NCBI RefSeq assembly: GCF_000764665.1
Contig: NZ_JRGM01000015.1
Span: 1 to 64,000 of the forward strand
DNA: 64,000 nt
Source: Aeromonas lacus
GTDB lineage: Bacteria; Pseudomonadota; Gammaproteobacteria; Enterobacterales; Aeromonadaceae
Direction: 5' to 3'
The translations under genes and the position numbers were made by a program. The notes beneath the pieces are model-generated. The model made no database searches. It saw nothing but the letters and a program-made list of their open reading frames with translations, and was not told where the DNA came from. Positions 1-64,000 of the stretch are shown here, piece after piece; position 1 is the first letter of the stretch; each line of letters opens with the position of its first letter.

Positions 1-64
1 TCTTTCGGCGCCCACTTCACTAGGAAGCTAGCTCATCAGTCCGGCGTGTTCCGCCGTGCTGGTA
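1..64 (-). other. Presumed start of rRNA operon leader transcript
   Basis: This stretch lies immediately downstream (leftward) of a strong rRNA-type promoter and contains no ORF. The transcript could form a short GC-rich hairpin near its 5' end (CGGCG/CGCCG). In E. coli hemG is followed by the rrnA operon in the same orientation, so the 16S gene is expected just beyond the left edge. No 16S sequence is visible here. Confidence 0.55.
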
Positions 65-122
65 GGGGCGCATTATAGGGAGCTGCGCCGCGATGACAAG
101 AGGAAAACTGCAAAAAATGGCA
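64..122 (-). promoter_or_regulatory. rRNA operon P1-type promoter with UP element
   Basis: Read on the minus strand, a -35 TTGTCA (99 to 94) is separated by 16 bp from a perfect -10 TATAAT (77 to 72). A GC-rich discriminator, GCGCCCC, follows. A/T-tract DNA at 100-122 sits where an UP element would lie. The 16-bp spacer and G+C discriminator are typical of stringently controlled rRNA promoters. The hemG neighbourhood matches the E. coli rrnA locus. Confidence 0.8.
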
Positions 123-138
123 CTTTTTGCAGTTTTCC
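102..138. repeat. Perfect 15-bp inverted repeat upstream of the rrn promoter
   Basis: The arms GGAAAACTGCAAAAA (102-116) and its exact reverse complement (124-138) enclose a 7-nt loop. The repeat lies between the hemG terminator and the rRNA -35 box and overlaps the UP-element position. It could be a factor-binding site or a second terminator; its A-rich inner arms are unlike a usual intrinsic terminator. Confidence 0.6.
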
Positions 139-165
139 GGTTCAAGCGTTGTTTAATTGAACAAA

Positions 166-185
166 AGCCCCGCTTCGGCGAGGCT
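166..185 (-). terminator. Terminator after hemG
   Basis: An 8-bp stem (166-173 / 178-185, one G-U pair) with a TTCG-type loop is followed on the minus strand by TTTTGTT. It lies 36 bp past the hemG stop and separates the hemG transcript from the rRNA promoter. Confidence 0.75.
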
Positions 186-221
186 CTTTCGGGTAATAAA
201 CCCTGAATTCACATCAGGTTG

Positions 222-746
222 CTACCTTTTTGACCAGAATTCGCGAGCGAAGCTGCGCACCTTTTCCCAATCGGTAAATTCGAGGTCCTTGGTAGTATCG
301 GTACTGCCGCCAGTGATCTTCATAATCAGCTGGATAATGCGGGTCTGCCACCAGTTATAGCGAGAGTACTGCAGCGCACCGGCAAACACCCCCAGGGTTT
401 TCGGCTTCCAAGGCGAGAGGCGCAGAAACTTCTTCATATAGGCGTTGGTTTGCGGCGTCTGCTTCTCGGGCTTGCGAGCGGTCAGGTTGACGCAGAAGAA
501 GGCGGCATTGGCGACCTCCAGCTGTTCATGGTGGGCATGAATAAAACTGAGCAGGCTGGGGTGGAAGTTGCCATAGCGGATAGAAGCGCCGATCAACACC
601 TTCTTGTACTTGCTGAGATTGCACTTGGGCAGGGTGTGCAAATCATGCATCACCACTTCGCATCCCGGCATATCCTCCAGCATGACATCGATGATTTTAC
701 GGGTTTGACCGTCCCTAGAGGAATAAAGCACCAGAATCTTGTCCAT
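222..746 (-). CDS. hemG: Menaquinone-dependent protoporphyrinogen IX dehydrogenase HemG
   Basis: A 174-residue flavodoxin-fold protein, close to the family length. It oxidises protoporphyrinogen IX to protoporphyrin IX, the penultimate haem step, passing electrons to quinone at the inner membrane. The N-terminal FMN phosphate-binding loop reads LYSSRDGQTRKI. The start chosen is the ATG giving MDKILVLYSS; the upstream in-frame extension overlaps trkH and is not flavodoxin-like. It lies 7 bp after trkH and probably shares its transcript. The order pepQ-yigZ-trkH-hemG-rrn is the same as in E. coli. Confidence 0.93.
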   Translation of the reverse strand: MDKILVLYSSRDGQTRKIIDVMLEDMPGCEVVMHDLHTLPKCNLSKYKKVLIGASIRYGNFHPSLLSFIHAHHEQLEVANAAFFCVNLTARKPEKQTPQTNAYMKKFLRLSPWKPKTLGVFAGALQYSRYNWWQTRIIQLIMKITGGSTDTTKDLEFTDWEKVRSFAREFWSKR

Positions 747-753
747 AACAACC

Positions 754-2211
754 TCAACTACGCCAGAATGCAGGGGTAAACAGTACCAGAAGCGTAAAAA
801 TTTCCAATCGACCAAACAACATGGCCAACACCAGTACCCATTGTGCAGCGGGTGAAATATTCCCGAAATTGGCTGAGACCTCTCCCAGCCCCGGGCCTAC
901 GTTGGTAAAAGCAGCCGCCACGGCGGTGAATGCGGTCACTTCATTCAACCCCGTCATCAGCAACAGCAACATGAATATAAAGAAGAGGATGATATAGGTG
1001 GCGAAGTAGCCCCACACCGCCTCGACGATACGCTCGGGCACAGCCCGCTTCCCCAGCTTCAGGGTATAGATAGCTCTGGGGTGAACCAACCGCTTCAGTT
1101 CACGCATCCCCTGCATAAAGAGGATCATGAAACGCATCACCTTGATACCGCCACCGGTACTGCCCGCACAACAGCCGATAAAGGCAGAGAACATCAGCAG
1201 CATGGGCAGGAAAGAGGGCCAGTCTGCATATGTGGTGGTGCTATAGCCGGTGGTGGTGCCCAGAGAGACCGCCTGGAACAGACCGTGGTTGAGCGCTTCT
1301 TGCCAGGTGGCGTAGTGCCCGTGGGTCAGCAAGGCGATAAAGCAGATCATCACCAGGGTCACCTGGATGGCCAGAAAAACCTTGAGCTCCGCGTCATAGA
1401 GGTAGCGCCCGAGCCGAACCGGACGATGGGAAAAGACAGTAAAGTGGAGCGCAAAGTTCACGCTGGCCAGCAGCAGGAACACCACGGTAATCAGGTTGAT
1501 GACCGGACTGTTGAAAAAACCGATGCTGGCATCGTGGGTAGAGAAACCACCGACCGACAGGGTCGAAAACGAATGACACACCGCATCGAACAACGTCATC
1601 CCTGCCAGCCAGTAGGCCAGGGCACAGAGCGCGGTCAGCAGCAGGTAGATAAACCAGAGCGCCTTGGCCGTTTCAGCGATTCGCGGCGTCACCTTGGTAT
1701 CCTTGACCGGGCCCGGGATCTCGGCACGATAGAGCTGCATGCCCCCGATACCCAGCAGCGGCAACACGGCGACCGCCAACACTATGATCCCCATGCCCCC
1801 CAGCCACTGCAGCAGCTGGCGGTAAAAAAGGAACGCCTTGGGCAGATTGTCCAGCCCGGTCAGCACAGTGGCGCCGGTGGTGGTCAGGCCGGAGAAAGAT
1901 TCAAAGAATGCCTCGGACACCGACATATGCGGGGCATCGCTCAGAATAAAGGGCACAGCCCCCACGCTACCCAGCACCACCCAGAACAGCACCACAATGA
2001 GGAAACCCTCTTTCGCTCTGAGCTCCTTCTTGTGATAACGGTTGGGAAACCAGAGCGCGACCCCGAGCAACAGGGCCATGAGGAAAGATTTGATGAACTC
2101 GGCGCCACCCCCATCCCGATAACCAAACGCAACCAGCGCTGGCAGCAGCATGGTCGAGCTGAATAGCGCAACCAGCAGGCCAACGATGCGAATAATGCTC
2201 AGGGTGTGCAT
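754..2211 (-). CDS. trkH: Trk system potassium uptake protein TrkH
   Basis: A 485-residue integral membrane protein (E. coli TrkH is 483). It forms the K+-conducting subunit of the low-affinity Trk system and works with the cytoplasmic NAD-binding protein TrkA, which is not in this window. Multiple hydrophobic segments are visible, and pore-loop signatures recur, such as SGLTTTGATVL, LGTTTGYSTT and FTNVGPGLG. The gene lies 38 bp after yigZ and 7 bp before hemG, all co-directional. Confidence 0.95.
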   Translation of the reverse strand: MHTLSIIRIVGLLVALFSSTMLLPALVAFGYRDGGGAEFIKSFLMALLLGVALWFPNRYHKKELRAKEGFLIVVLFWVVLGSVGAVPFILSDAPHMSVSEAFFESFSGLTTTGATVLTGLDNLPKAFLFYRQLLQWLGGMGIIVLAVAVLPLLGIGGMQLYRAEIPGPVKDTKVTPRIAETAKALWFIYLLLTALCALAYWLAGMTLFDAVCHSFSTLSVGGFSTHDASIGFFNSPVINLITVVFLLLASVNFALHFTVFSHRPVRLGRYLYDAELKVFLAIQVTLVMICFIALLTHGHYATWQEALNHGLFQAVSLGTTTGYSTTTYADWPSFLPMLLMFSAFIGCCAGSTGGGIKVMRFMILFMQGMRELKRLVHPRAIYTLKLGKRAVPERIVEAVWGYFATYIILFFIFMLLLLMTGLNEVTAFTAVAAAFTNVGPGLGEVSANFGNISPAAQWVLVLAMLFGRLEIFTLLVLFTPAFWRS

Positions 2212-2249
2212 TCCGGCTCCTACTTCAAAACGATAAAGAGCGATGGATT

Positions 2250-2867
2250 CTAGCCATCTAAAGGCTGAAGGGATACCCGTCCATGGGTTCTGTCGGTTAA
2301 TTCGCGGTCAACCCGCTCCCAGACTGCAGACTCCCACGCCACCTGCAGGGTGACCTGCTGGCCGTAATCGGCAGCCAGCAGTTCGCCGTTGTGGCTGCTG
2401 ATCAGTGACTCGACCACGCCCATGTCGCCATAGTCGCAATGAATGGAGGAAGGAGTTCGCGGCACCTTGAGTTCGGTCACCAGCTGCTTGAGGGCTGCCC
2501 CCACGCCACCACCATAGGCCTTGACCAGACCGCCGGTACCAAGCTGGATACCACCGTAGTAACGCACCACGACGGCACAGATCTCTCCATACCCCGAGCC
2601 CATCAGCTGAGCGAGGATAGGCTTGCCCGCGGTACCGGACGGTTCGCCATCGTCACTGAAGCCATAGACCTGACTATCTTGTGGCGCGCCCGCCACAAAG
2701 GCCCAGCAGTGATGGCGAGCGGTCGGATGTTGACGCTTGATCTCGTTGACCCACCCCTTGGCCGCCTCGACGGTCGGGGTGTGGGCAATCAGGGTAATGA
2801 AACGGCTCTTCTTGATCTCTTCGCTGAGCTCCAATGGAGCGGCCGGAATGGAATAGGCTGCCGCCAT
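2250..2867 (-). CDS. yigZ: YigZ/IMPACT family protein
   Basis: A 205-residue protein of the UPF0029/IMPACT family; E. coli YigZ has 204 residues. The family signature GFSDDGEPSGTAGKP is present, followed by the RYYGGIQLGTGGLV block. Its function is not firmly known; the eukaryotic relative IMPACT inhibits the eIF2-alpha kinase GCN2. The start is the ATG at 2867, overlapping the pepQ stop by one base (TGATG), which implies translational coupling. The longer in-frame extension is the pepQ 3' end in another frame. Confidence 0.9.
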   Translation of the reverse strand: MAAAYSIPAAPLELSEEIKKSRFITLIAHTPTVEAAKGWVNEIKRQHPTARHHCWAFVAGAPQDSQVYGFSDDGEPSGTAGKPILAQLMGSGYGEICAVVVRYYGGIQLGTGGLVKAYGGGVGAALKQLVTELKVPRTPSSIHCDYGDMGVVESLISSHNGELLAADYGQQVTLQVAWESAVWERVDRELTDRTHGRVSLQPLDG

Positions 2868-4189
2868 CAGAGCCCTGCTTGCCGGGTCATGTTCTCCACC
2901 CCGTTGGCATGCAGCACCACGTTGTCTTCGATGCGGATGCCACCAAACGGACGCAGCGCCTCCACCTTGTTCCAGTTGACCCGCTTGCCCTGTTCGCCCT
3001 GACGCAGCGGCTCCAGCAGGCTGTCGATGAAGTAGAGACCGGGCTCTATAGTGAACACCTGGCCCACCTCCATCACCCGGGTGCAACGCAGATAGGGGAA
3101 CTGCTCAGGAGCCGCCAGATGGGTGCCGCGCTCATCCTGCATGAAACCGCCCGCATCGTGTACCTGCAGGCCAAGGAAGTGACCTAGACCATGGGGGAAG
3201 AAAACGTTGGTCACCCCGGTGTGGATCATCTCGTCCACCGACATATCCACCAGCTCGGTCGCTTGCAACAGGCGCGCCAGCTTGTGGTGCATCTGCAGAT
3301 GCAGCTCGCTGTAACGACGGCCCGGTTTGATCTCGCCGATGATCTCCTGCTGCTGCGCATCCAGCGCCGCGATGAGATCGGCAAACTCGCCGCGCCGCCA
3401 CGCCCAGGTACGGGTGATATCGGAGGCATAACCGTGGAAATCGACACCTGCATCGATCAGGAAGGAGTAACGCTCAGCATCCGGCACCCGCACGGCCGAG
3501 AGATGGGTGTAGTGCAGGATGGCCGCATTGCGGTTTATGGCGACGATATTGCCGTAGGGCGCCTCGTTGGCCCCCTGCCCGACCGCCTTCATATAGGCCA
3601 GATTGATCTCGAACTCGCTCGCCCCTGCCATAAAGGAGTCCTTGGCCGCGATATGACCACGGACACCGATGCGGTTCGCCTCGCGCAGACACTCCAGCTC
3701 GTAGGGGGTCTTGTAGGCACGGTGATAATGCAGGTAGTTGAGCACCGCCTCGGGATTGGGCTGGGTTAGCCCCAGCAGCTCGGCCACTTCCAGATGACCG
3801 CCCAGATAGGCCCACTCCTGCTTGTTGGCTGGCAGATGATCGGCGACTTGTTCCGGCCGGGTCAGGAAACGGATATCGAAGAACTCGACCCAGAAGGCAT
3901 TGGGCAGATCCGCCACCTTGTGCCAGAAATCGACCGGACGATAGAACAGCAGCACCGGTTTGTTCACCCCGTCCACCAGCAGCCAGCAGTGGGGATTGTC
4001 CAGCACCGGCAACCAGGCCTTGAAGTGCGGGTTTACCTTGAACGGGTAATCCTGATCATCGAGGAAGATGCGGTGGGTCTGGCCGGAGTGGATGGCCAGC
4101 CCGCCAAGTCCCTGTTGCTGCAGGATATCGCGGGTGCGTTGCTGCAAAGTGTCGAGATGCTGGGCAAAAAGTTGGCTGTAGCTGCTCAT
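2867..4189 (-). CDS. pepQ: Xaa-Pro dipeptidase PepQ
   Basis: A 440-residue M24 metallopeptidase (E. coli PepQ is 443) that cleaves Xaa-Pro dipeptides in the cytosol. The dinuclear-metal ligands can be placed in [18 protein letters not shown] (two Asp), [14 protein letters not shown] (His), the EPGLY Glu and the GIRIED Glu. It is the first gene of the pepQ-yigZ-trkH-hemG run and is divergent from the acetoacetyl-CoA synthetase gene. In E. coli pepQ is directly divergent from fadBA. Confidence 0.94.
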
Positions 4190-4272
4190 GGCGTCCTGCT
4201 CCGAGGTGAATGTGATTGCAGCATAACATCAAGCGCTTGGCGGCTCGACCCGTCAAGCTGCCGCTTCGTGAG

Positions 4273-4300
4273 GTAACGCATACGTTACAAACGTGTTTGT
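4273..4300. promoter_or_regulatory. Two abutting palindromes; PsrA-like operator upstream of acetoacetyl-CoA synthetase
   Basis: GTAACGCATACGTTAC (4273-4288) and ACAAACGTGTTTGT (4287-4300) are both perfect dyads in the divergent pepQ/AACS promoter region. The second contains CAAAC-GT-GTTTG, which fits the published PsrA-type pattern (G/C)AAAC-N2-4-GTTT(G/C). Binding by a fatty-acid-responsive TetR regulator is inference. Confidence 0.45.
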
Positions 4301-4380
4301 TATCAACAGAGAACCAGTCGTTAACAAATCAAAAACAATTCAATACACTGCCGGTAGATACATGAAGTCAGGGATTACTC

Positions 4381-6318
<1,938 letters not shown>

Positions 6319-6338
6319 TAACAGACTCACATCCATCC

Positions 6339-6364
6339 GAGGCGCCGCAAGGCGCCTCTCTTTT
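6339..6364 (+). terminator. Terminator after acetoacetyl-CoA synthetase
   Basis: The stem GAGGCGCC/GGCGCCTC (6339-6346 / 6351-6358) with a GCAA loop is followed by TCTTTT. Confidence 0.85.
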
Positions 6365-6401
6365 GCCGGTTTTGTGATGAGGAGCTTTTACTCGAGATCT
6401 G

Positions 6402-6418
6402 TTAAACAAATGTTTTAA
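6402..6418. promoter_or_regulatory. Candidate fatty-acid regulator operator upstream of fadB
   Basis: The imperfect palindrome TTAAACAAATGTTTTAA lies about 105 bp upstream of fadB. Its AAAC-N4-GTTT core resembles the CAAAC-GT-GTTTG dyad upstream of the acetoacetyl-CoA synthetase gene. The pattern fits PsrA-type boxes apart from the outer bases; the regulator itself is not in this window. Confidence 0.35.
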
Positions 6419-6522
6419 ATAGGTGTTGAAACTGTCTCATTTTGGATCAATAGTGAGCCTCACCCCCTCCTGGGGATAAAGGAGCACCACTCCCCACTGA
6501 GTGGGAACAAGGAGACACTCTC

Positions 6523-8670
6523 ATGATCTACCAAGGCGAAACCCTGTCGGTCAGCTACCTCGAAAACGGCATTGCCGAACTGAGGTTTGATGCCCCGGGT
6601 TCAGTCAACAAGCTGGATCGCGCTACCCTGCTCTCCCTGAGCGAAGCGATCGCCGCATTACAACAAGAACGTGAACTAAAAGGTCTGATCCTCACCTCTG
6701 GCAAAGACGCCTTTATCGTCGGTGCCGACATTACCGAATTCCTGGAACTGTTCGATCTGCCGCAGGAAGATCTGCTCGGCTGGCTGAAAAAGGCCAACGA
6801 CATCTTCAATGCCATCGAAGATCTGCCGGTACCGACCCTCTCAGCCATCAAGGGCCACGCGCTCGGCGGCGGCTGCGAGACCATCCTCTCCACCGACTTC
6901 CGTCTGGCTGATACCACAGCCAAAATCGGCCTGCCCGAGACCAAACTCGGCATCATGCCTGGCTTTGGCGGCACAGTCCGTCTGCCGCGAGTGATCGGCG
7001 CCGACAACGCGCTCGAGTGGATCACCACCGGCAAGGATTACCGTGCCGATGACGCCCTCAAGGTGGGAGCCATCGACGCCGTGGTCGCCCCCGACGCGCT
7101 GCACAGCGCTGCGCTGCAGATGATCAAAGACGCCATCGCGGGCAAACTGGACTGGCAGAGCCGTCGCGCCGCCAAAAAAGCGCCGCTGCGCCTCTCCAAA
7201 CTGGAAGCCATGATGAGCTTCACCACCGCTGCCGGCATGGTTGCCGCCGTGGCGGGCAAACACTATCCGGCGCCGATGACAGCGGTGAAAACCGTCGAGG
7301 CCGCCGCAGGCATGGGCCGTGACGAAGCGCTGGCCGTTGAGGCGCAGGGCTTTATCAAGCTGGCCAAGACCGACGTGGCCAAGGCGCTGGTCGGCATCTT
7401 CCTGAACGATCAACACATCAAGGCGCTGGCCAAGAAGGCTGCCAAGCAGGCGAGCAAGGCCACCGGCCATGCTGCCGTACTGGGTGCTGGCATCATGGGG
7501 GGCGGCATCGCCTACCAGTCTGCCAGCAAGGGCATTCCGGCGGTGATGAAGGACATCAACGAGAAGGCGCTGGCACTTGGCATGGGCGAAGCCACCAAGC
7601 TGCTCAACGGCCAGCTCGAAAAGGGCCGCATCGACGGCATCAAGATGGGCCAGGTGCTCTCCGCCATTACCCCGACCCTCAGCTATGACAACGTCAAAGG
7701 CGTGGACGTAGTGGTCGAAGCCGTGGTCGAGAATCCCAAGGTGAAAGCCGCCGTACTGGGCGAAGTAGAAGGGATCATTGGCGAAGACGCCGTGCTCGCC
7801 AGCAACACCTCCACCATCCCCATATCCCTGCTGGCCAAGGGGCTGAAGCGCCCGCAGAACTTCTGCGGCATGCACTTCTTCAACCCGGTGCACCGCATGC
7901 CACTGGTGGAGATCATTCGCGGCGAGCAGACATCCGATGAAACCATCAACCGTGTGGTGGCCTACGCCGCCGCGATGGGCAAGTCCCCGGTGGTGGTCAA
8001 CGACTGCCCGGGCTTCTTCGTCAACCGCGTGTTGTTCCCCTACTTCTTCGGCTTCAACAAACTGGTCGCCGATGGCGCCGACTTCGCCGCCGTCGACAAG
8101 GTGATGGAGAAGGAGTTCGGCTGGCCGATGGGCCCCGCCTACCTGCTGGACGTGGTCGGCATCGACACCGGTCACCATGCCGGTGATGTGATGGCGCAGG
8201 GCTTCCCGGCACGCATGAGCAAGGAAGGCCGTACCGCCATCGACGTGATGTACGAGGTCAGCCGCTTCGGCCAGAAGAACGGCAAGGGCTTCTACGCCTA
8301 CGAACAGGACAAGAAGGGCAAACCGAAGAAGGTGGCCGACGCAGCTAGCTACGAGCTGCTGGCCCCGATTGCCAAGCCGAAACAGGATTTCGACAAGGAA
8401 GCCATCATCGCTCGCATGATGATCCCGATGATCAACGAGGTGGTGCTCTGTCTGGAAGAGGGCATAGTCGCCACACCAGCCGAAGCCGACATCGCGCTGG
8501 TCTACGGTCTGGGCTTCCCTCCCTTCCGCGGCGGCGTGTTCCGCTATCTGGACACCATTGGTCTGGATCGCTACGTGGCCATGGCCGACCAGTATGCCGA
8601 TTTGGGCCCGCTCTACCGCGTCAGCGACAAGCTGCGCGAGATGGCCGCCCAGGGCAAAACCTTCTACTGA
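6523..8670 (+). CDS. fadB: Fatty acid oxidation complex alpha subunit FadB
   Basis: A 715-residue multifunctional beta-oxidation enzyme with 2-enoyl-CoA hydratase, 3-hydroxyacyl-CoA dehydrogenase and isomerase/epimerase activities. The N-terminal crotonase half shows IVGADITEF and GGGCE. The NAD-binding Rossmann motif [14 protein letters not shown] is near residue 325, and [14 protein letters not shown] carries the dehydrogenase His. It is preceded by a good ribosome site (AAGGAGA) and followed 21 bp later by fadA. Together the products form the alpha2beta2 complex. A PsrA-like palindrome lies upstream. Confidence 0.97.
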
Positions 8671-9855
<1,185 letters not shown>

Positions 9856-9889
9856 TCCACAAGCAACTCGATCGAATATCAACGTTTTC

Positions 9890-9914
9890 GGGGCCGGCAT
9901 TACCGGCCCCTTTT
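9890..9914 (+). terminator. Terminator after fadA (first of two)
   Basis: The stem GGGGCCGG/CCGGCCCC (9890-9897 / 9903-9910) is followed by TTTT. Confidence 0.85.
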
Positions 9915-9970
9915 CAAATCTGAGGCCATCGCCACACGGGGTGCTGGCCTGTAGTCGGATGCTGGGTATT

Positions 9971-9998
9971 GGCCGTCCCGTTTGGGTCGGCCTTTTTT
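9971..9998 (+). terminator. Second tandem terminator after fadA
   Basis: A 9-bp stem with one T-T mismatch (9971-9979 / 9984-9992) is followed by six T residues. It stands 60 bp beyond the first terminator and insulates the downstream two-component operon. Confidence 0.75.
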
Positions 9999-10120
9999 CG
10001 TTTTAAACCCGGCAATGGGTGGTTATTGCTCCAAACCTCACATTAGATGGGGGGCTTGCTTGCTTTTTGCTCCCCCGACAGGTTCAATCTGCACAAAAAA
10101 ATGGGTGGATGCACATACAT

Positions 10121-10843
10121 ATGTCAATGAGCAAACAACTGCTGATCGTCGATGACGACCAAGAGATCCGCGAGCTGCTCAATGAATACCTGACCCGGGC
10201 GGGCTTTCAGGTATTGACGGCGGCAGAGGGCAACGAGATGCGCGAGCAGCTCGCCCAGCACAGCCCGGACCTGATCATTCTGGACATCATGATGCCCGGC
10301 GAGGATGGCTTTACCCTCTGCCAGCAGATCCGTCGCACCTCCCAGGTGCCCATCATCATGCTGACTGCGGCCTCCGACGAAGCGGATCGGGTGATCGGCC
10401 TCGAGCTCGGCGCCGATGACTACATCGCCAAGCCCTTCAGCCCGCGCGAGCTGCAGGCCCGCATCAAGGCGTTGCTGCGCCGCGCCGAATTTCGCCAGCC
10501 GGAAAAAGAGAAAGAGCCGAGCCGCCGCCTGCGCTTCGCCGAGTGGACCCTCGACACCCTGAGCCACCAGCTGACCCACGAAGATGGCAGCCTGCTGGAT
10601 CTCTCCGGCAGCGATGCCATGCTGCTCGGCATGTTCCTGCAGCAACCCGGCGTGGTGCTGGATCGCGACACCATCTCCGATGCCACCCGTGGTCGCGAAA
10701 GCCTGCCGATGGAGCGCGGCATCGACGTGCAGATCAGCCGCTTGCGCCAGAAGCTGGGCGACAACGGCAAGAGTCCGCGCATCATCAAGACCATTCGCGG
10801 TAGCGGCTACATGCTGATTGCCGAGGTACACGAACTGCCATGA
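10121..10843 (+). CDS. OmpR-family response regulator
   Basis: A 240-residue protein. The N-terminal receiver domain has the acidic pair (VDDDQE), the phospho-acceptor Asp in LIILDIMMPGEDGF, the switch Thr in IIMLTAA and the Lys in DDYIAKPF. A winged-helix DNA-binding domain follows, with MERGIDVQISRLRQKLG and a terminal TIRGSGYML. The chosen start gives MSMSKQLLIV; ATGs at 10109 and 10127 are alternatives because the ribosome site is weak. It is the first gene of a three-gene operon, overlapping the kinase gene by 4 bp (ATGA). OmpR itself is unlikely: the partner kinase and the sugar-binding protein downstream suggest carbohydrate sensing, as in GltR/GtrS-type pairs (inference). Confidence 0.85.
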   Translation: MSMSKQLLIVDDDQEIRELLNEYLTRAGFQVLTAAEGNEMREQLAQHSPDLIILDIMMPGEDGFTLCQQIRRTSQVPIIMLTAASDEADRVIGLELGADDYIAKPFSPRELQARIKALLRRAEFRQPEKEKEPSRRLRFAEWTLDTLSHQLTHEDGSLLDLSGSDAMLLGMFLQQPGVVLDRDTISDATRGRESLPMERGIDVQISRLRQKLGDNGKSPRIIKTIRGSGYMLIAEVHELP

Positions 10844-12282
10844 GCAACAAGTGGTCCTGGGGGGCGCTGGTGCCCCGCTCTCTGCTGTCGCGGATGATCC
10901 TGCTGCTGTTGCTGGCCATCCTGCTCTCCCAGACCATTCTGACCGGCATCTGGATGCAGCAGATCCAGAAGCGAGAGCTGGAGGGGATGCTCAGCACCAC
11001 CCGCAACCTCGCCATGTCTGCCGCTTCCACCGTCAACTTCTTCAAATCCCTGCCGCTGCAATATCGTCACATCGCCCTCGACCAGCTGCGCAACATGGGC
11101 GGCAGCCGCTTCTTTGTCTCGCTGAACGCAGAGGAGATCCACATCAACGCCATCCCCGACAGCGAACGCAAGACGCTGGTGCTGGAGGAGGTGGAGGGAG
11201 TGCTGACCCGCAAGCTCTCCGATGCCATGGCGATCAAGGTGGATTTCTCGCGGCCCGAAGATCTCCACGTATTCAACAACGACACCCTGCTGGCGGATCT
11301 CCCCTCCTCCTGGGCGCGCTACACCCTGTCGCTCGAGCCCATCAATCCGCCGGTGCTGGTGACCCAGATCGAAATAGAAAAGGGGGAGTGGCTCTATCTG
11401 GCGGCCCTGCTACCCGCTCCCTACATGACCTTGGATGACACCGTCATGCCAAGCAATCAGGTGCGCTTCATCGCCCTGATGACGGTGTTCCTCTGCTTCT
11501 TCACCTTTATGCTAGTGCGCTGGCAGACCCGGCCGCTGCGCCGGCTGGCCAAGGCGGCGGTCAATCTCGGCAAGGATATCGACCAGCCTTCGCTCAAGGA
11601 GGAGGGTGCCTCCGAGATCGTGGCGGCCACCCGCGCCTTCAACATCATGCAGCACCGCATCCGCCGCTATATCGATGATAGAGAGCGACTGTTCAGCTCG
11701 ATTTCCCACGACCTCAAGACCCCCATTACCCGGCTGCGGCTGCGGGTCGAACTGCTCGACGACGAGGTACAGATCGCCAAGTTCAACAAGGATCTCGACG
11801 AACTGGAGCTGATGGTGAAAGGGGCGCTGCAGACGGTCAAAGAGACCGACATCCACGAGAACATCGAGGAGATCGACATCAACGCCCTGCTGGAGCAGAT
11901 GGCCGAATCGCTCAACCTCCACGACGAACGCCTCACCATCGAGGGGCACTGCAAGTGGCCCTACCGCGGCAAGCTGCTGGCTCTCAAGCGCTGCATCGGC
12001 AATCTGGTGGACAACGGCATCAAATATGGCCAGCGGGTACGCATCATCATCATGGATGACGAGGAGATGCTGATCCTGTTCATCATGGATGAGGGGCCCG
12101 GCCTGCCGGATGACCAGTTCGAGCGCATCTTCGAGCCCTATTACCGGCTCAGCACGGATCAGGCCGGTACCGGCCTCGGGCTCGGCATCGCCCGCAACAT
12201 CGCCCACGCTCACGGCGGCGATCTGGTGCTGGAAAATCGTCCGCAAGGTGGCCTGCAGGCCACCCTCTCACTGCCAAGGTAG
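10840..12282 (+). CDS. Membrane sensor histidine kinase
   Basis: A 480-residue sensor kinase. A transmembrane helix (about 18-38) precedes a periplasmic sensor region (about 39-205). A second helix (about 207-226) and a HAMP linker follow. The HisKA box SSISHDLKTPITRLR has the phospho-accepting His at residue 290. The ATPase domain shows GNLVDNGIKYG (N box), DEGPGLPDD (G1) and GTGLGLGIAR (G2). It is translationally coupled to the upstream regulator. The downstream gene encodes a periplasmic binding protein that could present ligand to the sensor domain. The signal it detects cannot be read from sequence. Confidence 0.9.
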   Translation: MSNKWSWGALVPRSLLSRMILLLLLAILLSQTILTGIWMQQIQKRELEGMLSTTRNLAMSAASTVNFFKSLPLQYRHIALDQLRNMGGSRFFVSLNAEEIHINAIPDSERKTLVLEEVEGVLTRKLSDAMAIKVDFSRPEDLHVFNNDTLLADLPSSWARYTLSLEPINPPVLVTQIEIEKGEWLYLAALLPAPYMTLDDTVMPSNQVRFIALMTVFLCFFTFMLVRWQTRPLRRLAKAAVNLGKDIDQPSLKEEGASEIVAATRAFNIMQHRIRRYIDDRERLFSSISHDLKTPITRLRLRVELLDDEVQIAKFNKDLDELELMVKGALQTVKETDIHENIEEIDINALLEQMAESLNLHDERLTIEGHCKWPYRGKLLALKRCIGNLVDNGIKYGQRVRIIIMDDEEMLILFIMDEGPGLPDDQFERIFEPYYRLSTDQAGTGLGLGIARNIAHAHGGDLVLENRPQGGLQATLSLPR

Positions 12283-12289
12283 TCTTCTC

Positions 12290-13528
12290 ATGAAGTGGTT
12301 CCCTCTCCCCCTGCTCGCCCTGCTCTCCGGTTCTGCCTGTGCCTCCCAGGTGGAGGTGCTGCACTGGTGGACCTCCGGCGGCGAAGCACAGGCGGTCGAA
12401 GTGCTCAAATCGGAGTGGATCGCCAAGGGCAACCAGTGGAACGACTTTGCAGTGCAGGGCGGTGGCGGCAAGAGTGCCATGACGGTGCTGAAAAGCCGGG
12501 CACTGGCTGCCAACCCGCCGGAGGCCGCCCACCTCAAGGGGTATGAACTCAAGGAGTGGGCCGGGCTCGGCTTTCTGCGCGATCTCACCCCCATGGCGGA
12601 GCACCTCGGCTGGTACAGCCAGATGCCGCCTATGGTGCGGGCCACCCTCAGCCAGAACGGCGCCCTGATGGCGGTGCCGACCGGCATCCACCGGGTCAAC
12701 TGGTTGTGGCTCAACCGCAAGGTGTTCGAGCAACAAAAGCTCACCCCTCCCACCGACTGGGCCCAGTTCGTGACGGTCGCCGACAAGCTTAAAAAACGGG
12801 GCATCACTCCGCTCGCCATCGGCAACGAGCCCTGGCAGCTGGCCGTCCTGTTTGAAACGGTGGCGCTCGGTGAAGGGGGCAAGCAGTTCTATCGCAAAGC
12901 CTTTGTGGAACAGGACAGCGCCACCCTGACCGGCCCCGACATGGTACGGGTACTGACCCGCTTCCAGCAGCTGCGCGCCTACGTCCCGCAAAAGTACGCC
13001 GGACTGAAATGGCATCAGGCCACCAATCTGCTGGAGAGCGGCGGCGCCGCCATGCAGGTGATGGGGGACTGGGTGAAGGGGGAGCTGCTCGCCGGCAACT
13101 ACCGGCCGGGCGAAGATATCGAATGCCTGCCGAGCCCCGGCAGCACCGGGCTATTCAGCTACAACCTCGACTCCATCGCCATGTTCAAACAGCGGGATCC
13201 AGCCCAGCTGCAGGCGCAGGGGGAGCTGGCCCAGCTGCTGATGACGCCGAAGTTTCAGGAGGAGTTCAACCGGGTAAAGGGGTCGATTCCGGCGCTGACC
13301 AAACCAAACATGAGCAAGTTTGATCGCTGCGCCATCCGCTCCTATCAGGATTTCCTTCACGCCGAGCAACAGGACAATCTGCTGCCCAGCATGGCAGAGG
13401 GGATGGCCACTCCCACCAATATGCGTCAGGCGATTCTGGATGTGCTGAGCAACTTCTTCAACGACCCCAAAGCCAATCCGCAGCAGACGGCGCTGCATCT
13501 GGAGCGGGCGATGCGCTCGACCCGCTGA
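12290..13528 (+). CDS. ABC-type sugar-binding periplasmic protein, no cognate permease nearby
   Basis: A 412-residue family-1 solute-binding protein. The signal peptide is about residues 1-18 (MKWFPLPLLALLSGSACA). The mature start VEVLHWWTSGGEAQAV is typical of glucose/mannose-type binding proteins of the CUT1 group. The start is 7 bp after the kinase stop, so it is the third gene of the operon. A bidirectional terminator follows and no permease or ATPase gene is adjacent. It may therefore serve as a co-receptor for the kinase, or feed a transporter encoded elsewhere. The family assignment is firm; the ligand is not known. Confidence 0.82.
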   Translation: MKWFPLPLLALLSGSACASQVEVLHWWTSGGEAQAVEVLKSEWIAKGNQWNDFAVQGGGGKSAMTVLKSRALAANPPEAAHLKGYELKEWAGLGFLRDLTPMAEHLGWYSQMPPMVRATLSQNGALMAVPTGIHRVNWLWLNRKVFEQQKLTPPTDWAQFVTVADKLKKRGITPLAIGNEPWQLAVLFETVALGEGGKQFYRKAFVEQDSATLTGPDMVRVLTRFQQLRAYVPQKYAGLKWHQATNLLESGGAAMQVMGDWVKGELLAGNYRPGEDIECLPSPGSTGLFSYNLDSIAMFKQRDPAQLQAQGELAQLLMTPKFQEEFNRVKGSIPALTKPNMSKFDRCAIRSYQDFLHAEQQDNLLPSMAEGMATPTNMRQAILDVLSNFFNDPKANPQQTALHLERAMRSTR

Positions 13529-13557
13529 TCCGGGCAAATTGCCAAACGGCAGAAATG

Positions 13558-13583
13558 ACAAAGGCGGATTGCTCCGCCTTTGT
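13558..13583. terminator. Bidirectional terminator
   Basis: The 11-bp stem ACAAAGGCGGA/TCCGCCTTTGT with a TTGC loop lies between the convergent binding-protein gene and the small membrane-protein gene. Confidence 0.8.
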
Positions 13584-13601
13584 TGTTGAATCGTCATCAA
13601 G

Positions 13602-13793
13602 TCAGGATTGATCGTTTTCGTCCTCATCCTCGTCATAGTAATCGCTGAGCTCAATCCAGAGCCCCAGCCCGACCATCACCATGGAACCGAACCAGGTACC
13701 GGTATTCCCGATCGGGCTGCCCATCACTATCATGGCGAAGGACAAGAACCCCATGCCTGCATAGGCCTGCAATCTGCCGTAGGAGACCTGCAT
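13602..13793 (-). CDS. Small acidic-tailed membrane protein, function unknown
   Basis: A 63-residue protein, not recognised. Two hydrophobic stretches (about residues 12-27 and 33-46) are followed by a strongly acidic C-terminus ending YYDEDEDENDQS. The start is the ATG at 13793, placed 5 bp after a perfect AAGGAGG. A GTG two codons upstream overlaps that ribosome site and is less likely. The gene is monocistronic, convergent with the sugar-binding-protein gene and divergent from tusA. Confidence 0.65.
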   Translation of the reverse strand: MQVSYGRLQAYAGMGFLSFAMIVMGSPIGNTGTWFGSMVMVGLGLWIELSDYYDEDEDENDQS

Positions 13794-13962
13794 ATTCACC
13801 TCCTTGTTGAATATGGTTCAATTTTTATATTACTCGTCCGGCAGGCGCTGGATAGCCTGCAATAACATTTTGGTTACATATGCTGTTGCACAGGCCAATG
13901 GTTTGCTTATTTTTTAGCCCTGAGTATCATTGGCAGCCGAATAGGTTGAAGGTTGATGATAG

Positions 13963-14208
13963 ATGAGTGATTTATTCTGCGATGCAACTCACGAGTTGGA
14001 CGCAATCGGGCTCCGTTGCCCGGAGCCTGTGATGATGGTGCGTAAAAAAGTACGGCTGATGGCTGACGGGGAGACCCTGCTGGTCAGTGCCGACGATCCC
14101 TCAACCACCCGCGACATCCCCAGTTTCTGCCGCTTTATGGATCACACTCTGGTCGCCAGCGAGACAGAGCAGGCCCCCTACCGTTATCTGATCCGCAAGG
14201 GTCAATAA
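13963..14208 (+). CDS. tusA: Sulfur carrier protein TusA
   Basis: An 81-residue protein, the same length as E. coli TusA. It accepts persulfide sulfur from IscS and hands it to the TusBCD relay for 2-thiolation of tRNA wobble uridine; it also affects molybdenum cofactor synthesis. The signature [20 protein letters not shown] carries the active Cys19. The gene lies 22 bp upstream of a RidA-family gene. Confidence 0.95.
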
Positions 14209-14230
14209 TCCCCCGTTTCCGGAGCACGCC

Positions 14231-14578
14231 ATGACAACCATTACCCGAATCGGCACCACCCAGCGTTGGTCTGACGTCGTCATTCACAACGGCACCCTCT
14301 ATGTGGTGGAAGTCCCCGTCAGCGAAGAGGCCGACATCCACCAGCAGACCCGCGAAGTGCTGACCAGTCTGCAACGCCTGCTGGAAGCCAACGGCTCCGG
14401 CGTCGACAAGATCCTGATGGCCAACATCTATCTCAAAGACATTGGCGACATCGCCGCCTTCAACGAGCAGTGGGATGCCTGGATCCCGGCTGGCACCGCA
14501 CCGGTACGCGCCTGTGTACAGGCCCGTCTGGCCCATGAAGGCTACAAGGTGGAAGTGCAGCTGACTGCGGCGGTCTAA
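14231..14578 (+). CDS. RidA/YjgF family protein (YoaB-like)
   Basis: A 115-residue protein resembling E. coli YoaB (114 residues) more than RidA itself: it opens MTTITRIGTTQRWSDVVIHN. RidA proteins hydrolyse reactive enamine/imine intermediates released by PLP enzymes. The family's key Arg is present in APVRACVQA. It is probably co-transcribed with tusA. The exact substrate of the YoaB subgroup is unsettled. Confidence 0.85.
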   Translation: MTTITRIGTTQRWSDVVIHNGTLYVVEVPVSEEADIHQQTREVLTSLQRLLEANGSGVDKILMANIYLKDIGDIAAFNEQWDAWIPAGTAPVRACVQARLAHEGYKVEVQLTAAV

Positions 14579-14587
14579 GAGGCTTAT

Positions 14588-14630
14588 CCCCCTCATCCCC
14601 CAGCCCTTCTCCCGCAAGGGGAGAAGGGAG
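14588..14630. repeat. Dispersed hairpin repeat, copy 1
   Basis: A CCCCTCATCCCCCA lead is followed by the hairpin CCTTCTCCC-GCAAG-GGGAGAAGG. A second copy, differing at a few positions, lies at 23207-23247 inside the repeat cluster. Both copies are intergenic. Confidence 0.75.
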
Positions 14631-14668
14631 CAAAGAACAAGGTGCCATTGCTTGCAGCGGCACCAATA

Positions 14669-14700
14669 AAAAGGCCCCGCCATCACTGGCGGGGCCTTTT
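14669..14700. terminator. Bidirectional terminator
   Basis: The 13-bp stem AAAAGGCCCCGCC/GGCGGGGCCTTTT (14669-14681 / 14688-14700) serves the convergent RidA-family and OmpA-like lipoprotein genes. Confidence 0.9.
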
Positions 14701-14721
14701 CGTTACCGAAACCCGAACGAC

Positions 14722-15378
14722 TTAGGCAGTCGGGGTCAGGGTAATGGTGACGCGGCGGTTCTGGGCTTTGCCGGCTGCGGTGCTGTTGGTTGCAATAGGC
14801 TGATCCGGGCCAACACCTGTGGTAGCGATACGGCTGCCTGCAACGCCCTGACCAATCAGCTGGGCAGCAACGGCATCGGCGCGCTCACGGGAGAGCTTCA
14901 TGTTCAGATCGCGGGAACCTGTGCTGTCGGTGTGACCGACTACGTTCAGGCGAGTCTTGTCGAACTCGGCAACCACCATGGCCACGCCGGACAGGGTGTT
15001 GGCACCAGCCGCTTTCAGCTGGGAGCTGGAGCTGTCGAAGGTGACGTTGTTCGGCATGTTGAGGATCAGCTCGTTGCCATTACGGGTAACGCTGACGCCA
15101 GTGCCCTGCAGCTTCTCGCGCAGCTTGGCCTCCTGCACATCCATGTAGTAACCGATACCACCACCCAACGCCGCACCGGCGGCTACGCCAGTCAGGATAC
15201 CCTTCTTGCGGTCACCCTTGCTGGAGGAGAGCGCGCCTACTGCGGCACCGGCAGCGGCACCGGCCAGCGCGCCCCAAGCGCCCTTGGAGGTCTGGGATTC
15301 GCCAGTGTAGGGGTTGGTGGTACAGCCACTCAGGGCAACGGCCAGTGCAACTGCGGGAACCAGAGTCTTGAAATGCAT
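14722..15378 (-). CDS. OmpA-family outer membrane lipoprotein (YiaD-like)
   Basis: A 218-residue lipoprotein with lipobox LSGC (Cys19). A Gly/Ala-rich glycine-zipper region follows (about residues 35-80, GALAGAAAGAAVGAL). The C-terminal OmpA peptidoglycan-binding domain (about 105-215) has the signature VVGHTDSTGSRDLN and LSRERADAV. E. coli YiaD is 219 residues with the same layout. It probably links the outer membrane to peptidoglycan. It is monocistronic and divergent from a chemoreceptor gene. Confidence 0.88.
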   Translation of the reverse strand: MHFKTLVPAVALAVALSGCTTNPYTGESQTSKGAWGALAGAAAGAAVGALSSSKGDRKKGILTGVAAGAALGGGIGYYMDVQEAKLREKLQGTGVSVTRNGNELILNMPNNVTFDSSSSQLKAAGANTLSGVAMVVAEFDKTRLNVVGHTDSTGSRDLNMKLSRERADAVAAQLIGQGVAGSRIATTGVGPDQPIATNSTAAGKAQNRRVTITLTPTA

Positions 15379-15630
15379 GAAAAAACCTCAAAAAAACAAC
15401 TCGATAAACTGAAGGGCGGCATTCTACCCCAGAGGTGTGCCAAGGTGTGACGTCAGCAGAAAGAGAGTCACACCGGGCAGAAAAGGGCAGTATCGGTGAT
15501 TGAACTGGATCTTCCCTGAACCAGAGGGGAAAACCTGACGAAGAGAATGGATATGTGATTAAAGGCAGGCCGTAGGGTGGCCCCATTGACTACTATTGAA
15601 GGTACTGTCAATAGGGCATCCGAGGGTTCC

Positions 15631-17667
15631 ATGTCTTCACTGCTTCGCAATATTTCTATCCGGCGCCTGCTGCTGGGGGCAAGCCTCATCATCTTGCTGA
15701 CCATGATTTTGAGCAACATCTGGCGCAGCACATTGACCAGCCAGCTCGGACTGCTGCCGGGCGAAGTCATCAAGATCACCAACGTCCAGATAGCGCTGCA
15801 GGAGCTGCGTTACCACACCACCCAGGTACAACAATTCCTCACCGATGCAGCCGTATCGGGGGAGCAGGACTCCATCGGCGAGGCAGAGCAGCATGCGCAG
15901 GCGGCTCGTCAGCTACTCGACACCCTGCCCGGGTTGCAGAGTGCCCTCACCCCCCTGCTGACCCGTCAGCTGGAAGTGGGCAAGCGGATGGTCGATGCCT
16001 ATCTCAAAGAGGGACGTGATGCAGGCAACCGCCTGATGAAGGAGCCGGATCAGGGGTTCGATGCACTGACCGATAGCATCTCCGGCGCCGTCGAACAGGC
16101 GCTCGAACAGCAGCGGCAACAACTGCAGCAGCAGGAGCGCGCCATTGAAAATCAGAACCAGACCCTGCAGAGCCAGGATATGATCCTGCTGCTCGTCAGC
16201 TTGGCCGTTATCATGCTGATGCTGCTGCTGATCCACCTCAAAACCGTGCAGCCCCTGCAGCAGCTGATGGCACAGCTGGTCGAGCTGGCCAATCGCAGCC
16301 ACAATCTTACCTTCCGGCTGCGCATTCAGGGGCAGGACGAATTCGCCTATCTGGCCAAGGTGTTCAACCGCTTCCTCGACAATATCGACAGCCTGATCGG
16401 CTCGGTGCAGCAGGTTTCCCACAAGACCCATGACAAGATGGCACTGCTGATGAACCACTCCGGCAGCACCTTCAACAGCATGCAGCAAGCCCAGCAAAAC
16501 ACCGACATGCTGGCGGCCGCCATCAACGAAATGACCGCTACCGTCCACAATATCGAGCACAACACCGAGCAGGCCAGTCAGGATACCCTGCTCACCCAGC
16601 AGCAGGCCCACGATGGTCAGCAGCAGGTGAGCCAGACCATCGCCCTGATCCGTCAGGTTGCCGACCATATCGAGCAATCGGCAGGGGAAGTGACCCAGCT
16701 GGATCAGGAGAGCACCCAGATCGGCAACATCTTGCAGGTGATCCGTACCATCTCGGAACAGACCAACCTGCTGGCCCTCAACGCGGCCATCGAGGCGGCC
16801 CGGGCCGGCGAGCAGGGACGCGGCTTTGCGGTGGTGGCCGACGAGGTGCGCCAGCTGGCCATCCGTACCCAGGCGGCCACTGTCGATATCCAGCAGCGGA
16901 TCGAGGCGCTGCAGAACAACACCCGCCATGCGGTCAACACCATGCACACTACCCGCAATGTCAGCGAGCAGGCGGTCAATCAGGCGGCCGGCACCGGCGA
17001 GACCCTGAACGCCATCGTCGAGGCGATCACCCGGGTTGCCGACATGAACGGCCAGATCGCTACAGCGGCGGAACAGCAGGCCAAGGTGACCGAAGAGACC
17101 AACCGCAACGTCATGCTGGTCGCCAACATCGCCCGCGAGTGTCTGGATCTTTCGCGCGAGAGCCGCACCCACACCCGGGATCTCAATCAGGCCAATGAGG
17201 AGATCCGTCTGGTCAGCGATCAGTTCGAGGTCAACTCAAACCCCCACAATGGTAACGAGCAAGATCTGCTGCACTGGAACGAATCCTTTATGGTCAACGT
17301 GCCGAGCGTGGACCGTCAGCATCAGGGGCTGTTCGAGGCGATGAACCGCTTCTACCACGCCGTCCGCGACAACAGCTCGCCCCAGCAGCGCAAACAGCGG
17401 CTGGACGAGCTGCTCAAGCTGGCAACCCAGCACTTTGCCGATGAAGAGAAGAGCATGGAGCAGGCCTGCTACCCCGATCTGCAACGCCACAAGCAGGAGC
17501 ACGTCAAACTGCTGGCCGAGCTGGGCGCCCTGATCCGCCGCGAAGGGGGCGACGAGCAGGAGCGCAATATGGAGATGATCATCTTCCTCAAGAACTGGCT
17601 GCTCAACCACATCTTCCGGGTGGACAAGCAGTACAGCGACTGCATGATCAAGGCGGGGGTAAAGTAA
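15631..17667 (+). CDS. Methyl-accepting chemotaxis protein with C-terminal bacteriohemerythrin domain (paralogue 1)
   Basis: A 678-residue chemoreceptor. A transmembrane helix (about 13-33) precedes a periplasmic helical sensor with [18 protein letters not shown] second helix (about 192-213), HAMP and a signalling domain follow; the hairpin tip contains [20 protein letters not shown]. The last ~130 residues form a hemerythrin: [30 protein letters not shown] and [12 protein letters not shown] supply the expected His/Glu/Asp di-iron ligands. This domain probably senses O2 or redox state and feeds CheA/CheW. The start at 15631 follows GAGGGT. A paralogue lies at 24670-26709. Confidence 0.92.
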
Positions 17668-17692
17668 CCCCCTTCACCTTGCCGGAAGCAGG

Positions 17693-17728
17693 ACAATGCC
17701 AGTCAGCCATGACTGGCATTGTTGTTTT
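17693..17728. terminator. Terminator between chemoreceptor and tag
   Basis: A 12-bp stem (17693-17704 / 17711-17722) is followed by TGTTTT on the plus strand. It can serve both convergent genes. Confidence 0.85.
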
Positions 17729-17747
17729 CGGGGCTGGTTTGGCAGAA

Positions 17748-18335
17748 CTATGTGCGGGGTTGGCGGGCGGCCTGCAGGCATTCGGCATGGCAGGGGCAGC
17801 TGACCAGATGATCGTTCACCATCCCCACCGCCTGCATAAAGGCGTAGCAGATGGTGCTGCCGACGAAAGTGAAGCCACGCTTCTTGAGCGCCTTGGACAT
17901 GGCATCCGACTCCGGTGAGGTCGCAGGAATGTCGCCATTGCCCTGGCGCTGGTTGACGATAGGGGCGCCGCCGACAAAGCCCCACAGATAATCCACGAAG
18001 TCGATGCCTTCGGCCTCCAGCGCCAGATAGGCGCGGGCGTTTTTGATGATCGATTGCACCTTGAGCCGGTTGCGGATAATGCCGGTGTCCTGCATCAGCC
18101 GCTCCACATCCTGCTCGTCGAACTGCACGATAAACGCAGGATCGAAGTCGGCATAGGCGCGGTAATAGCTCTCGGTACGTTTGAGGATGGTGATCCACGA
18201 CAGCCCCGCCTGCTGGCCATCGAGGCAGAGCTTGGCAAACAGCTCGCGGGCGTCATAGACCGGCCTGCCCCACTGTTTGTCATGGTATTCAATGTATTCC
18301 GGGTCTTTGGTCACCCAGGCGCAGCGCAGTTCCAT
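17748..18335 (-). CDS. tag: DNA-3-methyladenine glycosylase I
   Basis: A 195-residue base-excision repair enzyme (E. coli Tag is 187) that removes 3-methyladenine from alkylated DNA. The core LDGQQAGLSWITILKRTESYYRAY carries the catalytic Glu region. KALKKRGFTFVGSTICYAFMQAVG, VNDHLVSC and the N-terminal RCAW/EYHDKQWG blocks include the zinc ligands. The C-terminus is slightly extended. It is divergent from glyQ. Confidence 0.94.
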   Translation of the reverse strand: MELRCAWVTKDPEYIEYHDKQWGRPVYDARELFAKLCLDGQQAGLSWITILKRTESYYRAYADFDPAFIVQFDEQDVERLMQDTGIIRNRLKVQSIIKNARAYLALEAEGIDFVDYLWGFVGGAPIVNQRQGNGDIPATSPESDAMSKALKKRGFTFVGSTICYAFMQAVGMVNDHLVSCPCHAECLQAARQPRT

Positions 18336-18557
18336 TTCCTCTCCCTCGTTATTTCAGCGGTTTCTCCTACCCAACCCACTCTGCAGGCGGCACTGCTCAC
18401 ATCATATACCGGACATCCCGCCCGACCAGCCAGAGCACTGCACCATCCCGCGAATCCGCTGCAATTTCGCCTATTATCCGACCATGCCAGACGGTATACT
18501 CCCTCGGTTCACATTCAGCAAATCTTGCTCTGATTTTCATTTCGCGCGAAAAAAATT

Positions 18558-19481
18558 ATGCAAAAATTCGATGTCAAAACCTTTCAGGGCCTGATCCTGC
18601 AGCTGCAGGACTATTGGTCCCGCCAGGGCTGTACCATCATTCAGCCACTGGATATGGAAGTGGGTGCCGGTACTTCCCACCCCATGACCTGTCTGCGTGC
18701 CCTGGGCCCGGAGCCCATCGCCTGCGCTTACGTGCAACCGTCCCGCCGTCCGACTGACGGCCGCTACGGTGAAAACCCGAACCGCCTGCAGCACTACTAC
18801 CAGTTCCAGGTAATCATCAAACCTTCCCCCGACAATATTCAGGAACTCTATCTGGGCTCCCTGAAAGAGCTGGGCATGGATCCTGAAATCCACGACATCC
18901 GCTTCGTGGAAGACAACTGGGAAAACCCGACACTGGGTGCCTGGGGTCTGGGTTGGGAAGTGTGGCTGAACGGCATGGAAGTGACCCAGTTCACCTACTT
19001 CCAGCAGGTTGGCGGCCTCGAGTGCAAGCCGGTCACCGGCGAGATCACCTACGGTCTCGAGCGTCTGGCCATGTACATTCAGGGCGTAGACAGCGTCTAC
19101 GATCTGGTCTGGTCTGACGGCCCGCTGGGCAAGACCACCTACGGCGACGTGTTCCACCAGAACGAAGTGGAGCAATCCACCTACAACTTCGAACACGCCG
19201 ATGTGGAGTTCCTGTTCCACTGCTTCGAGCAGTACGAGAAGGAAGCCCAGAATCTGCTGGCACTGGAAAAACCGCTGCCGCTGCCTGCCTACGAGCGCAT
19301 CCTCAAAGCCGCTCACTCCTTCAACCTGCTGGATGCCCGCAAGGCCATCTCGGTCACCGAGCGTCAGCGCTACATCCTGCGCATTCGCACCCTGACCAAG
19401 GCCGTGGCAGAGGCATACTACGCCTCCCGCGAAGCGCTGGGCTTCCCTATGTGTCAGCGCAGTGAGAACAAGCAAGGTTAA
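18558..19481 (+). CDS. glyQ: Glycine-tRNA ligase alpha subunit
   Basis: A 307-residue alpha subunit of the bacterial alpha2beta2 glycyl-tRNA synthetase (E. coli 303). It contains the class II catalytic core that forms glycyl-adenylate. It begins [20 protein letters not shown] and contains the conserved [19 protein letters not shown] block. glyS follows after 9 bp in the same operon. Confidence 0.97.
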
Positions 19482-19490
19482 GGAACGGAC

Positions 19491-21560
19491 ATGGCACAAC
19501 ATACATTTCTGGTAGAGATCGGTACTGCTGAGCTGCCGCCCAAAGCCCTGCGCTCCCTGGCCGAAGCCTTTGCCGACAACCTCAAAAGCGAACTGACCAA
19601 GGCCGATCTGGCCTTCGGCGACGTCGAGTGGTTTGCCTCACCGCGCCGTCTGGCGCTGAAGGTCAGCGAGCTGGCTGGCGAACAGCCGAGCAAGAGCGTC
19701 GAGAAGCGCGGCCCGGCCGTCTCTCAGGCGTTCGATGCCGAAGGCAAGCCGACCAAGGCTGCCGAAGGCTGGGCCCGTGGCAACGGCATCACCGTTGATC
19801 AGGCGGAGCGTCTGGTCACCGACAAGGGTGAGTGGCTGGTTCACACCGCCAAGGTCGAAGGCCGTCCGGCCAAAGATCTGCTGGGCGAGCTGGTTAGCCA
19901 AGCACTGGCCAAGCTGCCCATCCCGAAAATGATGCGCTGGGGCGACAAGACCATCCAGTTCGTGCGTCCGGTGTTCACCGTGACCCTGCTGCTGGATGGG
20001 GATCTGGTTCCCGCTCACATTCTGGGTATCGACTCTGCCCGCACCATCCGCGGTCACCGCTTTATGGGCGAGCCCGAGTTCACCATCGACAACGCCAGCC
20101 AATACCCGCAGATCCTGCAGGAGCGCGGCATGGTGATTGCCGACTTCATGGCGCGCAAGGCCAAGATCAAGGCTGACGTCGAAGCGGCCGCTGCCGCCTT
20201 CGGTGGCGTGGCCGATCTGGACGACGCCCTGCTGGAAGAAGTGACCGCACTGGTCGAGTGGCCGGTAGTGCTGACCGCCAACTTCGAAGAGAAGTTCCTG
20301 GCCGTTCCCGCTGAAGCGCTGGTACACACCATGAAGGGTGACCAGAAGTACTTCCCGGTCTACGACAAGAACGGCAAGCTGCTGCCGAAGTTCATCTTCG
20401 TCACCAACATCGAGTCCAAAGACCCGAGCCAGATCATCAGCGGCAACGAGAAGGTGGTTCGCCCCCGTCTCTCTGACGCCGAGTTCTTCTTCAAGACCGA
20501 TCTCAAGCAGACTCTGGCCTCCCGCCTGCCGCGCCTTGAAACCGTGCTGTTCCAGCAACAGCTGGGCACCGTCAAGTCCAAGGTCGAGCGTATCGAGACC
20601 GTCGCCGGCTTTATTGCCGAGCGTATCGGCGCCGACGTCACTCAGGCCAAGCGTGCCGGTCTGCTCTCCAAGTGTGACCTGATGACCAACATGGTCGGCG
20701 AGTTCACCGACACCCAGGGTGTCATGGGGATGCACTACGCCCGTCACGATGGCGAAGACGAAGCGGTTGCCGTGGCCCTCAACGAGCAGTACATGCCGCG
20801 CTTTGCCGGCGATGCCCTGCCGTCCGGTCTGGTTGCCTGCGCCGTCGCGCTGGCCGACAAGTTCGACACCCTGGCCGGTATCTTCGGCATCGGCATGCTG
20901 CCGAAGGGTGACAAGGACCCGTTCGCCCTGCGTCGCGCCGCCATCGGTGCCCTGCGCATCATGACCGAGAAGCAGCTGGATCTGGATCTGGTTGAACTGG
21001 TTGAAGAAGCGGTACGCGTCTACGGCGACAAGCTGACCAACCAAACCGTCGTCACCGACGTGGTCGACTTTATGCTGGGCCGCTTCCGCGCCGCCTATCA
21101 GGACGAAGGCATCGGTGCCGACGTGGTGCTGGCCGTACTGGCCCGCCGCCCGACCCGTCCGCTCGACTTCGATCGTCGCGTCAAGGCCGTCAGCCACTTC
21201 CGCACGCTGGATGCCGCACTGGCACTGGCTGCCGCCAACAAGCGCGTGAGCAACATTCTGGCCAAGGTCGAAGGCGAACTGCCGACTGCCGTCAAACCGG
21301 AACTGCTGGTCGATGCCGCCGAGAAGGCGCTGGCCACCCAGGTTGCCGAACTGCAAGCCGAACTGGCCCCGCTGTTCGCTGCCGGTGACTATCAGGCTGC
21401 CCTCACCCGTCTGGCCGCCCTGCGCGAGCCGGTCGACACCTTCTTCAACGAGGTGATGGTGATGGCCGACGACGAAGCCCTCAAGGCCAACCGTCTGGCA
21501 CTGCTGAACAACCTGCGCAACCTGTTCCTGCAAGTCGCGGATATCTCCCTGCTGCAGTGA
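19491..21560 (+). CDS. glyS: Glycine-tRNA ligase beta subunit
   Basis: A 689-residue beta subunit, identical in length to E. coli GlyS. It provides tRNA-Gly recognition for the alpha2beta2 enzyme. It opens with [15 protein letters not shown] and contains the HD-like block [16 protein letters not shown] and [13 protein letters not shown]. It is co-transcribed with glyQ and followed by a strong terminator. Confidence 0.97.
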
Positions 21561-21583
21561 TATTGGTTGGGTTGAGTGATATT

Positions 21584-21612
21584 AAAAACGGCGCCTCAAT
21601 GGCGCCGTTTTT
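21584..21612 (+). terminator. Terminator after glyS
   Basis: The 12-bp stem AAAAACGGCGCC/GGCGCCGTTTTT (21584-21595 / 21601-21612) can also end transcription of the convergent AT-rich gene. Confidence 0.9.
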
Positions 21613-21621
21613 TATTGCCGA

Positions 21622-22866
21622 CTAAGAATGTAATGGTTCTTCATCTGAGCTTGTTAAATATAAAGTCTTGGAGAGATATTGAAGCGCGGCAATGAATCGA
21701 TCCTGTTCTTTTAAACTATGCCCTATATTATATTTTTCATCTTTAAAAACTACGCTGATATCGTACTTTTCATCTTTCCACTCAACTGAGACAACCCCAA
21801 CAACAGATTCATTTTCATCATTGAGTTTAGTAAAAAATACTTTTATAAAATCTGAAGGGTTATTGTGAAATATTTTCAATGAAAGATATTCTTCATCACT
21901 CTGAATGATATTCAAATGGCTGGATGTTTCTCTAACAACATTTATTATTTTATCCATCACTGAAAATACAAATCGACGTAAATCTGAACTAGCGAAATGT
22001 TTGATTACAACCTTCATATGCGTAGACTCAACAACTTTACTGATTGTCAACTCTGCTGGCGTACCGCCATGATATTCTGCAGTTACAACCATTATTGCAT
22101 TAAATAACTCATAGTCATCTTCCGTGAGAAATGAATCTTCAATGTCATCTGTTATAAAATTCTTTATTTCAGAAACCAGATGTTCAATCTCAAAAAATGC
22201 AGAGCATAACGTTTCAAGACTAGTGTCATTTACCTTGATCATTCTGCAGCCAACATGACCCGCAAGAACCATTAAGTTATTCGCTAACATATCTATATAG
22301 CTACAAGTTAAATTCTGCATTCTAATAGAGTCATTTCCGCCATTCTTTTCCTCTATAAAAGAGTCATAGAAAAAAAGACTGTTTCCTCTGTTTATTTCTG
22401 TAATTTCTCTGATCTTATCACTTAGGTCTGACCTTATTTTTAAAAAACCATTTTTATGAAGATTTTTATAATCGAATATTGTTGCATGAATAACAGGTAA
22501 ATCCTCAGCCGTTATGTACCTGAAGTTCAAATGCTTAATTTTCCTAATCAAAATACGCTCAAATAACTTCTCTTGTTCAAAATAAATATCTGATAATTGC
22601 TTACGATCTTGATTGGCTAACGTTTCTGTTACTCTTGCTGAACTATGATTTGCGATAACCCACGTTGCTAATGGAATAGATAAAGAAGCTATAGCTATTG
22701 GCAATTTCATTGTTGCCCACATGTCCGATAAAAACACACCGAATGCGGCAAAATGCGATATCCCAAACCACAGTAAAGCTGACAACACAATCGGGACTAA
22801 AATGGCAAGCCATAGTGCTGTTGTTTGAAATACATCTTTTCTTGCGCCTACTATTTTTTTATACAC
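21622..22866 (-). CDS. AT-rich orphan protein, two N-terminal membrane helices and cytoplasmic domain, function unknown
   Basis: A 414-residue protein, not recognised as a named family. Two hydrophobic helices (about residues 16-38 and 52-72) are followed by a ~340-residue soluble domain rich in Lys, Glu, Asp, Ile and Asn. The segment KLPIAIASLSIPLATWVIANH followed by a helical stretch recalls small membrane proteins seen near bacterial defence genes, but this is a faint resemblance. Base composition is far more AT-rich than its neighbours, and codon use is unlike the rest of the window. It stands alone between glyS and a repeat cluster, so recent transfer is likely. Confidence 0.7.
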   Translation of the reverse strand: MYKKIVGARKDVFQTTALWLAILVPIVLSALLWFGISHFAAFGVFLSDMWATMKLPIAIASLSIPLATWVIANHSSARVTETLANQDRKQLSDIYFEQEKLFERILIRKIKHLNFRYITAEDLPVIHATIFDYKNLHKNGFLKIRSDLSDKIREITEINRGNSLFFYDSFIEEKNGGNDSIRMQNLTCSYIDMLANNLMVLAGHVGCRMIKVNDTSLETLCSAFFEIEHLVSEIKNFITDDIEDSFLTEDDYELFNAIMVVTAEYHGGTPAELTISKVVESTHMKVVIKHFASSDLRRFVFSVMDKIINVVRETSSHLNIIQSDEEYLSLKIFHNNPSDFIKVFFTKLNDENESVVGVVSVEWKDEKYDISVVFKDEKYNIGHSLKEQDRFIAALQYLSKTLYLTSSDEEPLHS

Positions 22867-22960
22867 AAGACACCATATCTAATGAGATCACCAAATGAGA
22901 TTAAACATTTTAACGCTGCGCATTTCAATCGCCTATCCACATATCACAGGTATCAAGCCC

Positions 22961-23126
22961 GTAGGTTCGATTAGCCGTTAGGCGTAATCGGATGTTCGCG
23001 TAAATTGATTCTCCCGCCATCACAACCAACCAAATTCTCACCTCCAGTTGGCCGCCCCTGTTGTACGGCAACAACCGCAACTAAATCCTCTCGTTCGTCC
23101 GATTACGTTGCGCTAATCGAACCTAC
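22961..23126. repeat. Palindrome-ended repeat, copy A (166 bp)
   Basis: The element begins GTAGGTTCGATTAGCC and ends with the near-complementary GCTAATCGAACCTAC. Subterminal CGTAATCGGA and TCCGATTACG also pair. It is non-coding and similar along its whole length to copy B at 23254-23414. The layout is that of a MITE-like or long palindromic intergenic repeat. Confidence 0.8.
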
Positions 23127-23206
23127 AGAAAGCGGTGGCTTGCGGAGCATACCGGTCGGTGCCGAACATCGATAAGCCCAGCATTGACCTTAGATTGGCA
23201 TAACAT

Positions 23207-23247
23207 CCCCTCATCCCCAACCCTTCTCCCACAAGGGGAGAAGGGGG
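23207..23247. repeat. Dispersed hairpin repeat, copy 2
   Basis: CCCCTCATCCCCAA followed by a CCTTCTCCC/GGGAGAAGG hairpin, nearly the same as the copy at 14588-14630. It sits between palindrome-ended repeats A and B. Confidence 0.75.
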
Positions 23248-23253
23248 CAACCC

Positions 23254-23414
23254 GTAGGTTCGATTAGCCGTCAGGCGTAATCGGACGTTCGCGTAAATCA
23301 ATTCTCCCGCCATAACGGCCAGCCGAATTCTCCCCCTGGCCGCCCCTGCTGTACGGCAACAACCGCAATCAAAGCCTCTCGTGCGTCCGATTACGCTGCA
23401 CTAATCGAACCTAC
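23254..23414. repeat. Palindrome-ended repeat, copy B (161 bp)
   Basis: A second copy of the element at 22961-23126, in the same orientation, with scattered substitutions and a few small indels in the middle. Terminal and subterminal inverted repeats are conserved, including GTCCGATTACG and CTAATCGAACCTAC. Confidence 0.8.
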
Positions 23415-23815
23415 AGGGCATTGGCTGGCGCTCTATGCCGTTTGCCAAAGATCGGCCATTGCCCTTTGCGGGCCGTGGATGGGCCACGCTGCGGCATCAG
23501 GGCACACAGCAAGCATGCATAAGTAAAAATTGGGTCATTATTCGAAAATCCATAAATTACGTTTATACCGACTACCTTGGCGGAGTTGGCGGCCACCAGC
23601 GGCGATAACAGGTGCCAGCGGGGCATCGCCCGATCTCTGGCAAATAAGCGGAGCCCCCACTCATCCGCCCTTGCCGCATATCTTGCAGAAAACGGGGCCA
23701 CGTTTGGTTCTTCAGGGGGAGTTCTGCGTATTACCGGGGAATTACCCTGCCGACTGAGCCAAGCTGTTATCATTTGAGTCAGTCCCCAGCGCCGCCACGC
23801 CCCGAGAGGAGAGTC
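23415..23815. other. Intergenic region upstream of EAL gene
   Basis: About 400 bp between the repeat cluster and the EAL gene. Reading frames here lack ribosome sites and recognisable products. Part may hold the EAL gene promoter; I see no clear hexamers or further repeat. Confidence 0.4.
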
Positions 23816-24580
23816 ATGGATATACCTGCCGCCCCGTCCCCCGCCATCTGCCAGCTGTGTCAGGAGAAAGCAGATCTCGACTTCGATTTCACCATGGCCT
23901 TTCAGCCCATCGTCGATTGCAGCAAGCGCACCATCTTCGGCTATGAGGCGCTGGTGCGGGGGCTCAACAACGAGCCGGCGCAGAGCGTGATTGCCCGGGT
24001 CAACGATGGCAATCGCTACCGCTTCGATCAGCTGTGCCGGATCAAGGCCATCGCGCTGGCCGCCCGGCTCGATATGCGGGGCATGCTGAGCATCAACTTT
24101 CTGCCCAATGCGGTCTACCGCCCGGAGCGCTGCATCCGCACCACCCTGCAGGCGGCCCGCGAGCATCTCTTTCCCATCGAGCAGATCATGTTCGAATTCA
24201 CCGAGGTGGAGCAGGTGCTGGATAACCGCCATATTCGCGGCATCGTCGATCACTATCAGGCGCTCGGCTTCAAGACGGCGATCGATGACTTTGGCGCCGG
24301 TTATTCGGGCCTGAGCCTGCTGGCCGATTTTCGCCCCAACATCGTCAAGCTCGATATGCACCTGCTGCGCGGCATCGACCATGACCCGATCCGGCAAGCC
24401 ATAGTGCGCCACTGTCTGGCCCTGTTTGCCGAGTTGCAGATCACCCCGCTGGCGGAGGGGGTCGAGACCCGCGAAGAGATGGCCTGCCTGCGGGAGATAG
24501 GCATCAGCCTGATGCAGGGCTATCTGTTTGCCCGCCCCGGCTTCGAAACCCTGCCCGAAGTGGATTTCACCAGCCTGTAA
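23816..24580 (+). CDS. Stand-alone EAL-domain c-di-GMP phosphodiesterase
   Basis: A 254-residue protein that is almost entirely an EAL domain (about residues 25-245), with a short N-terminal Cys-X2-Cys segment (ICQLCQEK). Catalytic motifs are intact: YEALVRG (the EAL Glu), SINFLPNAV (Asn), FEFTEVEQV (Glu), DDFGAGYSG (Asp pair), IVKLDM (Lys), AEGVET (Glu) and QGYLFARP (Gln). It should hydrolyse c-di-GMP to pGpG. The start at 23816 follows GAGAGGAGAG; the longer frame from 23774 lacks a ribosome site. It is convergent with the second chemoreceptor gene. Confidence 0.9.
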   Translation: MDIPAAPSPAICQLCQEKADLDFDFTMAFQPIVDCSKRTIFGYEALVRGLNNEPAQSVIARVNDGNRYRFDQLCRIKAIALAARLDMRGMLSINFLPNAVYRPERCIRTTLQAAREHLFPIEQIMFEFTEVEQVLDNRHIRGIVDHYQALGFKTAIDDFGAGYSGLSLLADFRPNIVKLDMHLLRGIDHDPIRQAIVRHCLALFAELQITPLAEGVETREEMACLREIGISLMQGYLFARPGFETLPEVDFTSL

Positions 24581-24610
24581 GCGGCTGCCGCGATTCCTGC
24601 TTTGCTATCA

Positions 24611-24643
24611 ACGAATCGAGGCGCCATGGGCGCCTCGATTCGT
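24611..24643. terminator. Bidirectional terminator
   Basis: A perfect 15-bp stem (24611-24625 / 24629-24643) with an ATG loop lies between the convergent EAL and chemoreceptor genes. Confidence 0.75.
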
Positions 24644-24669
24644 TTGGTTGCGTTGGGCAAGCGTCGGGA

Positions 24670-26709
24670 TCAGTGGATCCCGGCGGCATGCAGCTCGGGA
24701 ACGTACTGTTTGTCGACCCGGAAGATATGGTCGATCAGCCAGCTCTTGAGGAACATGACGACGTGCAAGTCGGCATCGGGCTCGCCACGGGCAAAGCTGA
24801 CCAGATGGCGATCCAGATCCTGCAGCAGTTTGACGTGCACCCCCTTGTGGGCGCTGAGCTGGCTGTATCCGGCCCGCTCCATCAGCTTCTCTTCGTCCAG
24901 CAAGTGCTGTTTGGCCAGCCCCACCAGCCGGTCGAGCCGCTGTTTGACCTGATCGCCGCCACTGCCATCCTGAATGGCGTGGTAGAGCTGGTTCATGGCA
25001 TCGAACAGGCCGATATGCTGCCGGTCAACCTCGGCCACCTGCACGCTGAACGCTTCGCTCCAGTGAACGATATCCTCGTTATTCGCTTGCTCGACGCGAT
25101 GGCTGACCTTGAACTGGCTACCGAGCAGGCGGATCTCTTCGCTGCCAAAGCCCACCTCCTTAGCGCTGCGGGCACTTTGCAAGGTAAGCCCCAGCGTCTG
25201 GTGGGCGATATCGGCCACCTCCACTACGCTGCGGTTGGTCTCTTCCGCCACCTGTGACTGTTGCTCGGCGGCGGTGGCAATCTGGGTGTTGAGCCCGGTA
25301 ATGCGCTCGACCGCCGAAACGATGGCATGCAGGGTCTGCCCCGCTTCACCCGCCTGCACCACCGCCTGTTCGCTCTGACGGGTGGTCTCGTGCATGGTGC
25401 TGACTGCTTCGCTGGTGCGTCGCTGCAACTGCTCAATCTTCTGCTGGATCTCGACGGTGGCGTTCTGGGTACGGCTCGCCAGGGTGCGCACCTCGTCGGC
25501 CACTACCGCAAAGCCGCGCCCCTGTTCACCGGCGCGGGCCGCTTCGATGGCGGCGTTGAGGGCCAGCAGGTTGGTCTGCTCGGAGATGGCGCGGATGGCG
25601 TTGACGATCTCGCCGATCTGGTTGCTCTCCTGCTCCAGCCGGTTGATGGTGCCAGCCGCCTGCTCCATGCCGCTGGCCACCTTGCGGATCATGCTCATCG
25701 CCTCTTCGACCCGCCCCTGCCCGGTAAGCGCCTCGCGTTGGGTCTGCTCAGTCTCCAGCCGCGCCTCTTCGGTGTTGCGGGCGATCTCCTGCACCGTGCT
25801 GACCATCTCGTTGATGGCAGTGGCCAGCATGTCGGTATTGGTCTGCACCTGTACCATCCCCTGCCGGGTGCGGTCAGTCTGCTCCTTGAGGCCCCCGCTC
25901 TTGCGGTTGTTCTGCTCCGCCACCCCCAGCACGGTGGCAATGATGTGGTCCACATCGCCGATAAAGTCGTTAAACGTCACCGCCAGTCGGGCGAACTCGT
26001 CCTTTCCCACCACCGGCAGGCGAAAGGTGAGGTTCTTGCTGCCGTGGGCCAGGTTCTCGAGATTGCGATCCAGCTGCTTGAGCGGCACCAATACCTTGAG
26101 CAGCAGAACGCCCAGAATGGCGAGCACCAGCAGGCAGGTGAGCAGACGCAGTGCCACCATCTGGGTTTCGAAACTCTCTTGCAGCGCGAGGTTGGATGCG
26201 CGATTGTCGGCCAGCTCCTGCCCATGGCGCTGCAACGCCCCGCCAACCTGTTCGGCGATGGAGGCGGAAACTGCATCAAAGCCACTACCATCAGCTTTCA
26301 TCACCCGGTTGCCCGCCTCGGCCCCCTGCTGCTGATAGGCGGTAACCATCTGCTGGCCTACCGCCATCTGCTGTTGCAGCAGTTGCCGCAGATCAAGCTT
26401 GTCCTCCATCAGTGAAGGCAACAGTGCCTGCGCAGCGTCAGAGTGGCTGCGGGCCTCGGACATCGAGCCGTCATCACCGGTCAGGGAGGCATCGGTCAGA
26501 AACTGCTGGATCTGGGTGGTGTGGTAGCGCAGCTCCTGCAACAGGTTCTGGGAGCTATTGAGGTGGGCGGTCTCTTCATCCATGGCGGCCAGCTGTCGGC
26601 TCAAGCGCTGATCCAGCACGCTGGTCGCAAACAGGGTGAGCACTATCAGGGCAACGCACCACAGGGTGAAGGTTCGAAGGGAGTAGAGGGCAAGCCAGCG
26701 ATACAACAT
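24670..26709 (-). CDS. Methyl-accepting chemotaxis protein with C-terminal bacteriohemerythrin domain (paralogue 2)
   Basis: A 679-residue chemoreceptor with the same layout as the one at 15631-17667. TM1 (about 10-30) and a periplasmic sensor with [17 protein letters not shown] are followed by TM2 (about 184-205), HAMP and a signalling hairpin ([20 protein letters not shown]). The hemerythrin carries [30 protein letters not shown] and [12 protein letters not shown]. The shared periplasmic motif and unusual domain order indicate duplication. It probably steers aero- or redox-taxis through the common Che pathway. It is monocistronic. Confidence 0.92.
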
Positions 26710-27029
26710 ACAACGTCCTCGTCAGTTTGAGTCCATGTCCATGTTCGGTGTCAGTGTTGAGTTTAGAGGGTTAATTTCCCATTTTTCCTCTTCACCTCAT
26801 CTTAGCGGCCAAACGACCTCTTTGCGGATCGGCCTGTATCAGGAGCACGGCCCGGCTCACATATCCGTTTGCCTCCATGGGATAGCTGGCCGCATAAAGA
26901 TAGCGCCCCGTTGGCCATAAACGACCACACTGGGTGATGCTGCCGGGTCATGACGCCGCGTCTGGTAAGCTACCGGCATGAAACCGCAGGCTTTGTTGAT
27001 TATGAAGTTAATAAACAGGGGGCTGAGAG
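26710..27029. other. Intergenic promoter region
   Basis: About 320 bp between divergent chemoreceptor and lysozyme-inhibitor-like genes. It should hold both promoters. No RNA gene, strong hairpin or convincing operator is visible. Confidence 0.4.
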
Positions 27030-27434
27030 ATGAAGAGATCCATAATGGTCGCCTTGCTGACTCTGGCCATGGCAACCGGTGCTCAGGCGGCCGACAAGGT
27101 GACGACCGTGCCGGTGCAGTTCGCCAAGGGGGCTCACAGCGCCGAGGTCAAGGGCACCTTCACAGGCTATGACACCATCAACTACACGCTGGTCACCAAA
27201 GCGGGCCAGACCATGACGGTCGGCATCTCCGGCAGCAGCAATGCCAACTTCAATGTCTTTGCCCCCGGCGCCGTGCCCGGTCAGGCCGAAGCGCTCAGCT
27301 CGGGCGCAGTCGGCGAGCAGTGGCAGGGCAAGCTGCCTGCCTCGGGCAAGTATCTGATCCAGGTCTATCAGATGCGCGCCACAGCACGCCGTGGCGAGCA
27401 GGTGCCCCATACCCTGTCGGTCTCTATCCAGTAA
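27030..27434 (+). CDS. Periplasmic protein resembling g-type/I-type lysozyme inhibitors (PliG/PliI superfamily)
   Basis: A 134-residue protein with a signal peptide ending ATGAQA (cleavage about residue 20). From memory, it resembles E. coli YcgK/PliG in three places: FAKGAHSAEVKG, the GYDTINYTLVTKAGQTMTVGIS block and the C-terminal LPASGKYLIQVYQMRATARR. PliG-like proteins are beta-sandwich periplasmic inhibitors of animal lysozymes. Whether this one targets goose-type or invertebrate-type lysozyme cannot be told here. A generic PPC-like beta-sandwich protein is the alternative. Confidence 0.65.
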   Translation: MKRSIMVALLTLAMATGAQAADKVTTVPVQFAKGAHSAEVKGTFTGYDTINYTLVTKAGQTMTVGISGSSNANFNVFAPGAVPGQAEALSSGAVGEQWQGKLPASGKYLIQVYQMRATARRGEQVPHTLSVSIQ

Positions 27435-27471
27435 GTCTCCCCGGCCCGCAGCCAACTTGACGCCAAAACAA

Positions 27472-27495
27472 AACGGACACCCGAGGGTGTCCGTT
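27472..27495. terminator. Hairpin after lysozyme-inhibitor-like gene
   Basis: The 11-bp stem AACGGACACCC/GGGTGTCCGTT has a very short loop. The T-rich side (TTGTTTTGG) follows it on the minus strand, so it terminates best in that direction. Confidence 0.6.
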
Positions 27496-27604
27496 GGTAT
27501 AAGCACTCACGCAATCAGGCTGCCTGCATGAAGAGCCCGTCTACCGGCTGATCCCGCAATAAAACAGAGCTGACACGCCCTTGCCTTGCTGGCTCGTAAA
27601 AACA

Positions 27605-27632
27605 GAAACCCCCTCGCGATGGAGGGGGTTTC
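27605..27632 (-). terminator. Terminator after LacI-family gene
   Basis: The 11-bp stem GAAACCCCCTC/GAGGGGGTTTC with a 6-nt loop is followed on the minus strand by TGTTTTT. Confidence 0.85.
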
Positions 27633-27652
27633 TCGTTGCAAACAGGGCAGGA

Positions 27653-28657
27653 TCAGCGCAGCGGCTTGACCGAGCGACGAACGATCAGCTCCGGCTGTAC
27701 CGTCATCGACTCCACTTCCAGCTCCTTGTTGCGGATCCGGCTGACCAGATGCTTCACCGCCAGCTGGCCCAGTTCGGCCTTCGGATGGCGGATGGTGGTC
27801 AGCGGCGGGCTTGAGAAGCGCGCCATCTCCACATCGTCGTAGCCGATGATGGAGATATCGTCCGGCACCTTGATCCCGGCCTCCCAGGCAGCGCAGATGG
27901 CGCCGATCGCCATGGGATCGTCGAAGGCGAAGACCGCAGTCGGGCGAGGCTGCAGGGTCAGGATGCGCTGCATGGCATCGAAACCGCTCTGGCTCTCGTA
28001 ATCCCCTTCAAAGATCTGCTCCTCTTTCAGGGTCAGACCGTGTTCGCCCAGCGCATCGCGCACCCCGTCCAGTCGCTGCTGGGTGGTCGGCTTGGAGAGC
28101 TGACCCGTGATGCAGACGATGTCGCGGTGGCCCTGCTCCATCAGATAGCGCATGGCCATGCGCGCACCGGTGCGGGCGTTGTCATTGATAACGTTGGCGA
28201 AATCGCACTCGGTTCCCCAGTCCAGCACCACCTGCGGCACGTTCTTGTGGATACGCAGCATGTCGCGCAGCTGAGCGTCGATATCGGTACCAAGCACCAG
28301 CAGGCCATCCACCCGCTTCTCCATCAGCATGCGCAGATAGTGCTGCTGACGGGGCGGCTGGTTTTCGGTGTTGCAGAGGATCAGGCTGTAGCCCTGCTCG
28401 AAGCAGTAGGCTTCCACCCCTTGCACCACTTCCGCAAAGAAGGGGTTCACGCTGGTGGTGACCAGCATGCCGATGGTTTTGGTCGAATTTATTTTAAGAC
28501 TGCGCGCTACCGAGTTGGGCGCGTAGTTGAGTTCTGCCACCGCCTCAATCACTTTCTGGGTCGCGTCTTCGCTGACCCGGCGAGTGTGGTTGAGCACATG
28601 TGAGACGGTGGAGATGGATACGCCTGCACGGGAGGCGACATCCTTGATTGTTGCCAT
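27653..28657 (-). CDS. LacI-family transcriptional repressor (RbsR/PurR-like)
   Basis: A 334-residue regulator. The N-terminal LacI helix-turn-helix and hinge (ATIKDVASRAGVSISTVSHVLN, then YAPNSVARSLK) are followed by a periplasmic-binding-protein-like effector domain. IGMLVTTSVNPFFAEVVQGVE and the CNTE segment align best with RbsR, and other parts resemble PurR. No ribose or purine operon is adjacent; the divergent neighbour is the liv operon. A palindrome with a central CG at 28773-28784 may be its operator. The effector is unknown. Confidence 0.85.
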   Translation of the reverse strand: MATIKDVASRAGVSISTVSHVLNHTRRVSEDATQKVIEAVAELNYAPNSVARSLKINSTKTIGMLVTTSVNPFFAEVVQGVEAYCFEQGYSLILCNTENQPPRQQHYLRMLMEKRVDGLLVLGTDIDAQLRDMLRIHKNVPQVVLDWGTECDFANVINDNARTGARMAMRYLMEQGHRDIVCITGQLSKPTTQQRLDGVRDALGEHGLTLKEEQIFEGDYESQSGFDAMQRILTLQPRPTAVFAFDDPMAIGAICAAWEAGIKVPDDISIIGYDDVEMARFSSPPLTTIRHPKAELGQLAVKHLVSRIRNKELEVESMTVQPELIVRRSVKPLR

Positions 28658-28772
28658 CTCTGTCTCCTGACTTTCAAAGGCGGAACATTAGCAGATTTCC
28701 CGAATAAAGGCTTGGTTTTAACGAGCTCTGCCACGGAATTGTCAATGCTGGCTAATTTAGGCGCTCATTTTT

Positions 28773-28784
28773 GTTTGCGCAAAC
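28773..28784. promoter_or_regulatory. Candidate LacI-family operator
   Basis: The perfect palindrome GTTTGCGCAAAC with the central CG typical of LacI-family operators lies 115 bp upstream of the LacI-family gene and about 310 bp upstream of livJ. Autoregulation is the simplest inference. Confidence 0.45.
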
Positions 28785-28858
28785 GGATTGTGGTCAAAAT
28801 GGGAGCAGCATCAGGGTAAAATATCGTCAGATTAATCCTCTGGCGTTTATCCAGACCG

Positions 28859-28979
28859 CCTCTGGTTATCGAGATGTTAACATCAACTTTCAAAATTAAA
28901 CTCTAAATGCCATTTTAAAACAGGTCATTTATTTCAAAATACCCGCTCGCAACCCCCTCTGGTTAGTATCTTTAACATC
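28859..28979 (+). promoter_or_regulatory. Direct repeats in the livJ upstream region
   Basis: CCTCTGGTTA followed 8 bp later by TTAACATC (28859-28884) recurs as CCTCTGGTTA followed by TTAACATC (28956-28979). The spacing between copies is 97 bp. Both lie in the 434-bp region between the divergent LacI-family gene and livJ and could bind a regulator of the liv operon, such as Lrp (inference). Confidence 0.45.
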
Positions 28980-29091
28980 TTGTTATTGCCCCGCGAGGAA
29001 TGATAGAACCTTATCTACTGCCGGACATGCAGGACCTGGATCCGGAAAGGCACACGGGAATGAAACAATCCACTGATTAAAGGATGAATCA

Positions 29092-30213
29092 ATGAATAAT
29101 TTTGGAAGAATGGCAGTAAAGGCAGCGGTTTCTTTGGCTCTGTTTGGATCAGTTTCCATGGCCCATGCCGCCGATACCATCAAGATCGGCATCGCCGGTC
29201 CGGTCACCGGTCCGGTCGCCCAGTATGGTGACATGCAGTTCACCGGCGGCAAGATGGCGGTCGAGCAGATCAACAAGGCAGGCGGCATCAAGGGCAAGCA
29301 GATCGAAGCGATCGTCTATGACGATGCCTGCGATCCCAAGCAGGCCGTCGCGGTCGCCAACAAGGTAGTGAACGACGGCGTCAAATTCGTGGTCGGCCAC
29401 CTCTGCTCCGACAACACCCTGCCCGCCTCCGACATCTATGAAGACGAGGGGATCCTGATGATCACCCCCGCCTCCACCAACCCCAAGATCACCGAGCGTG
29501 GCTACCAGCTGACCCTGCGCACCATCGGTCTGGATAGCGATCAGGGCCCGACTGCCGCCAAATACATCATCGAGCAGGTCAAACCCAAGCGCGTCGCCGT
29601 TATCCACGACAAGAAGCAGTATGGCGAAGGCATCGCCTCCAGCGTGAAAGCGGCGCTGGACAAGGCTGGCGTCAAGGTCGTCGCGTTTGAAGGCATCACT
29701 GCCGGTGACAAGGACTTCTCCGCCCTGATCGCCAAGCTGCAGAAAGAGAACGTCGATTTCGTCTACTACGGCGGCTATCACCCGGAGCTGGGTCTGATCC
29801 TGCGTCAGGCTGGCGAGAAGGGTCTGAAGGCCAAGTTCATGGGCCCGGAAGGGGTGGGCAACAAGGACATCTCCGCCATCGGTGGCCCGGCTTCCGAAGG
29901 CCTGCTGGTAACCCTGCCGAACAAGTATGATCTGGTGCCGGCCAACGCCCCGCTGGTTGCGGCATTCAAGGCCAAGGGTCAGGACTCCTCCGGCCCGTTC
30001 GTCTGGACTACCTATGCCGCGGTGCAAACCCTGGCTGCCGGTATCGCCAAGGCGGGTGACGAGGATCCGGCTGCCGTTGCTGCCGCCATCAAGGCTGCGC
30101 CGGTCGATACCGTGATGGGCCAGCTCAACTGGGCACCGAACGGCGACCTGAAAGGCTTCGAATTCGGTGTGTTCCAGTGGCACGCTGACGGTACCTCTAC
30201 CCAACTCAAATAA
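29092..30213 (+). CDS. livJ: Branched-chain amino acid ABC transporter, periplasmic binding protein
   Basis: A 373-residue Leu/Ile/Val-binding protein with a signal peptide ending SMAHA (about residue 26). The mature start [20 protein letters not shown] is family-typical. [15 protein letters not shown] and [19 protein letters not shown] are also conserved in LivJ/LivK. It delivers ligand to LivHM with ATPases LivG and LivF. It is the first gene of the operon. LivK is equally possible by sequence, since only one binding protein is present here. Confidence 0.93.
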
Positions 30214-30223
30214 TCTGCCGATC

Positions 30224-30245
30224 GGGGGCGAGCCGACTCGCCCCC
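30224..30245 (+). terminator. Intercistronic hairpin between livJ and livH
   Basis: The stem GGGGGCGAG/CTCGCCCCC with a CCGA loop is followed by TCCTCTCTTT. It is probably a partial terminator or mRNA 3' stabiliser that lets the binding protein be made in excess over the permease. Confidence 0.6.
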
Positions 30246-30279
30246 TCCTCTCTTTGCGGGCAAGTACAGGGAACGCAGT

Positions 30280-31202
<923 letters not shown>

Positions 31203-31206
<4 letters not shown>

Positions 31207-32474
31207 TGAAACGCCAATTCATCCATGCCTGCATCGCCAGCCTGGTGCTGCTGGTGCTCTCCTTCTGGCTGCTCGGCTTCAAGCTGGAGACCGATGGCTC
31301 CCGTCTGCTGGTGGTGAGTCGCCTCGATGTGTCGCTGGCCTGGCTGCTGGGCGGCGCCACCCTCGTATTCTGGTTCCAGCTGCTGCGCGGCCAGATTGCC
31401 AAGCTGTTCCAGGCCTCCATAAGCGGCTTCTCGGTCGGCTTCGGCAAGCTGGTGCTGCCGAGTCAGGAAGAAGCACCGCGCCTCTACAACACCACCGCCA
31501 TTCTGGTACTGCTGTTTGCGGTGAGCTGGCCCTTTATGGCCTCTCGCGGCGCCATCGATCTGGCCACTCTCACCCTGATTTACATCATGCTGGGGCTGGG
31601 TCTGAACGTGGTAGTCGGCCTCGCCGGTCTGCTCGATCTCGGCTATGTCGGCTTCTATGCGGTCGGCGCCTACAGCTACGCCCTGCTCAACAACTACTTC
31701 GGACTGAGCTTCTGGGAGTGTCTGCCTATCGCCGGTGGTCTGGCAGCCCTGTTCGGCTTCCTGCTCGGCTTCCCGGTGCTGCGGCTGAGGGGGGACTATC
31801 TGGCCATCGTCACCCTCGGCTTTGGCGAGATCATCCGCATCCTGCTCAACAACATGACCAGCCTGACCGGCGGCCCCAACGGCATCTCCGGCATTCCCAA
31901 GCCGACGCTGGGGGGGCTGGAGTTCAACCGCACCGTCAAGGATGGTGGCTTCGAGACCTTCCACGAGTTCTTCGGCATCGCCTACAACGCCAACCACAAG
32001 GTGATTTTTCTCTATCTGATGGCGCTGGTGCTGGTGATCGCCACCCTGTTCGTCATCAACCGCCTGCTGCGCATGCCGCTGGGCCGCGCCTGGGAAGCGC
32101 TGCGGGAAGACGAGATCGCCTGCAAATCGCTGGGGCTCAACCCCACCATCATCAAGCTGACCGCCTTCACCATCGGCGCCACCTTCGCAGGCTTCGCGGG
32201 GAGTTTCTTTGCCTCCCGGCAGGGCTTTATCAGCCCGGAATCCTTCGTCTTTATCGAGTCGGCCATCGTGCTCGCCATCGTGGTGCTGGGCGGTATGGGC
32301 TCGCAAATCGGGGTGGTGCTGGCTGCCATCGTGATGACTGTACTGCCCGAGCTGGCCCGCGAATTCAACGAGTACCGCATGCTGATGTTCGGCCTCTTGA
32401 TGGTGTTCATGATGATCTGGCGGCCACAGGGCTTGCTGCCGATGACCCGTCCGCATCTGGAGTTGAAGAAATGA
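31203..32474 (+). CDS. livM: Branched-chain amino acid ABC transporter permease LivM
   Basis: A 423-residue permease (E. coli LivM is 425) with an N-terminal extension of extra membrane helices before the conserved core. [24 protein letters not shown] and [20 protein letters not shown] are visible. It is coupled to livH by a 4-bp ATGA overlap and to livG by another ATGA overlap. Confidence 0.95.
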
Positions 32475-33244
32475 GTACTCATCAGAAGTTAATGGAAGTC
32501 TCTGATCTGTCGATGCGCTTCGGAGGGTTGCTGGCAGTCAACGGGGTCAAGCTGGATATCGACAAGGGCGAGGTGATCTCCATCATCGGCCCCAATGGCG
32601 CAGGCAAGACCACCATTTTCAACTGCCTGACCGGCTTCTACCGCCCGAGCGGCGGCACCATCCGCTACAAAGGTGAGGAGATCCAGGGGTTGCCCGGTCA
32701 CCTCATCGCCCGTAAGGGGATTGTGCGCACCTTCCAGCATGTGCGGCTGTTCAAGGAGATGACAGCGGTGGAGAACCTGCTGGTTGCCCAGCACAGGCAC
32801 CTCAACACCGGCTTTCTGGCCGGGCTGTTCAAGACACCTTCCTTCCGCCGTGCCGAGGAGGAGGGGCTGGAACAGGCCGCCTTCTGGCTGGATAAGGTGG
32901 GGCTCAAGGATCTCTCCAACCGCGCCGCCGGCAACCTGGCCTACGGTCAGCAGCGGCGGCTCGAGATCGCCCGCTGCATGGCGACCCGCCCCGAGCTGCT
33001 GATGCTGGATGAACCGGCCGCCGGCCTCAACCCGAAGGAGACCGACGAGCTGGATGAGCTCATCATGACCCTGCGGGATGAATTCGGGGTCTCGGTGCTG
33101 CTGATCGAACACGATATGAAGCTGGTGATGGGTATCTCCAACCGCATCTTCGTGGTCAGTCAGGGCACCCCGCTGGCCCACGGCAAGCCGGACGAAATCC
33201 GCAACAATCCGGCAGTGATCAAGGCCTATCTGGGCGAGTCGTAA
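32471..33244 (+). CDS. livG: Branched-chain amino acid ABC transporter ATPase LivG
   Basis: A 257-residue ATP-binding subunit (E. coli 255). Walker A is GPNGAGKTT, the Q-loop is in FQHVRLF, the signature region is [14 protein letters not shown] and Walker B is [11 protein letters not shown]. The start is the ATG overlapping the livM stop; the longer in-frame frame upstream is antisense-like noise over livM. It energises uptake with LivF. Confidence 0.96.
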
Positions 33245-33254
33245 GGAACACAAG

Positions 33255-33956
33255 ATGTTAGAACTTCGCAACGTATCGACCCACTACGGCAAAATTCAGG
33301 CACTGCACGATGTCAGCGTTGAGGTGAAAGAGGGGGAAATCGTCACCCTGATCGGCGCCAACGGCGCGGGCAAGACCACCCTGTTGATGACCCTCTGTGG
33401 CGAACCCAAGCCCAGCAGCGGCTCCATCTGGTTCGAGGGGGAGCAGATAGACTCGCTCTCCACCGCCCGCATCATGCGCAAGGATATCGCCGTGGTGCCG
33501 GAGGGGCGCCGCATCTTTGCCCGCCTGACGGTGGAAGAGAACCTGCTGATGGGCGCCTTCTTTGTCGACAAGGCCGAGCAGCATGGCCTGCTGGATCAGG
33601 TGTTTACCCTGTTCCCGCGCCTGCATGAGCGACTGGAGCAGCGCGCCGGCACCATGTCCGGCGGCGAGCAGCAGATGCTGGCCATTGGCCGCGCCCTGAT
33701 GAGCAAGCCTCGCCTGCTGCTGCTGGACGAGCCCTCGCTGGGGCTGGCCCCCATCGTCATCCAGCAGATCTTCGACACCATAGAGCAGCTGCGCCAGAAG
33801 GGGATGACCATCTTTCTGGTGGAGCAAAACGCCAACCAAGCGCTCAAGCTGGCCGACCGCGGCTATGTGCTGGAGAACGGCCGCGTGGTGCTGCAGGACA
33901 CGGGAGCGGCACTGCTGGCCAACCCGGCGGTGCGGCAGGCTTATCTCGGCGGTTAA
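33255..33956 (+). CDS. livF: Branched-chain amino acid ABC transporter ATPase LivF
   Basis: A 233-residue ATP-binding subunit (E. coli 237). Walker A is GANGAGKTT, the signature is MSGGEQQMLAIGRAL and Walker B is LLLLDEPSLGLAP, followed by the H-loop position VEQNANQAL. It is the last gene of the livJHMGF operon and is followed by a terminator. Confidence 0.96.
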   Translation: MLELRNVSTHYGKIQALHDVSVEVKEGEIVTLIGANGAGKTTLLMTLCGEPKPSSGSIWFEGEQIDSLSTARIMRKDIAVVPEGRRIFARLTVEENLLMGAFFVDKAEQHGLLDQVFTLFPRLHERLEQRAGTMSGGEQQMLAIGRALMSKPRLLLLDEPSLGLAPIVIQQIFDTIEQLRQKGMTIFLVEQNANQALKLADRGYVLENGRVVLQDTGAALLANPAVRQAYLGG

Positions 33957-33982
33957 CCCACTGACCTGCATGCCATATCGAC

Positions 33983-34010
33983 AAGGGAGCCACAGGCTCC
34001 CTTATCTTTT
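33983..34010 (+). terminator. Terminator after livF
   Basis: The stem AAGGGAGCC/GGCTCCCTT with an ACA loop is followed by ATCTTTT. Confidence 0.85.
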
Positions 34011-34078
34011 GTGGGGTTAGTTTGCGCCACGGCTTGCGGTACACTGACCCGTAATCAACCTATTCGCAGGACATCTCA

Positions 34079-34402
34079 ATGGACCAGTTTGCCCATATCA
34101 GTGCCCATGATGCCCACCAGAAACTGAGCGCGGGTGAAGCCCGTCTGGTGGATATTCGCGACCCGCAATCATTTGAAGCGGCCCACGCGGTCGGCGCCTT
34201 CCACCTCACCAACGGCACCCTGGTGCGCTTTATGAACGAGGTGGAGTTCGACACCCCGGTCATCGTGATGTGCTATCACGGCAACAGCAGTCAGGGCGCC
34301 GCCCAATACCTGCTGCAACAGGGGTACGATGAGGTCTACAGTCTGGATGGCGGCTTCGAGGCGTGGCGCCGGGAGTTTCCCATCGAGGCAGGCGAGGCAT
34401 GA
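34079..34402 (+). CDS. glpE: Thiosulfate sulfurtransferase GlpE
   Basis: A 107-residue single-domain rhodanese (E. coli GlpE is 108). It transfers sulfane sulfur from thiosulfate to thiol or cyanide acceptors in the cytosol. The active-site loop is CYHGNSS with Cys65. It overlaps glpG by 4 bp (ATGA), as in the glpEG arrangement of enterics. Confidence 0.94.
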
Positions 34403-35232
34403 TCCAGCTGCTGGTGCTCGACAACGCCCGCATGGCGCAGGCGCTGGTGGACTATCTGGCGACGCTGGGCATCTCCTGCGAGCTGACCCAGTCCGAGCTG
34501 GGGGTCACCATCTGGCTGGCTGACGAGCAGCGCCTCGCTCAGGCCCAGCTGGAGGTGAAACGCTTCCTCGCCGAGCCGAACCACCCCCGCTATATGGAGG
34601 CCTCCTGGCAGTCCGGCCGGGCTGATGCCCGCATCGACTACAGCAAGGGGATGACGGATCCCGTCACCGATTTCCTCCATCAGGCGGGGCCACTGACGCT
34701 GGTGGTGATCATCGCCTGTCTCGCCATCTACGGGATCGATGCCATCGGTCTGCCCATCTACGACGAGCTGGCATTTCACCCGACTCTGGCCCAGTTCACC
34801 GACTGGCAGGCGTGGCGCTACTTTACCCCGGCCTTCATCCACTTCTCGGTGCTCCATCTGGTGTTCAACTTGCTCTGGTGGTGGTATCTCGGTGGTCAGA
34901 TCGAGCAGCGTCTTGGCAGCGGCAAGCTGCTGATCCTGCTGCTGGTGGGCGCCGCCCTGCCCAATATCGCCGAGTTCTTCGCCAGCGGCCCGCTGTTTGG
35001 CGGCCTCTCCGGCGTGGTCTATGCCCTGCTCGGCTACTGCTGGCTGCGCAGCAAGCTGCAACCGGCCTGTGGCCTCACTCTGCCACCGGCGCTGATGGGC
35101 TTTATGCTGTTCTGGATGGTGCTCGGCTTCTTCGACATGCTCGGCACCAGCACCGCCAATATCGCCCATCTGACCGGTCTGCTGGTCGGCCTGCTGCAAG
35201 GCTGGCTTGATCGCAACCACCAGCCGGGCTGA
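34399..35232 (+). CDS. glpG: Rhomboid intramembrane serine protease GlpG
   Basis: A 277-residue protein (E. coli 276). An N-terminal cytosolic domain (about 1-70) precedes a six-helix rhomboid core. The catalytic dyad is visible as GLSGVVY (Ser204) and ANIAHLTG (His257); [18 protein letters not shown] contains the conserved HxxxN motif. It cleaves transmembrane substrates within the inner membrane. The start is the ATG coupled to the glpE stop. Confidence 0.95.
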
Positions 35233-35256
35233 TTTTTCAGCTGCTGCAGAAACAAC

Positions 35257-35285
35257 AACGCCGCCCCGAAGGGCGGCGTTTTTTA
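35257..35285 (+). terminator. Terminator after glpG
   Basis: The stem AACGCCGCCC/GGGCGGCGTT with a CGAA loop is followed by TTTTTA. Confidence 0.9.
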
Positions 35286-35425
35286 TGGTCTGCGCAGTTA
35301 CTGCTTGAGCAGGGAGCTGTTGGCCACTTACGAAGTTCGCTGGCTCAATGGTAAAAAGCTGCCGCGATCTCGGCAAAATATGGGAATTGTCGGTAGAATG
35401 TCCACCAACGCTTAAGGAGGACATC

Positions 35426-35683
35426 ATGATCGACCCGAAGAAACTGGAAGAGATCGCCAAACAGGTACACAACTCCCTGCCGCCCGGCATCCGCAGTATG
35501 GGCGAAGAGGCCGAGAAGAAGATCCGTCAGGTACTGCAGGCACAGCTCAACAAGCTGGATCTGGTAAGCCGTGAAGAGTTCGACGTGCAGACCAAGGTTC
35601 TGCTGCGTACCCGGGAAAAACTGGCCGCCCTCGAAAGCAAGCTGGCTCAACTCGAAGAGCAGCTCGGCGCCAAAGGCGAATAA
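35426..35683 (+). CDS. ubiK: Ubiquinone biosynthesis accessory factor UbiK
   Basis: An 85-residue protein of the YqiC/BMFP family (E. coli about 96). It has an amphipathic N-terminal helix ([19 protein letters not shown]) and a C-terminal coiled coil ([21 protein letters not shown]). UbiK partners UbiJ in the aerobic ubiquinone synthesis complex; ubiJ is also in this window (59729-60337). The start is the ATG 6 bp after AAGGAGG; a longer frame upstream is not conserved-looking. Confidence 0.9.
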
Positions 35684-35685
35684 CG

Positions 35686-35716
35686 GAAACCCCAGCATGG
35701 CTGGGGTTTCTGCTTT
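35686..35716. terminator. Terminator between ubiK and GGDEF gene
   Basis: The 10-bp stem GAAACCCCAG/CTGGGGTTTC with a 5-nt loop is followed by TGCTTT. It lies between convergent genes. Confidence 0.8.
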
Positions 35717-35734
35717 ACGGGGCTCGGGTTGTCG

Positions 35735-36748
35735 TCACACCCGCAGCAAGTGCCAGGCCCGTTTGCCGCGCGCCTTCGCCTCATACATCGCCTGATCGGC
35801 CACCTCAAGTGCCTGACGAAACGACAGCGATGCCCCCTCCCACAAAGCGATGCCGATACTGAGCCCGACCCGTTGCGAACAACCGGGTCTGGGCACATAG
35901 CTTTGCATCCGGCCAATCAGGGCATCGGCCAGCTCGGCCAGGGCATGGCTTGAGACCTCCCGGCTGAGGTGCACCACAAATTCGTCGCCACCGTAGCGAC
36001 CGCACAGGGCCGAACCCGGCATGATGAGACGCAACCACTCCGCCATCTGCTGCAAAACCTGATCGCCACAGGCATGACCTAGCTGGTCATTGATCCCCTT
36101 GAAATCGTCCAGATCGATAAAGAGCAGCGCGCCTGCTCCGTCATGTTGCTGCTGAGCAAACGCCTTGCCAAACCCCTGCCGGTTGAGCAGGCCGGTCAGG
36201 GCATCACTGTTGGCCCGCTCGGCCAGCCTCTGTTCATAGGCTTTGCGCTGGGTGATGTCGATATGGGAACCCATGATCCGCAGTGGCTTGCCATCGACAT
36301 CCCGATCGACCACCCGCCCCCGATCCCAGAGCCAGGTGACCTCCCCTTGCGGGTTGATGGTGCGGTATTCGACTTCGTAGAAGGGGGTTTTCCCCTCGAG
36401 ATGATCGAAATAGCTGCCCATGGCGTGGGCGCGATCGTCGGGGTGGAGCTTGGCGCTCCATTGGTCGAAGTGGGGGGCCATGTCACCGGCCTGAAAGTTC
36501 TGCAGGTTGAATACCCGCAGTTCGCCGGTCGGAATAATCCCCTGCCAGAGGCAGATGCCGGTACCATCGAGGGCGGCATTGAGCTTCTCCTGCAGCAGGC
36601 TGTTTTCATGCTTCAGGGCGGCAATTTCTGCCTGCAGCCGGGTCAGTTCACCAATACGGGAAGAGGAGATCAGGGTCGCCGCTGGCTCCGCAGAGCCCTG
36701 CTCTCCCCTTGCATCTTCTGTCGATGATCTTCCCTCTTCGCTTAACAC
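35735..36748 (-). CDS. PAS-GGDEF diguanylate cyclase
   Basis: About 337 residues. A short coiled coil (about 30-60) precedes a PAS/PAC domain (about 60-170, with VEYRTINPQGEVTWLWDRG and GSHIDITQRK). The GGDEF domain (about 175-337) has the intact active site CGRYGGDEFVVH and the substrate loop DLDDFKGINDQLGH. It should make c-di-GMP from GTP. No RxxD inhibitory site is visible five residues before GGDEF. The start is uncertain: GTG at 36748, after GAGGAGG, is preferred; ATG at 36766 is the alternative. Confidence 0.87.
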   Translation of the reverse strand: MLSEEGRSSTEDARGEQGSAEPAATLISSSRIGELTRLQAEIAALKHENSLLQEKLNAALDGTGICLWQGIIPTGELRVFNLQNFQAGDMAPHFDQWSAKLHPDDRAHAMGSYFDHLEGKTPFYEVEYRTINPQGEVTWLWDRGRVVDRDVDGKPLRIMGSHIDITQRKAYEQRLAERANSDALTGLLNRQGFGKAFAQQQHDGAGALLFIDLDDFKGINDQLGHACGDQVLQQMAEWLRLIMPGSALCGRYGGDEFVVHLSREVSSHALAELADALIGRMQSYVPRPGCSQRVGLSIGIALWEGASLSFRQALEVADQAMYEAKARGKRAWHLLRV

Positions 36749-36917
36749 AGCGCCTCCTCGCCCCATCCCGGGATATCCTTATCCTGCCGCCGACAATCAC
36801 GCACAAAGATGCCACCAGCTGCAGGGAATTAGTAGCCATTCATACCTGAAATTGCGAAAAAAAATGGACTTGAATGACGAACTCCACAATATCCAGATCT
36901 GGTCGCGCTACCATAGC

Positions 36918-36944
36918 AAAACCCCCGGCTTGACCGGGGGTTTT
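36918..36944 (-). terminator. Terminator after fre
   Basis: The 11-bp stem AAAACCCCCGG/CCGGGGGTTTT with a 5-nt loop lies 19 bp beyond the fre stop. Confidence 0.88.
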
Positions 36945-36962
36945 GGCAGCACAAACGGGTTG

Positions 36963-37661
36963 TCAGATGAACTCGTAGGCGTCGCCGAAGATGCGTTCCG
37001 GCTCGGCACCGAGGATCTTGAACTCCTCGCGGGCGGCTCCCGCCATCTCGAAGCGACCGGCGACATAGATGTCGTACTCATGGAGGCTGACGAAGTCATC
37101 CATGATCGCCTTGTGCACCAGACCGGTACGGCCACTCCAGTCACTCTCCGGCTCCTGTACCACCGGGATGAAGGTGAGCGGCGCGTAGTCGCGCTCCCAC
37201 TGCTGCATCTGCTCCAGCTCGTAGAGCCAGTGCGCCTGACGCACGCCCCAGTAGAAGAAGACCGGACGCTTGCTGCCGCTGTCGATCAGGTATTCCAGAA
37301 TCGCTTTGGCATAGGAGAAACCGGTGCCGCCAGCCATCAGGATCAGCGGGCGGGGGGATTCGTTGCGCAGGAAAGCCTTGCCGGCGGGCAGCTCGACCTC
37401 GATCTCCCCCTGTTCGCGCATGCGGGCCAGCACCTGACCGGCATAGGCGTTCTCGGGAGTCGCACCGATCTGCAGCTCCAGCACGCCCGGGCGGGTCGGC
37501 GAGTTGGCGATGGAGAAGGGACGCTTGTCCGAATCGCTCATCACCACCAGCAGATACTGGCCCGGCTTGAAGCTGACCTCTTGCTGCGGCGTCAGGGCCA
37601 CATGCCAGATGGTGTCGACATATTCGCGCAGTTCCTCTACGCGGCATTTGATACGTTGCAT
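36963..37661 (-). CDS. fre: NAD(P)H-flavin reductase Fre
   Basis: A 232-residue protein (E. coli Fre is 233). It reduces free FMN, FAD or riboflavin with NAD(P)H and supplies reduced flavin to other enzymes. The flavin-binding motif is RPFSIANS, and the nucleotide-binding motif LMAGGTGFSYAKAI follows. It lies downstream of ubiD in the same direction, as in E. coli; reduced flavin supports the UbiX/UbiD prenyl-flavin pathway. Confidence 0.95.
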   Translation of the reverse strand: MQRIKCRVEELREYVDTIWHVALTPQQEVSFKPGQYLLVVMSDSDKRPFSIANSPTRPGVLELQIGATPENAYAGQVLARMREQGEIEVELPAGKAFLRNESPRPLILMAGGTGFSYAKAILEYLIDSGSKRPVFFYWGVRQAHWLYELEQMQQWERDYAPLTFIPVVQEPESDWSGRTGLVHKAIMDDFVSLHEYDIYVAGRFEMAGAAREEFKILGAEPERIFGDAYEFI

Positions 37662-37807
37662 TCTTGTCCTTGTGGCGGGCTCGCTCGACCCGCTTCGCTC
37701 ATTGTTTCACTGTCAGGTGATGACCAGCACTGCTGGCCCCATTGGTCGAGGATACCCAAATCGCTGCGGATCTCATCCATTTTTGCAGCAAACGGGCCAT
37801 TTTCGCC

Positions 37808-39289
37808 TCAACCGAGGATATTCAACTCATCCCAGATGGCATCGATCTTCTGCTTCACCGCCTCGTCCTGCACGATGGGCTGACCCCACTCGCGATTGGT
37901 CTCCCCCGGCCACTTGTTGGTAGCATCCAGCCCCATCTTGGAGCCCAGGCCGGAGATGGGCGAGGCGAAGTCCAGATAGTCGATCGGGGTGTGTTCGATC
38001 AGGGTGGTATCGCGGGCCGGATCCATCCGGGTGGTAATGGCCCAGATCACATCCTTCCAGTCGCGGGCGTTGACGTCGTCATCACACACCACCACGAACT
38101 TGGTATACATGAACTGGCGCAGGAAAGACCAGACCCCCAGCATCACCCGCTTGGCGTGGCCCGGGTAGCGCTTCTTGATGGTGACCACCGCCATCCGGTA
38201 GGAGCACCCCTCCGGCGGCAGATAGAAATCCACGATCTCGGGGAACTGCTTCTGCAACAGCGGTACGAACACCTCATTCAGCGCCAGCCCCAGCACTGCC
38301 GGTTCATCGGGCGGACGACCGGTGTAGGTGCTGTGATAGATGGCATCCTTGCGCATCGTCATGTGGGTGATGGTGAACACCGGAAACTCGTCCACCTCGT
38401 TGTAGTAGCCGGTGTGGTCGCCATAAGGGCCTTCCGGCGCCATCTCGCCCGGCTCCAGATAGCCTTCCAGCACGATCTCTGCGCTGGCGGGCACCTCCAG
38501 GTCACAGCTGATGGCTTTTACCACCTCGGTACGGCTGCCGCGCAGCAGACCGGCAAAGGCGTATTCGGAGAGGGTATCCGGCACTGGCGTCACGGCGCCG
38601 AGAATGGTCGCCGGATCGGCACCGAGCGCCACCACCACCGGGAAGCGCTCGCCCGGATGGGCCTCCTGCCACTCGCGAAAATCGATGGCTCCGCCGCGAT
38701 GATCCAACCAGCGCATGATCAGCTTGTTCTTGCCGATCTTCTGCTGGCGGTAGATACCGAGGTTCTGCCGCTTCTTGTAGGGGCCGCGGGTGATGGTGAG
38801 ACCCCAGGTAACCAGCGGCGCCACATCGCCCGGCCAGCAGTGCTGGATCGGAATCTGGTCGAGATCGACCGCATCCCCCTCCTGCACCACCTGCTGGCAG
38901 GGGGCGGAAGAGAGGCGCTTGGTCGGCATGTTGAGCACCTGCTTGAAGATCGGCAGCTTCTCCATCAGCTCCTTGAAGCCACGAGGCGGTTCCGGCTCCT
39001 TCAGATAGGAGAGCCATACCCCGACCTGACGCAAGGCGCTCACATCGGGCTGACCCATCCCCATGGCGACCCGATCCGGGGTACCAAACAGGTTGGTCAA
39101 CACCGGCATGGTGTAGCCTTTGGGATTTTCAAACAGCAGAGCCGGGCCGCCCGCACGCAGGGTGCGGTCGCTGATTTCGGTCATCTCCAGATAGGGGTCT
39201 ATCTCGCGGGTAATCCGCTTGAGTTGTCCGTTTTGTTCCAGCTGCGCGACGAAATCACGCAAGTCCTTGTATTTCATGCAGGTTCCCAA
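37808..39289 (-). CDS. ubiD: 4-hydroxy-3-polyprenylbenzoate decarboxylase UbiD
   Basis: A 493-residue UbiD-family decarboxylase (E. coli 497). It removes the ring carboxylate in ubiquinone synthesis using prenylated FMN made by UbiX. It begins [15 protein letters not shown] after an alternative upstream ATG (MGTCMKYK). The conserved [17 protein letters not shown] and the Glu-rich [26 protein letters not shown] are present. The E. coli-like start is 39277. The gene is upstream of fre on the same strand. Confidence 0.95.
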
Positions 39290-39310
39290 CCAGATTCAGG
39301 AGGTGAGGCA

Positions 39311-40309
39311 TTATAACCCTGGCCGCCTCTCCGGTGTACCCGAATCGGGGAAGAGAGTCGGTGTCATGAGGTTCTGATCATGTTGACCAAGGCGTTTGGC
39401 CAGTGCCGATAGCAGCAATGGTTCATCCACCTCCATCAACAGATCGGCCACCAGAGATCCATACTGCCGGTTGGCCAGTTCACCAAGCAGGTAGCTTCTT
39501 GCCTGTTGCGGCAGGGGGGATAGAGCGCTCAGCTGGCGCAGGGCCGGCTCTTTCAGATGGGGATTGGTGCTCGCGGCAATTAGCAGCTCGCTGGCCTCAT
39601 TGCCCTGATGAAAGCGGTTGATGGTGGCCAGCGCTGCCAGAGCATCCTGATCCACCGGTTGGCGCCAGAGGCGGCTGTAGAGTGCCGGTTCGCCGGTGCG
39701 CTGCAGCAGATAACTCAGTAGACGGTTGTCAGGCAGATAGATGTTCTGGGCTGCCAACGTCCGGCTCTCGCGCTGCAGCAGGGAAACCGGCAGCTGATCG
39801 AGGGCCTGCAGCAGCGCCTGTTGCTGACGAGCTAGCTCGGGGTTACCGCGGTAGTAGATCGACTTGAAACCGAAGGTGCCCTGCTCCAGTTGCTGGCGAT
39901 AATCAGCCTGCCACGCCAGTTGCTGCCACTGACCCAGCAGCAGCCGGGCCTGAGCGGCAAAATCGTAGGCGGGTTGCTGAACCAGAAAGCCGTCAACCCG
40001 CTGCTCGACCAACCACCGGGGGGCCTTGTCAGCCTGGGCGGCCACCCAGGCGTGCAGTTCGGGGGACGCCGGCCGGGTCACGCTGATATTGCGCAGCAGT
40101 TGCAGCAGCAAATACTCCCGCTGCTCGCGGCTCTGGGTCGCCAGCAGGGAATCGACAGCGGCAAACTGCCCCTGTTGCAGGCAATTCGACAGATAGCGCA
40201 AATCGGTGCCCAGCTCGGCAGCCTCCACTGAAGGAGGCTCTGGCACGCTCTGCGCAAAGGCCGGGATACCGAACAGCAATCCCGGCAGTAACCAGTAAAC
40301 GGGTCTCAT
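39311..40309 (-). CDS. Predicted periplasmic protein, function unknown
   Basis: A 332-residue protein with a signal peptide ending GIPAFA (about residue 19). The mature part is Leu/Gln/Ala-rich and predicted helical throughout, with repeating leucine-rich helix pairs reminiscent of HEAT-type solenoids. I do not recognise a named family. The start is the ATG at 40309; the frame is open for eleven more codons upstream. It lies just upstream of ubiD (21 bp), so the two may be co-transcribed, though it is not an obvious ubiquinone gene. Confidence 0.7.
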   Translation of the reverse strand: MRPVYWLLPGLLFGIPAFAQSVPEPPSVEAAELGTDLRYLSNCLQQGQFAAVDSLLATQSREQREYLLLQLLRNISVTRPASPELHAWVAAQADKAPRWLVEQRVDGFLVQQPAYDFAAQARLLLGQWQQLAWQADYRQQLEQGTFGFKSIYYRGNPELARQQQALLQALDQLPVSLLQRESRTLAAQNIYLPDNRLLSYLLQRTGEPALYSRLWRQPVDQDALAALATINRFHQGNEASELLIAASTNPHLKEPALRQLSALSPLPQQARSYLLGELANRQYGSLVADLLMEVDEPLLLSALAKRLGQHDQNLMTPTLFPDSGTPERRPGL

Positions 40310-40373
40310 GACGTCTCTATCCTTGTGACATCGAAGCTTCATACTACCCAGTCGGCCGAAATTTAGATAAACA

Positions 40374-40403
40374 AAAACCGCGACCTTGGCCGCGGTTTTG
40401 TCA
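40374..40403 (-). terminator. Terminator after rho
   Basis: The stem AAAACCGCG/CGCGGTTTT (40374-40382 / 40391-40399) lies 19 bp past the rho stop, with a T-rich tail on the minus strand. Confidence 0.8.
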
Positions 40404-40417
40404 TTTTCTGACCTGAT

Positions 40418-41683
40418 TTATTTCTGCTGGCGCCGCATGGCGTCGAAGAACTCGTCGTTGGTCTTGGTCATCGCCAGTTTGTCGATGAGGAATTCGATAC
40501 CGTCAATCTCGCCCATCGGGTGGACAATCTTACGCAGGATCCACATCTTCTGCAGCTCGTCACCGGAGGTGAGCAGCTCTTCCTTACGGGTGCCTGAGCG
40601 GGTGATGTCGATAGCCGGATAGACGCGCTTCTCGGCAATCTTGCGCGAGAGGTGCAGTTCCATGTTGCCGGTACCCTTGAACTCTTCGTAGATAACCTCG
40701 TCCATCTTGGAACCGGTATCGATCAGCGCAGTGGCGATGATGGTCAGGCTGCCGCCCTCCTCAACATTACGCGCGGCGCCGAAGAAGCGCTTGGGACGGT
40801 GCAGGGCGTTGGCGTCCACACCACCGGTCAGTACCTTGCCGGATGACGGGATAACGGTGTTGTAGGCACGGGCCAGACGGGTGATGGAGTCCAGCAGGAT
40901 CACCACGTCCTTCTTGTGCTCGACCAGACGCTTGGCCTTCTCGATCACCATCTCGGCGACCTGAACGTGACGGGATGCCGGCTCGTCGAAGGTGGAAGCG
41001 ATCACTTCACCTTTAACCATGCGCTGCATTTCGGTCACTTCTTCCGGACGCTCGTCGATCAGCAGGACGATCAGTTCGCAGTCAGGATGGTTGTAAGCGA
41101 TGCTCTGGGCGATGTTCTGCAGCAGCATGGTCTTACCGGCCTTGGGCGGTGCGACGATGAGGCCACGCTGACCTTTACCGATCGGGGAGGCCAGATCCAG
41201 TACGCGAGCAGTGATGTCTTCGGTAGAACCGTTGCCCCGCTCCATGCGCAGACGCTCGTTGGCGTGCAGCGGAGTGAGGTTTTCAAACAGGATCTTGTTG
41301 CGGGAGTTTTCCGGACGGTCGTAGTTGACCTCGTTGACCTTGAGCAGCGCGAAGTAGCGTTCGCCCTCTTTCGGCGGCCGGATCTTGCCGGAGATGGTAT
41401 CGCCGGTACGCAGGTTGAAGCGGCGGATCTGGCTCGGGGAGACGTAGATATCGTCCGGGCCCGCCAGGTAAGAACCGTCAGCACTGCGCAGGAACCCGAA
41501 GCCGTCGGTCAGGATTTCCAGCACACCGTCGCCAAAGATATCCTCGCCACCCTTGGCGTGCGCCTTGAGGATCGCGAAAATAATGTCTTTCTTGTGCGCC
41601 CGAGCCAGATTTTCCAACCCCATGGATTCGCCGAGCTTGACCAGCTCAGACACAGGAGTGTTCTTTAATTCAGTCAGATTCAT
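40418..41683 (-). CDS. rho: Transcription termination factor Rho
   Basis: A 421-residue hexameric RNA helicase (E. coli 419). The N-terminal RNA-binding domain starts [19 protein letters not shown]. Walker A is [11 protein letters not shown] and Walker B is [17 protein letters not shown]. It terminates untranslated transcripts and is the target of the Rof protein encoded at 45141. The start is the ATG at 41683; the longer frame is untranslated leader. The ~200-bp leader before it also holds the trxA terminator, and rho autoregulation by attenuation in such leaders is known in E. coli. Confidence 0.97.
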
Positions 41684-41847
41684 AGTGGTGAAAGTCTGTA
41701 AGCAAGGATTGAAATGAGGAGACAGTCTGCTGGATTGATGCTGATCGGATTTGACTTGCCAGGCTAGCAATGGAGTCAGGCAAAAAGGTTAGCAAACGAG
41801 CGATAAACTAGCACCAATCGGGATGAGCGTCTAGGTGATAAAACAGA

Positions 41848-41874
41848 AGGAGCGCATTATTGCAATGCGCTCCT
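41848..41874 (-). terminator. Terminator after trxA
   Basis: The stem AGGAGCGCATT/AATGCGCTCCT (41848-41858 / 41864-41874) is followed on the minus strand by TCTGTTTT. Confidence 0.85.
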
Positions 41875-41883
41875 CTTCGATTA

Positions 41884-42210
41884 TTACAGGTTGCCGTCCA
41901 GGAACTCTTTCAGCTGAGTCTTGGACAGTGCACCGACCTTGGTCGCTGCCACTTCGCCATTCTTGAACAGCAAGAGGGTCGGGATACCACGAATGCCGTA
42001 CTTGGGCGGAGTATCAGAGTTATGGTCGATGTTCAGTTTGGCTACGGTCACGCGACCTTCGTACTCTTGGGCAACTTCTTCCAGGATCGGGGCAATCATC
42101 TTGCACGGACCACACCACTCGGCCCAGAAGTCGACCAGAACGGCGCCATCGGCTTTGATTACATCTGCCTCGAAGCTGGCATCGCTCAGCTGAACAATCT
42201 TGTCACTCAT
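41884..42210 (-). CDS. trxA: Thioredoxin 1
   Basis: A 108-residue thioredoxin (E. coli 109) with the active site WCGPCK (Cys33, Cys36). It is a general cytosolic disulfide reductant recycled by thioredoxin reductase. The start is the ATG at 42210 after TTGGAG; a TTG two codons upstream is less likely. It is divergent from rhlB and upstream of rho, as in E. coli. Confidence 0.97.
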
Positions 42211-42323
42211 CTCCAACTCCAGTCAGTAAATAAGGCTTTATTGACACGTCAATAAAGGCAATAGTTGCCCTATTTGAAATGATCCTGTTTATTATTGCAA
42301 GCCTAACCTGATAACCTACCGCC

Positions 42324-43610
42324 ATGAGCAAAACACACTTAACGACCGACAAATTCGCCCAAATGGGCCTCGAACCCGAAGTTCTGGCTGGTCTGGAAGC
42401 AAAGGGATTTCATTATTGCACGCCCATCCAGGCACTGTCCCTGCCACTGCTGGTAGAGGGCCATGACCTCGCCGGGCAAGCACAGACAGGCACCGGCAAA
42501 ACCATCGCCTTTCTGGCCGCCACCTTCAACTATCTTCTTACCCACCCACTGACCAAACCCCGTCTGGTAAATCAACCCAGAGCCATCATCATGGCACCCA
42601 CCCGGGAGCTGGCAGTACAGATCTATAACGATGCCGACAGCATCTCCGCCTCTACCGGCCTGAAACTCGGCCTCGCCTACGGTGGCGAAGGTTACGACAA
42701 GCAGCTGGCCGTACTGGAGCAGGGCGTCGACATCCTGATCGGCACCACCGGCCGCATCATCGACTACTTCAAGTCCAAGGTGATCGACCTGAGCAACATC
42801 CAGGTCGTGGTTCTGGACGAAGCGGATCGTATGTTCGATCTGGGCTTCATCAAGGACATCCGCTTCCTGTTCCGCCGCATGCCGCCCGCCACCGAGCGTC
42901 TGAGCATGCTGTTCTCCGCCACCCTCTCCCTACGCGTGCAGGAGCTGGCCTACGAACACATGAACCACCCGGAACATGTGCAGGTCGAGCCGGAGCAGAT
43001 GACCGGCGTGCGGATCAAGGAGGAGCTGTTCTACCCCTCCAACGAAGACAAGATGTTGCTGCTGCTCTCCCTGATGGAAGAGGAGTGGCCGGAAAAAGCG
43101 ATCGTCTTCGCCAACACCAAGCATGTCTGTGAAGACGTCCATGCCTGGCTGGAAAACGACGGCCACCGCGTTGGTCTGCTGACCGGCGACGTGCCGCAGA
43201 AGAAGCGGATGAAGATCCTGGAAGAGTTCACCAAGGGTGCGCTGGACATTCTGGTCGCCACCGACGTGGCCGCCCGTGGTCTGCACATCCCTGACGTGAC
43301 TCACGTCTTCAACTATGACCTGCCCGACGATGCCGAGGACTATGTACACCGTATCGGTCGTACCGGTCGTGCCGGCAAGAGCGGTCACTCCATCAGCCTG
43401 GCCTGTGAAGATTATGCCTTCAACCTGCCGGCCATCGAGGAGTACATCCACCACCCGATCCCGGTCAGCAAGTATGATCGCGAAGCACTGCTGGATGATG
43501 TCACCGCGCCGAAACGGGTGTTCCGCAACCGCCAACCAGTGAACCGCAACATGCGCGATCGCCAGGGTGGCAACAGCAACAACCGCCGTCGTCCGCCGCG
43601 CAAAAGCTAA
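42324..43610 (+). CDS. rhlB: ATP-dependent RNA helicase RhlB
   Basis: A 428-residue DEAD-box helicase (E. coli 421) that unwinds structured RNA for RNase E within the degradosome. Motifs: Q-motif before [10 protein letters not shown], motif I AQTGTGKT, motif [15 protein letters not shown] in LFSATL and motif [13 protein letters not shown]. The C-terminus is basic and Asn/Arg-rich. gppA follows after 12 bp. Confidence 0.96.
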
Positions 43611-43622
43611 AGGATAGGCCCG

Positions 43623-45113
43623 TTGCACAACTCGCCTCTCTATGCCGCCATCGACCTCGGCTCCAACAGCTTTCACATGCTGGTGGTGCGCGAGGTCGCC
43701 GGTGCCCTGCGCACCGTTGCCAAGGTCAAACGCAAGGTTCGCCTCGCCGCCGGGCTTGATGCCGACTTCCGTCTCAGCCGTACCGCCATGGAGCGGGGCT
43801 GGGACTGTCTGCGCCTGTTCGCCGAACAGCTGCAGGACATTCCGGCCGACAACATCCGGGTAGTGGGTACCGCCACCCTGCGGTTGGCTACGAACGTCGA
43901 CGAGTTCATCAGCGAAGCGGAACGGGTGCTCAACCACAGCATCGAGATCATCTCGGGCGAGGAAGAGGCCAAGACCATCTATGAGGGGGTCTCCTGGACT
44001 TCCGCCGGGGAAGGCAACCGACTGGTTATCGATATCGGCGGTGCCAGTACCGAACTAGTGATTGGCGAGCACAGCGAAGCGAAACTGCTCAACAGCCTGC
44101 ACATGGGCTGCGTCACCTGGCTCAACAATCACTTCGGTGATGGCGAGCTCTCCGAAGCCCGTTTCGAGCAGGCGATTACCGCTGCGAAGGCCGTGCTGGA
44201 GAAGGTGGCGGATGATTACCGTGCCCTTGGCTGGCGCACCTGCGTCGGTGCCTCCGGCACGGTACAGGCGCTGCAGGAGATCATGCTGGCGCAGGGGAAG
44301 AGCGAGCGGGTCACCCTGCCGAAACTGCAGGAGCTGATGGGTCAGGCCATCGCCTGCGGCAAGCTCGACCAGCTGCAGCTGGAAGGGCTGGCGGCCGAAC
44401 GTCTGACCGTGTTCCCCTCCGGCCTCGCCATCCTGATCGCCATCTTTGAAACCCTGAACATCGAGAGCATGACCCTGGCGGGTGGTGCCCTGCGCGAAGG
44501 CTTGATCTACGGCCTGCTCGGCAACAATCACGACTGCGATGCCCGTGACCGCACCGCCGACAGCCTGATCAACCGCTACCAGCTGGACAAGGAGCATGCC
44601 GAGCGGGTGCGTGATACCGCCATCGAGGCGTTCACCCAGCTGCAGCCGGCCTGGCGCCTCTCCAAGCGCTATGGTCGCCCGATCTTGCGCTACGCGGCAC
44701 TGCTGCACGAAATCGGTCTTTGTATCGAGTACAAGAAGGCGCCGCAACATGCCGCCTACATCATCGACAACATCGATATGCCGGGCTTCACTCCCGCGCA
44801 GAAGAAGCTGTTGTCAGCCCTGCTGTTCAACCAGCGGGATGAATTCAAGCTGGAACCGCTGGAGAAGCAGGGGGCGGTCACCGCTCGTCAGGCGATCCGG
44901 CTGGCTCGCATCCTGCGTATCGCCCTGATCCTCTGCATGCGCCGCACCCAGGGAACCGTGCCCGGCTTCACGCTGGAAGCGGACGAGGATGCACTCACCC
45001 TGACCCTGCCCAAAGGGTGGCTCGAAGAGCACTACCTGCGCGCCAGCGAACTGCGCTTTGAAGTGGAGCGCCAGCAGAAGATGGGCTGGCCGACCCGTTT
45101 GCAGGAAGCCTGA
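43623..45113 (+). CDS. gppA: Guanosine-5'-triphosphate,3'-diphosphate pyrophosphatase GppA
   Basis: A 496-residue Ppx/GppA phosphatase (E. coli 494) that converts pppGpp to ppGpp. The N-terminal actin-like fold shows YAAIDLGSNSFHMLVV and the second phosphate motif VIDIGGASTEL. The C-terminal helical HD-like region is present. The start codon is TTG at 43623, preceded by AAGGAT; no ATG gives the conserved N-terminus. It is co-transcribed with rhlB. Confidence 0.94.
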   Translation: MHNSPLYAAIDLGSNSFHMLVVREVAGALRTVAKVKRKVRLAAGLDADFRLSRTAMERGWDCLRLFAEQLQDIPADNIRVVGTATLRLATNVDEFISEAERVLNHSIEIISGEEEAKTIYEGVSWTSAGEGNRLVIDIGGASTELVIGEHSEAKLLNSLHMGCVTWLNNHFGDGELSEARFEQAITAAKAVLEKVADDYRALGWRTCVGASGTVQALQEIMLAQGKSERVTLPKLQELMGQAIACGKLDQLQLEGLAAERLTVFPSGLAILIAIFETLNIESMTLAGGALREGLIYGLLGNNHDCDARDRTADSLINRYQLDKEHAERVRDTAIEAFTQLQPAWRLSKRYGRPILRYAALLHEIGLCIEYKKAPQHAAYIIDNIDMPGFTPAQKKLLSALLFNQRDEFKLEPLEKQGAVTARQAIRLARILRIALILCMRRTQGTVPGFTLEADEDALTLTLPKGWLEEHYLRASELRFEVERQQKMGWPTRLQEA

Positions 45114-45140
45114 TCCCTCTGCCTTCTCAAGGAGCAGACC

Positions 45141-45410
45141 ATGCCGGATTACCAACCCATCAGCTGTGACCTCTACGACTGGCTGGAGATTGCCGCCAGC
45201 TGGCAGTTGCCGGTCGCGCTGACCAGTCGGGACGGACGTGAGTGGGCGGATCGGATCCGCACCATAGAGGCCCGCGATGGGGTGGAGTATCTCCAGCTGC
45301 ACAGCGGCGAGCAGCTCAGTCTGGCGGATCTGGCGACCATGACGCTCAGCTGGCAGGGAGAGGAGAAGCTGATCCGCTTCGCCCCACCAGCCCAGTCAGA
45401 CAGCCAATAA
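45141..45410 (+). CDS. rof: Rho-binding antiterminator Rof (YaeO-like)
   Basis: An 89-residue protein resembling E. coli Rof/YaeO: YQPISCDLYDWLEIA near the N-terminus and GVEYLQLHSGEQLSLADLATMTL in the middle. Rof binds the Rho primary RNA-binding site and inhibits termination. It is only about 3.5 kb from rho and directly downstream of gppA (27 bp), unlike in E. coli, where rof lies elsewhere. A strong terminator follows. Confidence 0.85.
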   Translation: MPDYQPISCDLYDWLEIAASWQLPVALTSRDGREWADRIRTIEARDGVEYLQLHSGEQLSLADLATMTLSWQGEEKLIRFAPPAQSDSQ

Positions 45411-45416
45411 ATAGCA

Positions 45417-45450
45417 AGAGGGCCAACCCGATCAGGTTGGCCCTCTTCTT
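45417..45450. terminator. Terminator after rof
   Basis: The 12-bp stem AGAGGGCCAACC/GGTTGGCCCTCT (45417-45428 / 45435-45446) is followed by TCTT. It also serves the convergent rsmJ. Confidence 0.88.
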
Positions 45451-45480
45451 TGGTCGCCCGGACGATATGCCGGTCGCCGC

Positions 45481-46227
45481 TTAACTCGCCAGCGCAGCCA
45501 TTACGTAGACATCGAAGCGGTTGCTCTTGGTCTCGATGGCCATGCTCGGCTTCTGTTCGTTGAGCCAGCCGGCGTAGTCGGGGCGCTTCACCACCACCCG
45601 CTTCTCTGCCATTTGGAGCGCTGCTGGCAGCAGGGCATCGGCATCGAGATCCGGCCCCACCAGCGACTGGAATACCCGCATCTCTTTTTTCACCAGCGCC
45701 GACTTCTGCTTGTGCGGGAACATGGGATCGAGGTAGATCACCTCGGGCCGTTCGGTCAGCCCCAGCAGGGTATTGACCGCAGGCCCGTGCAACAGCTGCA
45801 TCCGCTCGCGTACCCAAGGGCCAATCTCGGAGTCTTCTGCGGCTCGTGCCAGCCCATCCTGCAGCAGGGCGGCCACCACTGGACTGCGCTCAATCATGGT
45901 CACCCGGCAGCCGAGAGAGGCGAGCACGAAGGCATCGCGTCCCAGCCCGGCGGTGGCATCGACCACGGTCGGAGTCGCCCCCGACTTGAGCCCCACCGCC
46001 TTGGCAATGGACTGACCGCGACCGCCGCCAAACTTGCGGCGATGGGCGACCGCGCCTTCGACGAAATCCACGTAGACGGCCCCCAGCTTGGGCTCATCCA
46101 GCTTGCGCAACTCCAGCCGCTCCGGGGTAAACACCAGAGCAAACTGGGGAAGGTCTATCTGGGCAAGCTGGCTGGTCAGCGCGTCTGCCTGCGCGGCCTT
46201 GGCGGGGTCTTCGAGGAGGATTTGCAT
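45481..46227 (-). CDS. rsmJ: 16S rRNA (guanine1516-N2)-methyltransferase RsmJ
   Basis: A 248-residue SAM-dependent methyltransferase (E. coli 250). The SAM-binding motif is [19 protein letters not shown], and the catalytic-type motif [13 protein letters not shown] is conserved. The start is the ATG giving [10 protein letters not shown]; upstream in-frame sequence is not conserved in character. In E. coli rsmJ is adjacent to prlC. Here two accessory genes lie between them. Confidence 0.93.
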
Positions 46228-46303
46228 GGTCTCTGGATGCGTTCTAAGTTCAGTGAACCGAGTGTACCACAGCCCATTCGCGTCGCTGTAGGGAGGAAAC
46301 CCC

Positions 46304-47045
46304 ATGAACCTGCTCATCGCCTTGCTGCTCGCCGCCCAGAGCAGCCCCCATCTCAAGGTCTGTGGTGTGGACTGGCCCCCCTTCTCCTATGCCGAACAGG
46401 GCAACCTGATGGAGGGAATATCAGTCGAGATCCATCAGGAAGTAGCACACCGCCTCGGCATGAGCCTCACCCTGCTCGAACTGCCTTGGGGACGCTGCGA
46501 ACAGTACGTCAACACCGAGCTGGCGGACGGCATTCTCGACAACGCTCCCCTGCCCGGCTGCTACCACTCTGACCTTGCCACCGCCTTCTACCCGCTGGCC
46601 GCCTATGTGCGCACCGACAGCCCGCTGCAAACCTTCTCGTGGGAGATGGCCAAGGGATTGAAAGTGGGGATGGTCAGGGGCTATGACTACACGGACAAGA
46701 TCAAGAACTTCACCGGCTGGGAACCCATCAAGGCCCACTCCGACAAACAGTTGCTGCTGATGCTGGAGAAGAGCCGGGTCGACATGATAGTGCTGGATTA
46801 CTTCTCGGCCCCCATCCTCTCCAAGGAGCAGGACGTCAAGATCCGCGCCCTCACCCCCTTTATCGATTCAACCCCGCTCTATCTCTGCTTTGGCAAACAG
46901 AGAGCAGAGCTGCTTGCCCGCCTACAACAAGGCGCTGCAGCAGATGCTGGACGAGGGCGTGCTGGATCGCATCTATCTACGCTATCTCGGGGAGGATTAC
47001 CGGACGCTGCGGGGCAAGCAGGAGAAATTGAAACCGACGCAGTGA
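46304..47045 (+). pseudogene. Amino-acid-type periplasmic binding protein, frameshifted near the C-terminus
   Basis: A family-3 solute-binding protein: [29 protein letters not shown] and ADGILDNAPL are typical. It has a short signal peptide ([13 protein letters not shown]) and AGGGAGG before the ATG. After ...KQRAELL the open frame switches to a Gly/Ala/Arg-rich sequence unlike the family, running to 47089. Another frame from about 46915 reads AYNKALQQMLDEGVLDRIYL, then RYLGEDY, and stops at 47043-47045. One extra T at 46914/46915 explains the switch (CTGCTTGCCC for CTGCTGCCC). It is a recent pseudogene or a sequencing error. It is convergent with the GGDEF-EAL gene. Confidence 0.8.
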
Positions 47046-47048
47046 CAG

Positions 47049-49598
47049 TCAGCTGGAACGAGCCTGCAAAAACATGTTCTTGTCGTTGAGCTGCAAGTAT
47101 TCGGTGAGATCGTCGTAGGCGAGCGGACGGCTGAGCAGATAACCCTGAGTAAAGGCACACCCCTTCTGGCAGAGGAAGTTGAGCTGCTCGCGAGTCTCCA
47201 CCCCTTCTATAACCACCTGCATCCCGAGGTTGTGCACTATGTTGATGATGCCGTCGAGCAGCATGCGATCCTGCTCGTTGAAGGGGATATGGCGCACGAA
47301 AGATCGGTCGATCTTGACCAGATCGACCGGGAATGTGCGCAGATAGTTAAGCGCCGAGTAGCCGGTGCCGAAGTCATCGATGGCCAGCTTGCAACCCGCC
47401 TCGCGCAGGGCATCGATCCGCACCCTGTGCTGATCGCTGCTCTCCATCAGCAGAGATTCGGTAATTTCGATGACGATGTCGGCAGGATCGAGCTCAAAAT
47501 GGTGGATCACCTTGAGCCATTCGCTCGCTTCCGGATCTATGGTCTGGAACTCCATGGTGGAGCGATTGATCGACATCTGCAGATCAGGAAAACCGGAGCG
47601 CTGCAAACGCGCCAGATCCCGACACGACTGCCACAGCACCAATGAACCCAGCCCCTGGATCAGCCCCGCCTCTTCCGCCAGTGGGATGAACTCGGCCGGT
47701 GAAACCTGTCCCCACTGGGGGTGATACCAGCGCACCAGCGCCTCCAGCTTGGCCACCCGCCCGCTGCGGTTGTCCCAGATGGGCTGGTAGGCCATGGTCA
47801 GCTGTTCCTGCTTGATCGCCTCCGCCAGATCCTGCTGCATCTGATGGCGCTGGCGCACCTCTTCCCGCATGGTGGAGCAGTAGGTGCCGATCAGTCGCCC
47901 CTGCCGTTTGGCGGCAAACAGCGCCTGCTCGGCGTTGCGCAGCAGCTCGTCGCTCTCGCTGCCATCGATGGGGCAGAGGGTCATCCCCACAGTCGCCGTC
48001 ACGTAGAGGTGCTGATTCGCCAGCATGAAGGGACGGGCGAAGCTGCCGATCACCTGCTTGGCAAACACCTCTGCCTGACGGCGGGTCACTATGCCCGGCA
48101 CCAGAAAGGCGAACTCGTCGCCACCGATGCGGGCCACCAGATCCTCGGTGCGCACCCGGCTCACCAACCGATCCGACACCTCCCGCAACAAGGCATCACC
48201 GGCATGGTGATCCATGCTGTTGTTGACCGCCTTGAAGTTGTTGAGGTCGAGTACCATCAGGGCGAAGCGTTCGCCCCGCTCGCAGAAACGGCCGAGACAG
48301 CGACCAAACAGCCAGCGGTTGGGCAGGCTGGTGAGGTTGTCGTAGTTGGCCTGTGCCGCGATCTTCTGTTCGGCGAGCTTAGTCTGGGAAAGATCGCTGA
48401 AAATGGCGATATATTGCTGGATCTTTCCCCCTTCTCGCAGGGTGCTGATCATCAGCTGCTGCGGGTAGAGCTTGCCGTTCTTGCGCTTGTTCCACACCTC
48501 GCCGCGCCACACCCCCACCCGCTCCAGCGCGTGGTACATGTCGGCATAGAAGGTCTGATCGTGCAGGCCGGACTTGAGGATGCTGGGGCGCTGGCCACAC
48601 ACCTCCTCGCTGCTGTAGCCGGTGATCTGCTCGAACGCCGGGTTGACCGAGATGATGCGGCTGTCGTCATCACACACCAGGATCGCCTCGGAGAGGTTGT
48701 CATAGACCCGGTGGGATAGCTTGAGCTGTTCGGCGTGGCGCTTGAGGGGATCGATATTCTCCAGCAGCACCATCAGATAATCCGGCTGCTGCAGAGCATC
48801 GCGAATAAGGGTCACCGTCACCCGCCCCCACAGCACTTCCCCGCCCTTGCAGAAGTAGCGCTTCTCCTGGGTGAAGCTGCTGCGCTCGCCACGATAGATC
48901 TGCTCATAGTATTCGGCACTGCGCATCCAGTCTTCGGGATGATTGATGTCGGAGATGGTGCGATGGAGCAACTCATCGAGCGGGTATCCCAGCATCTTCT
49001 CGATGGCCGGATTGGCCCAGAGGATTCGCCCGGCAAGGTCCAGCTTGCCGATCCCGACCGGCGCATGGGAGAGCATGCTCTGCAGCATATGGGGCGAATC
49101 GGGCAGCGGTTGCTGCGCTCGCTGCAGCAGGAGGGCCAGCTCGCGACCGGCCAACGGCCCCAGCAGCTTGAGCAACCCCATCACCTTACCCATGTTGGCC
49201 TGCGGCTGGCGATAGAGCAGGCTGCAGATGCCGATGGGCTCGCCATCGGCGTTCTTGAGCACGATGCCGGCATAGGCCTGAGGCTGCCACTCCTGTGCGA
49301 GGGGCACATGGGGGAAGAGCTGGAGCAGACGGTCGCTGAACCAGGCTTCTCCCTCATGCCAGGTGATGGCATCGGGCGAGCCGGTTAGCGGCAGTTGCAG
49401 GGATTCGGGTTCAAGACAGGAGGGATAAGCGGCCTGCGCCCTGAATTGGGCAGCGTTTGGTTCCCATGCTGTGATCAGGACGACATCAGCCATCACAACC
49501 GCGGCGATTTCACTCACAAAGGTATCGAAATATCCCTGACCACTCGAATGAGCCAGACTGGAGATGATTTGATAGACGGAATCGAGTGCTCGCCTCAT
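47049..49598 (-). CDS. GAF-PAS-PAS-GGDEF-EAL signalling protein
   Basis: About 849 residues. An N-terminal GAF-like domain (about 10-165) is followed by two PAS/PAC domains (about 175-300 and 300-425). The GGDEF domain (about 430-590) has the intact RIGGDEFAFLV, and the EAL domain (about 600-845) has LEALVRW, SINRSTM, EITESLL, DDFGTGYSA, KIDRSF and EGVET. Both catalytic signatures look active, so net activity could be c-di-GMP synthesis or breakdown. No transmembrane helix is seen. The start is the ATG giving MRRALDSVYQ; a longer frame starts at 49679. It lies between rsmJ and prlC, beside the binding-protein gene, which is a plausible sensory partner. Confidence 0.88.
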   Translation of the reverse strand: MRRALDSVYQIISSLAHSSGQGYFDTFVSEIAAVVMADVVLITAWEPNAAQFRAQAAYPSCLEPESLQLPLTGSPDAITWHEGEAWFSDRLLQLFPHVPLAQEWQPQAYAGIVLKNADGEPIGICSLLYRQPQANMGKVMGLLKLLGPLAGRELALLLQRAQQPLPDSPHMLQSMLSHAPVGIGKLDLAGRILWANPAIEKMLGYPLDELLHRTISDINHPEDWMRSAEYYEQIYRGERSSFTQEKRYFCKGGEVLWGRVTVTLIRDALQQPDYLMVLLENIDPLKRHAEQLKLSHRVYDNLSEAILVCDDDSRIISVNPAFEQITGYSSEEVCGQRPSILKSGLHDQTFYADMYHALERVGVWRGEVWNKRKNGKLYPQQLMISTLREGGKIQQYIAIFSDLSQTKLAEQKIAAQANYDNLTSLPNRWLFGRCLGRFCERGERFALMVLDLNNFKAVNNSMDHHAGDALLREVSDRLVSRVRTEDLVARIGGDEFAFLVPGIVTRRQAEVFAKQVIGSFARPFMLANQHLYVTATVGMTLCPIDGSESDELLRNAEQALFAAKRQGRLIGTYCSTMREEVRQRHQMQQDLAEAIKQEQLTMAYQPIWDNRSGRVAKLEALVRWYHPQWGQVSPAEFIPLAEEAGLIQGLGSLVLWQSCRDLARLQRSGFPDLQMSINRSTMEFQTIDPEASEWLKVIHHFELDPADIVIEITESLLMESSDQHRVRIDALREAGCKLAIDDFGTGYSALNYLRTFPVDLVKIDRSFVRHIPFNEQDRMLLDGIINIVHNLGMQVVIEGVETREQLNFLCQKGCAFTQGYLLSRPLAYDDLTEYLQLNDKNMFLQARSS

Positions 49599-49698
49599 GG
49601 CAAGGGGCTTTCTCTCCTTGAAGATGTAGAACACGACTCTACTTAAGAGGCGCGGGCAGTGCAAACATGCATTCAGCAAGATATTAAAAAGGCATGAG

Positions 49699-49725
49699 AA
49701 AAGGGACCAAAAGGTCCCTTTTTAT
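49699..49725 (-). terminator. Terminator downstream of prlC
   Basis: The 10-bp stem AAAAGGGACC/GGTCCCTTTT with an AAAA loop (49699-49722). It follows the duplicated prlC tail rather than prlC itself by about 12 bp. Confidence 0.85.
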
Positions 49726-49733
49726 GGCAAAAA

Positions 49734-49800
49734 TCACGCCTTGATCCCACTATGCCGCAAAAGCGTATCTGCTTGAAGCTCACCGCTACGGCGGGGATGA
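49734..49800 (-). pseudogene. Diverged second copy of the prlC 3' end
   Basis: On the minus strand this segment encodes GELQADTLLRHSGIKA then a stop, closely paralleling the prlC C-terminus REPKVDALLRHSGIAA. The two DNA copies (49734 onward and 49805 onward, offset 71 bp) align without gaps for about 60 bp at roughly two-thirds identity. It has no start codon and is only a tail fragment. Confidence 0.75.
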
Positions 49801-49804
49801 AAGG

Positions 49805-51847
49805 TTATGCAGCAATCCCGCTATGGCGCAGCAGCGCATCGACCTTTGGCTCCCGGCCGCGGAAGGCACGGAACAGCTCCATCGGCTCCTTCGAGCCCCC
49901 TTTCTCCAGAATGTTCTGCAGGAAGGATTGGCCGGTCGCAGGGTTGAAGATCCCCTCCTCCTCGAAACGGGAGAAGGCATCGGCAGAGAGCACTTCCGCC
50001 CACTTGTAGCTGTAATAGCCCGCCGCATAACCGCCGGCAAAGATGTGCGAGAAGCTGTGCTGGAAGCGGTTGAACGTCGGCGGCGTCATTACCGCCACCT
50101 GGCTGCGCACCTCGTCCAGCAGCGCCGGGATCTGGTCCGGTTTGGCCGGATCAAACTCCTGATGCAGACGGAAGTCGAACAGAGCGAACTCCAGCTGACG
50201 CAGCATCTGCATGGCGGCCTGGAAGTTGCGGGCTGTCAGCATCTTCTCCAGCAGATCGGCAGGCAGCGGCTCGCCGGTCTCGTAATGGCCGGAGATAAAG
50301 GCCAGCGCTTCCGACTCCCAGCACCAGTTCTCGAGGAACTGGCTTGGCAACTCGACTGCATCCCAGGCCACGCCGTTGATGCCGGCCACGCCAGCCACGT
50401 CGATCCGGGTCAGCATGTGGTGAATGCCGTGACCGAATTCGTGGAACAGGGTGACCACTTCGTCATGGGTAAAGAGCGCAGGCTTGCCATCCACCGGGCC
50501 GTTGAAGTTGCAGGTCAGGTAGGCGACCGGCTTTTGCAGCGACCCATCCTGACGGTAGCGACGACCCAGGCAGACATCCATCCAGGCTCCGCCCCGCTTG
50601 TGCTCGCGGGCGTAGAGATCGAGATAGAAGCTACCACGCAGTTCGTCCTCGCTATCGAAGATGTCGTAGAAGCGCACATCCGGATGCCAGGTGTCGATGC
50701 CGAGGCGCTCGCGCACTTTCATGCCGAACACCCGCTTGACCACTTCGAACAACCCCTTCACCACCTTGTTGGCGGGGAAGTAGGGGCGCAGCTGCTCGTC
50801 GGAGATGGAGAATTTGTGCTGCTTGAGCTTCTCGGCGTAGTAGGCGAGATCCCAGGCTGCCAGCTCGCTCTGGCCGTGTTGTTCGGCGGCAAAGGCGCGG
50901 ATCTCTTCCAGCTCTGCTTTGCCTTGCGGCAGGGATTTGGCCGCCAGATCGGTGAGGAAATCCACCACCTGGCTGGTCTTGTCAGCCATCTTGGTCGCCA
51001 GCGACAGCTCGGCATAGTTGGCAAAGCCCAACAACCGGGCCAGCTCGCTGCGCAGGGTGAGCAGCTCGGTCATGATGGCGGAGTTGTCCCACTTGCCAGC
51101 ATTGGGCCCCTGATCGGAAGCGCGGGTGGTGAAGGCTTCATACATCTCGGCCCGCAGCTCGCGGTTGTCGGCATACATCATCACCGGCAGGTAGGAGGGA
51201 ATATCCAGCGTGAACAGCCACCCCTCCTTGCCTTTGAACTCGGCCATCTGGCGAGCCGCCGCCAGCACGCTCTCCGGCAGACCGGCCAGCTCAGCCTCAT
51301 CGGCCACCAGCTTGTGCCAGCCCTGGGTCGCATCCAGCACGTTGTTGCTGAAGCGGGAAGCCAGCTCGGAGAGGCGGGCCTGAATTTCGCCGTAGCGCTG
51401 CTGCGCCTCGGCAGGCAGACCAATACCGGAGAGGCGGAAGTCGCGCAGGGTGTTCTGGATCTCCTTGCGCTGGGCGCCGCCAAGCCGCGGGAAATCATCG
51501 CTCTCGGAGAGCGCCAGATAGGCTTGATAGAGCCCCTCGTGTTGACCGACATAGGTCTGGAATTCGGAGAGCAGCGGCAGACAGGCATCGTGGGCCGCGC
51601 GCAGTGGTTCGCTGTTGAGCACGGAGTTGAGGTGGCTGACCGGTGACCAGATCCGCGCCAGACGGTCGTTGACCTCTTCCAGCGGGGCGATCAGGCTGTC
51701 CCAGGTGTGGGGCTCGGAGTGCGCCAGCACATCCTTGATCTTCTGTTTGCAATCGGCGATGGCCTGCGTCACGGCGGGCTGTACATGATCAGGCTGGATC
51801 TGGCTGAAAGGGGGCAGCGAATCCATTGACAGCAAAGGGTTATTCAT
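49805..51847 (-). CDS. prlC: Oligopeptidase A (PrlC)
   Basis: A 680-residue M3 zinc metallopeptidase, the same length as E. coli PrlC. It degrades cytosolic oligopeptides and cleaved signal peptides. The zinc-binding motif is LFHEFGHGIHHML, with the third ligand Glu in NWCWESEAL. The C-terminal 20 codons are duplicated just downstream. rsmJ, its E. coli neighbour, lies about 3.6 kb farther left. Confidence 0.96.
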   Translation of the reverse strand: MNNPLLSMDSLPPFSQIQPDHVQPAVTQAIADCKQKIKDVLAHSEPHTWDSLIAPLEEVNDRLARIWSPVSHLNSVLNSEPLRAAHDACLPLLSEFQTYVGQHEGLYQAYLALSESDDFPRLGGAQRKEIQNTLRDFRLSGIGLPAEAQQRYGEIQARLSELASRFSNNVLDATQGWHKLVADEAELAGLPESVLAAARQMAEFKGKEGWLFTLDIPSYLPVMMYADNRELRAEMYEAFTTRASDQGPNAGKWDNSAIMTELLTLRSELARLLGFANYAELSLATKMADKTSQVVDFLTDLAAKSLPQGKAELEEIRAFAAEQHGQSELAAWDLAYYAEKLKQHKFSISDEQLRPYFPANKVVKGLFEVVKRVFGMKVRERLGIDTWHPDVRFYDIFDSEDELRGSFYLDLYAREHKRGGAWMDVCLGRRYRQDGSLQKPVAYLTCNFNGPVDGKPALFTHDEVVTLFHEFGHGIHHMLTRIDVAGVAGINGVAWDAVELPSQFLENWCWESEALAFISGHYETGEPLPADLLEKMLTARNFQAAMQMLRQLEFALFDFRLHQEFDPAKPDQIPALLDEVRSQVAVMTPPTFNRFQHSFSHIFAGGYAAGYYSYKWAEVLSADAFSRFEEEGIFNPATGQSFLQNILEKGGSKEPMELFRAFRGREPKVDALLRHSGIAA

Positions 51848-52249
51848 CCCGGTTACCTCTTGTTTGGTCTTGAACAGACCGCTTTAGCAGCTCTTCATGG
51901 TTCTCTAACATGTGGCCAAGTCACGCAATAATCAAGCTTCAATCCGCCTGTCGGCACGGTTTTCCCCTCTTTGTGAGCTCAAACACCTCTCTGCCAGACA
52001 CTGGACGGCAACAGCATGAATAATCGGTACTTTTTTGCTCTTTTTACGGCTTTTTCAACTCTCGAACAACAAGGGAGCAGACCAAATCCAATCGACAAAG
52101 GAGTACGTCACAACAGACTATCACCGGCCTTTTCCATACTTGGAAAATAATTAATCAATAAGTTAATAACTAAAACAAATCATGTACATACGTTGATTAA
52201 TTTGTTTTTAAGTGCATATCATAAGCAGCCTGTTACTCAGGTCACTTGA
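51848..52249. promoter_or_regulatory. Intergenic region with AT-rich promoter for chitinase
   Basis: About 400 bp between divergent prlC and the chitinase riboswitch. The stretch 52145-52215 is very AT-rich (TTAATCAATAAGTTAATAAC and following) and is the likely promoter area. No single -10/-35 pair can be chosen with confidence. No ORF is seen. Confidence 0.45.
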
Positions 52250-52270
52250 TTCTCCGTGCCGCACGGAGAA
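52250..52270 (+). other. Hairpin immediately before the riboswitch
   Basis: The perfect 9-bp stem TTCTCCGTG/CACGGAGAA with a CCG loop abuts the aptamer. It may help aptamer folding or be a protein-binding dyad. Confidence 0.5.
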
Positions 52271-52357
52271 CGGGTGAAAAAGGCAAAGTGACCCGAAAGG
52301 GCACGACGCAAAGCCACCGGTCTAAGGGAGATTTCCTATGACAGCGGGGCTGCCCCC
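52271..52357 (+). promoter_or_regulatory. Cyclic di-GMP-I (GEMM) riboswitch aptamer
   Basis: Conserved GEMM-I elements occur in order. GGCAAA (52282-52287) precedes a GTGACCC-GAAA-GGGCAC hairpin with the GNRA loop (52288-52304). GACGCAAAGCC (52305-52315), CCGG (52317-52320), CTAA and ATGACAGCGGGGCTGCC (52338-52354) follow. This is a full match to the c-di-GMP-I consensus. The aptamer lies 55 bp upstream of the chitinase ATG, in the 5' untranslated region. Confidence 0.93.
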
Positions 52358-52358
52358 A

Positions 52359-52391
52359 GGAGCGTTCGGCCATAGCTGTACGCTCCGTTTG
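52359..52391 (+). promoter_or_regulatory. Probable riboswitch expression platform hairpin
   Basis: GGAGCGT (52359-52365) pairs with ACGCTCC (52380-52386), followed by GTTTGT. It could be a weak intrinsic terminator or a structure controlling access to the GGAG ribosome site at about 52400. The direction of control cannot be settled by eye. Confidence 0.5.
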
Positions 52392-52411
52392 TACTGTATG
52401 GAGATATCAAG

Positions 52412-54607
52412 ATGAACAAATTGAAGTTATCCCTGCTGGGCTGTCTGCTCGGCATGGGCGCCCCCATGGCGCAGGCCGCCTCGGCCGGTCAGGCCATGGT
52501 CAATCCCCAATCCGGAGTCGTCGTGGGTTACTGGCACAACTGGTGCGGTGGCTCTGGCTATCAGGGCGGTACCGCTCCCTGCGTCAAGCTCGACCAGGTC
52601 AATCCGCAATACAACGTGGTCGATGTCTCCTTCATGAAGGTGTATGGCAGCGATCCCATCCCCACCTTCAAGCTCGACCCGGCTACCGGCATGAGCGAGA
52701 GCCAGTTTATCGAGCAAATTGCCCTGCTGAACAGCCAAGGCCGCTCCGTGCTGCTGGCGCTGGGCGGTGCCGATGCCCATATCGAGCTGCGTACCGGTCA
52801 GGAGCAGGCCTTCGCCGACGAGATCATCCGTCTGGTGGAGACCTATGGCTTCGACGGTCTGGATATCGATCTGGAGCAGTCCGCCATCACTGCCGCCAAC
52901 AACCAGACCGTGATCCCGGCTGCCCTGCGGCTGGTCAAGGACCACTACCGCGCGCAGGGGAAAAACTTCCTCATCACCATGGCGCCTGAGTTCCCCTACC
53001 TGACCGCCAGCGGTCTCTATACCCCCTATCTGCGGGCACTGGAAGGCTACTACGACTGGATCAATCCCCAGTTCTACAACCAGGGTGGCGACGGCATCTG
53101 GATCGACGGGGTAGGCTGGATCGCCCAGAACAACGATGCCCTGAAAGAGGAGTTCATCTACTACATGGCGGACTCTCTCATCAACGGCAGCCGCGGCTAC
53201 TACAAGATCCCCCACGACAAGCTGGTATTCGGTATCCCGGCCAATATCGATGCGGCCGCCACCGGTTACGTCAAGAATCCGCAGGATCTCTTCGACGCCT
53301 TCAACCGCCTCAAGAGTCAGGGTCAGCCCCTGCGCGGCGTGATGACCTGGTCCATCAACTGGGACATGGGTCGCAACGCGGCCGGTCAGGCTTACAACGA
53401 AGCCTTCATCAAGAGCTACGGCCCCTTCATCCACGATCAGAACATCACCCCGCCGGACGAGAACGGCAAGCCGGTGTTCAGTGGCCTGAGCGATGCCCGC
53501 GTCAAGCACGGCACCCGCTTTGACCCGCTGGCCGGCGTCAGCGCCAGTGACAAGGAAGATGGCGATCTGACCGGTCAGATCCAGGTGGAAGGGAGCGTCG
53601 ATACCCAGCGCATCGGCCTCTATCCCCTCACCTACAAGGTGAGCGACAGCGACAACCAGACCACCGAGCAGATTCGCACCGTCGAGGTCTACAGCATGAA
53701 GCCGGTCTTTACCGGTATTGCGGACACCACTATCGAGCTCGGTACGCCGTTCAACGCCATGGCCGGCGTCAGCGCCCACGATGAGGAAGATGGCGATCTG
53801 ACCGCCAACATTCAGGTCAGCGGCAACGTCGACAGCAGCAAGGTAGGCCGCTACACCCTCACCTATCAGGTGAGCGACAGTGCCAACCAGCAGGTAACCC
53901 AGCTGCGCAACGTGACCGTCAGGGAGCAGGGCGCCATCTGTCAGAACAGCTGGGATGCCAAAAAGACCTACGTCGGCGGCGACATCGTCAGCCACAACGG
54001 CAAGAGCTGGCGCGCCGAGTGGTGGACCCAGAACGACGAGCCGGGTACGACCGGTGAGTGGGGCGTCTGGCGTCTGCAGGGAGACAGCGACTGCGATGGT
54101 GGCGAGAAGCCGCCGGTGATCGGCAGCAGCGACTTCACCGTCAGCGCCATGGGTTCCGACTACACCATTGTCAACGGTCAGGTCACCATCCGCTTCAACA
54201 TCACCACCGCCAACCCGGTGCAGATCTCTGCAACTCTGGAGCAGAACGGCCGCAGCCATGGCACCAACAGCAGCAAGGTGAACGGCACCAGCCCTCTGGT
54301 ACTGCAGGGTAGCAATGTGACCGATGGCAGCTACGAAGTCGTGATCAGCGGTCTGGCAGATGGCCAGCAGCCGGTGGTGCAGCGCTTCCCGGTCACCCTG
54401 GCTGAAGAAAGCGACAACGGCGGCAACGATGGTGACTACCCGGCCTACGCCCCCAACACCAGCTATCAGGCCGGTGATCGGGTCAGCAATGCCGGTGGCA
54501 ACTATGAGTGCAAACCCTGGCCCTACAGCGGCTGGTGTGGCGGCTCCAGCAGCCACTATGCACCGGGTACCGGCACTGCCTGGAGCGATGCCTGGACCAA
54601 GTTGTAA
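52412..54607 (+). CDS. Secreted GH18 chitinase with two chitin-binding modules
   Basis: A 731-residue secreted enzyme. The signal peptide ends at about residue 22 (APMAQA). The GH18 catalytic domain (about 34-345) has DGLDIDLEQ at 148-156, with catalytic Glu155. Two Ig-like/DUF5011-type repeats follow (about 355-430 and 432-510; both contain the paired EDGDLT block). A CBM5/12 module (about 515-565, SWDAKKTYVGGD, WWTQNDEPG), another beta domain and a C-terminal CBM5/12 (about 680-731) complete it. It depolymerises chitin outside the cell. It is monocistronic, under a c-di-GMP riboswitch and followed by a strong terminator. Confidence 0.93.
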   Translation: MNKLKLSLLGCLLGMGAPMAQAASAGQAMVNPQSGVVVGYWHNWCGGSGYQGGTAPCVKLDQVNPQYNVVDVSFMKVYGSDPIPTFKLDPATGMSESQFIEQIALLNSQGRSVLLALGGADAHIELRTGQEQAFADEIIRLVETYGFDGLDIDLEQSAITAANNQTVIPAALRLVKDHYRAQGKNFLITMAPEFPYLTASGLYTPYLRALEGYYDWINPQFYNQGGDGIWIDGVGWIAQNNDALKEEFIYYMADSLINGSRGYYKIPHDKLVFGIPANIDAAATGYVKNPQDLFDAFNRLKSQGQPLRGVMTWSINWDMGRNAAGQAYNEAFIKSYGPFIHDQNITPPDENGKPVFSGLSDARVKHGTRFDPLAGVSASDKEDGDLTGQIQVEGSVDTQRIGLYPLTYKVSDSDNQTTEQIRTVEVYSMKPVFTGIADTTIELGTPFNAMAGVSAHDEEDGDLTANIQVSGNVDSSKVGRYTLTYQVSDSANQQVTQLRNVTVREQGAICQNSWDAKKTYVGGDIVSHNGKSWRAEWWTQNDEPGTTGEWGVWRLQGDSDCDGGEKPPVIGSSDFTVSAMGSDYTIVNGQVTIRFNITTANPVQISATLEQNGRSHGTNSSKVNGTSPLVLQGSNVTDGSYEVVISGLADGQQPVVQRFPVTLAEESDNGGNDGDYPAYAPNTSYQAGDRVSNAGGNYECKPWPYSGWCGGSSSHYAPGTGTAWSDAWTKL

Positions 54608-54624
54608 TCAGCCAGCCATAACAA

Positions 54625-54658
54625 AGAGGGGGAGCCATCGGCTCCCCCTCTCGTTTAT
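54625..54658 (+). terminator. Terminator after chitinase
   Basis: The 12-bp stem AGAGGGGGAGCC/GGCTCCCCCTCT (54625-54636 / 54640-54651) is followed by CGTTTATT. It can also act on the convergent hemB. Confidence 0.88.
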
Positions 54659-54672
54659 TCCCTTCATCCCGC

Positions 54673-55692
<1,020 letters not shown>

Positions 55693-56478
55693 TCACTCCT
55701 GGAGAGGAAGTTGGAAGAACGCGGCGGAGGTGGCCCGGGTGTGGGCCAGCAAGGCCTCGGGCGCTTCACCACGACAGGCCGCCACCACCTGGGCGATGTG
55801 CGGCAAAAAAGCAGGTTCGTTGCGTTTCGGGCGCGGTTTCAGATCCCGCGGCACCAGATAGGGGGCGTCGGTCTCGATCATCAGGCGGCCAGCCGGAATG
55901 CGGGCCACCTGCTCGCGCAGCAACTGGCCGCGACGTTCGTCGCAGAGCCAGCCAGTCACCCCGATATGCAGCCCCAGCGCCAGACACTCGTCCAGCTCTT
56001 CATCGGAACCGGTGAAGCAATGCAGCACGGCTCCCGGTAGTTTCGGCAACCAGGGATGGAGGATCTCGATGAAACGGGCGTGCGCATCGCGGCAGTGGAG
56101 AAACACCGGCATCCCGAGCTCGGCGGCCAGCGCCAGCTGGGCGTCAAATACCGCGTCCTGCACCGGGCGGGGGGAGAAGTCGCGGTTGTAGTCGAGCCCA
56201 CACTCGCCGATGGCCACCACCTGCGGCAGCGCCGCCAGCTCGCGCAGGGCGGGCAGGGTCGCCTCATCGACACTCTTGGCGTCATGGGGATGGATCCCGG
56301 CAGTGGAGAAGCAGTAGCCCGGCCAGCGGGCGGCCAACTCGGCGCTCTCGTGGCTGCCTTCCAGATCGGTACCGGTCAGGATCAGCGCTTCCACTCCGGC
56401 AGCACGAGCACGGGCCACCAGCTCAGCCTGCTCGCCGGCAAACTGGCTGCTGGTCAGGTTTAAACCGATATCGATCAT
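55693..56478 (-). CDS. tatD: TatD family metal-dependent deoxyribonuclease
   Basis: A 261-residue TIM-barrel hydrolase (E. coli TatD is 260). Metal ligands are visible in [33 protein letters not shown] and ETDAPY. It has 3'-5' DNA/RNA exonuclease activity in repair and is not needed for Tat export despite its name. The start is the ATG giving [13 protein letters not shown]; a TTG seven codons upstream is an alternative. A terminator after tatC suggests it is transcribed with hemB rather than with tatABC. Confidence 0.92.
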
Positions 56479-56575
56479 GGGATGAAGAGTTCCAGACAAA
56501 AGGAATACATATCAGGTATTTGAAAACCATCTACCGAATGGGGCCTTACCATACGCCTCGAACGGGAGCATGAAA

Positions 56576-56598
56576 AGAGGAAGGGAGCCTTAGCTCCC
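56576..56598 (-). terminator. Terminator overlapping the tatC stop
   Basis: GGGAGC/GCTCCC (56583-56588 / 56593-56598) with the stop codon in its loop is followed on the minus strand by TTCCTCTTTTC. It would end the ubi-tatABC transcript before tatD. Confidence 0.7.
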
Positions 56599-57345
56599 CT
56601 CTTCAGTCTGTTCCTGCTTCTCTTCGCTCTCTTCTTTCACGTAGAAACGGGCGAAGAAGAGACCCAGCTCCCACAAGCCCCACATGGGTATCGCGAGCAG
56701 CGTCTGGGAGAAGACATCGGGCGGCGTCAGCAGCATGCCGACCACAAACACCCCGACGATAACGTAGGGACGCTTCTCCCGCAGGCTCTTGGGACTTGTT
56801 ACCCCGGTCCAGCAGAGCAGGATGGTGGCCACCGGAATTTCGAACGCCACCCCGAACGCGAAGAACAGGGTCAGTACGAAGTCCAGATAGCTGGCGATGT
56901 CGGTCGCCACCGTCACCCCGGCGGGGGCGGTACTGGTGAAGAAGCCGAATACCAGCGGGAACACCACGTAATAGGCAAACGCCATCCCCGCGTAAAACAG
57001 CAGCGCACTGGAGACCACCAACGGCATGATCAGGCGCCGTTCATGCTGGTACAGACCGGGGGCGATGAAGGCCCAGGCCTGATAGAGCAGATAGGGAATC
57101 GCCACGAAGAAGGAGACCACCAGCGTCAGCTTGATAGGCGTCAGGAAGGGGGTCGCCACATCCGTCGCTATCATGCTGGTGCCTGCCGGCAGCTGGCTCA
57201 ACAGCGGCTGCGCCACAAAGTCGTAGATGTTGTTGGAGAAGTAGATCAGCGCCAGAAAGACCAGCAGGATGGCCGTCACCGACCGCAACAGGCGGGTTCT
57301 CAGCTCCACCAGATGGCTGATCAGGGGTTGTTCTGCCTGACTCAT
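56590..57345 (-). CDS. tatC: Twin-arginine translocase subunit TatC
   Basis: A 251-residue six-helix inner-membrane protein (E. coli 258). With TatB it binds the twin-arginine signal peptide. It begins [17 protein letters not shown], the conserved N-terminal receptor motif, and contains [20 protein letters not shown]. It overlaps tatB by 4 bp. Confidence 0.96.
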
Positions 57346-57791
57346 GGCTTCACCTCCCCTTTGCTGACCGGCTCGTTCACTACTTCATGCTCCTGCTGGC
57401 TGTTGACCGGCGGCACCTCGTCATTCACCTGGGCAACCTGAGCCACTGGCTCGACGGGAGCAACAGGCTCTGCGACGGGGGGACGGATCTCGTTCTCGAC
57501 CTGATAGGGGCGGTTGACCGACTGGGCCGCCGCCTTGAGCTGTTCGATGGACTCCTGCAGCTCGGGGCTCAGGTTGTTCATCTGCAGCTGTTCGGCCTTC
57601 TTCAGGTCGTTGTGCAGCTCTTGCAGCTTGAGCTCCTGCTCCAGCTCGGCCTTGACCGAGTTGGCGGTGGAGCGGATGAGGCGGATCCAGTGCGTCGTCG
57701 TACGGATGGCGCTGGGCAGCCGTTCCGGCCCCAGCACCACCAGCGCCACCACGGCGATAACCACCAGCTCCCAAAAACCGATATCGAACAT
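57342..57791 (-). CDS. tatB: Twin-arginine translocase subunit TatB
   Basis: A 149-residue protein (E. coli 171). The N-terminal membrane helix with the Glu ([26 protein letters not shown]) precedes an amphipathic helix and a Pro/Val/Gln-rich tail. It forms the receptor complex with TatC. It lies 3 bp after tatA. Confidence 0.94.
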
Positions 57792-57794
57792 GGC

Positions 57795-58046
57795 TTAGGC
57801 CTGATCTTTGTCTTTCTGCTTGGCGGTCTCGGCGTTCTGGTTAGCCGTTTCGTTCAGCTGCTTCGGCGGAAACTCGGCATCATTCTGTTGCGGCTTGGCA
57901 TCGCTAGGCTCATCGGCCAGCGCCTTTTTGAAGCCTTTGACCGCCGCACCCAGATCGCCACCGATCCCGCGCAGTTTCTTGGTACCGAACAGCAGTACGA
58001 CGATGACTGCAATGATCAACAATTGCCAAATACTGATACCACCCAT
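57795..58046 (-). CDS. tatA: Twin-arginine translocase subunit TatA
   Basis: An 83-residue protein (E. coli 89). A short N-terminal membrane helix ([17 protein letters not shown]), the hinge [14 protein letters not shown] and the amphipathic helix [10 protein letters not shown] precede a charged tail. It oligomerises to form the Tat pore. The gene follows ubiB after 42 bp. Confidence 0.96.
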
Positions 58047-58088
58047 GACTTTCTCTCCAGAGCAGGCGCCTGATGACGCGGTTTTTGT

Positions 58089-59729
58089 TTAATGGGAACG
58101 GGTTCGCAGCCAGCCAAGCAGCCAGCAGATCCCGGCACCGGTGAGGCTGATTTGTCCCCACTCGATGTGTTGTTTTTGGGTCAGCAAGAATACACCCGCC
58201 AATAGCAGGCTGGCTCCCACCCCTAAGAGGTAGCGTGCCTGCCCCTGGCGACGACTGTGGCGCCGAAACTCGGCAAACATCTGGTCGAAGTGGTGCTGCT
58301 GATGGCGGGTCTGACGCAGGGTCTCATAGACCAGTTCCGGCAGCTCCGGCAGCTTCTCTGCCCAGAACGGCGCCTTCTCCTTGATGGCATTCAATACCGA
58401 CTTGGGCCCCACCTGCTCGTGCATCCAGTTTTCGAGGAACGGCTTGGCGGTCTGCCACAAATCGAGCTGCGGGTAGAGCTGGCGACCCAGCCCCTCCACA
58501 TAGAGCAGGGTCTTCTGCAGCAGCACCAGCTGCGGCTGTACCGCCATATGGAAGCGGCGCGCAGTGTTGAACAGGTTGAGTAGCACGTGACCGAACGAGA
58601 TCTCGGAGAGCGGCTTCTCGAAAATGGGCTCCAGCACGGTGCGGATGGCGAACTCGAACTCGTCCACCTTGGTATCTGCCGGCACCCAGCCCGACTCCAC
58701 GTGCAGCTCCGCCACCCGGCGATAGTCACGGTTGAAGAAGGCGAGGAAGTTCTCCGCCAGATAGCGTTTGTCTTCCCGGTTGAGGGTACCGACGATGCCG
58801 CAGTCGATACCGATCCAGAGCGGGTTCTCCGGGTGTTCATAGGAGACGAAGATGTTGCCCGGGTGCATATCGGCGTGGAAGAAGCTGTCGCGGAACACCT
58901 GGGTGAAGAATACCTCCACCCCGCGCTCGGCCAGCAGCTTCATGTTGGTACCGTTGGCTTCCAGCGCAGCAATATCGGAGACAGGTATGCCGTAGATGCG
59001 CTCCATCACCAGCACCTGCTCGCGGCAGAGATCGGTGATGATTTCAGGTACATAGAGCGCCTCGGAGCCGGTGAAGTTGCGCCGCAGCTGGATGGCGTTG
59101 GCCGCCTCCCGCATCAGATTGAGCTCGTCGAGGATGGTCTTGCGATACTCCTCCACCACCTCGATGGGGCGCAGCCGCGCACTCTGCGGCACAAAGCGCG
59201 CTACCAGACGGGCCAGAGCCCGCATCAAGCGCAGATCGGCGTCGATGACCGGCTCGATGTCGGGACGGATCACCTTGATGACGATCTCGCGGCCACTCTC
59301 TTTCAGCCGGGCGGTATGCACCTGAGCGATGGAGGCCGACGCCAGCGGCGTCTCGTCGAAGTCGTCAAACAGGGTCTCGATAGGGCAACCCAGACTGCGC
59401 TCAATCTGCTGACGCGCCGCCTGACCGCAGAAGGGGGGCACCCTGTCCTGCAGCAGGGCCAGCTCCTCGGCGATGTCTGGCGGCAGCAGGTCGCGGCGGG
59501 TCGAGAGCATCTGGCCGAACTTGATGAAGATGGGGCCAAGGGCCTCGAAGGCGAGGCGGATGCGGGCGCCGCGGCTGAGATCCGGTTGCTGGTTCTTGAG
59601 CCAGAACAGGGAGCGGCGGGCCAGACGACCCGGCCAGGGTTGATAGCGAGCGGGCACCAACTCGTCGATGCCCCGCTCCAGCAGGATGGTGATGATGCGA
59701 TAGAGGCGTTTGAACTCTTTCGGGGTCAT
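58089..59729 (-). CDS. ubiB: Ubiquinone biosynthesis protein UbiB
   Basis: A 546-residue atypical kinase/ATPase of the ABC1/ADCK family, the same length as E. coli UbiB. The family motif [16 protein letters not shown] (KxGQ), the catalytic-like [11 protein letters not shown] and IDCGIVG are present. Two C-terminal membrane helices are visible. It is required for aerobic ubiquinone synthesis, probably by extracting lipid intermediates. It overlaps ubiJ by one base. Confidence 0.96.
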
Positions 59730-60337
59730 CAGGCCACCTGCTGTTCGAGTCGAGCCAGCCGCAGTTCAACGGCCTTGAGCTGCTGAGCCAGCACCTCGAC
59801 ATCATCGTTGAAGCTCGCCACTTCCAGCGGGCCGGGGGCGAGGCGGATCTCTTCAGTCAGATATTCCGCCAGCTGACGCTGGCTGCGGCACAGTTCGCGG
59901 CCGACCAGACGACGCGCCTGACGGGCACCGCTGAACAGGGAGTGGGCCACGACATCGCCGGTATAGCGGGATAGCTCCTCTTCCCAGTCGATATCGAGCT
60001 CACCCAACAGCACGCTGAATGCCTGTACCAGCTGGGGGTCACCGCTCAGATCCAGCTTCTCCTCGCGGATATAGCGGGTCAGGGCGGAGGGCTCCTTGAG
60101 CAGGCCGAGAGCGGTCAGGGAGAGGCTGAGCACTGCATCCGCCTCCCCTTCATAACTGGCCAGCACATCCAGCCGGCGCCCGGAGAAGACAAACCAGAGT
60201 GGCTTGAGTTCACGCAGCTCCAGCTTGAGTACCTTGCCTGCCAGCTTGCGCAGCCGCTCCGGGCTCTCTTTGTCCAGCCCCAGCAACTGATTGAGGCTGG
60301 TTTCGATCACGGCGGTGACCATGGCATCCATCGGCAT
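59729..60337 (-). CDS. ubiJ: Ubiquinone biosynthesis accessory factor UbiJ
   Basis: A 202-residue protein with an SCP2-like lipid-binding domain (about 15-115) and a C-terminal coiled coil ([18 protein letters not shown]). UbiJ scaffolds the Ubi complex with UbiK. The start is the ATG at 60337 with AAGG six bases upstream; a TTG two codons earlier is possible. The order ubiE-ubiJ-ubiB matches E. coli. Confidence 0.93.
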
Positions 60338-60345
60338 AGGCAACC

Positions 60346-61098
60346 TTAAAACTTGTAACCGCGGTGCAGGGCGACCACGCCCTGAGTCAGGTTGAAGTAC
60401 TCAACCTGTTCGAAACCGACATTTTCCATCATGCCGGCCAGGGTCTGCTGATCTGGGTGCATGCGGATCGACTCCGCCAGGTATTTGTAACTTTCGCTGT
60501 CGTTCGCGACGATTTCGCCCATTTTCGGCAGCAGTTTGAAGGAGTAGAGATCGTACAGCTTGGCGATCACTTCGCTGACCGGCTTGGAGAACTCCAGCAC
60601 CAGCAGACGGCCGCCCGGCTTGAGCACCCGGAACATGGAGGCGAGCGCCTTGTCCTTGTCGGTGACGTTGCGCAGGCCGAAGCCGATGGTGATGATGTCG
60701 AAGTGGTTATCCGGGAACGGGAGCGCCTCGGCGTTAGCCTGGACGTAGGAGACGTTGTTGGCCACCCCCAGATTGCGCAGCTTGTCGCGGCCCACTTTCA
60801 GCATGGAGTCGTTGATATCCGCCAGCACCACCTGACCGGTGTCGCCAACGATGCGGGAGAACTTGGCGGTCAGATCACCGGTACCACCGGCCAGATCCAG
60901 CACCTTCTGTCCCTTGCGCACGCCGGAGCAGTCGATGGTGAAGCGCTTCCACAGGCGGTGGATGCCGAACGACATCAGATCGTTCATCAGATCATACTTG
61001 GCTGCCACCGAATGGAAGACGCCTGCCACCAGAGTCTCTTTCTCGGTCGCGGCCACGGTTTTAAAGCCGAAATGCGTTGTCGTAGCTTGTTCTGACAT
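60346..61098 (-). CDS. ubiE: Ubiquinone/menaquinone C-methyltransferase UbiE
   Basis: A 250-residue SAM-dependent methyltransferase (E. coli 251) acting on both demethylmenaquinol and the ubiquinone precursor. The SAM motif is [28 protein letters not shown] and [15 protein letters not shown] are family signatures. It is the first gene of the ubiE-ubiJ-ubiB-tatABC run. Confidence 0.96.
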
Positions 61099-61163
61099 CC
61101 CTTAAACACCCATAGAACAAAGAATGGCCGCCAGTTTACCAGAGCCAATGGCGTGCGGACACC

Positions 61164-61358
61164 TTAAACCCGGCTCGCAACCATCTGCATGCCGAGCATG
61201 ACCATGGCCAGACAAAGGCACAGATTGAGACCGATATTGAGCAGCGACGTCAGAGAGGCGTCGTGTCGGGCCAGCACCACTGGTATCGAGGGAAAAGGAG
61301 GATAAGCTGGTCAAGACGCCGAAGCGCCCCCAATCGCAACATAGAACCAGGCTTGCAT
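61164..61358 (-). pseudogene. Decayed crcB/fluC (fluoride exporter) remnant
   Basis: The ATG at 61358 follows a GAGGGA ribosome site and opens MQAWFYVAIGGA, like a CrcB N-terminus. It then hits a stop after four codons. A second frame resumes with LTSLSSF, and after a further shift a third reads VVLARHDASLTSLLNIGLNL, then VMLGMQMVASRV and a TAA at 61164-61166. This resembles the C-terminal third of CrcB. The middle of the ~125-residue protein (the second, third and most of the pore helices) is missing. Internal deletion plus frameshift make it non-functional. Confidence 0.65.
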
Positions 61359-61374
61359 GGCATCACTCCCTCAA

Positions 61375-61401
61375 GGCCGCCATTATGTCGCAATGGCGGC
61401 C
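61375..61401. terminator. Inverted repeat between codA and the crcB remnant
   Basis: GGCCGCCATT/AATGGCGGCC (61375-61384 / 61392-61401) lies just downstream of codA on the minus strand. The T-tract is poor, so termination may be inefficient. Confidence 0.5.
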
Positions 61402-61448
61402 CTTGTGCCCAGCGAGGGAACTAATCGCCATCCGGCCTGATTGAAAAC

Positions 61449-62714
61449 TCAGCGGCGAAAATCGATGGGCTCAGGCTGACCCAACACGATCTCGGTCTGG
61501 GCTGGCCGGGTCTGGGCAATCACCTTGCCGTGGCGGATCGAGTAACGCACCGGCACCTGACGGCGCACCGCATCGAAGCCATTGTCGGCAGGCAGGACCA
61601 GCAAGTTGGCCGGTTTGCCTACCTCGATACCATAGCGATCCTGCACGTTCAGGGTGCGGGCGCTGTGGCTGCTGATCAGCTTCAAACCGTCGTTAATCTG
61701 CTCGTAGCCCATGATTTGGCAGACATGCAGCCCCATATGAAGCACCTGCAACATGTTGGCGGTGCCCATGGGATACCAGGGATCGAACACGTCGTCATGG
61801 CCGAAGCAGACGTTGATGTTCGCCTCCAGCATCTCCTTCACCCGGGTAATGCCGCGGCGTTTGGGATAGGTATCGAACCGCCCCTGCAGGTGAATGTTCA
61901 CCAGCGGATTGGCCACAAAGTTGATGCCTGCCATCTTGAGCAGCCGGAATAGGCGGGAAGCATAAGCGCCGTTGTAGGAGTGCATGGCGGTAGTGTGACT
62001 GGCGGTGACCCGATGGCCGATACCCCGCTCGTAGGCTAGGGTCGCCAGCGTCTCGATAAAGCGGGACTGCTCGTCATCGATTTCGTCACAGTGCACATCG
62101 ACCAGAACCTGATACTTCTCGGCAAGATCGAAGATGTAGTGCAGACTTTCGACGCCATATTCCCGAGTAAACTCGAAGTGGGGAATCGCACCAATCACAT
62201 CGGCCCCCAGCTTGAGCGCCTCCTCCAGCAGTGCCTTGCCGTTGGGGTAGGAGAGGATCCCCTCCTGCGGGAAGGCCACTATCTGCAGCTCGACCCACTC
62301 CTTCATCTCCTCCCGCACTTCCAGCATCGCCTTGAGCGCGACCAGATTGGGGTCGGAGACATCAACGTGAGTACGCACAAACTGGATGCCGTTGGCGATC
62401 TGCCACTTCAGCGTCTGGACGGCACGCTGTTTCACATCCTCATGGGTCAGCAGCGCCTTGCGCTCGGCCCAGCGCTCGATCCCCTCGAACAGGGTGCCGG
62501 AGAGGTTCCAGCTCGGCTCGCCGGCCGTCTGGGTGGTATCGAGGTGAATATGGGGTTCGATAAAAGGAGCGATCGCCAGACCGCCCTCCCCGTCCAGCAC
62601 CCGACCGGCGACGGCATGTTCGTCATGGGGTTCGATGGCGGTGATGAACCCATCCTGACAGCGGATCTGCCACAACCCTTCCCGATCGGCCAAACGAATA
62701 TGTTGAATCAGCAT
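61449..62714 (-). CDS. codA: Cytosine deaminase CodA
   Basis: A 421-residue amidohydrolase (E. coli CodA is 427) converting cytosine to uracil and ammonia. The metal ligands are in EPHIHLDTT (HxH), [12 protein letters not shown] (His and catalytic Glu), [13 protein letters not shown] and [10 protein letters not shown] (Asp). Identity to E. coli CodA is evidently high along the whole length. It overlaps the codB stop by 7 bp. Confidence 0.97.
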
Positions 62715-63952
62715 TTGCTAGCTTCCTGTACCAGAACCGGCCGCTGGGTGAGGCGAACCAGAATGAAATAGGTGAAGGCGGCGCCCAATACCGCGTTCAG
62801 TGGCACTATGCCCGGCAGCCACTTGCCGACAGCCACCCCGACTGCCGTGGCGACCAGCGCCTGCCAGCGCACCGTCTCGAACTGCTGATCGGCAAACTGA
62901 CGGTAACGCTCACGATTGAGCATGAAATCCATGATGATAATGCCACCAATCGGGGGAATTGCCGTACTCAAAAAGGCCAGCCAGCCGACAAAGTTGTTAT
63001 AGAGCCAGAGGGCACAGGCGGTACCGATCAGACCGTTGATCACGCTGAGGGGCTTGCTCTTGAGACCGGTAATGTTGGCAAAACCGAGGCCGGAGGCGTA
63101 GAGGGCGTTGTCGTTGGTGGTCCAGATATTGAGGCCGAGCACCAGAATGGCGGGGATCAGCAGCCCCTGCATCAGCATCACTTCCGAGATATCGGCCTGC
63201 CCGGTCACCGCCGCGCCGGCTGCACCGAAGACGAACATCAGCGTGTTGCCCAAAAAAAACGCCACCATGGTAATCATGACGGCGCCCCAGGGTTTGCGAC
63301 CAAATCGAACAAAGTCGGCGGTCAGGGTTCCTGCACTGATAAAGGAACCGACCACCATGGTCAACGCCGTGGTGAACTCGATGGGACTGCTTGGTTGTAC
63401 CTGCTGCAGTGCAGCCATGCCACCGGTCGAGGTCACTGCCAACCAGACCGAGTAACCACCGAGCAGCGCAATGGCCGGTACGGCCACAAAGCTCAACACC
63501 ATCAGGGCGGAGATCCCGAAGTAGACGGTCACCGTCATCAGAATGCCCGAAATGGCGATCAGCCAGTTCACATCAATGCCGGTCGCCTTCTGCACCGGCA
63601 GCGCAAACATCGCCACACCGACGCCGAACCAGCCGACCTGAGTACCGCCCAGCAGCAGGGATGGCAGCCAGGAACCTTTCACACCAAACGAGTAACGCGC
63701 CAGCAGATGGGTAGAGAGACCGGTTGAAGCACCGATATAACCAAGACAAGCGGTGTAGATACCCAGCAGCAAATTGCCGAGCAGTACCGCCTTGATGAAA
63801 TCATCGAACACCAAGCCGGTGCCCAGCGCACCACCGGTCCACATGCTGGCAGAGAAGAAGGTCAGGCCGAGCATCACCAGCATCAGTGACAGCACACCTT
63901 TGCGCCCTTTAGCGGGAACCGCCCCCAAACAGTATTCGTTATCCTGCGCCAT
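62708..63952 (-). CDS. codB: Cytosine permease CodB
   Basis: A 414-residue NCS1-family symporter (E. coli CodB is 419) with about twelve hydrophobic segments. [14 protein letters not shown] and [23 protein letters not shown] are conserved. It imports cytosine for CodA. The start is the ATG at 63952 preceded by GGAGAAAGA; an in-frame ATG eight codons upstream is less favoured. Confidence 0.95.
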
Positions 63953-64000
63953 GCTCTTTCTCCACGTAATAGGCAAAACGCGCCGGATTCTACATGTAAA
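63953..64000 (-). promoter_or_regulatory. codBA leader and partial promoter
   Basis: Only 48 bp are in the window. The minus strand shows the ribosome site GGAGAAAGA and a possible -10 TAGAAT (63992 to 63987). The -35 would lie at or beyond the edge. In E. coli codBA is under PurR and NAC control; no full PurR box can be identified here. Confidence 0.3.

Follow-up and report, generated by a model that had tools for sequence, protein, structure and literature searches.

Background

The closest described relatives of the element studied here are two riboswitches of Vibrio cholerae, both of the c-di-GMP-I class. Vc2, at tfoX/tfoY, has the same class of aptamer in front of a different gene, and section 21 of PMC9262584 describes a switch that acts on translation, is OFF with ligand and depends decisively on the P1 helix. 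Vc1 precedes gbpA, the gene of a secreted chitin-binding protein; according to the part of PMC4744006 which deals with it, expression goes up with c-di-GMP, no anti-Shine-Dalgarno (anti-SD) sequence is apparent and the ON mechanism is unclear, whereas the leader described below has an anti-SD candidate and is predicted to be OFF. Vc1 is also the case that bears out the statement, made in the original prediction for our locus, that GEMM riboswitches are found at chitin-related genes in Vibrio. The Bc1 riboswitch of Bacillus thuringiensis is described in PMC11218506 as having a long platform with ligand-linked burial of the ribosome binding site and AUG, and two Rho-independent terminators, while we found none in our leader. 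Finally, the yjdF riboswitch is translational and uses a strand of the aptamer region to pair with the Shine-Dalgarno (SD) sequence in one state; its aptamer and ligand are unrelated, and its ligand switches translation on (PMC9142559).

In the genus Aeromonas, a sentence of a 2019 review (PMC6366702) places c-di-GMP-I riboswitches 5' of putative chitinase genes of A. hydrophila. This sentence concerns the same genus and the same kind of gene; it names no gene, platform or polarity, and it may mean another chitinase than ours, which is missing from 25 of 37 genomes. The association of this riboswitch class with Aeromonas chitinases is already known. What we add is a near-complete coverage of GH18 and LPMO genes in the searched genomes, new as far as our searches show (no genus-wide census of c-di-GMP-I at chitin genes is among the matches listed from the openly licensed literature), and a predicted 5' anti-SD platform, which may be new relative to the Vc2 platform.

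Results

A c-di-GMP-I aptamer precedes a chitinase gene

We analysed a window of 64 kb of Aeromonas lacus DNA, by which we mean the whole stretch; its features are collected in Table 1. According to the original prediction, a chitinase gene here has a c-di-GMP-I (GEMM-I) riboswitch in its leader, and a search with the Rfam model was named as a check. This search confirmed it: RF01051 is the sole Rfam family above threshold across the window, and its match is full-length (model positions 1-87 of 87), with 74.2 bits (E 1e-12) for a gathering score of 35 bits. The 5' limit first proposed, 52250, falls within the 5' hairpin P0 and is not the edge of the aptamer. All 21 pairs of the model that this aptamer contains are standard, the P2 and P3 stems are there, and the Rfam alignment puts a GAAA tetraloop (GNRA) at 52295-52298. 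In Vc2 the ligand is contacted by G20, A47 and C92 (PMC11218506); our alignment places their equivalents at G52282, A52310 and C52353, in columns which are invariant in 16/16 aligned aptamers. The identity of the aptamer is near certain. Its putative P1 helix is short, with 3 bp only (GGG 52272-52274 with CCC 52355-52357), while several relatives have 4-5 bp; the outer two positions of the strands in Table 1 pair only in relatives.

Table 1. Features of the chitinase leader and gene, in window coordinates, followed by aptamer remnants in the loci of two other genomes
Feature	Position	Strand	Basis
Sigma-70-like promoter, TTGATT-N18-TATCAT	52193..52222	+	9/12 consensus positions
5' hairpin P0, directly before the aptamer	52242..52277	+	fold, pair list
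Candidate anti-SD strand, in the 5' arm of P0	52245..52259	+	complementarity, shuffles
P1 5' strand (putative register)	52270..52274	+	P1 strings of each species
c-di-GMP-I aptamer RF01051	52272..52357	+	Rfam, 74.2 bits
P1 3' strand (putative register)	52355..52359	+	P1 strings of each species
Post-aptamer hairpin GGAGCGU/ACGCUCC, no U-tract terminator	52359..52386	+	folding, pair list
SD region (GGAG 52400-52403)	52396..52411	+	complementary to 52245-52259
Chitinase ORF, 731 aa, ATG start	52412..54607	+	ORF call, Pfam domains
GH18 catalytic domain, aa 37-277	52520..53242	+	PF00704, E 1.5e-11
Better of two Ig-like stretches, aa 434-503	53711..53920	+	PF16403
CBM5/12 (CBM5_12) chitin-binding module, aa 514-553	53951..54070	+	PF02839
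Remnant, L160	272-372
Remnant, L162	1118-1206	-
Remnant, L161	283-378

The chitinase ORF starts 54 nt after the end of the aptamer. Judged by its domains, the protein is a GH18 chitinase with a chitin-binding module: PF00704 scores 45 bits (cutoff 29.6) and PF02839 54 bits (cutoff 26.2). A signal peptide and the catalytic motif DGLDIDLE were read by eye. With the two Ig-like stretches, these features agree with the secreted multi-domain chitinase announced at first. The C-terminal part resembles GbpA, below the cutoff of the model (99.8 vs 481 bits).

A promoter of the sigma-70 type lies upstream. In an alignment read by eye, its -35 box reads TTGATT in 10/11 Aeromonas leaders and TTGCTT in L123, and its -10 box reads TA[TC]CAT in 11/11; it was not seen in the leader L082. 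The transcript would probably start near 52229. Since this conserved promoter lies 5' of it, the candidate anti-SD strand would be part of the transcript. We also observed, 2.7 kb from the chitinase start, a PAS-GGDEF-EAL protein of 876 aa (47049-49679, minus strand), a candidate c-di-GMP-metabolising enzyme.

The aptamer is conserved at the orthologues of this gene

A full-length relative of the chitinase is present in 12/37 Aeromonas genomes, and in 11 of these 12 RF01051 lies directly upstream of it, the exception being G020. The A. piscicola-type orthologue (L124 of G020; L010) retains the chitinase behind a leader in which no aptamer was detected.

We extended the survey to the best 80 of 110 chitinase relatives in a genome collection, seven Aeromonas loci being common to the two surveys. 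With a model, R1, built from 16 Aeromonas and Shewanella aptamers, several of which were themselves among its later matches, an aptamer was found 5' of the gene in 18 of these best 80 of 110 relatives: 7/8 from Aeromonas, one from an uncultured Aeromonadaceae (L082) and 10/14 from Shewanella. The Rfam model, applied to 18 of the 80, found an aptamer in 11. In the other 57 of the best 80, mostly from Vibrio, Photobacterium and relatives, R1 found 0 aptamers. The Shewanella leaders (L014, L018 and others) show, by eye, a P1 that is well formed (CACUUG:CAAGUG), and their SD is covered by a local helix, CUUUUC:GAAAAG, a platform unlike that of Aeromonas.

A 5' strand is complementary to the Shine-Dalgarno region

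Directly before the aptamer, the leader can fold into the hairpin P0, whose 16 bp form a lower stem of 7 bp and an upper stem of 9 bp, and whose 3' arm contains the 5' strand of P1. Across the leaders 83.9% of its 192 cells are paired; two pairs have changes on both sides, a number reached by 78/500 shuffles.

The 5' arm of P0 can also pair with the SD region, forming 15 bp with one bulge, at -20.0 kcal/mol, a value which was reached by 0/1000 dinucleotide shuffles of the 5' region of the window. This gene has 12 leaders in the comparison, closely related so that their p-values are not independent; the corresponding shuffle fractions range from 0.000 to 0.114, and when the test was run again 7/12 gave p <= 0.05. 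The controls of this second run comprised 20/30 LPMO, 20/37 chiA-like and 20/30 large-chitinase leaders from other genomes, the three such leaders of the window genome, and 6/10 Shewanella leaders; with start codons picked by rule, of which those of L192 and L210 at least look wrong, p <= 0.05 was reached by 2/21 LPMO, 2/21 chiA-like, 0/21 large-chitinase, 0/6 Shewanella and 0/1 sigma-54 leaders. As control leaders rarely reach this level, the anti-SD is specific to this leader and not an artefact of the method. A general 5' anti-SD across the other chitin leaders is not supported by the same counts (2/21, 2/21, 0/21).

The seven core pairs between 52253-52259 and 52396-52402 are standard throughout the 11 Aeromonas leaders (77/77 cells). 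In the more distant L082 these core pairs are missing in the same register; this leader has an 8-bp 5' anti-SD of its own (p 0.003). Over the whole helix 88.5% of 156 cells are paired, vs at most 57.1% when one strand is slid along the other. No pair of the helix is altered on both sides in the 12 leaders, and a swap test for co-evolution of anti-SD and SD gave no signal (means of -14.5 kcal/mol for own and -14.2 kcal/mol for swapped partners).

Predicted coupling of the anti-SD to the aptamer

Since the lower stem of P0 includes the P1 5' strand (52272-52274 in the window), P1 cannot form together with the full P0. Nor can the anti-SD:SD helix form together with the upper stem of P0. The two folds differ little in energy (-77.4 kcal/mol for the anti-SD fold vs -75.8 for the P0 fold, over 52228-52432), and the free minimum varies with the cut of the transcript: it is the P0 fold for 52228-52440 and the anti-SD fold for 52228-52432.

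We modelled the two states by folding with energy penalties, then with a P1 register leaving the ligand-contacting C free. Enforcing the aptamer and P1 lowers the predicted probability of an unpaired SD in the window to 0.00 at both temperatures (from 0.25 at 37 C, from 0.63 at 25 C), while the pairing of the SD with the 5' region rises from 0.71 to 0.99 and from 0.32 to 1.00, respectively. The aptamer constraint without P1 leaves the SD exposure of the window unchanged. At 37 C, pairing of the SD with the 5' region is equal to or higher than in the free state in 12/12 leaders once aptamer and P1 are enforced. The clearest predicted switches are L119 and L121, whose unpaired SD falls from 0.79 and 0.64 to 0.00; SD exposure is barely altered in L116, L117 and L123. 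Three leaders, L115, L122 and L125, are closed already without ligand (SD unpaired 0.07, 0.00 and 0.02), and no switching is predicted for L122 and L125. Shuffling the 5' region with P1 enforced, we found that 1 to 33 of 150 shuffles reached the observed SD pairing. With an alternative P1 register and a bonus of 10 kcal/mol, 200 shuffles of the 5' region left the SD, on average, about as exposed as without ligand; in six leaders, 6, 21, 7, 3, 4 and 15 of the 200 shuffles attained the bound value that we had observed. We concluded that these predictions lend moderate, not strong, support to a ligand-linked masking of the SD through P1.

The hairpin following the aptamer

The original prediction had assigned the expression platform to a hairpin 3' of the aptamer. 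Such a hairpin exists and is stable on folding; its role as the platform seems less likely, for it is compatible with both alternative folds of the leader, and a scan of 51850-52450 returned 0 terminator-like sites (shuffle mean 0.4). Because of these two facts, and because the 5' strand is the best placed to reach the ribosome binding site, we place the likelier platform on the 5' side of the aptamer. A downstream anti-SD, CUCCGU at 52383-52388 against AUGGAG (by eye), was set aside, being absent in several relatives, for instance L119, L121, L125 and L082.

Most GH18 and LPMO_10 genes of 37 Aeromonas genomes follow such an aptamer

The window genome (G000, 4.39 Mb) has five c-di-GMP-I aptamers, which precede this chitinase gene, a chiA-like GH18 gene, a large GH18 gene, an LPMO_10 gene and the gene of a sigma-54 activator. 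Its three GH18 matches and one LPMO_10 match thus have a riboswitch upstream in 4/4 cases; of its two GH19 matches, one lies downstream in the chiA-like cluster and the other on a riboswitch-free contig.

We searched the 37 Aeromonas genomes for a same-strand c-di-GMP-I aptamer at most 1600 nt upstream. One was found for 80/89 GH18 matches, three of which are marginal (28.8, 27.0 and 26.5 bits), and for 31/32 LPMO_10 matches; these counts are lower bounds, as the first-look candidates were scored in part (87 per genome). By our own arithmetic, at some four sites per genome, fewer than 1 in 1000 genes would have an aptamer within this distance by chance. The nine GH18 matches without aptamer are two in G006, two in G027, one in G011, the orthologue of our gene in G020, and the three marginal matches (in G004, G020 and G012); the sole LPMO_10 match without aptamer, in G035, is fragmentary and contains stops. 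No c-di-GMP-I above threshold was found in G006 and G027, nor any LPMO_10 match. Before 3/4 of their GH18 genes we found remnants with 26.0, 18.9 and 17.1 bits (with rough E-values), which look like riboswitch decay.

The GH18 and LPMO_10 genes account for 111/146 aptamers in the 37 genomes, these aptamer counts being lower bounds. The other 35 lie before sigma-54 activators (19), one family without Pfam match (9), an Ig-domain protein with weak peptidase similarity, encoded near the chiA-like gene (3), a UDP-GlcNAc 2-epimerase (2) and an unassigned protein (1), and one more lies at a contig end. The sigma-54 activator (L001 of G000 and 18 further loci) has a receiver domain by Pfam and may be a flagellar or a biofilm regulator. 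Nine aptamers (L126-L132, L135 and L145) precede one operon family, of which two ORFs, taken from L126, gave no Pfam match at 1e-3; this family may correspond to the "fimbrial" genes mentioned in the review PMC6366702. The aptamers of L157 and L159, with about 37-40 bits, lie some 300 nt 5' of the UDP-GlcNAc 2-epimerase gene.

Discussion

The reading we favour, with a probability of roughly 0.5, is that the riboswitch controls translation of the chitinase and that its 5' anti-SD turns the gene OFF at high c-di-GMP. Without c-di-GMP, P0 would sequester both the anti-SD strand and the 5' strand of P1, and ribosomes could bind. Binding of c-di-GMP would stabilise P1 at the expense of the lower P0 stem, with which it is incompatible; the hairpin would open and the freed anti-SD strand would pair with the SD region, so that the chitinase would no longer be translated. 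We predict the OFF polarity, which the original prediction had left open, by analogy with Vc2, because P1 is decisive in that translational OFF switch (PMC9262584). The original prediction also took the riboswitch to need no protein regulator; other regulation may act beside it.

The opposite polarity, in which c-di-GMP would activate the chitinase in the way that it activates gbpA, through a platform somewhere in the 54-nt post-aptamer stretch, appears rather unlikely to us, although it is the most serious competitor. The chitinase would then be expressed in the surface-attached, high c-di-GMP state. There is a precedent, Vc1-gbpA, described in PMC4744006 as an ON switch without obvious terminator or anti-SD, and the Aeromonas LPMO gene, a relative of gbpA, also has a c-di-GMP-I aptamer. 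The post-aptamer hairpin recurs in relatives with a different sequence, and the CUCCGU at its end could pair with the SD (both by eye). Against this, enforcing the aptamer and P1 cuts the exposure of the SD in the window and in its closest relatives, in predictions only.

The same hairpin could be thought to be a Rho-independent terminator, so that the switch would act on transcription. It is a stable GC-rich stem followed by GUUUGU, and one relative, L125, has UAUUUUUG; yet the terminator scan was empty and most relatives have a weak U-tract (by eye), and we hold this to be improbable. That the aptamer is a relic which no longer regulates anything has very little chance of being true: decay does occur in the genus, as the remnants of G006 and G027 and the loss in G020 before the orthologue of this gene indicate, but here the score is high, the contact residues are intact and the aptamer is kept in 11/12 orthologues. 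Nor do we give more credit to 3',3'-cGAMP as the ligand instead of c-di-GMP, since cGAMP-selective forms of the class carry an A at the position of Vc2 G20, which is a G here. The c-di-GMP-I class does include cGAMP-sensing forms such as pilM, and this position is a selectivity factor (PMC9262584).

Returning to the OFF switch through the 5' anti-SD, it would mean that this enzyme breaks the intuitive rule by which chitinase rises with the biofilm signal, and that different leaders may read the same c-di-GMP signal in opposite directions. A more tentative extension, which we rather doubt, is that the 5' anti-SD shuts this chitinase off while the leaders of the LPMO, chiA-like and large-chitinase genes, in which this strand is lacking, use other platforms, possibly with the opposite polarity; one messenger would then split adhesion from digestion. 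Finally, should the census prove right, most of the genes with which Aeromonas, a genus which lives on and off chitin, attacks this polymer by GH18 enzymes and LPMOs are under RNA-mediated control by c-di-GMP, and this control is wider than one gene.
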